35,163 nucleotides of DNA, taken from positions 1 through 35,163 of the forward strand of contig JAUNLD010000031.1 of the NCBI GenBank assembly GCA_030532425.1. The letters run 5' to 3'. Position numbers and translations under genes: made by a program. This DNA is from Lautropia sp. (GTDB lineage: Bacteria > Pseudomonadota > Gammaproteobacteria > Burkholderiales > Burkholderiaceae_E). The notes below the pieces were generated by a model. It worked only from the letters and a program-made list of their open reading frames with translations. It searched no databases and was not told the origin of the DNA. This document shows positions 1 to 35,163 of this stretch, in pieces (position 1 is the stretch's first letter; each line of letters opens with the position of its first letter).

Positions 1-1
1 C

Positions 2-1870
2 AGCACCAGGCCTGCCACCGGTACGGGCACCGCCCCCGGCAGCAGCGCGCCCGCCACCGGTACGGCCAGCCCCACCACCTCGCCAACAGCCCCCCAGCCG
101 CCCGCCAGCACGGACAGCGCCAGCACCGTGACCAGCACCGGCAGCACCACCGGCAACAACCCGCCGGCCCCCGCCGGCAATCTCCCCCCGCCCTTGCGAC
201 CGCTGCCCGTCATCCCGCCCGATACCGGCGACAATGCCGGCAGCACCCCCACCGGCACCCGCCTCGACAACGGCACCCGATGCAGCCTGAGCTATTACGG
301 CAAGACCCTGCGGCGTGTTGACGCCCCTGACCCGCATAAGCGCCTCCAGTGGTACCTGAAAAACACGGGAACGCTGAGAAATGCCGTGGCCGGCGCCGAC
401 CTGAACGTGCTGCCGGTCCACGAGAAACTGGGCCTGCGTGGCCAGGGCATCCGCGTGGCCGTGGTGGACGACGGGGTGGAACTGACGCACGACGACCTGC
501 TGGCCAACGTGCTCCCCGGCGCAAGCTACAGCTACCGATGGAGCAACCGGACGACAGCCTTTCCGCTGCCCTGCCAGGTGACGGAAGACCATGGCACGGC
601 AGTGGCCGGCATCATCGCCGCCCGCGACAACAATGGCGTCGGCATCAGCGGCGTGGCTCCCCGTGCCCACCTGGTGGGGCTGAACCCGCTGGAAAGCGAC
701 ATGGCCAGTGACCTGATGGATGCGCTGACGCGTGACGCTGCCCACAACCACATCTACAACAACAGCTGGGGGGCACCCGACAATGGCCACTTTTACGCGC
801 CCTCACCCAGCGACAACAGCTTCCGGAAGACACTGGGCGATACGCTGAAGACCGGCCGCCAGGGGCTGGGGCCGATCTACGTGTTTGCCGCCGGCAATGG
901 CGGCCAGGAGACCGATTATGCGGTCTACGACGGCACCGGCAGCGCACTGGGCACCCTGGCCATCTGTGCCCACAACGCAGCCGGCCTGCGCTCGTCCTAC
1001 AGCGAGCCCGGCCCCAACCTGCTGGTCTGCGCCCCCTCGGGCGACATGGATGCCAGCACGCCCCGGCCCGGCGTGACGACGACGGACCTCGACAGCAAGT
1101 TCACCAACGGCTTCAGTGGCACATCGGCCGCCGCTCCGATGGCCTCGGGCGTGATCGCGTTGATGCTGCAAGCCAACCCCGAGCTGAGCTGGCGCGATGT
1201 GCGTCTGGTGCTGGCACGCAGCGCGCGCAAACTCGACCCGCACCACCCAGGCTGGCGCAGTTTTGGCGGGCTGAACTTCAACCACGAATATGGCTTTGGC
1301 GGCTTGGATGCCGAAGCGGCCGTCAACCTGGCCCGGCGCTGGAAGAGCGTGGGGGGCAGCGCCTCCCTGAAGACGTGTGGGCCCTTTGCCGTGACCCTGC
1401 AAGGCACCGATCGACGGATTCCCGATGCGCACCCGCTGCATGACGATGAGGTGAGGAACATCTTCCGTCACATCAACCTGGCCGAACCAGTACAGGGGGG
1501 GCTCGAAAGCGCAGTGCAGATCCCCACGGGCGCCTGCGACATCCAGCATGTCGAGCATGTCGACGTGACGCTGCGGACTCAGCCACGTTTTCCGGGCAGC
1601 GGAGATGGATCAGGCGATCTGCACATCACGCTCACCAGCCCCAGCGGCCAGACCAGCACGCTGAGCACGCCACATCTCTGCTTCGACGATGACGACAACG
1701 AACAGGATTGTTCGGGTTTGCAGAACTTCCGCTTTGGCCTCAGCCGCCATCTGGACGAACCGGCCACCACCGCCAGCAACCGCAGCTGGACCCTGCGCGC
1801 TGCCGACCGCCGGACCAACAGCAAACGGACCCTTCTGCAAGGCTGGAATCTGACGATCTACGGGCGTTGA
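2..1870 (+). CDS. S8 family (kexin/subtilisin-like) serine protease with C-terminal P-domain, 5' end outside window
   Basis: Secreted or surface serine endopeptidase by family. Numbering from the GTG at 128, the catalytic triad is Asp114 (VVDDG), His155 (DHGTAVAG) and Ser333 (GTSAAAP). The oxyanion-hole Asn257 lies in AAGNGG, and an NNSWG motif at 211-215 is of the furin/kexin kind. Residues about 440-580 look like the beta-rich proprotein-convertase P-domain, ending in GWNLTIYG. The frame stays open to the window start and encodes a Thr/Ser/Pro/Gly-rich low-complexity stretch, so the GTG at 128 is probably not the true start. I infer that a signal peptide or lipobox and more of this linker lie upstream. 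Gram-negative relatives are exported and often act on surface proteins or host substrates. The substrate cannot be read from the sequence. Confidence 0.88.
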   Translation, partial: STRPATGTGTAPGSSAPATGTASPTTSPTAPQPPASTDSASTVTSTGSTTGNNPPAPAGNLPPPLRPLPVIPPDTGDNAGSTPTGTRLDNGTRCSLSYYGKTLRRVDAPDPHKRLQWYLKNTGTLRNAVAGADLNVLPVHEKLGLRGQGIRVAVVDDGVELTHDDLLANVLPGASYSYRWSNRTTAFPLPCQVTEDHGTAVAGIIAARDNNGVGISGVAPRAHLVGLNPLESDMASDLMDALTRDAAHNHIYNNSWGAPDNGHFYAPSPSDNSFRKTLGDTLKTGRQGLGPIYVFAAGNGGQETDYAVYDGTGSALGTLAICAHNAAGLRSSYSEPGPNLLVCAPSGDMDASTPRPGVTTTDLDSKFTNGFSGTSAAAPMASGVIALMLQANPELSWRDVRLVLARSARKLDPHHPGWRSFGGLNFNHEYGFGGLDAEAAVNLARRWKSVGGSASLKTCGPFAVTLQGTDRRIPDAHPLHDDEVRNIFRHINLAEPVQGGLESAVQIPTGACDIQHVEHVDVTLRTQPRFPGSGDGSGDLHITLTSPSGQTSTLSTPHLCFDDDDNEQDCSGLQNFRFGLSRHLDEPATTASNRSWTLRAADRRTNSKRTLLQGWNLTIYGR

Positions 1871-1883
1871 ACGGAAGCCACAC

Positions 1884-1926
1884 GCTGATGGGATCCCCCC
1901 ATCAGCGGCCGATGGGTGTACCATCG
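1884..1926 (+). terminator. Two consecutive hairpins after the protease gene (putative terminator)
   Basis: The first hairpin is a perfect 9-bp stem, GCTGATGGG (1884-1892) with CCCATCAGC (1898-1906), closing a 5-base loop 13 bases after the stop. The second has a 6-bp stem, CGATGG (1910-1915) with CCATCG (1921-1926), and a 5-base loop. No T-tract follows, so this is not a canonical intrinsic terminator. It may stabilise the mRNA 3' end or assist Rho. Confidence 0.45.
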
Positions 1927-2122
1927 CTGCCCCACACATGCAGCACTGGCCGCGCCGCGACAGCCGCCGTCCTGACGGACAGGCGCTGACAAAAAAGAAT
2001 CGGCTGAACCCGTTGACATCGAGCGTCCTTGTACTGCTTTGCCCGCCGCCCGATGGTCGGAGGAGACGGGTCCGCCGAGAAAGGTGTGCAGAAATAGCCC
2101 CTGCATTAACGAGGCTTAATTT

Positions 2123-2172
2123 CTTCGAATAATCATATAGTTATTGAAGCAACCTAGAAATGTTCTCATATT
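2123..2172 (+). promoter_or_regulatory. AT-rich dyad and candidate promoter upstream of pepN
   Basis: CTTC(G)AATAA at 2123-2132 and TTATTGAAG at 2141-2149 form a 9-bp inverted repeat with one bulged base around TCATATAG. The right arm contains TTGAAG (2144-2149, 4/6 to the -35 consensus), followed 17 bases later by CATATT (2167-2172, 4/6 to the -10). The island is much richer in A+T than anything nearby. A promoter with an overlapping operator is a reasonable reading, but the hexamers are weak. Confidence 0.35.
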
Positions 2173-2368
2173 TCGGGTTTGCTTCGCAAGCCGTTCGTCG
2201 GCTGCCGATGCACAAAAGCAACGCCTGCACCGGCCCATGGCCTGGTCGCCCTGCCCTGCGTGGGCCAGCCGCGGCCCCGCCCCTCGCGGATGCTGAGATA
2301 CTACGGACTGCACCGGCATGCCCCTGGTGTTCCCCGCCTTTTCAGCCCACGCCGTCCAAGCCGACACC

Positions 2369-5300
2369 ATGAGCGCATCCAGCCCGAACGCCCATTCTGC
2401 CCACGCCACAGCTGCCTCCGCCCCTGCCGGGTGCGGGACACCACCGCCCCCGGCCACCAGCCCGCAGGCAGCGGTGGTGCGACGGGAGGATTACCGCGCG
2501 CCCGACTGGCTGGCCGAGAGCCTGGTGCTGCATGTCGTGCTGGCGCGCGACCGGACCGTGGTGACGGCAGCCTGCCACTACCGGCGTGCCGCCGATGCCC
2601 TGACCGATGCCCCGCTCTACCTGGATGGCGAAGGCCTGGAGACACTGGCGATCCAGATCGACGACCAGCCCCTGCCGGCCTCGCAGTGGCAGATGGCCGA
2701 CGGCCAGCTGTGCCTGAGCGGATTGCCGGCGCAGTTCACGCTGCATACCCAGGTTGCCATCAACCCGTCGGCCAACCTCGAACTGTCCGGGCTGTATGCC
2801 TCGGGCGGGATGCTGCTGACGCAATGCGAGGCACAGGGCTTTAGGCGGATCACGTGGTTTCAGGACCGCCCCGACGTGATGACCACCTACCGGGTGATCC
2901 TGCAGGCGCGGCAGGCCGATTACCCGGTGCTGCTGGCCAACGGCAACCTGCTGGCCGCGGACGCCCTGGCCGCACGCGATGCGCTGCAACAGCTGGCACT
3001 GCCCCTGCCGGCGCTGGCCGTGGCAGACGGCAGCACGCCCGCATCCGCCATCTCCGCAGCCGGCAGCGCAACGCCCCCGGAAAGGGCTGCCCACACCGAT
3101 GATGGCCGTGCACGCATCCACCTGCACCCCGTCACCGGCACACCCCTGGCCGGTGCACCCGGCTGGCATCAGGCCGTGTGGGAAGACCCCTTCCCCAAAC
3201 CCAGCTATCTGTTTGCCCTGGTGGCAGGCCGGCTGGCCGTGAACGAATCCCCCTGCCGGCTGGCGGACGGACGCGAGGTGCTGTTGCAGGTATGGGCCGA
3301 TGCCGCCCAGATCGGGCGTACCGATTTCGCACTGGCCAGCCTGAAGAAATCGATTGCCTGGGACGAGCAGCGCTATGGGCTGTCGCTGGACCTGGACCGC
3401 TTCATGATCGTGGCTGCGGCCGATTTCAACATGGGAGCGATGGAGAACAAGGGGCTCAACATCTTCAACGCCAAGTATCTGTTTGCCGACCCCGAGGTGG
3501 CCACCGACACCGATTTCGAGTGGATCGAATCGATCATCGCCCACGAATACTTTCACAACTGGACAGGCAACCGCATCACCTGCCGTGACTGGTTCCAGCT
3601 GACACTGAAGGAAGGGCTGACGGTGTTTCGCGATCAGGAGTTCACCGCCGACGTGATGGCGGCCGATGCCGGCCCACGCGCCGCTGCCAGCGTGCGCGCC
3701 CTGCAACGGATGGCCAACGTGCGGGCGCTGCGCCAGACGCAATTTGCCGAGGACGCCGGGCCGATGCGGCACCCTGTGCGCCCCGACAGCTATCAGGCCA
3801 TCGACAATTTCTACACCGCCACCGTCTACGAAAAAGGCGCCGAAGTGGTGCGGATGCAGCAGACGCTGGTGGGCGTCGACGGTTTCCGGCGCGGCATGGA
3901 CCTGTACTTTGCCCGCCACGATGGCCAGGCCGTCACCTGCGAGGCCTTCGTGGCAGCGATGGCCGATGCCAATGGCCGTGACCTGAGCCAGTTCATGCGC
4001 TGGTATGGCACGGCCGGCACCCCACACGTGCGGGTGCACAGCCACTACGACGCCACCAGCCGGCGGCTGCACCTGACGATGACCCAGCTGCTGCCGGATG
4101 CCGACGGACAGCTGAAGCCCGCCGGCGCACGTGCGCTGCACATCCCGGTGGCCACGGCACTGCTGTCGCGCCGTGACGGCCGCGAGCTGGCCAGCGCCCT
4201 GCTGGAACTGCGCGAATCGACCCAGGTGTTTTCCTTTGATGACATCGACCCGGCCGAGGGCGAAGCCACGGGGAGCGCAGACTTGGCAGCACCGACAGAT
4301 CCGCGCACGGCACCGCCACCTTCGCAGCCGGACAGCACCGCCCCTGCCGAAGGGCCGAGCGCACAGCCGGAGGTGCCTGAAGCCAGCGGCCGTGCCAACC
4401 GTGGACCGATCCTGTCGCTGCTGCGCGATTTTTCGGCGCCCGTCATCATCGAGCACGATTACAGCGACGGGGAACTGGCCTTTCTGCTGGCCCACGATGG
4501 CAACCCCTTCAACCGCTGGGAGGCAGGCCAGCAGCTGAGCGAGCGGGCGTTGCTGCGGGCCGTTCGCCAGCCCGATGCCCCCAATCCGACGCTGCCGGTG
4601 CTGGCCCAGGCACTGCAGCAGAGTCTGCAGGACCCGGGACTGGATGACGGCCTGCGCCAGCAGATGCTGCTGTGGCCCGACGAGAACCGCCTGGCCGAAC
4701 AGCTGGCGCTGATCGACCCGGCCGCGCTGCGCCAGGCCCGGCAAGGTGCCATCCGCCAGCTGCTGGAGCCGCTGCAACCCTGGCTGCGCCAGCAGGTGCA
4801 GGCCCGGCACTGGCAGGCACCGTGGTCCCTGTCGGTGGCGGCGGTGGGCCAGCGCGCCCTGGCCAACACGGCCCTGCAGCTGCTGGCCATGGCCGGCGAT
4901 GCCGAGGCCAGCCCCCTGGCCCGCGCGCAATTTGAAGGGGCCGACAACCTGACCGACCGGCTGGGAGCCCTCCAGGCACTGGTGCAGGCATCGGCTGCGG
5001 ATGCCGACTGGGCCCTGGAGCGCTTCGAGCGGCACTATGCGCAGGAAACCAACGTGCTGGACAAATGGTTCATGGTGCAGGCGCGCATGCACGGCCACGA
5101 CGGCCAGCCGACGCTGGCCCGGGTGCGCCAGCTGATGAAACACCCGGCCTGGGCCCCGCTCAACCCCAACAAGGTGCGCGCGCTGCTCTGGGCCTTCTTT
5201 GCCGACAATCTGGCCGAGTTCCACCGTCCCGACGGTGCCGGCTACCAGCTGTGGATCGACGAGGTGCTGCGCATCGACCGCCACAACCCACAGCTGGCCG

Positions 5301-5446
5301 CCCGTCTGGCACGCACGCTGCAACGCCCCGAACGCCACGTGGCCCCGCTGGCCGGCCTGATGACCGACGCCCTGCAACAGGTGGCAAGGCAGGCGCAGTC
5401 GCCCGATGTGCGCGAGGTGGTGGCCAAGGCCCTGGGGCAGGCATGA
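2369..5446 (+). CDS. pepN: Aminopeptidase N (M1 family zinc metallopeptidase)
   Basis: Cytoplasmic zinc aminopeptidase removing N-terminal residues from peptides in late protein breakdown. From the ATG at 2369, the exopeptidase motif GAMEN is at 356-360. The zinc site HEYFH is at 392-396, with the third ligand Glu415 in LKEGLTVF. The C-terminal helical DUF3458 region runs to the end. The product is 1025 residues, against 870 for E. coli PepN. The excess comes from an Ala/Pro-rich N-terminal extension (about 40 residues) and low-complexity insertions at about 220-262 and 633-679. The second, rich in Pro, Ala, Ser and Glu, lies between the catalytic and C-terminal regions. An ATG at 2318 would add 17 residues. 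I prefer 2369 because the added peptide resembles no signal or domain, but neither start has a Shine-Dalgarno. Confidence 0.93.
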   Translation: MSASSPNAHSAHATAASAPAGCGTPPPPATSPQAAVVRREDYRAPDWLAESLVLHVVLARDRTVVTAACHYRRAADALTDAPLYLDGEGLETLAIQIDDQPLPASQWQMADGQLCLSGLPAQFTLHTQVAINPSANLELSGLYASGGMLLTQCEAQGFRRITWFQDRPDVMTTYRVILQARQADYPVLLANGNLLAADALAARDALQQLALPLPALAVADGSTPASAISAAGSATPPERAAHTDDGRARIHLHPVTGTPLAGAPGWHQAVWEDPFPKPSYLFALVAGRLAVNESPCRLADGREVLLQVWADAAQIGRTDFALASLKKSIAWDEQRYGLSLDLDRFMIVAAADFNMGAMENKGLNIFNAKYLFADPEVATDTDFEWIESIIAHEYFHNWTGNRITCRDWFQLTLKEGLTVFRDQEFTADVMAADAGPRAAASVRALQRMANVRALRQTQFAEDAGPMRHPVRPDSYQAIDNFYTATVYEKGAEVVRMQQTLVGVDGFRRGMDLYFARHDGQAVTCEAFVAAMADANGRDLSQFMRWYGTAGTPHVRVHSHYDATSRRLHLTMTQLLPDADGQLKPAGARALHIPVATALLSRRDGRELASALLELRESTQVFSFDDIDPAEGEATGSADLAAPTDPRTAPPPSQPDSTAPAEGPSAQPEVPEASGRANRGPILSLLRDFSAPVIIEHDYSDGELAFLLAHDGNPFNRWEAGQQLSERALLRAVRQPDAPNPTLPVLAQALQQSLQDPGLDDGLRQQMLLWPDENRLAEQLALIDPAALRQARQGAIRQLLEPLQPWLRQQVQARHWQAPWSLSVAAVGQRALANTALQLLAMAGDAEASPLARAQFEGADNLTDRLGALQALVQASAADADWALERFERHYAQETNVLDKWFMVQARMHGHDGQPTLARVRQLMKHPAWAPLNPNKVRALLWAFFADNLAEFHRPDGAGYQLWIDEVLRIDRHNPQLAARLARTLQRPERHVAPLAGLMTDALQQVARQAQSPDVREVVAKALGQA

Positions 5447-5533
5447 CGCCCCCGGACCATCTTGTTGACAAGACTTTTCCTGGCACATGACCAGACCATC
5501 GAGACCGTTTTTCTTTCGTCAATTCCTGCCCTC

Positions 5534-6547
5534 ATGAAAAAACACATCAGCCTCACCCAGTATCTGGTCGAGGAACAACGCAATCGTGGCCTGATCCCGG
5601 GCGAGCTGCGCATGCTGCTGGAAGTGGTGGCGCGCGCCTGCAAGCGCATCAGTCTGGCCGTCAACAAGGGCGCGCTCTCCAATACGCTCGGCAGCGCCAG
5701 TTCGCAGAACGTGCAGGGAGAAGAACAGCAGCAGCTGGACGTGATCGCCAACGATGCGCTGCTGGAAGCCAACCTGTGGGGCGGCCATCTGGCGGCCATT
5801 GCCTCGGAAGAGATGGATCAGCCCTTCACCATTCCCGACCGCTACCCGAAGGGCGAATTCCTGCTGCTCTTCGATCCGCTGGACGGTTCGTCCAACATCG
5901 ACATCAACGGCGTGGTGGGCACGATCTTTTCGGTGCTGCGCATGCCGGATGACGTGTCGGACCCGACCGAGCGCGAGTTTCTGCAGAAAGGTGCCTGGCA
6001 GGTGGCGGCCGGCTATGCCATCTACGGCCCGCAGACGATGCTGGTGCTGACGGTGGGCAATGGCGTGGTGGGCTTCTCGCTCGACCGCGAAACCGGCTCG
6101 TGGGTGCTGACGCGGCCCAGCTACCGCATCCCCGAAAGCACCCAGGAATTTGCCATCAATGCCTCGAACATGCGCCACTGGCATCCGCCGGTGCGCCGCT
6201 ACATCGACGAGCTGCTGGCCGGCGAAACCGGTCCGCGCGGCAAGAACTTCAACATGCGCTGGATTGCCGCCCTGGTGGGCGACGTGCACCGCATCCTGAA
6301 CCGCGGCGGTGTCTTCATGTATCCGGGCGACCAGCGCCGTGCCGACCGGCCCGGCCACCTGCGGCTGCTGTACGAATGCAACCCGATGGCCATGGTGATC
6401 GAACAGGCGGGTGGCGCCGCCACCGACGGCCACCAGCGCATCCTCGATCTGCAACCCACGGCCCTGCACCAGCGCGTGCCCTTCTTCTTTGGCGCCCGCG
6501 AAGAAGTGGAGCGCGTCACCCGCTACCACCACGAGGCCAGCACATGA
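5534..6547 (+). CDS. fbp: Fructose-1,6-bisphosphatase, class I
   Basis: Hydrolyses fructose-1,6-bisphosphate to fructose-6-phosphate in gluconeogenesis (and in the Calvin cycle where present). The 337-residue product has the family length. The N-terminus [16 protein letters not shown] is typical, and the metal/phosphate motif [11 protein letters not shown] is at 113-123. The ATG at 5534 was chosen because it gives the family N-terminus. A longer frame from a TTG at 5462 adds 24 residues without similarity to the family. The leader just upstream is pyrimidine-rich with no Shine-Dalgarno. A perfect TTGACA at 5465-5470 lacks a matching -10, so a promoter there is uncertain. The gene follows pepN by 87 bases, and its stop codon overlaps the ATG of the next gene as ATGA, suggesting translational coupling. 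Confidence 0.95.
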
Positions 6548-6873
6548 GCTTTGCCCGCGCATTGGCCCGCCTGGCCGCCCAGCTGCTGCTGGGCGTGGCC
6601 AGCTTCATCTGGATCGTGATCGCGGCGCTGGATGCCGCCCATCCGCAGAACCGGCCATGGATGGCGGCAGGCGCAGTCTGCGCCGTCGTGGCCCTGTTGC
6701 GGCTGGGCAAGGGAGGCGCCTGGGTGCCGTGGATGGCCGCCGTGGGGCTGATCGGCCCGATCGGCGTGCTGGCCCACAGCAACGGTGGCTCGCCCTGGCT
6801 GTGGCTGCTGTGGGCACTGGTGGCAGCCGGTACCGCACACTGGATCCGGGACGGACACTCGATCCGGGCCTGA
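6544..6873 (+). CDS. Small hypothetical inner-membrane protein (4 predicted TM segments)
   Basis: Begins at the ATG that overlaps the fbp stop (ATGA, 6544-6547) and encodes 109 residues. Four hydrophobic segments are visible at about 8-29, 39-56, 60-78 and 83-101. A short basic N-terminus and basic or charged loops (RLGKGG, RDGHSI) suggest an integral inner-membrane protein. I recognise no family. The overlap makes co-translation with fbp likely, but that does not show a role in carbon metabolism. Codon use matches the neighbours (strong G/C at third positions), supporting a real gene. Confidence 0.7.
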
Positions 6874-7197
6874 TCCCTTCCAGCGTCCGGCACACGGCAA
6901 TATCTTGTAAAAACAGCCGACACACAACCGATGACTTCGTAAAACGCTGACAGGGAGACTTACATATTGATGCGTGCGGGGCCACACACGACGGCCCTGC
7001 CGCCTTGTGCAGTGCATTCGGGGCTAGGCTGGAGCCATGCCGGACACGCCCTCGCGGCGGTCGCTTCCCGAACCGGAGCATCAGGCCATTGGCAACGGTC
7101 TTCTGTCCTCCGCGCCGGGGCGCCCCTTCAGCGGGACGTGTTCAGCGCAACCCAGAAACGGGGCGTTTCCTGGCCCCGTGGCCTGACATTTCAGGAC
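6874..7197. other. Intergenic region before the lipoprotein gene
   Basis: About 320 bases. Positions 6895-6970 are AT-richer than the surroundings and include TTGTAA (6905-6910), a GGGAG run (6953-6957) and TACATATTG, but no pair of hexamers has good spacing. The lipoprotein frame is open from a TTG/ATG at 6967-6972. The encoded peptide before 7213 has no signal-like character and would block the lipoprotein signal, so I treat it as untranslated leader. Confidence 0.5.
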
Positions 7198-7204
7198 AAG
7201 GAGG
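7198..7204 (+). promoter_or_regulatory. Strong Shine-Dalgarno that fixes the lipoprotein start
   Basis: AAGGAGG, matching the 16S rRNA 3' end over seven bases, ends 8 bases before the ATG at 7213. This supports that start over the upstream in-frame TTG/ATG at 6967-6972. Confidence 0.85.
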
Positions 7205-7212
7205 CAACCATC

Positions 7213-8289
7213 ATGTTCTCAGCCCGCTTCAAGGCCCGTTCCCATTTTCCGCTGACGGCTGCCGTACTGGCCGTATTGCTGGCCGCCTGCGGTGGTGGCG
7301 GCGGCTCGTCGGATTCAGGCAACCAGACCAAGGCCGACGGCCAGGGCAGCGCTGGCATCCAGGGTGGCGGCACCACCCGGACAGGGACATCGTCCGGCAC
7401 CAGCGCCACGACAACCCCGTCCACAGCGCCCGTACAGAACGAAACCATTGCCGGCAATGGCAACACGGCAGCCGTGCCCACCTCGTCGCAGGAAAATGCC
7501 GGCGACACCACCGAAGCGGCCACCACCAACAGCGTGGTCCGCACCGTCAGCGCCCCCGTCATGCCCGTTTCTGGCAGTGGTGTGCGCGGCGACGTGCTGC
7601 TGACCATGATGGACCAGCGCGCCTGTGTCGACCCCGGCGCGGCCACCGGCCTGAATGGCACACCGCTCTATCCCTCGGGCATGCCACCGATCACGGCCGA
7701 CCTGATGCTCAATCCCGAAACCTACACGGTGCACGGCAAACCGCCAACGGGCGTCTATGCCGTACTCAACAACCTGCGTTGTGATGACAAGTATTACAGC
7801 TACGCCCCGATGCGGGAGGGCACCTACACACTGTCCGTGTCCAGCGCCACGCACCCGCGCTTCACCTACCTGAACATGAAGGCCGACCACCCGTTCAGGG
7901 AAACCCATCTGCGCGTGCCCCTGAAGCTGACCGGCAGGCAGATCACGCTGGGCGACAAGGTGAAACAGGGCAGCACCGAGCTGAACGGCCGGGAAGTGAG
8001 CTTCCAGACCGATGCCCAGGTGTCATGGGGGGTGCTGAGCCTCTGGCAGCACGGCCAGGAATTTGCCAAGATGATGGTGCTGCCCTCGCGCCAGCCCGAC
8101 GAAGCCCGCCTGTGCTGGAACATCGACACCGCCTGGAGCAAGCGCCTGCAGTGCACCGTCTGGCAGGTACCGGCCGGCTGGGCACGGGGCGACAAGCTGA
8201 AGCTGCTCGACCAGTATCTGGTCGAAGACCGCAGCGCCTATCCGGGTGAAAGCGGCCTGCGCTACTGGCACGCCCGATTCGGCGGCTAA
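7213..8289 (+). CDS. Predicted lipoprotein with Ser/Thr/Gly-rich linker and unrecognised C-terminal domain
   Basis: The 358-residue product starts with a lipoprotein signal: basic residues, the hydrophobic stretch LTAAVLAVLL, then the lipobox LAAC with Cys26 as the lipidation site. A run of Gly and a flexible Ser/Thr/Gly/Asn-rich linker follow to about residue 110. The remaining ~250 residues form a folded domain with several cysteines (in DQRACVDPG, LRCDDKY, RLCWNID and LQCTVWQ), which could form disulfides in the periplasm or at the surface. I do not recognise the domain. The strong Shine-Dalgarno suggests good expression. Sorting to the outer membrane is likely, since the residue after Cys is Gly rather than Asp, but that is inference. 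Confidence 0.8.
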   Translation: MFSARFKARSHFPLTAAVLAVLLAACGGGGGSSDSGNQTKADGQGSAGIQGGGTTRTGTSSGTSATTTPSTAPVQNETIAGNGNTAAVPTSSQENAGDTTEAATTNSVVRTVSAPVMPVSGSGVRGDVLLTMMDQRACVDPGAATGLNGTPLYPSGMPPITADLMLNPETYTVHGKPPTGVYAVLNNLRCDDKYYSYAPMREGTYTLSVSSATHPRFTYLNMKADHPFRETHLRVPLKLTGRQITLGDKVKQGSTELNGREVSFQTDAQVSWGVLSLWQHGQEFAKMMVLPSRQPDEARLCWNIDTAWSKRLQCTVWQVPAGWARGDKLKLLDQYLVEDRSAYPGESGLRYWHARFGG

Positions 8290-8297
8290 TCGTGTCG

Positions 8298-8322
8298 GCA
8301 CGGCGCTCCCTCAGCGCCGTGC
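8298..8322. terminator. Perfect 10-bp hairpin between convergent genes (putative bidirectional terminator)
   Basis: GCACGGCGCT (8298-8307) pairs perfectly with AGCGCCGTGC (8313-8322) around the loop CCCTC, eight bases after the lipoprotein stop and upstream of the convergent tcdA 3' end. There is no T-tract on either strand. The position between converging genes supports a role in ending transcription or protecting mRNA ends. Confidence 0.45.
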
Positions 8323-8336
8323 TCCCTCAGTACCGT
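8305..8336. repeat. Imperfect tandem repeat, two 16-base units
   Basis: GCTCCCTCAGCGCCGT (8305-8320) is followed directly by GCTCCCTCAGTACCGT (8321-8336), 14 of 16 identical. A more diverged third unit may follow (GTTCTCCTGGTGCGGT). The first unit overlaps the right arm of the hairpin at 8298-8322, so duplication of hairpin sequence is a simple explanation. Confidence 0.5.
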
Positions 8337-8459
8337 GTTCTCCTGGTGCGGTGCTCTCTTGACGCGGCGCAGCAGGAAGCAGTGCAGCACACTGCGACCA
8401 AAGGACATATGCTGAACAGGGTCCCGCCGCGCCCACTTGGCAGGGGCTGTCCGTGGGAG

Positions 8460-9293
8460 CTACCTGGCGCGTCCGTCACCCACCTCTGCCCGCTGCAACA
8501 GCCGGACCAGCGCCCGGCTGGCAGCCGCCAGGCCCATCGCAGCCGTCACCGTCACCAGCGACCCATAACCGGCACAGGCCAGCGGCATGCCGCCGCCTTC
8601 AGCCGGCGGGCGCTGGCCAGCCACCTGCTCGGGTGAGTGGATGGCCTCGACACCAAAGGCCGGTGGCAGCCTGGTGTTGTGTCCAGCACGCTGCCCGTCA
8701 GGGGCGTGCTGGCCATCCCCGCGCGGAAACCCGTGCTGGCGCCGCAGCTGCGCCCGCACCGCCGACAGCAGCGCATCCCCCGTGGTACGGGCCAGGTCGG
8801 CCACCCGCAACTGCATCGGATCGGTACGCCCCCCCGCCGCACCACAGGTAATCACCGGCAGGCCACGCGCCACACACCACGCGATCAGTGAAGCCTTGGC
8901 CGCCACCGCGTCGATCGCGTCGATCAGCACATCGGCATCGGCCGGAATCAGCGTCTCCTCCTCACCCGGCTCAACGAAGGCGTCGATGGTCTTCACCTGA
9001 CAATGGGGTGAAATGTCGAGAATGCGCGCTGCCATCACCTCGACCTTGGCCGCGCCAAGCGTGCTGGTGAGCGCATGCACCTGCCGGTTGATATTGGATT
9101 CGGCCACATGATCCAGATCGATCAGCGTGAGCCTCCCCACCCCGCTGCGCGCCAGCGCCTCGGCCGCCCACGAGCCCACACCGCCGATACCGACCACGAC
9201 GGCATGTGATGCTTGCAGACTTTTGACACCCGCCTGCCCGTGGACACGGGCGACGGAGGAGAAGCGGCGGGAGGGATCGTCGATGCTGGACAT
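8460..9293 (-). CDS. tcdA: tRNA threonylcarbamoyladenosine dehydratase (ThiF/E1-like family)
   Basis: Cyclises t6A37 of ANN-decoding tRNAs to ct6A in an ATP-dependent reaction. The 277-residue product (E. coli TcdA is 268) has the E1-like nucleotide-binding motif GIGGVGSWAAEAL, then LTLIDLDHV and a conserved NINRQ. It ends with a Cys-containing ACAGYGS motif (Cys about 240, near E. coli Cys234) and a hydrophobic C-terminal segment suited to membrane association. The frame is open to 9659, but the added N-terminal sequence is antisense to the neighbouring gene and Cys-rich. The ATG at 9293 gives the family start (SRRFSSVARVHG). A spacer of about 15 residues with Gly/His/Gln near residue 200 is longer than usual. 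The gene lies 14 bases after the stop of the upstream membrane-protein gene on the same strand. Confidence 0.9.
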   Translation of the reverse strand: MSSIDDPSRRFSSVARVHGQAGVKSLQASHAVVVGIGGVGSWAAEALARSGVGRLTLIDLDHVAESNINRQVHALTSTLGAAKVEVMAARILDISPHCQVKTIDAFVEPGEEETLIPADADVLIDAIDAVAAKASLIAWCVARGLPVITCGAAGGRTDPMQLRVADLARTTGDALLSAVRAQLRRQHGFPRGDGQHAPDGQRAGHNTRLPPAFGVEAIHSPEQVAGQRPPAEGGGMPLACAGYGSLVTVTAAMGLAAASRALVRLLQRAEVGDGRAR

Positions 9294-9307
9294 GATGAAA
9301 GATCGGT

Positions 9308-9886
9308 TCAGGGGGAAAGGCCAATGACAAAAGCCATCAGCACGACAGCAACAACAAGGATGATATTTGTGGAGACAACCCAGAACAGTATTTGAAGCCA
9401 ACGATGCCGGATCAGCGATGAGACATCCTGAAAGCAGGAAAAGGCCATGCTGACGGCAAAAAGCAGACCGACCAGTGTCAATCCCATTGAGAAGAAGTCG
9501 ATCAGGGCTGAAGCTGAATGTACACCGGCCCAACGAAGTGATGCTCTCAGCGTGGGAAAGGCTCTCTCGAAAATGGCTAGGGCCCGATCGTTGCTTACCC
9601 CAGCATAAGCGCCTGCCACCAGTGCCAATACACTCAAGTTCGTCACCAGTCTGATCCATGCTCGTGAAAGCACAAACACTGGAAGATCTGGGTTGATCCT
9701 GTTTCTTGCCTCGACCCTTACTTCATCACTCAAGGCGACTGGCACAGGTTGTTGTTTCAGTCTTTCTTCAGCATCAAAAATCTCGATCGCCTCGGCAACC
9801 TCATCTGCGAGGGAATCCCAGGCATTGACAGAAATCCTCTTCGCCTCTGGTTGAGCACCAGGTCGACGATAACCTGCCAGACTCAT
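9308..9886 (-). CDS. Hypothetical membrane protein, 3 predicted TM segments, atypical base composition
   Basis: Encodes 192 residues from the ATG at 9886; a GTG at 9904 would add six. GGAG (minus strand) lies ten bases before the ATG. The first ~75 residues are soluble and rich in acidic and basic residues (AEAIEIFDAEERLKQQ). Three hydrophobic segments follow, the last two long (ALIDFFSMGLTLVGLLF and LFWVVSTNIILVVAVVLMAF). I recognise no family. The DNA is visibly less GC-rich and uses more A/T-ending codons than its neighbours, suggesting later acquisition. It sits directly upstream of tcdA on the same strand and may be co-transcribed. SLATT-like or other small membrane effectors are possible, but I cannot support any of them. 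Confidence 0.65.
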   Translation of the reverse strand: MSLAGYRRPGAQPEAKRISVNAWDSLADEVAEAIEIFDAEERLKQQPVPVALSDEVRVEARNRINPDLPVFVLSRAWIRLVTNLSVLALVAGAYAGVSNDRALAIFERAFPTLRASLRWAGVHSASALIDFFSMGLTLVGLLFAVSMAFSCFQDVSSLIRHRWLQILFWVVSTNIILVVAVVLMAFVIGLSP

Positions 9887-9890
9887 GCAA

Positions 9891-10091
9891 TCACTGCTCC
9901 GCACATATAACTTGACAGCCGGGGGTTAGTCTTGGGGGCTCATCCTCACCCTCCGGGCGCTCATTGGCCGCGGAGCGATCGAAGCGGAAATCAGCCGGCA
10001 AACGTCAACGGAACGCATCCAGCTGTTCAAGCCGTGCATCTTCATCAACACGGGACCGCCGCATGGGATTGCTCGACCTGCCAGAAAGCAT
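9891..10091 (-). pseudogene. Possible remnant of a VapB/VagC-like antitoxin (very tentative)
   Basis: On the minus strand one frame reads MLSGRSSNPMR and further residues from the ATG at 10091 to a TGA at 10005-10007. In the same frame beyond that stop it reads RLPADFRFDRS and on to 9891. The phrases SGRS and RLPADFRFD recall the SGRSQAVRLPxxFRF pattern of SpoVT/AbrB-type VapB/VagC antitoxins, but spacing and order are wrong for an intact protein. No partner toxin is adjacent. This may be chance. Confidence 0.15.
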
Positions 10092-10151
10092 GATGCCATT
10101 GCCCCCTGCCCTGCCAGAGAGAGTCTTTCGGGACGTTTTTTCAGCGCCCAC

Positions 10152-11228
10152 TTAGCGCTTCCTCCCCGCCTTGCCCAGAATCAGCACCCCCGCGATGACG
10201 ACGGCCGTGCCCACCAGCTGCAATCCGCCGACGGGTTCGCCGAGGATCATGGCGCCGAGAAAGATCGTCCAGACCGGGCCGATCATGCCGACCTGGGCCG
10301 CCTTGCCGGCGCCCAGACGGTCGACAGCCGCCATCGTCAGGAAGAGCGGCATCACGGTGCAGAAGATGGCGGTGAGGATGGCGATGCCCTGCACGGCCCA
10401 TGACTGCTGGAACATGGCGCCGCCCCCCAGCACCAGCGCCTGCGCCACACAGAGCACGCTGGCGACGAGGCTGGCCCAGGCCGTGAGCCGCCGGGGCCCC
10501 AGCCGGCCCACCAGCTCGCCCGAGCCCAGCAGGTAGAAGGCATAGCTGAGGCAGCTGCCCAGCACGAGCAGGCTGCCGAGCGGCACGTTCTCCTGCCCCG
10601 CCATGTCCAGATCATGCAGGTAGACGAGGATGACGCCCAGGTAGCTGACGGCCAGCGCCAGCCATTGCAGGCGGCTCACGGCGCGCTTCAGCCAGAACAC
10701 CGAGATCAGCAGCACGAAGGTGGGCCCCAGGTACAGCAGCACGCGCTCCAGCCCGACAGAAATGTATTGCAGCCCCAGAAAATCCAGATAGCTGGCGAGG
10801 TAATAGCCCGAGAAGCCCAGCCCGAACACCTTCCAGGCATCGCCTGCACGCCACGGCGACGGCTGAAGCGGCCCCGACGGCGTGGCGACGCCGATACCCT
10901 GCACACGGGTGGCAGCACCATCACCACCTCGGCCCTCACCCGTCATCCGGCCCGATACCGCCCGTCCGCCACGGGCAGACGACACGCCCGGCTGCCGTCC
11001 CGGCAGCCGCTGCCACCACGCCCGCAGCCGTTCGCCATCGGCCCACCAGATCACCACCACGAACAGCGGCGCCGACCACAGCATCCGCAGGCCCAGAAAG
11101 GTCTCGGTATCGACCCCGTGCCGGTAGGCGAGCTTGATCAGGATGCCCTTGCCGGCAAAGAGCATGGCGCCCAGCACGCCGTAGATGAGGCCCAGGCGTT
11201 CGTGATGCCCTTCCTGCCTGGTTGCCAT
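10152..11228 (-). CDS. EamA/DMT-superfamily permease
   Basis: Integral membrane protein of 358 residues with two EamA-like halves of about five TM helices each, the usual 10-TM layout of drug/metabolite transporters. The first half begins LGLIYGVLGAMLFAGKGILIKLAYR. The second half contains LVLGSCLSYAFYLLGSGELVGRLG and ends with VGTAVVIAGVLIL and a basic tail. Between the second and third TM regions, about residues 75-125, lies a Gly/Arg/Pro-rich insertion not typical of the family. The start is the ATG at 11228 rather than the GTG at 11231. AGGAG lies on the minus strand upstream at a somewhat long distance. The substrate cannot be inferred. The gene is GC-rich like the core genome, although both its neighbours look accessory. 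Confidence 0.8.
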   Translation of the reverse strand: MATRQEGHHERLGLIYGVLGAMLFAGKGILIKLAYRHGVDTETFLGLRMLWSAPLFVVVIWWADGERLRAWWQRLPGRQPGVSSARGGRAVSGRMTGEGRGGDGAATRVQGIGVATPSGPLQPSPWRAGDAWKVFGLGFSGYYLASYLDFLGLQYISVGLERVLLYLGPTFVLLISVFWLKRAVSRLQWLALAVSYLGVILVYLHDLDMAGQENVPLGSLLVLGSCLSYAFYLLGSGELVGRLGPRRLTAWASLVASVLCVAQALVLGGGAMFQQSWAVQGIAILTAIFCTVMPLFLTMAAVDRLGAGKAAQVGMIGPVWTIFLGAMILGEPVGGLQLVGTAVVIAGVLILGKAGRKR

Positions 11229-11354
11229 CACCCTGCTGCTCCTGCCTTATGTCGTTCGTTGCTGCCTGACACGCAGACATCCTCCTACCATATCAACGCC
11301 CTCTCCCGTCTAGATTCCGGATATCCACGGGACCTGCTCAGATTCAGGATACCC

Positions 11355-11386
11355 TTAACAGATGATATCAAAATTGATATCATCTG
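11355..11386 (+). promoter_or_regulatory. Promoter with overlapping palindromic operator of the PIN toxin-antitoxin operon
   Basis: TTAACA (11355-11360, 5/6) and TATCAT (11378-11383, 5/6) are separated by 17 bases and form a good sigma-70 promoter. A 13-bp perfect inverted repeat (11359-11371 with 11374-11386, spacer AA) covers the spacer and the -10, so a protein bound there would block RNA polymerase. Antitoxin autorepression is the usual mechanism. The expected start site, about 7 bases after the -10, falls on the toxin ATG at 11390, and there is no Shine-Dalgarno. The transcript may therefore be leaderless. Confidence 0.65.
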
Positions 11387-11389
11387 ATC

Positions 11390-11836
11390 ATGCGCTATCT
11401 TCTGGACACCAATGTCGTATTGGCCGGGTTACGCTCCCGATCTGGCGCCAGCCACAAGTTGCTTCGTTGGGCACTTGAAAACACCCTGCCGCTGGTCATT
11501 CACCCCAAACTCGTCTACGAGTATCGTGACGTCTTGTCCCGCCCAGCCAATCTGAGCGAACTGCCTTTCTCCTGGGAAGAGATCGAGATCATCCTTGCCC
11601 AACTGGTTGCCGCCGCTCGACCTGTCGAGGTTCGATATCTGTGGCGTCCGAACCTGCGCGATGAAAACGACAACTTCCTGATCGAAATTGCTGTAGCAGC
11701 CTGGCCCTGCACGATCATCACCCACAACCTGAAGGACTTCAGCAGGCCAGAGCTGATCTTCCCGCAGATTGATATCAGAACACCCGCGGACATTGTCCGC
11801 ACCTTCCAGCCTTCCACGCTTGAGGACAGAGCATGA
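11390..11836 (+). CDS. PIN-domain toxin of a toxin-antitoxin pair (COG1569-like)
   Basis: Predicted Mg-dependent ribonuclease toxin of 148 residues. The PIN motif LLDTNV places the first acidic ligand at Asp6. Glu44 (VYEYRDVL) and Asp91/Asp94 (RDENDNFLIEIA) are the likely second and third. The fourth position reads THNLKDF, with Asn113 where many PIN proteins have Asp, as is usual in this subgroup. The C-terminus ends with a variable acidic tail. The final bases overlap the start of the antitoxin gene by ATGA. A palindrome-covered promoter lies directly upstream. Base composition is lower in GC than the flanking core genes, fitting a mobile module. The activity and RNA target are family inference. 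Confidence 0.85.
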   Translation: MRYLLDTNVVLAGLRSRSGASHKLLRWALENTLPLVIHPKLVYEYRDVLSRPANLSELPFSWEEIEIILAQLVAAARPVEVRYLWRPNLRDENDNFLIEIAVAAWPCTIITHNLKDFSRPELIFPQIDIRTPADIVRTFQPSTLEDRA

Positions 11837-12102
11837 GCCAGACATCTTTCCCGCTGCGTCTGCATGAGGAAGAACGGGACAGGGGCAAGCGCCTTGCCCG
11901 GACACTGGGCATGTCCGAGAACAGGCTCTATGCCGAGCTGATCCACGACGGCCTGCTGATCAGGGAACAGGCACTTTACATGGCGCATCTGCGTACCCTG
12001 GCGGCCCACAGCTCCAGGCAACAAGCCCTGGATCTGCTGGACAAGGCCGCAGACGCTCCCCCCATCGAGACCGATCGCATCAGACCGGACACAGCCGCCT
12101 GA
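11833..12102 (+). CDS. Putative ribbon-helix-helix antitoxin partner of the PIN toxin
   Basis: An 89-residue protein starting within the toxin stop (ATGA, 11833-11836). The N-terminal part, a short strand FPLRLH followed by two helices (EEERDRGKRLARTLG and SENRLYAELIHDGL), fits a ribbon-helix-helix DNA-binding fold. The C-terminal 40 residues are helical then acidic/disordered, a common layout for toxin-neutralising segments. It probably binds the palindrome at 11359-11386, alone or with the toxin. The order toxin-then-antitoxin is the reverse of most VapBC pairs but is seen for COG1569-type PIN toxins. The fold is assigned from pattern only. Confidence 0.7.
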   Translation: MSQTSFPLRLHEEERDRGKRLARTLGMSENRLYAELIHDGLLIREQALYMAHLRTLAAHSSRQQALDLLDKAADAPPIETDRIRPDTAA

Positions 12103-12120
12103 TGCCGATCTGAGCGCCTT

Positions 12121-12146
12121 CCTCTGACCGGGGGGCTGGTCAGGGG
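12121..12146. terminator. Hairpin between convergent TA operon and yjgR (putative terminator)
   Basis: CCTCTGACC (12121-12129) pairs with GGTCAGGGG (12138-12146) through nine pairs, one a G-T wobble, around an 8-base G-rich loop. It lies 18 bases after the antitoxin stop and 31 bases beyond the yjgR stop. No T-tract follows on either strand. Confidence 0.4.
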
Positions 12147-12176
12147 AACATCAGAACGGCAACCAGGACGATCTGA

Positions 12177-13757
12177 TCAGCGCTTCCGGCCCGTCAGCGA
12201 ACCGAGGATGCCGCGCACCAGCGCACGGCCGACCTGCGAGCCCATCGTGCGCATCATGCTCTTGGCGGCTGTCTCGAGCACCGAGTCGTTGCGGCTGCTG
12301 CTGCTGCTGCGCTTCGTGCCGCTGCCGCTCTTGCTGCCGGAGGCACCGCCGAAGAGCCCGCCCAGTGCCTCGTCGAGGAAGCTGCCACCGCCCTGGGCCC
12401 CGGCCCCCTGGGCACCACCGGCCGACGCGCTGTTGCCAGCGCCCTGGCGGGCGGCCCCTTCGGCTGCCTCGGCAGCGCGGTTGCGCAGCACCTCATAGGC
12501 CGACTCCCGGTCCACCAGCTGCTCGTAGACGCCCGCCACCGGCGACTGGGCGATCAGCGCCTGGCGCTCGTCGGCCGTGGCCGGGCCGATGCGCGAAGCC
12601 GGCGGCACGATCCAGACCCGCTCGACGATCGTCGGGCTTCCCTTCGCATCGAGAAAGGAGACCAGCGCCTCACCGACCCCCAGCTCGCTGATGGCCTGCT
12701 CGGTGTTGAAGGCCGGGTTGGCCCGCATCGTCTCGGCCGCGGCCCGCACGGCACGCTGGTCGCGCGGGGTGAAGGCGCGCAGTGCGTGCTGCACCCGGTT
12801 GCCCAGCTGGCCCAGCACGGTCTCGGGCACATCCAGCGGGTTCTGCGTGATGAAATAGACCCCCACGCCCTTCGAGCGGATCAGGCGCACGACCTGCTCG
12901 ATCTTGTCCAGCAGCGCCTTGGGTGCGTCGTCGAACAGCAGGTGGGCCTCGTCGAAGAAGAACACCATCTTCGGTTTGGCCGCATCGCCCACCTCGGGCA
13001 GCTGCTCGAACAGCTCGGACAGCAGCCACAGCAGGAAGGTGCCATAGAGCTTGGGCGCATTCATCAGCTGGTCGGCCATCAGGATGTTGATGACGCCACG
13101 CCCGTCGGGGGCCGTGCGCATCATGTCCGAGAGCTTCAGCATCGGCTCGCCGAAGAACTGCTCGGCCCCCTGCTGTTCCAGTGCCAGCAGGTTGCGCTGG
13201 ATGGCGCCGATCGAGGCCGACGAGACATTGCCGTACTGCGTGGTGAACTGTTTGGCATTCTCGCCCACGAACTGCAGCATCGCGCGCAGGTCCTTGCTGT
13301 CGAGCAGCAGCAGGCCGTTGTCGTCGGCCACCTTGAAGACGAGGTTCAGCACGCCTTCCTGCGTGTCGTTGAGGCCCATCATCCGTGACAGCAGCAGCGG
13401 CCCCATGTCGGAGACGGTGGCGCGCACCGGGTGCCCCGCCTTGCCGTACACATCCCACAGCGTGACGGGGAAACCGGCAAAGGCCGGGGCCGGCAGACCG
13501 TATCTGTCGAGCCGCTCCTGCAATTTGGGCGACATCTGGCCAGGTTGCGAGATGCCGGTGAGATCGCCCTTCACGTCGGCCATGAAGACGGGGACGCCGA
13601 TCGACGAGAAGCGCTCGGCCAGCTGTTGCAACGTGACGGTCTTGCCGGTGCCGGTGGCGCCGGTAATCAGGCCATGACGGTTGCCCATCGCGGGCAGCAG
13701 GGCGACTTCGGTGGTGGTGTTCTTGCCAAGCAGCAGCGGGGGCAGCACATCAGACAT
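12177..13757 (-). CDS. yjgR: YjgR/DUF853 HerA-like P-loop ATPase
   Basis: 526-residue ATPase of the HerA/FtsK-like group (DUF853). Walker A GATGTGKT is at 33-40, and Walker B in [13 protein letters not shown] starts near 265. Residues after about 420 form an Ala/Gly/Ser-rich segment followed by a conserved tail ([29 protein letters not shown]) ending in basic RKR. Members are widespread in proteobacteria, and the exact function remains poorly defined. DNA-pumping or chromosome-handling activity is inferred from HerA relatives. The ATG at 13757 gives the family N-terminus (LLLGKN). The gene is divergent from yebC, with 196 bases between the two start codons. Confidence 0.88.
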
Positions 13758-13789
13758 CGGGACGGGACTCCGGGAAGCGGGGTTCGCAA

Positions 13790-13830
13790 TGCTAAAATTG
13801 ACGATTCGATCCGGCTATCTTAGCCCGGAT
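13790..13830 (+). promoter_or_regulatory. Extended -10 promoter and dyad upstream of yebC
   Basis: TGCTAAAAT (13790-13798) matches an extended -10 element (TGnTAnAAT-like) without a good -35. Just downstream, ATCCGGCTA (13809-13817) and TAGCCCGGAT (13821-13830) form an inverted repeat with one bulged G around TCT. The likely transcript start would precede or enter the dyad, giving a leader of about 150 bases before yebC. Confidence 0.35.
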
Positions 13831-13953
13831 TCCGCCCCGGAGTCCGTCAGGGATCGTCTCCCGCTTTCCCAGCGGGCCACCCTGGTCCAGGCATCACCGC
13901 CACCGGCGGGCTGGCCCGGTGCGGCCCCGAACCCGCAGAAAAGGACACAGAAC

Positions 13954-14682
13954 ATGGCCGGCCATTCCAAGTGGGCCAACATCCAGCATCGCAAGGGACG
14001 CCAGGACGCCAAGCGCGGTGCCCTGTTCACCCGCCTCATCAAGGAAATCACCGTTGCCGCCAAGATGGGCGGAGGCGATCCCGCCATGAATCCGCGCCTG
14101 CGGCTGGCCATCGACAAGGCCGCCGACGGCAACATGCCCAAGGACACCGTGCAGCGCGCCATCCAGCGCGGTGTGGGCGGCCTGGAGGGCGTCAACTACG
14201 AAGAGATCCGCTACGAAGGCTACGGCGTCGGCGGTGCGGCCGTCATCATCGACTGCATGACCGACAACCGCACCCGCACCGTGGCCGATGTGCGTCATGC
14301 GCTCTCGAAGCACGGCGGCAACCTGGGCACCGATGGCTCGGTGGCCTTCCAGTTCACCCATTGCGGGCAGCTGGTGTTTGCTCCCGGCACCGACGAGGAA
14401 AAACTGATGGACGTGGCGCTGGAAGCCGGCGCGCAGGACATCGTCAGCAACGATGACGGCTCCTTCGAGGTCATCACCGAGCCTGGCGACTTTCTGGCGG
14501 TGAAGACCGCCCTGGAGGAGGCCGGCCTGAAGGCCGAGGTGGCAGAAGTCACGATGAAGGCCCAGAACGAGCTGGAGCTGACCGGTGACGATGCCGTGAA
14601 GATGCAGAAGATCCTCGACGCCCTCGACAACGTCGACGACGTGCAGCAGGTCTACACCAACGCCATCATCGTCGAAGACTGA
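13954..14682 (+). CDS. yebC: YebC/PmpR family protein
   Basis: 242-residue cytoplasmic protein of the YebC/PmpR/TACO1 family, at the usual length. The N-terminal signature [18 protein letters not shown] is diagnostic, followed by the three-domain family layout and the conserved [13 protein letters not shown] near residues 88-100. Members were described as transcriptional regulators; more recent work on the family also links them to translation of difficult peptide motifs. The ATG at 13954 has an AAAAGGA Shine-Dalgarno about 8 bases upstream. The open frame extends back to 13681 across the divergent yjgR start, which I reject as coding. purD follows 73 bases later and is probably co-transcribed. 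Confidence 0.95.
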
Positions 14683-14755
14683 AACCGCACCGGGCTGCCG
14701 GGTGTGCCTGCATGCCCGGCCTGCCCAGCGCATCGCTCAAGGAAAGCACCCCATC

Positions 14756-16057
14756 ATGGCACTTCAGAAACGATGCCTGGTCGTTGGCAGCGGCGGGCGC
14801 GAGCACGCCATCGCCCTGGCCCTGGCCCGCTCGCACGCCTTTGAAACCGTCTTCGTGGCCCCCGGCAATGCCGGGACCGCACTCGAACCGGGCATCCGCA
14901 ACCTGCCCGTCACCAACATCGACACCCTGGCCCTGTTTGCCGAACGCGAAAAGCTGCAGTTCACCGTGGTCGGCCCCGAGGCTCCGCTGGCCGAGGGTCT
15001 GGTCGACCGTTTCCGTGATCGCGGCCTGCCCGTCTTCGGCCCCACCCGGGCGGCCGCCCGGCTCGAATCCTCCAAGGATTTTGCCAAGGCCTTCATGAAG
15101 CGCCACGGCATCCCCACTGCCGCCTACGAAACCTTCGACGATCCTGCCAGGGCCAAGGCTTACATCACGCAGCAAGGCGCCCCCATCGTCGTCAAGGCCG
15201 ATGGCCTGGCCGCCGGCAAGGGCGTGGTGGTGGCCCAGACGATCGACGAGGCCCATGCAGCGGTCGACCAGTTTCTGGGCGACGGCAGCACGGCAGGCGC
15301 ACGCGTCGTCATCGAGGCCTTCCTGCAAGGCGAGGAAGCCAGCTTCATCGTGATGGCCGACGGCCGCAACGTGCTGGCGCTGGCCACCAGCCAGGACCAC
15401 AAGCGCCTGCTCAATGGCGACCAGGGCCCCAATACCGGTGGCATGGGCGCCTATTCGCCCGCCCCGGTCATCACGCCCGACATCCACGCCCGTGCGCTGC
15501 GCGAAATCATCCACCCCGTCATCAAGGGGATGGCGGCCGAGGGCACGCCCTTCACCGGTTTCCTGTACGCGGGGCTGATGATCGGCGCCGACGGCAGCCT
15601 GAACACGCTGGAATTCAACTGCCGGCTGGGCGACCCCGAAACCCAGGCCATCCTCAGCCGGCTGAAGACGCCGCTGGGCAAGCTGATCCAGGCTGGCATC
15701 GACGGCCGTCTGGACCAGGTGGAGGCCGAATGGGACCGCCGCAGCGCGCTGTGCGTGGTGCTGGCCGCCGCGGGTTATCCCGGCACCCCGGTCAAGGGCG
15801 ACCTCATCACCGGCTACCCGGCCAACGGCCATGCCGACCCGAGCGACCTCTACGTCTACCATGCCGGCACCGCCCGCCAGGGTGAGGGCATCGTCACCAG
15901 CGGTGGCCGGGTGCTGGGCGTGACCGGTCTGGGCGATTCGCTGAAGATGGCCCAGACCCGCGCCTATGAAGGGGTACGCGCCATCCACTTCAATGGCATG
16001 CAGTACCGTAACGACATCGGCCACCTGGCCCTGCCCGGCTTGCACCGCCCCGCATGA
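14756..16057 (+). CDS. purD: Phosphoribosylamine-glycine ligase (GAR synthetase)
   Basis: ATP-dependent ligation of glycine to phosphoribosylamine, the second step of de novo purine synthesis. The 433-residue product begins with the family motif [12 protein letters not shown]. The ATP-grasp segments [15 protein letters not shown] and [12 protein letters not shown] are present, then [13 protein letters not shown] and the metal-binding [11 protein letters not shown]. Cys stands where Val or Ala is usual in the FNxR motif, and this should be tolerated. The ATG at 14756 has an AAGGAAAG Shine-Dalgarno about 9 bases upstream. An in-frame TTG or GTG further upstream is not needed. The stop overlaps the hemF start as ATGA, predicting coupled translation. 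Confidence 0.96.
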
Positions 16058-17142
16058 GCACCACCACACCTGTCATCGACCACGATGCCGTCGCCCAATG
16101 GCTGAGCGGCTTGCAGGACCGCATCGTCCGCGGTCTCGAAGACGTGGACGGCGGCCGCTTCCTGCGCGATGCCTGGCAGCGCGAAGCGGCCGCCGGCCAG
16201 ACCACGGCGGGAACCGGCACCGCCTCTGGCCCCCATGCCGGGGCCGGCGCAGTCGCACCCTCGACGGCCGTATCTGCCCCCGCCAGCGCCGCCCCGAAGC
16301 CAGACGCGGCTTCCACCGCCCCGGCCACGCCGGCGGCACCGGTGCCGCTGCTGGGCGGAGGCGGCCTCAGCTGCGTGATCGAGGACAGCACGGTCTTCGA
16401 GCGGGGTGGCGTGCTGTTTTCGGATGTGCGCCTGAACGCCCTGCCCCCCACCGCCTCGGCCCACCGGCCACAACTGGCAGGACGTCCGGCCCGTGCCACC
16501 GGCGTCTCGCTGGTGCTGCACCCACGCAACCCCCACGTGCCCACCGTGCACATGAACGTACGCTTCTTCATGGCCCCGGCCCGGCATGCCGACGAGGAGC
16601 CCGTCTGGTGGTTCGGGGGCGGCATGGACCTGACCCCCTATTACGGCGAGGAAGAAGACGCCCGTCATTTCCACCAGACCTGTCACGATGCGCTCGCCCC
16701 TTTCGGGGCGCAGCATTATCCGGCCATGAAGGCCTGGTGTGACCGCTATTTCTTCCTCAAGCACCGCAACGAGGCGCGCGGCATCGGCGGCATCTTCTTC
16801 GACGACCTGAACCAGCCCGATTTCAACACGGCCTTTGCCCTCACCCGCAGCGTAGGCGATCATTTCCTGAGTGCCTATCTGCCGATCGTGCAGCGGCGCA
16901 AGGACACCCCCTATGGTGAGCGTGAACGCAACTTCCAGGCGCTGCGCCGGGGACGTTATGTCGAGTTCAACCTGGTGCTGGACCGGGGCACACTGTTCGG
17001 GCTGGCCTCGGGCGGACGTACCGAGTCGATCCTGTGCTCGATGCCGCCCGTGGCGCAGTGGCGCTATCAGCACCAGCCTGAAGCCGGTACGCCCGAAGCC
17101 CGGCTCTACACCCACTTCCTGCCCGCACGGGACTGGCTATGA
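16054..17142 (+). CDS. hemF: Oxygen-dependent coproporphyrinogen III oxidase with low-complexity insertion
   Basis: Converts coproporphyrinogen III to protoporphyrinogen IX using O2 in haem synthesis. The 362-residue product carries [45 protein letters not shown] and [12 protein letters not shown], all hallmarks of the family. E. coli HemF has 299 residues. The excess is an Ala/Pro/Thr/Gly-rich insertion at about 46-100, placed between the N-terminal [10 protein letters not shown] helix and the first catalytic strand, in the middle of a segment that is normally continuous. Such an insert must loop out of the fold. The start overlaps the purD stop and the end overlaps nadD (both ATGA), so purD, hemF and nadD appear translationally coupled. 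Confidence 0.95.
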
Positions 17143-17828
17143 CCCCCACCGCCCGCAAGCGCATCGGCCTGCTCGGCGGCAGTTTCGACCCGGTCCATGT
17201 CGGGCATCTGGCGTTGGGGCAGGCCGCCATCGCCGCACTGCGGCTGGATGAGCTGCGGCTGATCCCCAGCGGCCACGCCTGGCAGAAGGGCGGGCACGAC
17301 GCCAGCGCCCGTCACCGGCTGGCGATGCTGCGCCTGGCGATTGCCGCCCTGCCCGCCACCGCCACGCGCGATGCGCACTGGCTGATCGACGAACAGGAAA
17401 TGCAACGTGACGGGGCCAGCTACACCATCGACACGTTGCAGATGCTGCGCCAGCAGCTCGGCCCCGAGCCGGCCCTGATCCTCATCATCGGCAGCGACCA
17501 GTTCCGGCGGCTGGACAGCTGGCATCGCTGGACCGAACTGTTCGACTACGCCCACATCGCCGTCACGCAGCGCGAGCGCGTACCCCTCACCGATCTGCCC
17601 CCGGCCATCGAGGAAAGCCTGCTGGCTCGCGGCACCGGCGCACTCCCCGATACGCCTGCCGGCCACATCATGTTCTTCCGGATGCCGGCAGTGCCGGTGT
17701 CATCCACCCGGCTGCGCCAGCAGCTGGCCGCAGGCCAGCCGGTCGATGGCCTGCTGCCCATGGGGGTGGAGGCCTATCTGCGCCGGCATGGCCTCTATGG
17801 CAGCACCCTTCCCCCGTCCCCGGCCTGA
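17139..17828 (+). CDS. nadD: Nicotinate-nucleotide adenylyltransferase
   Basis: Transfers AMP from ATP to nicotinate mononucleotide, giving deamido-NAD in NAD synthesis. The 229-residue product has the nucleotidyltransferase signature [11 protein letters not shown] at 13-23, with the HxGH motif at His20-His23. SSTRLRQQL near residue 188 corresponds to the second ATP-binding motif (usually ISSTxIR). The family C-terminus, [11 protein letters not shown], follows. It begins inside the hemF stop codon and is the last gene of the tightly coupled run. A 167-base gap separates it from rsfS. Confidence 0.95.
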
Positions 17829-17887
17829 AGACAGCACCGGCTGCGCCCCCTGCCTGCGGCTTTGTCCCCGCGCAACGCCCGACAGGC

Positions 17888-17893
17888 GATAAT
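17888..17893 (+). promoter_or_regulatory. Candidate -10 element of an internal promoter before rsfS
   Basis: GATAAT (5/6 to TATAAT) lies in the 167-base gap between nadD and rsfS. The best -35-like sequence, TTGTCC (17862-17867), is 20 bases away, which is long. The gap size makes a separate promoter plausible, but the evidence is thin. Confidence 0.3.
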
Positions 17894-17995
17894 GAAGCGG
17901 TCACGCCGGCGCAGCCCTCCGGATCAGGGACCCCGCGGCCCATCCGGCAGGTCCGCCCCGCCCTTTCAGACAACCTTGCCCACACCCGTTTGCCC

Positions 17996-18412
17996 ATGAG
18001 CATCTCCCGACTGCAATACCTGGTCGTCGACGCCCTCGAGGACGTGAAGGCCCAGGACATCCGCGTCTTCGACACCAGCGGCCTCTCGGACCTGTTCGAC
18101 CGCGTCATCGTGGCCACTGCCACCTCCAACCGCCAGACCCGTGCACTGGCCGCCCATGTACAGGAACGCGCCCGTGACGAGGGCTTCCCGGTGGTCTCGG
18201 TCGAGGGCGAAGGCACCGGCGAATGGGTGCTGGTGGATCTGGGTGACCTGATCGTCCACATCATGCAGCCCGGCATCCGCGCCTACTACAACCTGGAAGA
18301 ACTCTGGGGTGCCACCCCGGTACCACTGCCGCTGTCGCCCGACGCTCCTGCCAGCGCCAAGGTGCCCGCTGACAAGGCGCTGGGCCTGAAGCCAGCCCGC
18401 TCGCCGGACTGA
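17996..18412 (+). CDS. rsfS: Ribosomal silencing factor RsfS
   Basis: Binds ribosomal protein uL14 and blocks subunit joining in slow growth. The 138-residue product has the family core: [20 protein letters not shown], then [20 protein letters not shown], and [19 protein letters not shown] with the tail [10 protein letters not shown]. The C-terminal ~30 residues are a Pro/Ala-rich extension beyond the usual end. The ATG at 17996 was preferred over a TTG at 17990. The leader is pyrimidine-rich and lacks a Shine-Dalgarno. nadD-rsfS-rlmH is a conserved order in many bacteria. Confidence 0.94.
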
Positions 18413-18515
18413 CCGACGCCTGTCGCGCAGCCTGCCGTCCTGCCGCCCTCATCCCGCGGTTTTGCGGCGGCCTGTTCTGTCCTGTTCCGCTGTTTCCTGC
18501 CCGCTTGGCTCCCTC

Positions 18516-19004
18516 ATGCAGATCCGCATCCTGGCCGTTGGCCAGCGCGCCCCGCGCTGGGTGGACGAGGCCGTCGACGACTACCTGAAACGCTTTCCAC
18601 GCGAGCTGAACGTGGAGCTGGTGGCCGTGAAGACCGAAACCCGCACCGGTGATCCGACCCGCCGCACCGAAGCCGCCACCGCCACGCTGATGGCCCGCGA
18701 GGCCGAACGGCTGCGCGCCAGGCTGCCGGCACGCGCCCGGGTGGTGGTGCTGGACGAGCGTGGCGATGACCTGCGCACCCATGCACTGGCCCGCCGGCTG
18801 GCCCACTGGCAGCAGGTGGGCGACCCGGTGGCCATCCTGATCGGTGGCCCGGACGGCCTGGACGCCGGCCTGAAGGCCGAAGCGGCCGAGCGCATCCGCC
18901 TCTCCAGCCTGACGCTGCCGCATGCGCTGGTACGGGTGCTGCTGGCCGAACAGCTCTACCGGGCCTGGTCGATCAACGCCAACCACCCCTATCACCGGGA
19001 ATGA
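18516..19004 (+). CDS. rlmH: 23S rRNA (pseudouridine1915-N3)-methyltransferase RlmH
   Basis: SPOUT-family methyltransferase modifying helix 69 of 23S rRNA on assembled 70S ribosomes. The product is 162 residues (E. coli 155). The SAM-binding knot motif ILIGGPDG and the C-terminal [19 protein letters not shown] with HPYHRE are diagnostic. The ATG at 18516 gives the family start [10 protein letters not shown]. An in-frame upstream alternative at 18462 adds residues without similarity. No Shine-Dalgarno is visible in the pyrimidine-rich leader. maf follows after 7 bases. Confidence 0.95.
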
Positions 19005-19011
19005 CCCGCCC

Positions 19012-19632
19012 ATGATCTATCTTGCCTCCCGCAGCCCCCGCCGGCTGGAACTGCTGCGCCAGATCGGCATCGAACCCCGCCTGCTGCTGGACGAGGATGA
19101 AGCCCGTGCCGAGGCGCTCGAAGCCGTCCAGCCCGGCGAATCGCCCACCACCTATGTCGAGCGCGTGACCCGCGCCAAGGCCGCGGCAGCCCGTGCCCGG
19201 CTGCAGGCCCTGGCCAGCACCGATGCGCACCACTGGCCGCTGCTGCCGCTGCTGGCGGCCGACACCACGGTGGCCATCGGCGGCACCATTCTCGGCAAGC
19301 CTGCCGATGCCGACGACGCCCGGCGCATCCTGGGCGCACTCTCGGGGCGCAGCCACCGCGTACTGACCAGCGTGGTCGTCATCAGTGCCAGCGGCCGCAA
19401 GCAGTGGCAGCGCACGCAGGTTTCACGCGTGCGCTTCATGCGGCTGCGCGCCGCCGACATCGAGGCCTACGTGGCCAGCGGTGAGGCCTTCGGCAAGGCG
19501 GGAGCCTATGGCATCCAGGGCGCGGCCGCACGCTTCGTGCGCAAGATCGATGGCTCATACTCCGGTATCATGGGCTTGCCCCTGCACGAAAGCGCTCTGC
19601 TTCTGCACAAGGCCGGCTGGCGGCCTGCCTGA
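19012..19632 (+). CDS. maf: Maf family nucleoside triphosphate pyrophosphatase
   Basis: House-cleaning pyrophosphatase hydrolysing non-canonical or dTTP/UTP nucleotides. The 206-residue product starts with the signature LASRSPRRLELL. It carries LLAADTTVAIGG with the family's catalytic Asp, the KPADADDARRIL segment and GKAGAYGIQG. The last two fit the YhdE-type (dTTP/UTP-specific) subgroup, though the exact specificity is inferred. It lies 7 bases after rlmH and 33 bases before rng. rlmH-maf-rng is a common gene order in betaproteobacteria. Confidence 0.94.
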   Translation: MIYLASRSPRRLELLRQIGIEPRLLLDEDEARAEALEAVQPGESPTTYVERVTRAKAAAARARLQALASTDAHHWPLLPLLAADTTVAIGGTILGKPADADDARRILGALSGRSHRVLTSVVVISASGRKQWQRTQVSRVRFMRLRAADIEAYVASGEAFGKAGAYGIQGAAARFVRKIDGSYSGIMGLPLHESALLLHKAGWRPA

Positions 19633-19665
19633 GCGGATGTGCCGCCAGGATTGCGAGGATTCCCC

Positions 19666-21180
19666 ATGAAAGAAGCCGTCACCGAAGAAATCCTCGTCAG
19701 CACCACCTCTCCCGAGACCCGGGTGGCACTCGTCCAGCAGGGTGTGCTGAAAGAATTCCATATCGACCGTCAGGCCAGCCGGGGTCAGGTGGGCAACGTC
19801 TATGCCGGCATCGTCAACCGCGTGCTGCCCGGCATGCAGTCGGCCTTCATCGACATCGGCCTGGAACGTTCCGCCTTTCTGCACGTCACCGATCTGTGGC
19901 AATCGCGCACCACCGGAAGCGGCAACGGCACCACCCCGATCGAGAAACTGCTCTACCCCGGTCAGCCACTGCTGGTGCAGGTCATCAAGGACCCGATCGG
20001 CAGCAAGGGGGCACGGCTGACCACCCAGATCAGCATTGCCGGCCGGATGCTGGTGTACCTGCCGCACGATCCGCATATCGGCATCGCCCAGCGCATCACC
20101 GACGAGGCCGAGCGCACCCGGCTGCTGGAACGGGTACGGGTACTGATGCAGCAGGCAGAAAGCGGCGACACGGCCGATGGCGGGGGCTTCATCATCCGCA
20201 CACTGGCCGAAGGCGCCAGTGACGAGGCACTGCTGGCCGACATTGCCTACCTGCGCCGGCGCTGGGCACAGATCCTGGAGGCATCCCAGGCCAATGCACG
20301 GGACAAGCCCGCCAGCAGCCGCACACCCGCGCTGCTGTACGGAGAGCTGGCGCTGAGCCATCGGGCGCTGCGCGATCTGGCCACCCCCGGCACACAGGCG
20401 ATCATCGTCGACCATGCCGAAACGCTGGCGACGATGCGCGAATTCTGCCGCACCTACATGCCCAACCTCGAAGAAAAGCTGCGCCTGCATCAGGGCACGC
20501 GCTCGCTGTTCGACCTGTATCAGGTCGATGACGAGGTGGAGCGGGCACTGGCTCGACGCGTGCCGCTGAAGTCAGGCGGCTATCTGGTTTTTGACCAGAC
20601 CGAGGCGCTGACCACCATCGACGTCAACACCGGCGGCTACATCAGTGGCCGCAATTTTGACGACACGGTGTTCCGCACCAATCTGGAGGCGGCGCAGACG
20701 CTGGCACGGCAGCTCCAGCTGCGCAATCTGGGCGGCATCATCATCGTCGACTTCATCGACATGCACAACGGTGCCCACCGCGAATCCGTGCTGCAGGCGC
20801 TGGTGGGAGCCCTGCAACAGGATCGCACCAAGACCACCGTCAACGGCTTCACCTCGCTGGGGCTGGTGGAAATGACCCGCAAGCGCACCCGTGACTCGCT
20901 GGAACGGATGCTGTGCGAACCCTGCAACGCCTGCCACGGCAAGGGCACCATCAAGACGGCACGCACCGTCTGCTACGAGATCATGCGCGAGATCGCCCGC
21001 GAGGCGTGCCAGTTCGACCCGAAGGAATTCCGCATCCTCGCCTCGCAACAGGTGATCGACCTGCTGCTGGACGAGGAAAGCCCCCACCTGGCGATTCTGG
21101 GCGAGCAGATCGGCAAGCCGATCACGCTGCACGTCGAGCCGGGTTACGTCCAGGAAGAATACGACATCATCCTGGCCTGA
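19666..21180 (+). CDS. rng: Ribonuclease G
   Basis: Single-strand endoribonuclease maturing 16S rRNA 5' ends and decaying some mRNAs. The 504-residue product (E. coli 489) has an N-terminal S1-like domain (GNVYAGIVNRVLPGMQSAFIDIG). Catalytic Mg-binding residues are Asp319 (TTIDVNTGG) and Asp362 (IIVDFIDM). The Zn-link region is CEPCNACHGKG near residues 421-431, and a small-domain tail follows. RNase E-type C-terminal scaffold regions are absent, supporting RNase G rather than E. The ATG at 19666 follows GAGG by seven bases. The open frame starts nine codons earlier at 19639 without family similarity. It converges on the glycosyltransferase-like gene 96 bases later, and I see no clear terminator in that gap. 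Confidence 0.95.
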   Translation: MKEAVTEEILVSTTSPETRVALVQQGVLKEFHIDRQASRGQVGNVYAGIVNRVLPGMQSAFIDIGLERSAFLHVTDLWQSRTTGSGNGTTPIEKLLYPGQPLLVQVIKDPIGSKGARLTTQISIAGRMLVYLPHDPHIGIAQRITDEAERTRLLERVRVLMQQAESGDTADGGGFIIRTLAEGASDEALLADIAYLRRRWAQILEASQANARDKPASSRTPALLYGELALSHRALRDLATPGTQAIIVDHAETLATMREFCRTYMPNLEEKLRLHQGTRSLFDLYQVDDEVERALARRVPLKSGGYLVFDQTEALTTIDVNTGGYISGRNFDDTVFRTNLEAAQTLARQLQLRNLGGIIIVDFIDMHNGAHRESVLQALVGALQQDRTKTTVNGFTSLGLVEMTRKRTRDSLERMLCEPCNACHGKGTIKTARTVCYEIMREIAREACQFDPKEFRILASQQVIDLLLDEESPHLAILGEQIGKPITLHVEPGYVQEEYDIILA

Positions 21181-21276
21181 GGGGAAGGGCATCATCCGCG
21201 GCTGAGGCGCGACGGCCAACCTGACCGCAAAAGGCGACACCTGCAGGCAGACGGCGAAGCCCGGTTCAGCCGATGC

Positions 21277-22170
21277 TCAGGGCACCTGCCGTCCCTGCGC
21301 CGAAAAATACCGGGGCGGGCGCGGACGCAGCAGCTGATCCAGCCATTGCTTCAGGCGTTCGGCGCTGCCCCGACGCCGTTTTTCCAGCGGCAGCACGTTC
21401 CAGTCGACCTCCCCCACCCGGGCGATGCAGGCCGCCAGGTCTTCGTCGCGCAGCCGCGCCTCGGCCCAGAAGCGGGTGATGAAACGGTTCCACTCGGGCT
21501 TGTTGCCCCAGTAATGGCCGATGCTGTGCGCACAGTCCTGCATCGGCCCGGCATGATCGAGGGCCACCGCAAACGAGAACTGCTCGACCAGGCGGCGCGT
21601 GCAATCCGTCTGGCAGATGGCGTCGCAGACCCGCAGGGCGTGCTGTGCCAATGGCAATGCCCTGCCTGCCGGCAGACCGATGACACCGGCATTCCACATC
21701 GGACTGTCGTTGGTAATGCTGACCCCGGCAAACTGCTTGCCGACCAGACTGCGCTCCATGCGCACGAGGGTGGAATTGCTGCGACTTGAAAGCTTGTCTT
21801 CAAGACAATGCATCAGTGCCGTCCCCTGGTGCAGCGCCTGCGAGACCTCTTCAAGGCCCGTGGCCAGGAAGGTGTCGGAATCGATGTAGAGCAATGCCTG
21901 ATCGGGATCGCGTGCAGCAGCGGCCTCGATCGCCTTGATCTTGATGCGCCAGAAAAAACGCGATGCGCCCTGCCATTGCAGCAGGAGGTCGTCATCGACG
22001 GGGATGATCTCGACGCGATCGCCAAAGAAGCGGTAGAAACCGGGTTGGTCGGTCACGACCATCACCCGTCCCAGGCGGGCATCCTGCAGAAAGCTGAGCA
22101 GGGCAAAACTGGCCTGATTGTGATTGTCGAGCTGGGCACCAAAGGCCATCACCACCAGATTCACCGCCAC
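21277..22170 (-). CDS. GT-A-fold glycosyltransferase-like protein
   Basis: A 297-residue protein beginning with a GTG at 22170; an alternative ATG is seven codons in. The N-terminal half has alternating strands and helices (AVNLVVMAFGAQ, VMVVTDQPGFY) leading to YIDSDTF, with Asp97-Ser-Asp99 as a DxD metal/nucleotide-sugar motif. This layout is like GT-A transferases of the GT8 or nucleotide-diphospho-sugar type. Later WNAGVIGLP and HYWGNKPEW motifs also fit that fold. Being near LPS-core genes, it may act on LPS or capsule, but a gap of 243 bases and its own candidate promoter separate it from that cluster. The acceptor is unknown. Confidence 0.7.
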   Translation of the reverse strand: MAVNLVVMAFGAQLDNHNQASFALLSFLQDARLGRVMVVTDQPGFYRFFGDRVEIIPVDDDLLLQWQGASRFFWRIKIKAIEAAAARDPDQALLYIDSDTFLATGLEEVSQALHQGTALMHCLEDKLSSRSNSTLVRMERSLVGKQFAGVSITNDSPMWNAGVIGLPAGRALPLAQHALRVCDAICQTDCTRRLVEQFSFAVALDHAGPMQDCAHSIGHYWGNKPEWNRFITRFWAEARLRDEDLAACIARVGEVDWNVLPLEKRRRGSAERLKQWLDQLLRPRPPRYFSAQGRQVP

Positions 22171-22235
22171 GCTGCTGCGCTCCCGTCCCTTGCCTGCTTG
22201 ATGCGCCGCACATCGGGCGCGGCACCAGATCGGAG

Positions 22236-22265
22236 ATTATCCCTGCCCTTGCCCCCGGCACACAA
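22236..22265 (-). promoter_or_regulatory. Candidate promoter for the GT-A-like gene
   Basis: On the minus strand, TTGTGT (22265-22260) and GATAAT (22241-22236, 5/6) are 18 bases apart. The expected start is about 60 bases before the GTG at 22170. The -35 is weak (3/6). Confidence 0.35.
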
Positions 22266-22413
22266 GCCAGGTCGCATGATGCCCACGTTTTTGCCGGGGC
22301 GGCCACCTGGCTGGCGCCTCATCAGGCCGCGTGGCGGACCCGGAGCCCCCCAAGCACGTCTTCGCGGCGCCCAGCTTCACGGGACGGATCGAGCCTGTCC
22401 ATGCCGTTGCGGA

Positions 22414-24903
22414 TCAGCGCTCTCGCTGCCGGAACGAAGCCCCGAGCGCCTGCCAGCCGGCCTCGTCCAGCGCTGCCCAGCGATATTTCCAGAAGGTGCC
22501 CTGCGCATGCAGCCGGGCCACCGTCAGCCCATAACGGCCATCCAGAAAACCGGTGCGCAACACATAACCACGCAAAAAAGCCCAGCCCGCATGCGAGGCG
22601 GCGCGCAACAGCCCGCCCCGGCCACGGGCACGCAACATCGATGCCCCCAGAAAGGCATAGTCACGGGTCTTGGTCCAGGCGTCTTCCAGCGAGTCGACAC
22701 TGTCGTGCATCAGCATGCCATCCAGTACGCGGGTACGGCCGCTGCAGATCAGGCGTTCGTGTACCGGGTCGTTGGAGAAACGCCCCGAAGTTCGCTCGAA
22801 CAGACGCAGCACGCGATCGTTGCCCCACAGGCCGTGGGCAATGACCTGGCCGCAGAAGCGGCTGCTGCGCCTCAGCCAGTAGCCCACCACGGCACCGTCC
22901 TCCTCGTCCGGCTCGGGGTCGGCCGCCAGTGGTGGCGGTGGTGCGGCCACCCGCAAGGGAAGCGATGCGACGGCCGGCCGGTCATGCTGCGTGAGCACGG
23001 CCCGGATTTCTTCGGCCAGCGCCGGCGAGACCTGCTCATCGGCATCGATCGACAAGACCCAGCGATGGCGGCAACGCGCCAGCGCCCGGTTCTTCTGCGG
23101 ACCAAAGCCGGGCCAGTCGGGCGTGACCTCGACCTCGGCGCCCAGCGAGCGGGCAATGGCCACCGTGTCGTCGGTGCTGCCGGAATCCAGCACCACCACC
23201 TGATCGGCAAAGGCCACGCTCTGCAGACAGCGGGCGATGCTGTGTGCCTCATTCTTGGCAATGATCGCCACCGACAACCCGCCCGGTACCGACAGCATCT
23301 GCCGGCTGCCGTGCATCGCCCGCGCTGCTGCCCCCGCCAGCAGGCCACTGGCCCCCGGCGCCACCGCCGCATCACCGGCGGCCACGGCCGCCTGGGCCGC
23401 CTGTTGCCCGGTCACCGGGTGCCCGCCACTGGCCGAGGCTTCGGCCCGGGTGCGCCAGACCTGGGTGATGCCCTTGCCAGCCACGGCCAGCCCTGCCCCC
23501 ATGCCCACTTCGGCCGGATTCCCGGGCAGCGCGGTGACCGCCTGGCCACTGCACGCCTGCGCTGCCTGCCCGGGCGGCCCCTCTGCCACAGCGTGCGCCA
23601 GCTCATCCGCACCGCCCTGCTGCGCACGCCGCGCCGCCATGGCCTCCGGCATGCCCGCGGCCAGCAGCCAGCTGGCCAGCAGCAGATACGCGAGCATCGA
23701 GATCTGCCGGTCGAACATCGAATCGGTCATCGAGAAGACCGCAAACGACGACGACAGCAGCACCAGCATCATCGAGGCCTCGGGAGCCTGCCCACGCAGA
23801 AAGCGCCGCACCCCCACCCACAGGGGCGCCCAGAAAAACAGCATCACCACCAGCAGTCCCGGCACGCCGGCACCGGCAAAACCGGACAGGTATTCGTTGT
23901 GCGCCCCTTCGTAGAGGATCATCGCATCCGGGTCGACCTCACCGGTGCTGCGCTGGCGCCTGATCTCGGCCCCAAAGCCGGCAATGCCCACCCCGGTGAG
24001 CGGTGCATGGATGCCGGCCCGCACCGCCACCCCCCACAGCGCCAGCCGCTGGCCGACCTCGCTGTTCAGATCGCCTGCCATGAAGCGCTCGTATTGCGGT
24101 TCGATGTCGGCAAAGCGGGGCGCCAGCACGCGTGCGCCCCCCACCAGCACCAGAATCACCAGCATCGCCAGCAGCGGCGTCCGCCAGCGTGGCGCCCGCG
24201 GTACCAGCTGCCCCAGCTGCCGATAATGCTGATGCCGGCGCTGGCGACGCCGCACGCTTTGCAGGATCAGCAGCATCAGCACCCCGGCCGCCACGCCCAG
24301 CACGGCGCCCCGGGCCATGGTCAGCGCCACGGCCCCCAGGGCAGCGGCAAAACCGGCCACCCCCAGCAGACGCATCTTCTGCGAGTCGGCCTGCACGGCC
24401 AGCCACAGCGAGAACAGCCCCAGCACCACCGCCAGATCGCCGAACTTGATCGCCCCCGACCCCACCGAGCCGACCCCCAGGTGGCCCGGTGGCCGGTAGA
24501 TGCCCAGATACAGCCCCTGCCAGGCCGCCAGTGCAAAAGCACCGATGGCGCCCACGGCAGCGGCGGGCAGCAGCCAGCGCGAAGGCGCAGGCCCGCGTGC
24601 GGGCACCGTCGACAGCAGCACGCCGGCGCTGAGCGCGCACATCAGGATCTGGTCGGTGTCACGGGCCTGCAGATGGCCTGCCAGCATCTGCAGGATGATG
24701 AGCAGGCTGTAGCCGGCCAGCGGTACCAGCATCGCCCGCCCTTCGCGGGCACGATCGGCCAGTGCCGGCCACTGACGCCACTGGCCGGCGATGATCGCCG
24801 TCAGGCACACCAGTGCCACCAGCGGCGACTGCACTTTGGGCAAGGCCAGCAGACTGGCCAGATACAGGGCCAGCAGGCCATGACTGATTCGCACGATCGA
24901 CAT
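22414..24903 (-). CDS. Fusion of O-antigen ligase (WaaL-like) and LPS-core glycosyltransferase (WaaE-like GT2)
   Basis: An 829-residue protein with two enzymes in one frame. Residues 1-425 are polytopic (about ten hydrophobic segments). A large loop carries the ligase-type signature GAHNEYL with His335, matching the conserved periplasmic His of WaaL/Wzy_C proteins. Residues about 426-540 are an Ala/Gly/Gln-rich linker. Residues 542-829 are a GT2 domain: SVAIIAKNEAHSIARCL, VVLDSGSTDDT, a DxD-like SIDADEQ (Asp620, Asp622) and FSNDPVHERLI, as in WaaE/KdtX core glucosyltransferases. With WaaL termini in the cytoplasm, the GT domain would sit where nucleotide sugars are. Internal Met codons at residues 530 and 536 might allow a separate GT product, but no clear Shine-Dalgarno precedes them. 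It starts 2 bases after the upstream GT2 stop. Confidence 0.82.
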   Translation of the reverse strand: MSIVRISHGLLALYLASLLALPKVQSPLVALVCLTAIIAGQWRQWPALADRAREGRAMLVPLAGYSLLIILQMLAGHLQARDTDQILMCALSAGVLLSTVPARGPAPSRWLLPAAAVGAIGAFALAAWQGLYLGIYRPPGHLGVGSVGSGAIKFGDLAVVLGLFSLWLAVQADSQKMRLLGVAGFAAALGAVALTMARGAVLGVAAGVLMLLILQSVRRRQRRHQHYRQLGQLVPRAPRWRTPLLAMLVILVLVGGARVLAPRFADIEPQYERFMAGDLNSEVGQRLALWGVAVRAGIHAPLTGVGIAGFGAEIRRQRSTGEVDPDAMILYEGAHNEYLSGFAGAGVPGLLVVMLFFWAPLWVGVRRFLRGQAPEASMMLVLLSSSFAVFSMTDSMFDRQISMLAYLLLASWLLAAGMPEAMAARRAQQGGADELAHAVAEGPPGQAAQACSGQAVTALPGNPAEVGMGAGLAVAGKGITQVWRTRAEASASGGHPVTGQQAAQAAVAAGDAAVAPGASGLLAGAAARAMHGSRQMLSVPGGLSVAIIAKNEAHSIARCLQSVAFADQVVVLDSGSTDDTVAIARSLGAEVEVTPDWPGFGPQKNRALARCRHRWVLSIDADEQVSPALAEEIRAVLTQHDRPAVASLPLRVAAPPPPLAADPEPDEEDGAVVGYWLRRSSRFCGQVIAHGLWGNDRVLRLFERTSGRFSNDPVHERLICSGRTRVLDGMLMHDSVDSLEDAWTKTRDYAFLGASMLRARGRGGLLRAASHAGWAFLRGYVLRTGFLDGRYGLTVARLHAQGTFWKYRWAALDEAGWQALGASFRQRER

Positions 24904-24905
24904 GC

Positions 24906-25766
24906 TTACCTCTTGCCAGGGGGCGTGTATCGGTCGGTTTCCGGGCGCTGCTCCAGCCCCCTGCGGGCCTCGATGGCACCGCCGTTGCCGGCCATGAAGG
25001 CCCGCTCGCGGTTGCGCTCAGCCACATGGCGCGGCTCTTCGGGGTGCCAGAGATGGAGCACGGTGGTACTGAAACGCCCGCTTTTCAAACGGCCGCCGGC
25101 ATTGAACCAGCGCAGCACCAGGTCGGTATCCTCAAACCCCCAACCGACGATTTCTTCCTCGAATCCATTCAGGCGGATGATGTCATCACGCCATAATGCA
25201 ACATTACAGGTTTTGAACAGGCGCCAGGGCTGTCCGCGCATCCGCCGCCAGCCCTGCCCCGGCAGCTTCATCAGCCCCCAGGGACGGTTCACCTCACCGC
25301 GCAGCCACGCCTTCAGCCAGGCCAGGCAACGCCAGCGCAGCGGGTCGACGCGCCCCGCCTCGATGTCGCGGGTGATGCCTTCGGCCAGCAACACGCGATT
25401 GCCGGCCGTGGCATAACCGGGCTCGGCCAGCCGCCGGTGCCCGGCCACAAAATCGGGACGCATCAGGCAATCGCCATCGACGAAGACCAGCAGCTCGCCG
25501 TGCGCATCCCGTATCGCACGATTGCGCGAGGCGCTGAGCCTGAAGCCCTCGTCGGGCTGCCAGCAGTGCACCAGCCGCTCCCCGAGCACCGCCTGCCAGC
25601 GCTCCATCACTTCGGTCGTTTCCAGGCCCGAGCCATCATCCGTCACCACCACCTGTTCGGGGGGATCGGTCTGCGCGGCCACGCTGGCCAGCACGCGGTC
25701 CAGCGCAGCCGGGCGCTCGTACGTGGAAATGATGAGTGATACGGTGGGCAGGCGTGCAGCAGACAT
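24906..25766 (-). CDS. GT2 family glycosyltransferase with GT7-like C-terminal region
   Basis: 286 residues from the ATG at 25766. The GT-A domain starts TVSLIISTYERP, with TDDGS near 43-46 and the metal motif DGD at 97-99. The segment GWGFEDTDLVLR at 208-219 matches the C-terminal GT7/chondroitin-polymerase-like motif in which acidic residues help bind the sugar nucleotide. The protein is soluble and probably peripheral to the inner membrane. It lies 8 bases after msbA and 2 bases before the ligase fusion, so the three are almost surely co-translated. A role in LPS core or O-antigen sugar addition is inferred from context; the sugar is unknown. Confidence 0.85.
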   Translation of the reverse strand: MSAARLPTVSLIISTYERPAALDRVLASVAAQTDPPEQVVVTDDGSGLETTEVMERWQAVLGERLVHCWQPDEGFRLSASRNRAIRDAHGELLVFVDGDCLMRPDFVAGHRRLAEPGYATAGNRVLLAEGITRDIEAGRVDPLRWRCLAWLKAWLRGEVNRPWGLMKLPGQGWRRMRGQPWRLFKTCNVALWRDDIIRLNGFEEEIVGWGFEDTDLVLRWFNAGGRLKSGRFSTTVLHLWHPEEPRHVAERNRERAFMAGNGGAIEARRGLEQRPETDRYTPPGKR

Positions 25767-25774
25767 CGACAACC

Positions 25775-27682
25775 TCACTCGCTCAGGGTGCCGCCCGCGT
25801 GCAGGCGTGCATAGACGCCGCCGGCCGCCAGCAGCTGATCGTGGGTACCCGATTCGACGATGCGGCCATTGTCGAGCACCAGGATGCGGTCGGCCTTCTC
25901 GATGGTGGAAAGACGGTGGGCGATGATGAGGGTGGTCTGGCCATGCAGCAGCTTGTCGAGGGCCGCCTGCACATAACGCTCGGATTCGTTGTCGAGCGCC
26001 GACGTGGCCTCGTCCAGCACCAGGATCGGCGCGTTCTTCAGCAGTGCACGGGCAATCGACAGGCGCTGCCGCTGTCCGCCCGACAGGCGGATGCCGTTGT
26101 CACCGATCATCGTGTCCAGCCCTTCGGGCAACGAGGCGACGAAATCGGTCAGATAGGCTGCCTCCAGCGCGGCCCGCACCTCGGCCTCGGTGGCACCGCG
26201 GCGCCCTCCATAGGCAACATTGTTGGCGATGGTGTCGTTGAACAGCATCACCTGCTGGCTGACCCAGGCGATCTGCTGGCGCAGGCTTTCGAGCGTCAGC
26301 GATTCGATCGGGATGTCGTCGAGCAGGATGCGCCCCTCGGTGACGGAATAAAAGCGTGGCAGCAGATTGGCCAGCGTGGTCTTGCCGCCACCCGAGCCGC
26401 CCACCAGCGCCACCGTCTCCCCGGGCCTGATGTCGAGATCGATGTTCCTGAGCGCCAGGCCCGTGGCCCCCTCGTAGCCAAAGCTGACGTTCTCGAAGCG
26501 CAGCGCCCCGCGCGCGCGTCCGATGCGGCGGGTGCCCTTGTCCTTTTCCGTCGGTTCGTCGATGAAACGGAAGACCGCATCGGCTGCGGCAAAGGCCCGC
26601 TGAAGCTGGCCATTGACATCCGCCAGGTGCTTGAGTGGCGCCAGGATCATCAGCATCGCCGTCAGGAACGACACGAAGCCCCCCACCGTGGTGTGATCCT
26701 GCTGCGACTGATAGAGCGCGATGGCGATGACCACCGCCACGGCCACCGCCGCCATGATCTGCGTGATCGGCACAATCAGCGCCGAGGCCACCGTCATCCG
26801 CCGGGCAAAGGCCCGCAGCTGGCCGCTGGCCGAGGCAAAGCGCTTGCGCTCGTGATCCTGCCCGCCATAGACCTTGATGACCGGATTGCCGTGGATGGCC
26901 TCGCCAACCACACCGGTCAGCTCGCCGGTGTAGCGCAGCTGCTCGCCCGAGAGCCGGCGCATCCGCCGCGAGAATGCCCCGACCGCCAGCGCCACCATCG
27001 GGATCAGCACGAAGGCGATCATCGTCAGCTGCCAGTTCAGGTACATCAGCCAGCCCAGCAGCCCCAGGATCACCACCGAATCACGCACCATGATGACCAG
27101 CACCCCGGCCAGCGACTGGGTGACGTTCTGCACGTCGTTGACCAGCCGGGCGATGACGGTGCCGGAGGAATGGGCGGCAAAGTAGCCCACCGGCATCTGC
27201 ACCAGCCGGTTGAACATCTGCTGGCGCAGGTCGTAGAGCACACCGTTCGAGACCTCGTTCATCGCATAGTTCATCGTGAAGGTGAACACGCCACGCAGCA
27301 CGAACAGGCCGATGATGAGCAGCGGTGCCACCCACATCAGCTGCGAATCGCCATGGCCGCCGAAGCCGTCGTCGATCAGGTACTTCATGATGAAGGGCAG
27401 GACCGGCTCGGTGAGCGCGGTCAGCACCATGCCCAGCACGCCCAGCGCAAACGCGCGCCAGTGCGGCCTGACATAGCCCAGCAGGCGCCGCAGCAGCACG
27501 CGGTCGTTGGTGGGGGCAGGCGGCTCGTCGGCCGTGGCCGCCCCGTTGCCTTCGGGAGCCGCAGACGGCGATGCCCCGTGGGCCGCGGCCTCGGGGGAGG
27601 CGACAGCCTTCGCACCCTCGTCGGGCATCGGGCGCCCGGTCTCCTCTGTCATCCGCTCAGTCACAGCTCCGTATCCGTTCAT
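25775..27682 (-). CDS. msbA: Lipid A export ABC transporter (MsbA)
   Basis: Half-transporter flipping lipid A-core across the inner membrane. In its 635 residues a TM domain of six helices (about 65-365) precedes an ATPase with Walker A GGSGGGKTT (428-436), signature LSGGQRQRLS near 532, Walker B ILVLDEATSALD (Asp557, Glu558) and the H-loop IAHRLSTI. The first ~58 residues are an Ala/Pro/Glu-rich cytoplasmic extension, longer than in E. coli MsbA (582 residues). The ATG at 27682 overlaps the dnaE stop by 4 bases (ATGA). The assignment as MsbA rather than another multidrug half-transporter rests on sequence pattern and on the two LPS glycosyltransferase genes that follow. Confidence 0.92.
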   Translation of the reverse strand: MNGYGAVTERMTEETGRPMPDEGAKAVASPEAAAHGASPSAAPEGNGAATADEPPAPTNDRVLLRRLLGYVRPHWRAFALGVLGMVLTALTEPVLPFIMKYLIDDGFGGHGDSQLMWVAPLLIIGLFVLRGVFTFTMNYAMNEVSNGVLYDLRQQMFNRLVQMPVGYFAAHSSGTVIARLVNDVQNVTQSLAGVLVIMVRDSVVILGLLGWLMYLNWQLTMIAFVLIPMVALAVGAFSRRMRRLSGEQLRYTGELTGVVGEAIHGNPVIKVYGGQDHERKRFASASGQLRAFARRMTVASALIVPITQIMAAVAVAVVIAIALYQSQQDHTTVGGFVSFLTAMLMILAPLKHLADVNGQLQRAFAAADAVFRFIDEPTEKDKGTRRIGRARGALRFENVSFGYEGATGLALRNIDLDIRPGETVALVGGSGGGKTTLANLLPRFYSVTEGRILLDDIPIESLTLESLRQQIAWVSQQVMLFNDTIANNVAYGGRRGATEAEVRAALEAAYLTDFVASLPEGLDTMIGDNGIRLSGGQRQRLSIARALLKNAPILVLDEATSALDNESERYVQAALDKLLHGQTTLIIAHRLSTIEKADRILVLDNGRIVESGTHDQLLAAGGVYARLHAGGTLSE

Positions 27683-30600
27683 CGATAGCGCATCTCCACA
27701 CGCGCTTCGGTCAGCCAGCCGCGCAGGCTGGCCAACAGGGCATCATCCGGCTTGACCGCCCATTCGTGGCCCAACCGCAACACCGCGGCTGCATTATCGC
27801 CGTAATAATGAATTTCCACAGGACATCCCCCGCCCTGGCTGCCATCCACCCGGAACGGCTGCAGCAGCGTCTTCAGGCGCTCGGCCGTGTCGGGTCCGGC
27901 CCCCAGCGTCAGTTGCAGTGCGCGCGCATGCTCGCCGCGCGCATCGCCCAGATCCAGGATGCGCTCGACCGACAGCCGGTGGCCGCCGCTGTAATCATCC
28001 TTCGAGAGCTTGCCATGCACCACCACCAGCTGGTCTTCCCTGAGCAGGTGACGGTACTGGTCCCAGGCCTCGGAGAAAATGGCGATCTCCTCGCTGCCGC
28101 TGCCATCATCCAGCACCACCCTCACCATCTTGCCTCGTCGGGTCATGGCGGTGGACATCCCCACGACGATGCCCGCCACCGTCACCGGTGTCGAACCAAA
28201 ATGCTTGCCGACCATCTTTTCCAGGTCGCCGATGCGGGTCTTGACGAAGCGCCGTACCTCGTCGCGGCAGGCATCGAAGAGATGCCCCGACAGGAAGTAG
28301 CCCAGCGCCGATTTTTCTTCGAGCAGGCGCTGACGCTCGTCCCACGGCGTGGAGGGCAGCCACTCGCGCTGCGGCTTGCCGTCGTCACCCGCCAGGAAAT
28401 CATCGCCAAACAGCCCGCCCTGCCCGGCTTCCTGCTCTCGGGCCCGCTGTTCGGCTGCCTCCATCGCCTGCGGCACATTGGCCAGCAGGCGGGCACGGTC
28501 ACGATCGAGCCTGTCGAAAGCCCCGGCCCGCACCAGCGCCTCGATCGAGCGACGGTTGATGAGCCGGCGGTCGATGCGCTCGCAGAAATCGAACAGGTCG
28601 ACAAAAGGCCCATCCTGCTCACGCGCGGCAATCAGGTTCTCGATGGCCGACTGCCCCAGCCCCTTGATGCCACCCAGCCCGTAGCGGATGGCGCGCGGCC
28701 CGGCCGGTTCGAAGCGGTAGTTGGATTCGTTGATGTCCGGCAGCTGCACCTCGACCCTGTTGGCCTGCGCATCACGCACGAAGATCTGCACCTTGTCGGT
28801 GTCGTCCATGTCGGAAGACAGCGTGGCCGCCATGAACTCGGCTGGATAATGCGCCTTGAGCCAGGCGGTGTGATACGTGACCACCGCATAGGCGGCCGTG
28901 TGCGACTTGTTGAAGCCGTACTCGGCAAACTTCTCCATCAGGTCGAAGAGCTGGCTGGCCAGATCCAGATCCTGCCCGAGCTTCGTCGCGCCCTCCATGA
29001 AGATCTGGCGCTGCTTGGCCATCTCCTCGGGCTTTTTCTTGCCCATGGCACGGCGCAGCAGGTCGGCACCGCCCAGTGTGTAGCCGGCGATGATCTGCGA
29101 GATCTGCATCACCTGTTCCTGATAGACGATGACGCCGTAGGTCGGCTCCAGACAGTCTTTCAGGTCAGGATGGAAATAGTCGATTTCCTGCTCGCCGCGT
29201 TTGCGCAGGATGAAGTCGTCGACCATCCCCGAGCCGAGCGGGCCGGGACGATAGAGCGCCAGCACGGCGATGATGTCCTCGAAACGGTCGGGCTGCAACT
29301 TGCGCAGCAGCTTCTTCATGCCGTCCGATTCCACCTGGAAGATGGCCACCGTGTTGCCGTCGCGCAGGATCTGATACGCGGCCTGGTCGTCGAAGCCCAG
29401 CTCCTCCAGCACCAGCTCGGCCTCGCCCGCCTGCCTGCGGCGGGCGTTCACGTAATCGACCGCCAGATCCAGAATGGTCAGGTTGCGCAGGCCCAGAAAG
29501 TCGAACTTCACCAGCCCCACGGCCTCGACATCGTCCTTGTCGTACTGGCTGACCACCGACTCGGTGCCCGGCGCCTTGTAAAGCGGACAGAAATCCGTCA
29601 GCCTCCCCGGCGCGATCAGCACGCCCCCGGCGTGCATGCCGATGTTGCGGGTGAGATCCTCAAGCGGACGGGCCAGCGCAAACAGCTCGGCCACTTCCTC
29701 CTCGTTTTCCAGGCGCTCGGCCAGGATCGGCTCGGCCTTGAGCGCCTTGTCGAGCGACAGCGGCTTGGCCTGCTCGATCGGGATCAGCTTGGAGATCTGG
29801 TCGCAGAAGTTGTAGGGCATGTCCAGCACCCGGCCGGCATCACGGATCACGGCCTTGCTGGCCATCGTACCGAAGGTGGCAATCTGCGAAACCGCGTCGT
29901 AGCCGTACTTGCGCCGCACGTATTCGATGACCTGGCCGCGCTTGTCCTGACAGAAGTCGATGTCGAAGTCGGGCATCGACACCCGCTCGGGGTTCAGGAA
30001 GCGCTCGAACAGCAGCGCATAGGGCAAGGGATCGAGATCGGTGATGCCCAGCGCAAAGGCCACCAGCGAGCCGGCCCCCGAGCCTCGCCCCGGCCCCACC
30101 GGCACGCCATTCTGCTTGGCCCACTGGATGAAGTCGGCCACGATCAGGAAGTAGCCCGGAAAGCCCATGTTGATGATCGTGTCGCACTCGCGCTGCAGGC
30201 GGGCGTCGTACTCGGGCTTGCGCTCGGCCCGCACGGCTTCGTCGGGGTATTGCAGCGCCAGGCGCTTTTCCAGCCCCTCGGCCGCCAGCTGGCGCAGATA
30301 ATCCTCGATCGGCATCCCGCCTGGCGTGGGGTAGATGGGCAGCTGCGACTTACCCAGCGTCAGCGTGACCGCGCAGCGCCGGGCAATCTCGACACTGTTG
30401 GCCAGCGCCACCGGCAGGTCGGCAAACAGCGCCATCATCTCGGCGCGCGTCTTGAAATACTGCCCCTGCGTGAAACGCCGCACCCGCTTGGGATCGGCCA
30501 GCACCTCGCCCTCGGCAATGCACACACGCGCCTCGTGCGCACGGAACTCGTCGGCCTTCAGAAACTGCGTGGGGTGCGTGGCCACCAGGGGCAGGCCCAG

Positions 30601-31293
30601 CTCCACCGCCAGCCGGGCCGTGGCCCGCGTGCAGGCTTCGGCCTCGGGACTGCCATCGCGCTGCACCTCCAGATAGAAGGCGTCGGGAAAGGCGGCAGCC
30701 AGCCGCTGCGCCGCGTCGACGGCCCGGCCATGATTGCCCGCCAGCAGATGCTGGCCGACCTCGCCGCCCACCGCCCCCGCCAGCGCGATCAGGCCGTCGG
30801 TCTGCCCGGCCGCCAGCCACTCGGGCAGCAGCTCGGCCCGTCCCTTGTACTCGTTGTCCAGCCACCCGCGCGAGAGCAGCTCGCACAGCCGCCGGTAACC
30901 GGCATTGCTGGCCGCCAGCAGCAGCAGGCGATGGGGCCGGTCACGGTTCTCGGGGTTGCTGACCCAGACATCCGCCCCACAGATCGGCTGCAGGCCCTTG
31001 CCGGCGGCCTTCTTGTAGAACTTGACCCAGCCAAAGAGGTTGGAGGCATCGGTCAGCGCCAGCGCCGTCTGGCCATCGTCCACGGCAGCAGCCACCGCCT
31101 CGTCGATGCGCACGATCGAATCGAGCACCGAATATTCGGAGCGCAGGCGCAGGTGGACGAAGCCGGGCCCCGGGCCGGCAGCCGGAGCGGTGGCCGGTTT
31201 GGAGGCGATGCCGGCGGGTAACGACGCCGCCTGGGAGGCGGGGGCCACCGGTGTGGCCACCGGATCGGCAAGAGGGGGTGCGGACGAAGTCAT
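27679..31293 (-). CDS. dnaE: DNA polymerase III subunit alpha
   Basis: Replicative polymerase catalytic subunit of 1204 residues (E. coli 1160). After an Ala/Pro-rich extension of about 44 residues comes the PHP domain (FVHLRLRSEYSVLD). The polymerase core follows, with MPDFDIDFCQDKR containing the catalytic Asp444 and Asp446. Finger and beta-binding regions, an OB-fold (VTVAGIVVGMSTAMTRRGKM) and the C-terminal tau-binding part complete it. The first His-x-His of the PHP domain reads His47...Arg51, so one metal ligand is lost, consistent with a catalytically dead PHP. The ATG at 31293 gives this N-terminus. The frame stays open to 32256 only as antisense of trhO. No Shine-Dalgarno is present. 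The stop overlaps msbA by ATGA. Confidence 0.95.
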   Translation of the reverse strand: MTSSAPPLADPVATPVAPASQAASLPAGIASKPATAPAAGPGPGFVHLRLRSEYSVLDSIVRIDEAVAAAVDDGQTALALTDASNLFGWVKFYKKAAGKGLQPICGADVWVSNPENRDRPHRLLLLAASNAGYRRLCELLSRGWLDNEYKGRAELLPEWLAAGQTDGLIALAGAVGGEVGQHLLAGNHGRAVDAAQRLAAAFPDAFYLEVQRDGSPEAEACTRATARLAVELGLPLVATHPTQFLKADEFRAHEARVCIAEGEVLADPKRVRRFTQGQYFKTRAEMMALFADLPVALANSVEIARRCAVTLTLGKSQLPIYPTPGGMPIEDYLRQLAAEGLEKRLALQYPDEAVRAERKPEYDARLQRECDTIINMGFPGYFLIVADFIQWAKQNGVPVGPGRGSGAGSLVAFALGITDLDPLPYALLFERFLNPERVSMPDFDIDFCQDKRGQVIEYVRRKYGYDAVSQIATFGTMASKAVIRDAGRVLDMPYNFCDQISKLIPIEQAKPLSLDKALKAEPILAERLENEEEVAELFALARPLEDLTRNIGMHAGGVLIAPGRLTDFCPLYKAPGTESVVSQYDKDDVEAVGLVKFDFLGLRNLTILDLAVDYVNARRRQAGEAELVLEELGFDDQAAYQILRDGNTVAIFQVESDGMKKLLRKLQPDRFEDIIAVLALYRPGPLGSGMVDDFILRKRGEQEIDYFHPDLKDCLEPTYGVIVYQEQVMQISQIIAGYTLGGADLLRRAMGKKKPEEMAKQRQIFMEGATKLGQDLDLASQLFDLMEKFAEYGFNKSHTAAYAVVTYHTAWLKAHYPAEFMAATLSSDMDDTDKVQIFVRDAQANRVEVQLPDINESNYRFEPAGPRAIRYGLGGIKGLGQSAIENLIAAREQDGPFVDLFDFCERIDRRLINRRSIEALVRAGAFDRLDRDRARLLANVPQAMEAAEQRAREQEAGQGGLFGDDFLAGDDGKPQREWLPSTPWDERQRLLEEKSALGYFLSGHLFDACRDEVRRFVKTRIGDLEKMVGKHFGSTPVTVAGIVVGMSTAMTRRGKMVRVVLDDGSGSEEIAIFSEAWDQYRHLLREDQLVVVHGKLSKDDYSGGHRLSVERILDLGDARGEHARALQLTLGAGPDTAERLKTLLQPFRVDGSQGGGCPVEIHYYGDNAAAVLRLGHEWAVKPDDALLASLRGWLTEARVEMRYR

Positions 31294-31353
31294 GTTGCCG
31301 ATTGTACGGCCGGGGGGCCTCCCCCGTACGCAAGCGGCTCCGGAGGTTCTAGA
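31294..31353. promoter_or_regulatory. Divergent promoter region of dnaE and trhO
   Basis: Only 60 bases separate the two start codons. On the minus strand, TACAAT (31306-31301, 5/6) would place the dnaE start site at about 31294, next to the ATG at 31293, with no acceptable -35. On the plus strand, GGAGG (31342-31346) lies seven bases before the trhO ATG, and TAGAAT (31350-31355) overlaps that ATG. If TAGAAT were the trhO -10, the true start would be the ATG at 31366. Confidence 0.4.
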
Positions 31354-32175
31354 ATGGCCCCCATCATGCCAAGCACCCACCTGAACCTTGCTGCCTACCA
31401 TTTCGCCGACCTGAGCGAGCTGCCCGAACTTCGCCGCCACCTGCTGGCCGAAGGCCGGAAGGCCGACATGCGCGGCACCATCCTGCTCACGCCCGAAGGC
31501 ATCAACATCATGCTGAGCGGTCCGCTGGCGTCGGCGCGTGCCTACCGCGACGTGCTGCGCGCCATCCCCGGGCTGGGCCACATGCACATCAAGGAGAGCC
31601 TGTCGGACGCCCAGAGCTTCAACCGCTTCCTGGTCAAGATCAAGAAAGAAACCATCACCTTCCGCCAGCCGCAGATCCGCCCGGCCGACGGGCGCGCTCC
31701 CACCGTCTCGCCCGAAACCCTGGCTCGCTGGCTCGATGCCGGCCATGACGACGACGGCCGCGAGATCGCCATCGTCGACACCCGCAACGACTTCGAGGTG
31801 CAGGTCGGGCATTTCCGCAACGCCATCAACCCCCACATCCGCAAGTTCACCGAGCTGCCACAGGCACTGGAAGCCCACCGCCCCGCCCTGGAAGGCAAGC
31901 GTGTCGTCACCTACTGCACCGGCGGCATCCGTTGCGAGAAGGCAGCCCTGTGGATGGCCGACAACGGCTACCGGCACGTGGTGCAGCTCGATGGCGGTGT
32001 CCTCGATTACTTCGAGCACACCGGTGGACGGCACTGGGACGGCGAACTCTTCGTCTTCGACCGGCGCGTCTCGCTCACCCCCCGCCTGCAACCGGGCAGC
32101 TGGCAACAGGATTTCGACACCCGCACCGTCTTTCAGGCCGGAGAGCCGGCAGCAGCAGACACACCGGCGGCCTGA
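31354..32175 (+). CDS. trhO: tRNA uridine(34) hydroxylase TrhO (rhodanese-like, YceA family)
   Basis: Oxygen-dependent hydroxylation of U34 in tRNAs, the first step to cmo5U/mo5U, in the cytoplasm. Its 273 residues have the N-terminal ferredoxin-like part (GTILLTPEGINIMLSG, then HIKESLSD). The rhodanese domain follows, with VDTRNDFEVQVGHF and the active-site loop YCTGGIRCEKA, where Cys188 is the likely catalytic residue and Cys194 is conserved nearby. The ATG at 31354 has a GGAGG seven bases upstream; the ATG at 31366 is the alternative. The C-terminus lacks the long Cys-rich extension seen in some members. It is divergent from dnaE. Confidence 0.93.
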   Translation: MAPIMPSTHLNLAAYHFADLSELPELRRHLLAEGRKADMRGTILLTPEGINIMLSGPLASARAYRDVLRAIPGLGHMHIKESLSDAQSFNRFLVKIKKETITFRQPQIRPADGRAPTVSPETLARWLDAGHDDDGREIAIVDTRNDFEVQVGHFRNAINPHIRKFTELPQALEAHRPALEGKRVVTYCTGGIRCEKAALWMADNGYRHVVQLDGGVLDYFEHTGGRHWDGELFVFDRRVSLTPRLQPGSWQQDFDTRTVFQAGEPAAADTPAA

Positions 32176-32258
32176 GCGGCGCCCCCTCTGGACAAACCGG
32201 GCCACCGGCCCCATCTTTGCCGGGTTGCCCTGCGCGCCCTCCCTGACCCGTCCCACTC

Positions 32259-32753
32259 ATGGCCACCACCCTCACCGTCACCCTCTGGCTGCTGTCCACC
32301 ACCCTGATCGTCGTCGGCATCATCGGCACCGTGCTGCCCGCCCTGCCGGGCGTGCTGTTCGTCTTCGCCGGCATCCTGCTCGGTGCCTGGATCGACGACT
32401 TCAGCATCGTCAGCGTCGGCAGCGTGGTGGCCACCGGCATCATCGCCGTCCTGGCCTGGGCACTGGATTACGTGGCCGGCATCATGGGCGCCAAGAAAGT
32501 CGGTGCCAGCCGTCAGGCCATCATCGGCTCGCTGATCGGCACCGTCGCCGGTGTCTTCTCCGGCCTCTGGGGACTGCTGTTCATGCCGCTGCTGGGCGCC
32601 GCCATCGGCCAGTACCTCTACGATCGCGACCTGATCCGTGCCGGCAACGTCGGCATCGCCACCTGGCTGGGCATGGTCGCCGGCATGCTGGCCAAGATCG
32701 CCCTGTCCTTCCTGATGATCGGCATCTTCGTGGTGGCCCTGCTCACCCCCTGA
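32259..32753 (+). CDS. DUF456 family membrane protein
   Basis: 164 residues, almost entirely hydrophobic. TM segments lie at about 5-40, 50-75, 88-120 and 130-162. The family features GTVLPALPGVLFVFAGILLGAW and AKKVGASRQAIIGSLIGTVAG are present. The function of DUF456 proteins is unknown. The gene follows trhO by 83 bases on the same strand and may be co-transcribed. The leader is pyrimidine-rich without a Shine-Dalgarno. Confidence 0.85.
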   Translation: MATTLTVTLWLLSTTLIVVGIIGTVLPALPGVLFVFAGILLGAWIDDFSIVSVGSVVATGIIAVLAWALDYVAGIMGAKKVGASRQAIIGSLIGTVAGVFSGLWGLLFMPLLGAAIGQYLYDRDLIRAGNVGIATWLGMVAGMLAKIALSFLMIGIFVVALLTP

Positions 32754-33157
32754 GCCTGCCAGGCTCCTGCCCTTCCTGGATCCGGAGCTTCCCGCTGCGG
32801 CCGTCCGGTCGCCCCCCGGCCGGAACAGGCCGGCGGGCCATGCCACAGCATGACGCGGGTTTTCCCGCCTGCCCTCCTGCGCCGCTTCTGCGATCATAGG
32901 GACGGCAGCAATCGCATCCGCCCACCCGGGCAACACCGACAACGGCCACCCGGCCGAGGTCCCGCCGCCTGCTGCCCCGATGACGGCTCACGCTCCGGCG
33001 GCCGGGCCGTCATCCAGAAGCTGTCCTGCCCACGCCGTCCTGCCCTGCAGGGCCGGGCGTCGGCCTCTCTCGCGTCCTTTCTTCCCGCCGGACCAGCCCA
33101 CCGCGCAGCACAGACCCCCTGCAGACGCGGCTGTCCGGAGGCCTTACCGAACAGAGC
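32754..33157. other. Intergenic region before the LysR-type gene
   Basis: About 400 bases, GC-rich throughout. The LysR frame is open back to 32850, but that sequence is Arg/Pro-rich without protein features. I see no convincing promoter pair, hairpin with T-tract or repeat. A CGATCATAGG stretch (32890-32899) is the only AT-leaning patch. Confidence 0.5.
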
Positions 33158-33167
33158 AGGAGATCCG

Positions 33168-34109
33168 ATGGACTACTTTCTGTGCATGGATGCCTTCGTC
33201 CGGGTTGCCGAAGTCGGCAATTTCTCCGAAGTCGCCCGTCAGCTCAACGTCTCGAAATCCGTTGTCACCTCGAGAATCCAGCAACTCGAGGAATTCGTCG
33301 GCGTGCCGCTCTTTCACCGCACCACCCGCAACGTCAGCCTCTCCGAATCGGGCATGGCCTATTTCGATGAATGCTCACAGCTGCTGGCCAAGGCCAACCA
33401 GATCGTCGACCAGATGCGCAACTGTCGACACTCGCCCAGCGGCCTGTTGCGGGTGCATGCCATCCCGGGCTTCGTGCTGAATCATTTCTCGGCCTTCCTG
33501 GGGCGATTCACCGAACGCTATCCGGCCATCAACCTGGACCTGGTCGTCAATGATCTCGTCATCGACCCGGTGCGCGAAGGCTTCGACTGTGCCCTGCAGC
33601 TTTTTTCACCGATTTCCGAAGAACTGGTCCAGCGCAAGCTCTTTCCGATCCATCGCCTCTTCTGTGCCTCGCCCACCTACATCCGCCGGCACCCGGCGAT
33701 CACCCGGCCCGAAGACCTCACCCACCACAACCTTGGCCTCTACTCCCGCTACCCCACCCGGGACAAATGGCTCTTCAGCAACGAGCACGAAACCATCGAA
33801 CTGGCGCTCACCCCCAAGATCAAGACCAATTCCGTCCATTTCCTGCGCGACATCGCGCGTGACGGCCAGGCCATCGTCTGCCTGCCCACCATCGTTGCCG
33901 CACAGGACATCATTCGCGGCGACCTGGTGCCCCTGGTGGCCAACTATCAATTGCCCAAATACTGGATGTCGGCCGTCTACCCGCACACCCAGCGCAACGC
34001 CGTCAAGCTCAAGCTCTTTCTCGACCAGCTTTTCCAGGAATTCCACTCACCGCCCTGGGACGAAGCCCTGGCCCGACACGGCGCACACGCGATCGCGATG
34101 AACCCCTGA
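33168..34109 (+). CDS. LysR family transcriptional regulator
   Basis: 313 residues with the LTTR layout. A winged helix-turn-helix at about 1-60 includes FVRVAEVGNFSEVARQLNVSKSVVTSRIQQLEEFVGVPLFHR in pattern. A linker helix (about 60-90) and a periplasmic-binding-like effector domain (LRVHAIPGF onward) follow. The ATG at 33168 has AGGAGA about five bases upstream, and the longer open frame is rejected. The subgroup resembles the CrgA/AaeR-like LTTRs, but the effector is unknown. It is followed 278 bases later, in the same direction, by a TRAP-binding protein that could be a target. Confidence 0.9.
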   Translation: MDYFLCMDAFVRVAEVGNFSEVARQLNVSKSVVTSRIQQLEEFVGVPLFHRTTRNVSLSESGMAYFDECSQLLAKANQIVDQMRNCRHSPSGLLRVHAIPGFVLNHFSAFLGRFTERYPAINLDLVVNDLVIDPVREGFDCALQLFSPISEELVQRKLFPIHRLFCASPTYIRRHPAITRPEDLTHHNLGLYSRYPTRDKWLFSNEHETIELALTPKIKTNSVHFLRDIARDGQAIVCLPTIVAAQDIIRGDLVPLVANYQLPKYWMSAVYPHTQRNAVKLKLFLDQLFQEFHSPPWDEALARHGAHAIAMNP

Positions 34110-34387
34110 GCGCTTCGCGCCGCCCTGCCCGTGGCACGGCACATCCGCGTACATCTTGCCCCCAAGACACCCGGAACCCGTATCGCTGGCGCCGCAGGCA
34201 TCTGCCCATGTTCTGAATGCACGAACAGACTGGACGCGCAGATCCCTCTTCTCGACACGGACGCCGCTGCTTAGCATGAAGCAGGTGCACCTGCCGCCGA
34301 TGGCAGGAGCCCACAGCAGGCGGCAGTGCTTTCCGCACCTGCCCCATGCCGGCCGCCAACGATGCGGCCCACCGAGAGGAGACCTTC

Positions 34388-35163
34388 ATGAGACCCGCGC
34401 ACTGGTTCGCGGGCGCCCTGCTGTACGCCACGATCGTGCAGCCGGCGCCTGCCCGGGAAACCACCCTGCTGATCAACAGCTTCATGCCACCGGCCCACCC
34501 GATCAACACCCGGGTGCTGAAACCCTGGTCGCTCGATGTCTACAAGGCCACCGAAGGCCGTGTCCGGGTATTCGTCGCGCCCAGCAGCCTGGCACCGCCG
34601 CAGGCGCAACGCGATGCCGTCACCCGCGGCATCGTCGACGGCGCCTACATGTTCCACGGGCTGATGAGCAAGCAGGTGCAGCTGCCGCAGCTGGCCCACC
34701 TGCCGCTGATCAACACCACCGCCCGCGGCAGCTCGATCGCCCTCTGGCGCACCCACGAGAAATTCTTCGCGCCGGTCGACGAGTACAAGGACATCCACGT
34801 CATCAGCCTGTTCACCTTCGCCCCGGGCCTGATCTACGGCATCCGCAAGCCCATCACCACGGTCGACGACCTGAAAGGCACCCGAATGTACGCCCTGCCC
34901 GGCGTGCCGGCCCGGCTGCTGGCCGCCACCGGCGCCGGCGTGGTGGCCGAACCGGCCGCCCGCAGCCATGAACTGATTTCCAGCGGCACCGTCGACGCCT
35001 TCGCCGGTTACCCGGTCACCGATGCCCTGTCCTTCAAGACGGCCAGCTACGCCCGCGACGTGATGTCGCTGCCCGGCCACCTGACGGTGTCCAGCTTCGT
35101 CTTCTTCGTCAGCAAGAAGAAATGGAACGAACTGTCCGAGCCAGACCGGGCAGCCATCACCCG
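34388..35163 (+). CDS. TRAP-type transporter substrate-binding protein (DctP family), 3' end outside window
   Basis: At least 258 residues, running off the window end. An N-terminal signal peptide (MRPAHWFAGALLYATIVQPAPA, cleavage near 22-23) is followed by the DctP fold. LLINSFMPPAHPINTRVLKPW matches the family start, VDGAYMFHG the first hinge strand and TTVDDLKGTRMYALPG the conserved DLKG region, in which an Arg (Arg163 from the ATG) contacts the substrate carboxylate in known members. The ATG at 34388 has AGGAGA (34377-34382) five bases upstream. Small (DctQ) and large (DctM) membrane subunits probably lie beyond the window. The ligand is likely an organic anion, specificity unknown. Confidence 0.88.
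   Translation, partial: MRPAHWFAGALLYATIVQPAPARETTLLINSFMPPAHPINTRVLKPWSLDVYKATEGRVRVFVAPSSLAPPQAQRDAVTRGIVDGAYMFHGLMSKQVQLPQLAHLPLINTTARGSSIALWRTHEKFFAPVDEYKDIHVISLFTFAPGLIYGIRKPITTVDDLKGTRMYALPGVPARLLAATGAGVVAEPAARSHELISSGTVDAFAGYPVTDALSFKTASYARDVMSLPGHLTVSSFVFFVSKKKWNELSEPDRAAIT

Follow-up and report, generated by a model that had tools for sequence, protein, structure and literature searches.

In Lautropia sp., one open reading frame encodes a candidate O-antigen ligase of the WaaL type followed by a candidate core glycosyltransferase of the WaaE type. It lies in a window of 35,163 nucleotides (contig JAUNLD010000031.1), the whole stretch of DNA that was analysed. We consider it probable, at about 75%, that the product is a bifunctional lipopolysaccharide enzyme formed by in-frame fusion of the neighbouring genes waaL and waaE, with the glycosyltransferase (GT2) domain tethered under the inner membrane. 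In its favour, the Brucella protein WadA, as described in PMC9938171, shows that a fusion of a glycosyltransferase and a ligase is able to work. Both domains would be active in a single polypeptide, and their coupling may be of benefit.

Translation of the frame yields 829 residues and zero internal stops, in agreement with the preliminary description of this DNA. Pfam identifies the Wzy_C domain (PF04932) at residues 184-353 (60.1 bits, cut-off 31.7) and the Glycos_transf_2 domain (PF00535) at residues 544-642 (59.3 bits, cut-off 23.3). NCBIfam produces glycosyltransferase matches only, all far below their own cut-offs. Both Pfam domains are present and their catalytic motifs are conserved, which bears out the proposal that a WaaL-type ligase has been joined to a WaaE-type GT2 enzyme. 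The linker between them is Ala/Gly-rich, as had been noted; its length, given before as about 115 residues, is 122 residues with the present boundaries (417-538). In the genome of the window (G000) the fused protein has a single other match, a 93-residue piece with 47% identity.

Table. Features of the fused gene and its neighbourhood (positions in the window)
Feature	Position	Strand	Evidence and remarks
Fused waaL-waaE ORF	22414..24903	-	829 codons and TGA stop; single open frame
O-antigen ligase (Wzy_C) domain, residues 1-416	23656..24903	-	12 predicted transmembrane segments; Pfam, hydropathy, AlphaFold2 helices, match to 7tpg_B
Wzy_C core of the ligase domain	23845-24354	-	Pfam PF04932
His335 codon (GAHNEYL)	23899..23901	-	stands opposite the AHND histidine of 7tpg_B
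Linker, residues 417-538, Ala/Gly-rich	23290..23655	-	helix modelled at 419-441; pLDDT <50 at 449-524 and 530-536
GT2 domain, WaaE/KdtX type, residues 539-829	22417..23289	-	Pfam PF00535; Klebsiella homologue; invariant motifs
Shine-Dalgarno-like site AAGAGG of the fused gene	24909..24914	-	immediately precedes the stop codon of the upstream GT2 gene
Upstream GT2 glycosyltransferase gene	24906..25778	-	Pfam PF00535; 2 bp between its stop and the ATG of the fusion
msbA, lipid A-core flippase	25775..27682	-	TIGR02203, 771.1 bits, cut-off 602; 4-bp overlap with the GT2 gene
dnaE	27679..32256	-	NF004226, 1482.5 bits, residues 365-1521 of the longest ORF

The ligase domain can be aligned with PDB chain 7tpg_B over residues 19-371 (E 1.2e-5). 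His335, whose place in the AHNEYL motif was confirmed, stands opposite the histidine of that chain, and Arg198 and Arg286 are aligned with its two arginines; the three are presumably the catalytic residues of O-antigen ligase. They do not vary among the nine Lautropia ligase sequences, one of which is an unfused tandem paralogue in G001. The residues D573, D620, D622, H715 and E716 of the GT domain, which form the DxD and other motifs, are unchanged in all 21 homologues.

Hydropathy analysis reveals 12 segments, with His335 in a loop of 85 amino acids after segment 9. The loops after even-numbered segments contain 18 Lys and Arg vs 4 acidic residues, and those after odd-numbered segments 12 vs 14. 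Given the number of segments and these charges, both termini and the GT domain are predicted to be cytoplasmic, and His335 periplasmic. The arrangement suggested earlier, with the ligase centre in the periplasm and the GT domain in the cytoplasm, is thus supported at the level of prediction. An AlphaFold2 model based on a 40-row alignment (mean pLDDT 83.8, with values of at least 90 for 552 of the 829 residues) has two confident domains and a linker mostly below 50. The linker is mostly predicted to be disordered, and a helix is modelled in its first part. At a pTM of 0.65, the model does not fix how the two domains sit relative to each other.

The GT domain has a homologue in Klebsiella pneumoniae, flanked by waaA on one side and coaD on the other; this we take to be the position of waaE. 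By homology, the Lautropia domain is of the WaaE/KdtX/LgtF type. The identity to the Klebsiella gene, 36.7% over 90% of the query, points to beta-1,4-glucose as the probable sugar and heptose I as the probable acceptor, as WaaE is described as a heptose I beta-1,4-glucosyltransferase (PMC5372535). Genes of the GT9 (heptosyltransferase) family are present in all nine Lautropia genomes, three in G000 and two or three in each of the others, and could be the source of the heptose acceptor.

The gene order on the minus strand is dnaE, msbA, GT2, fused waaL-waaE. The true start of dnaE is probably near position 31164, because the homology, in the longest ORF, begins only at residue 365.

A search of nine Lautropia genomes yielded a match in each. 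Both domains are in one open frame in four of them, with lengths from stop to stop of 867 (G000), 859 (G001), 726 (G002) and 795 codons (G007). Four others (G004, G005, G006, G008) have the ligase and the GT as two adjacent genes in different frames, the stop of the ligase overlapping or adjoining the start of the GT. In G003 the gene is cut by the end of the contig, some 30 nt ahead of the GT homology; this short part is free of stops and uninformative on fusion.

The linkers, measured from the last ligase helix to the GT domain, consist of 122 (G000), 120 (G001), 35 (G002) and 95 amino acids (G007). Their content of Ala, Gly, Ser, Pro and Thr is 51-64%, and all are open in the frame of the fusion. 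No evident common sequence was observed among the four. The linker of G001 contains short repeats. After mononucleotide shuffling, the chance of an open linker is 0.20 (G000), 0.065 (G001), 0.53 (G002) and 0.11 (G007). Taken alone, the open linker of G000 is no surprise. The product of the four chances is about 0.0007, a value that is indicative only, given shared ancestry.

Trees of individual genes give a mixed picture of the history. The fused genes group together on the ligase tree (91/92), with the unfused paralogue of G001 inside, and on the GT tree (89/69), with G003 inside. On the tree of the upstream GT2 gene, G000 is outside the other Lautropia genomes except G004 (85/87), the DnaE tree groups it with the split species (85/97), and its position on the MsbA tree is not resolved. 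The AU test does not reject a single clade (p 0.084; p 0.116 on a concatenation of three genes). One fusion, two fusions, or a fusion with a later split are all possible.

The joined frame could have explanations other than a bifunctional enzyme. The genome of the window is a draft (125 contigs, 88.78% complete), and the preliminary description warned of a sequencing error that might hide a stop or frameshift in the linker. However, the fusion is seen in four separate assemblies, whose linkers differ and whose frames contain no stop. Because G007 is a single contig and G002 consists of 6 contigs, an artificial joining of two genes is excluded in practice, and we assign it a negligible probability. 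A different possibility is that the frame is fused and the proteins are not, the GT domain being mainly a separate product of internal starts; residues 530-536 had been proposed as such starts. Indeed, G000 and G002 have ATG codons close to where the GT domain begins, and Shine-Dalgarno-like motifs precede ATG 422 in G000 (GGAGG, 2 nt away) and ATG 469 (AGGA) and ATG 478 (GAGG) in G001. On the other hand, none of the four fused genes has such a motif in front of an in-frame start within the final 90 nt ahead of the GT domain, in a scan that had less than 20 nt of upstream sequence for the first codons. Rescanning of the whole linkers gave motifs at one of 12 starts in G000 and two of 11 in G001, none close to the GT domain, and at none of the five starts in G002 and none of the six in G007. 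In G001 and G007 the 70 nt next to the GT homology contain no ATG. Linker insertions and deletions would be expected to break the frame were it unimportant. The split genes of G006 and G008 have a clear Shine-Dalgarno box (GGAG or GGAGG) and an ATG at the GT start; G004 has GAGG at a poor distance, and G005 has none by the same list of motifs. Judging from these signals, starts near the GT domain lack Shine-Dalgarno-like sites and are unconserved, and separate synthesis as the main route to the GT domain is improbable. One polypeptide is the simplest reading, possibly with a minor internal product, and cleavage of the chain within its linker is conceivable.

The identity of the N-terminal domain has to be considered as well, since Wzy_C is common to ligases, O-antigen polymerases and protein O-oligosaccharyltransferases. 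An enzyme of one of the two latter classes would fit this sharing, the presence of two further Wzy_C proteins in G000, and the words 'polysaccharide polymerase/ligase' in the title of the PDB match. However, the gene is in the msbA operon and is joined to waaE, whereas the two other Wzy_C genes of G000 adjoin genes for asparagine synthase and polysaccharide deacetylase in one case and WecG and an epimerase in the other. Pfam finds neither PglL_A nor Wzy_C_2 in the fused protein, and the same library detects both in L058. At a threshold of E 0.01, the domain matches nothing in the PDB other than 7tpg, which we take to be WaaL of Cupriavidus metallidurans. Thus another activity is unlikely, if slightly less so than separate synthesis of the GT domain, and the domain is a putative lipid A-core O-antigen ligase, although sequence alone does not separate ligase from polymerase. 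A stronger competitor is a neutral event, in which the stop between two close genes of an operon was lost and the domains act as if alone, with no coupling. One genus holds both the split and the fused state, the length of the linker is not conserved and its sequence has no evident conservation, and the split genes are so tightly spaced, or overlapping, that fusion is a small step. Against this, the fused state is common to species whose ligases are about 60% identical, and changes of linker length preserve the frame. Moreover, relatives have ligases fused with another family of glycosyltransferases, and WadA, as reported, is a similar case (PMC9938171). We regard a neutral fusion as a serious possibility, somewhat short of even odds.

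Outside Lautropia, the combination was sought at three taxonomic levels. The survey of the family consisted of a Wzy_C search of 74 genomes (9 Lautropia), 71 of them with a match, and all 39 frames of at least 600 amino acids among the matches listed, the window included, were examined with HMMs for the WaaE-type GT and for GT9 built from sequences gathered in the present analysis. The WaaE-type HMM recognised four of the 39 listed frames, all from Lautropia, and the GT9 HMM eight; 27 were negative for both. The ligase HMM recognised 35 of the 39. Pfam was applied to nine long frames of the family from outside Lautropia and to L068 and L072. Together, Pfam and the local HMM show that eight genomes of the Lautropia family have an open frame (L044, L045, L065-L069, L072) in which Wzy_C precedes Glyco_transf_9. 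These frames have at least four origins on a ligase tree of 45 rows with long branches, in which G001 is represented by one ligase only, by its label the unfused paralogue.

At the level of the order, the best matches of a Wzy_C search of 250 genomes (226 with a match) were considered together with a GT search of 140 genomes (54 with a match at 1e-25). Twelve further Burkholderiales loci were scanned, a biased sample in which seven (L106-L112) were chosen for close survey rows, L092-L094 for GT hits and L104-L105 for long frames. Eleven of the 12 have the ligase and, behind it on the same strand, a WaaE-type GT; L105 has no ligase. In ten of these 11 loci the two genes overlap or are at most 60 bp apart, and in one they are separated by about 240 bp. 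Among the matches listed, the two genes are not adjacent in four genomes: they are separated by about 1 kb in G118, G120 and G163 and lie on opposite strands in G170.

In a sample of 90 genomes of the phylum (81 with a match, best matches considered), four frames of at least 700 amino acids were among the matches listed. They are from G000, G398 (a TPR extension), G386 (GT25 and Wzy_C) and G388, where the ligase ORF counted from the first start codon has 499 amino acids. One ORF of this sample (L131, 696 amino acids) has the domain order of WadA, GT25 then Wzy_C.

Several other long frames were rejected as fusions. The WaaE-containing frames of G014 and G026 (723 and 664 amino acids) are rich in Arg in their upstream part and seem to be open by chance. 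There is no ligase near the GT in G101 (706 amino acids), and in G245 (743 amino acids) the ligase and the GT are in different frames. The frame of 1439 codons in G054 is really two frames of 1178 and 260 codons with a stop between them. The long frame of G037 encodes a GT2 domain and an FkbM methyltransferase instead.

If the Lautropia protein is indeed bifunctional, it could work as follows. The last ligase helix and the flexible tether would keep the C-terminal GT2 domain beneath the inner membrane. There, in the cytoplasm, this domain would extend the lipid A-core precursor by a sugar, which homology suggests to be beta-1,4-glucose on heptose I. The product would be flipped by MsbA, encoded in the same operon. 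The ligase domain would then pass the O-polysaccharide from Und-PP to the lipid A-core at the periplasmic face via His335. The fusion would set a 1:1 ratio of the two activities and place the core transferase at the membrane near MsbA and the ligase. A tether of 35-122 residues would be unable to carry a substrate across the membrane, and so the fusion probably determines, at most, the stoichiometry of the two activities, their place at the membrane and how near they are to MsbA. A rigid channelling machine is disfavoured because the lengths of the linkers are very unequal. A single chain with a cytoplasmic site of core completion and a periplasmic site of O-antigen attachment lets one ask about coordination across the membrane, and split and fused orthologues inside one genus form a ready-made comparison.

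The preliminary description knew of no protein with such an architecture. However, WadA of Brucella is a published bifunctional protein in which a cytoplasmic N-terminal core glycosyltransferase is combined with a C-terminal O-antigen ligase, so that the active sites are on both faces of the membrane; Servais et al. 2023 termed it a new class (PMC9938171). According to the same paper, its glycosyltransferase adds a core sugar before flipping by MsbA, and the ligase acts afterwards. In searches of the open-licence PMC literature, none of the entries listed names the Lautropia fusion, and no paper on a Lautropia O-antigen ligase was found.

Taken together, the Lautropia fusion, WadA and the GT9 fusions suggest that ligases have been fused with core-type glycosyltransferases repeatedly. 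More tentatively, and in our opinion rather doubtfully, joining a ligase to the enzyme that readies its acceptor would be a recurrent case of convergence, with GT2 in Lautropia (perhaps twice), GT9 in four or more further ligase lineages of this family and GT25 in the WadA type, and the chains would act as a quality control across the membrane, each capping only the core completed by its own cytoplasmic half. The Wzy_C and Glyco_transf_9 frames resemble the Lautropia fusion in having a ligase-family domain followed by a glycosyltransferase; unlike it, they carry GT9, and they are separate on the ligase tree.

Among single-domain relatives, the structures 7tpg and 7tpj ('putative cell surface polysaccharide polymerase/ligase') match the ligase domain, but the chain has 413 residues, the match ends at residue 348, and there is no GT domain. 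The separate WaaL and WaaE proteins of Burkholderiales have the same kinds of domain and the same gene order, often with overlapping genes, but are two polypeptides, whereas the Lautropia fusion is one. WadA is closer in this respect. In both proteins one chain combines a cytoplasmic core glycosyltransferase with a 12-helix ligase that has a conserved periplasmic histidine, these features being predicted in Lautropia and described for WadA (PMC9938171). The WadA-like ORF L131 carries GT25, whereas the Lautropia fusion carries GT2 and a linker of 35-122 amino acids and, set beside WadA, corresponds to two adjacent genes of its own relatives. In WadA the glycosyltransferase is N-terminal (amino acids 1-266) and the ligase C-terminal (267-703; PMC9938171), and in Lautropia this order is reversed, with the ligase first and GT2 last. 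By analogy, the Lautropia protein should work like the WadA class; the reversed order of the domains and the GT2 domain would be what is new.

Single open frames in which a Wzy_C ligase domain is followed by a domain of the heptosyltransferase family Glyco_transf_9 (GT9) were found in eight genomes of the family to which Lautropia belongs. These frames have at least four origins in one ligase tree (45 rows, long branches). In locus L065, the N-terminal end of the frame also matches part of GT9. In locus L091, a WaaE-like GT2 domain and an FkbM methyltransferase domain are joined in one frame.

Another Lautropia genome with the ligase-glycosyltransferase fusion (locus L034) has a second, unfused ligase gene immediately 3' of the fused one. 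A variable loop of its glycosyltransferase domain contains a collagen-like repeat, scoring 21.3 bits against Pfam Collagen, under the cut-off of 27.2. The equivalent loop of the window protein (residues 646-666) is a low-confidence region of the predicted model, and the loop length varies between Lautropia species.

Coordinates of the frames and features considered
Feature	Location	Strand	Length (aa)
Wzy_C + Glyco_transf_9	L044:2917-5397	-	
Wzy_C + Glyco_transf_9	L045:3160-6564	-	
Wzy_C + Glyco_transf_9	L065:2270-4831	+	
Wzy_C + Glyco_transf_9	L066:360-4937	+	
Wzy_C + Glyco_transf_9	L067:1785-4244	-	
Wzy_C + Glyco_transf_9	L068:2113-4707	+	
Wzy_C + Glyco_transf_9	L069:1363-4746	+	
Wzy_C + Glyco_transf_9	L072:1812-5207	-	
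GT25 (N-terminal) + Wzy_C (C-terminal)	L131:3044-5134	-	696
WaaE-like GT2 + FkbM	L091:2611-4209	+	533
Unfused ligase	L034:4917-6368	+	
Collagen-like repeat	L034:4048-4173	+	
Longest dnaE ORF	window 27679-32256	-	
Very long antisense ORF	window 21808-25416	+	1202
Very long antisense ORF	window 2342-5488	-	1048

The longest dnaE ORF of the window has 364 additional N-terminal codons without DnaE homology, and its start is probably over-long. Both very long antisense ORFs are likely chance frames in G+C-rich DNA; no Pfam match to the 1048-aa one was found.

The reverse domain order, glycosyltransferase then ligase, is seen in an ORF (L131) whose genome belongs to a different class within the same phylum, and is similar to that of WadA of Brucella.
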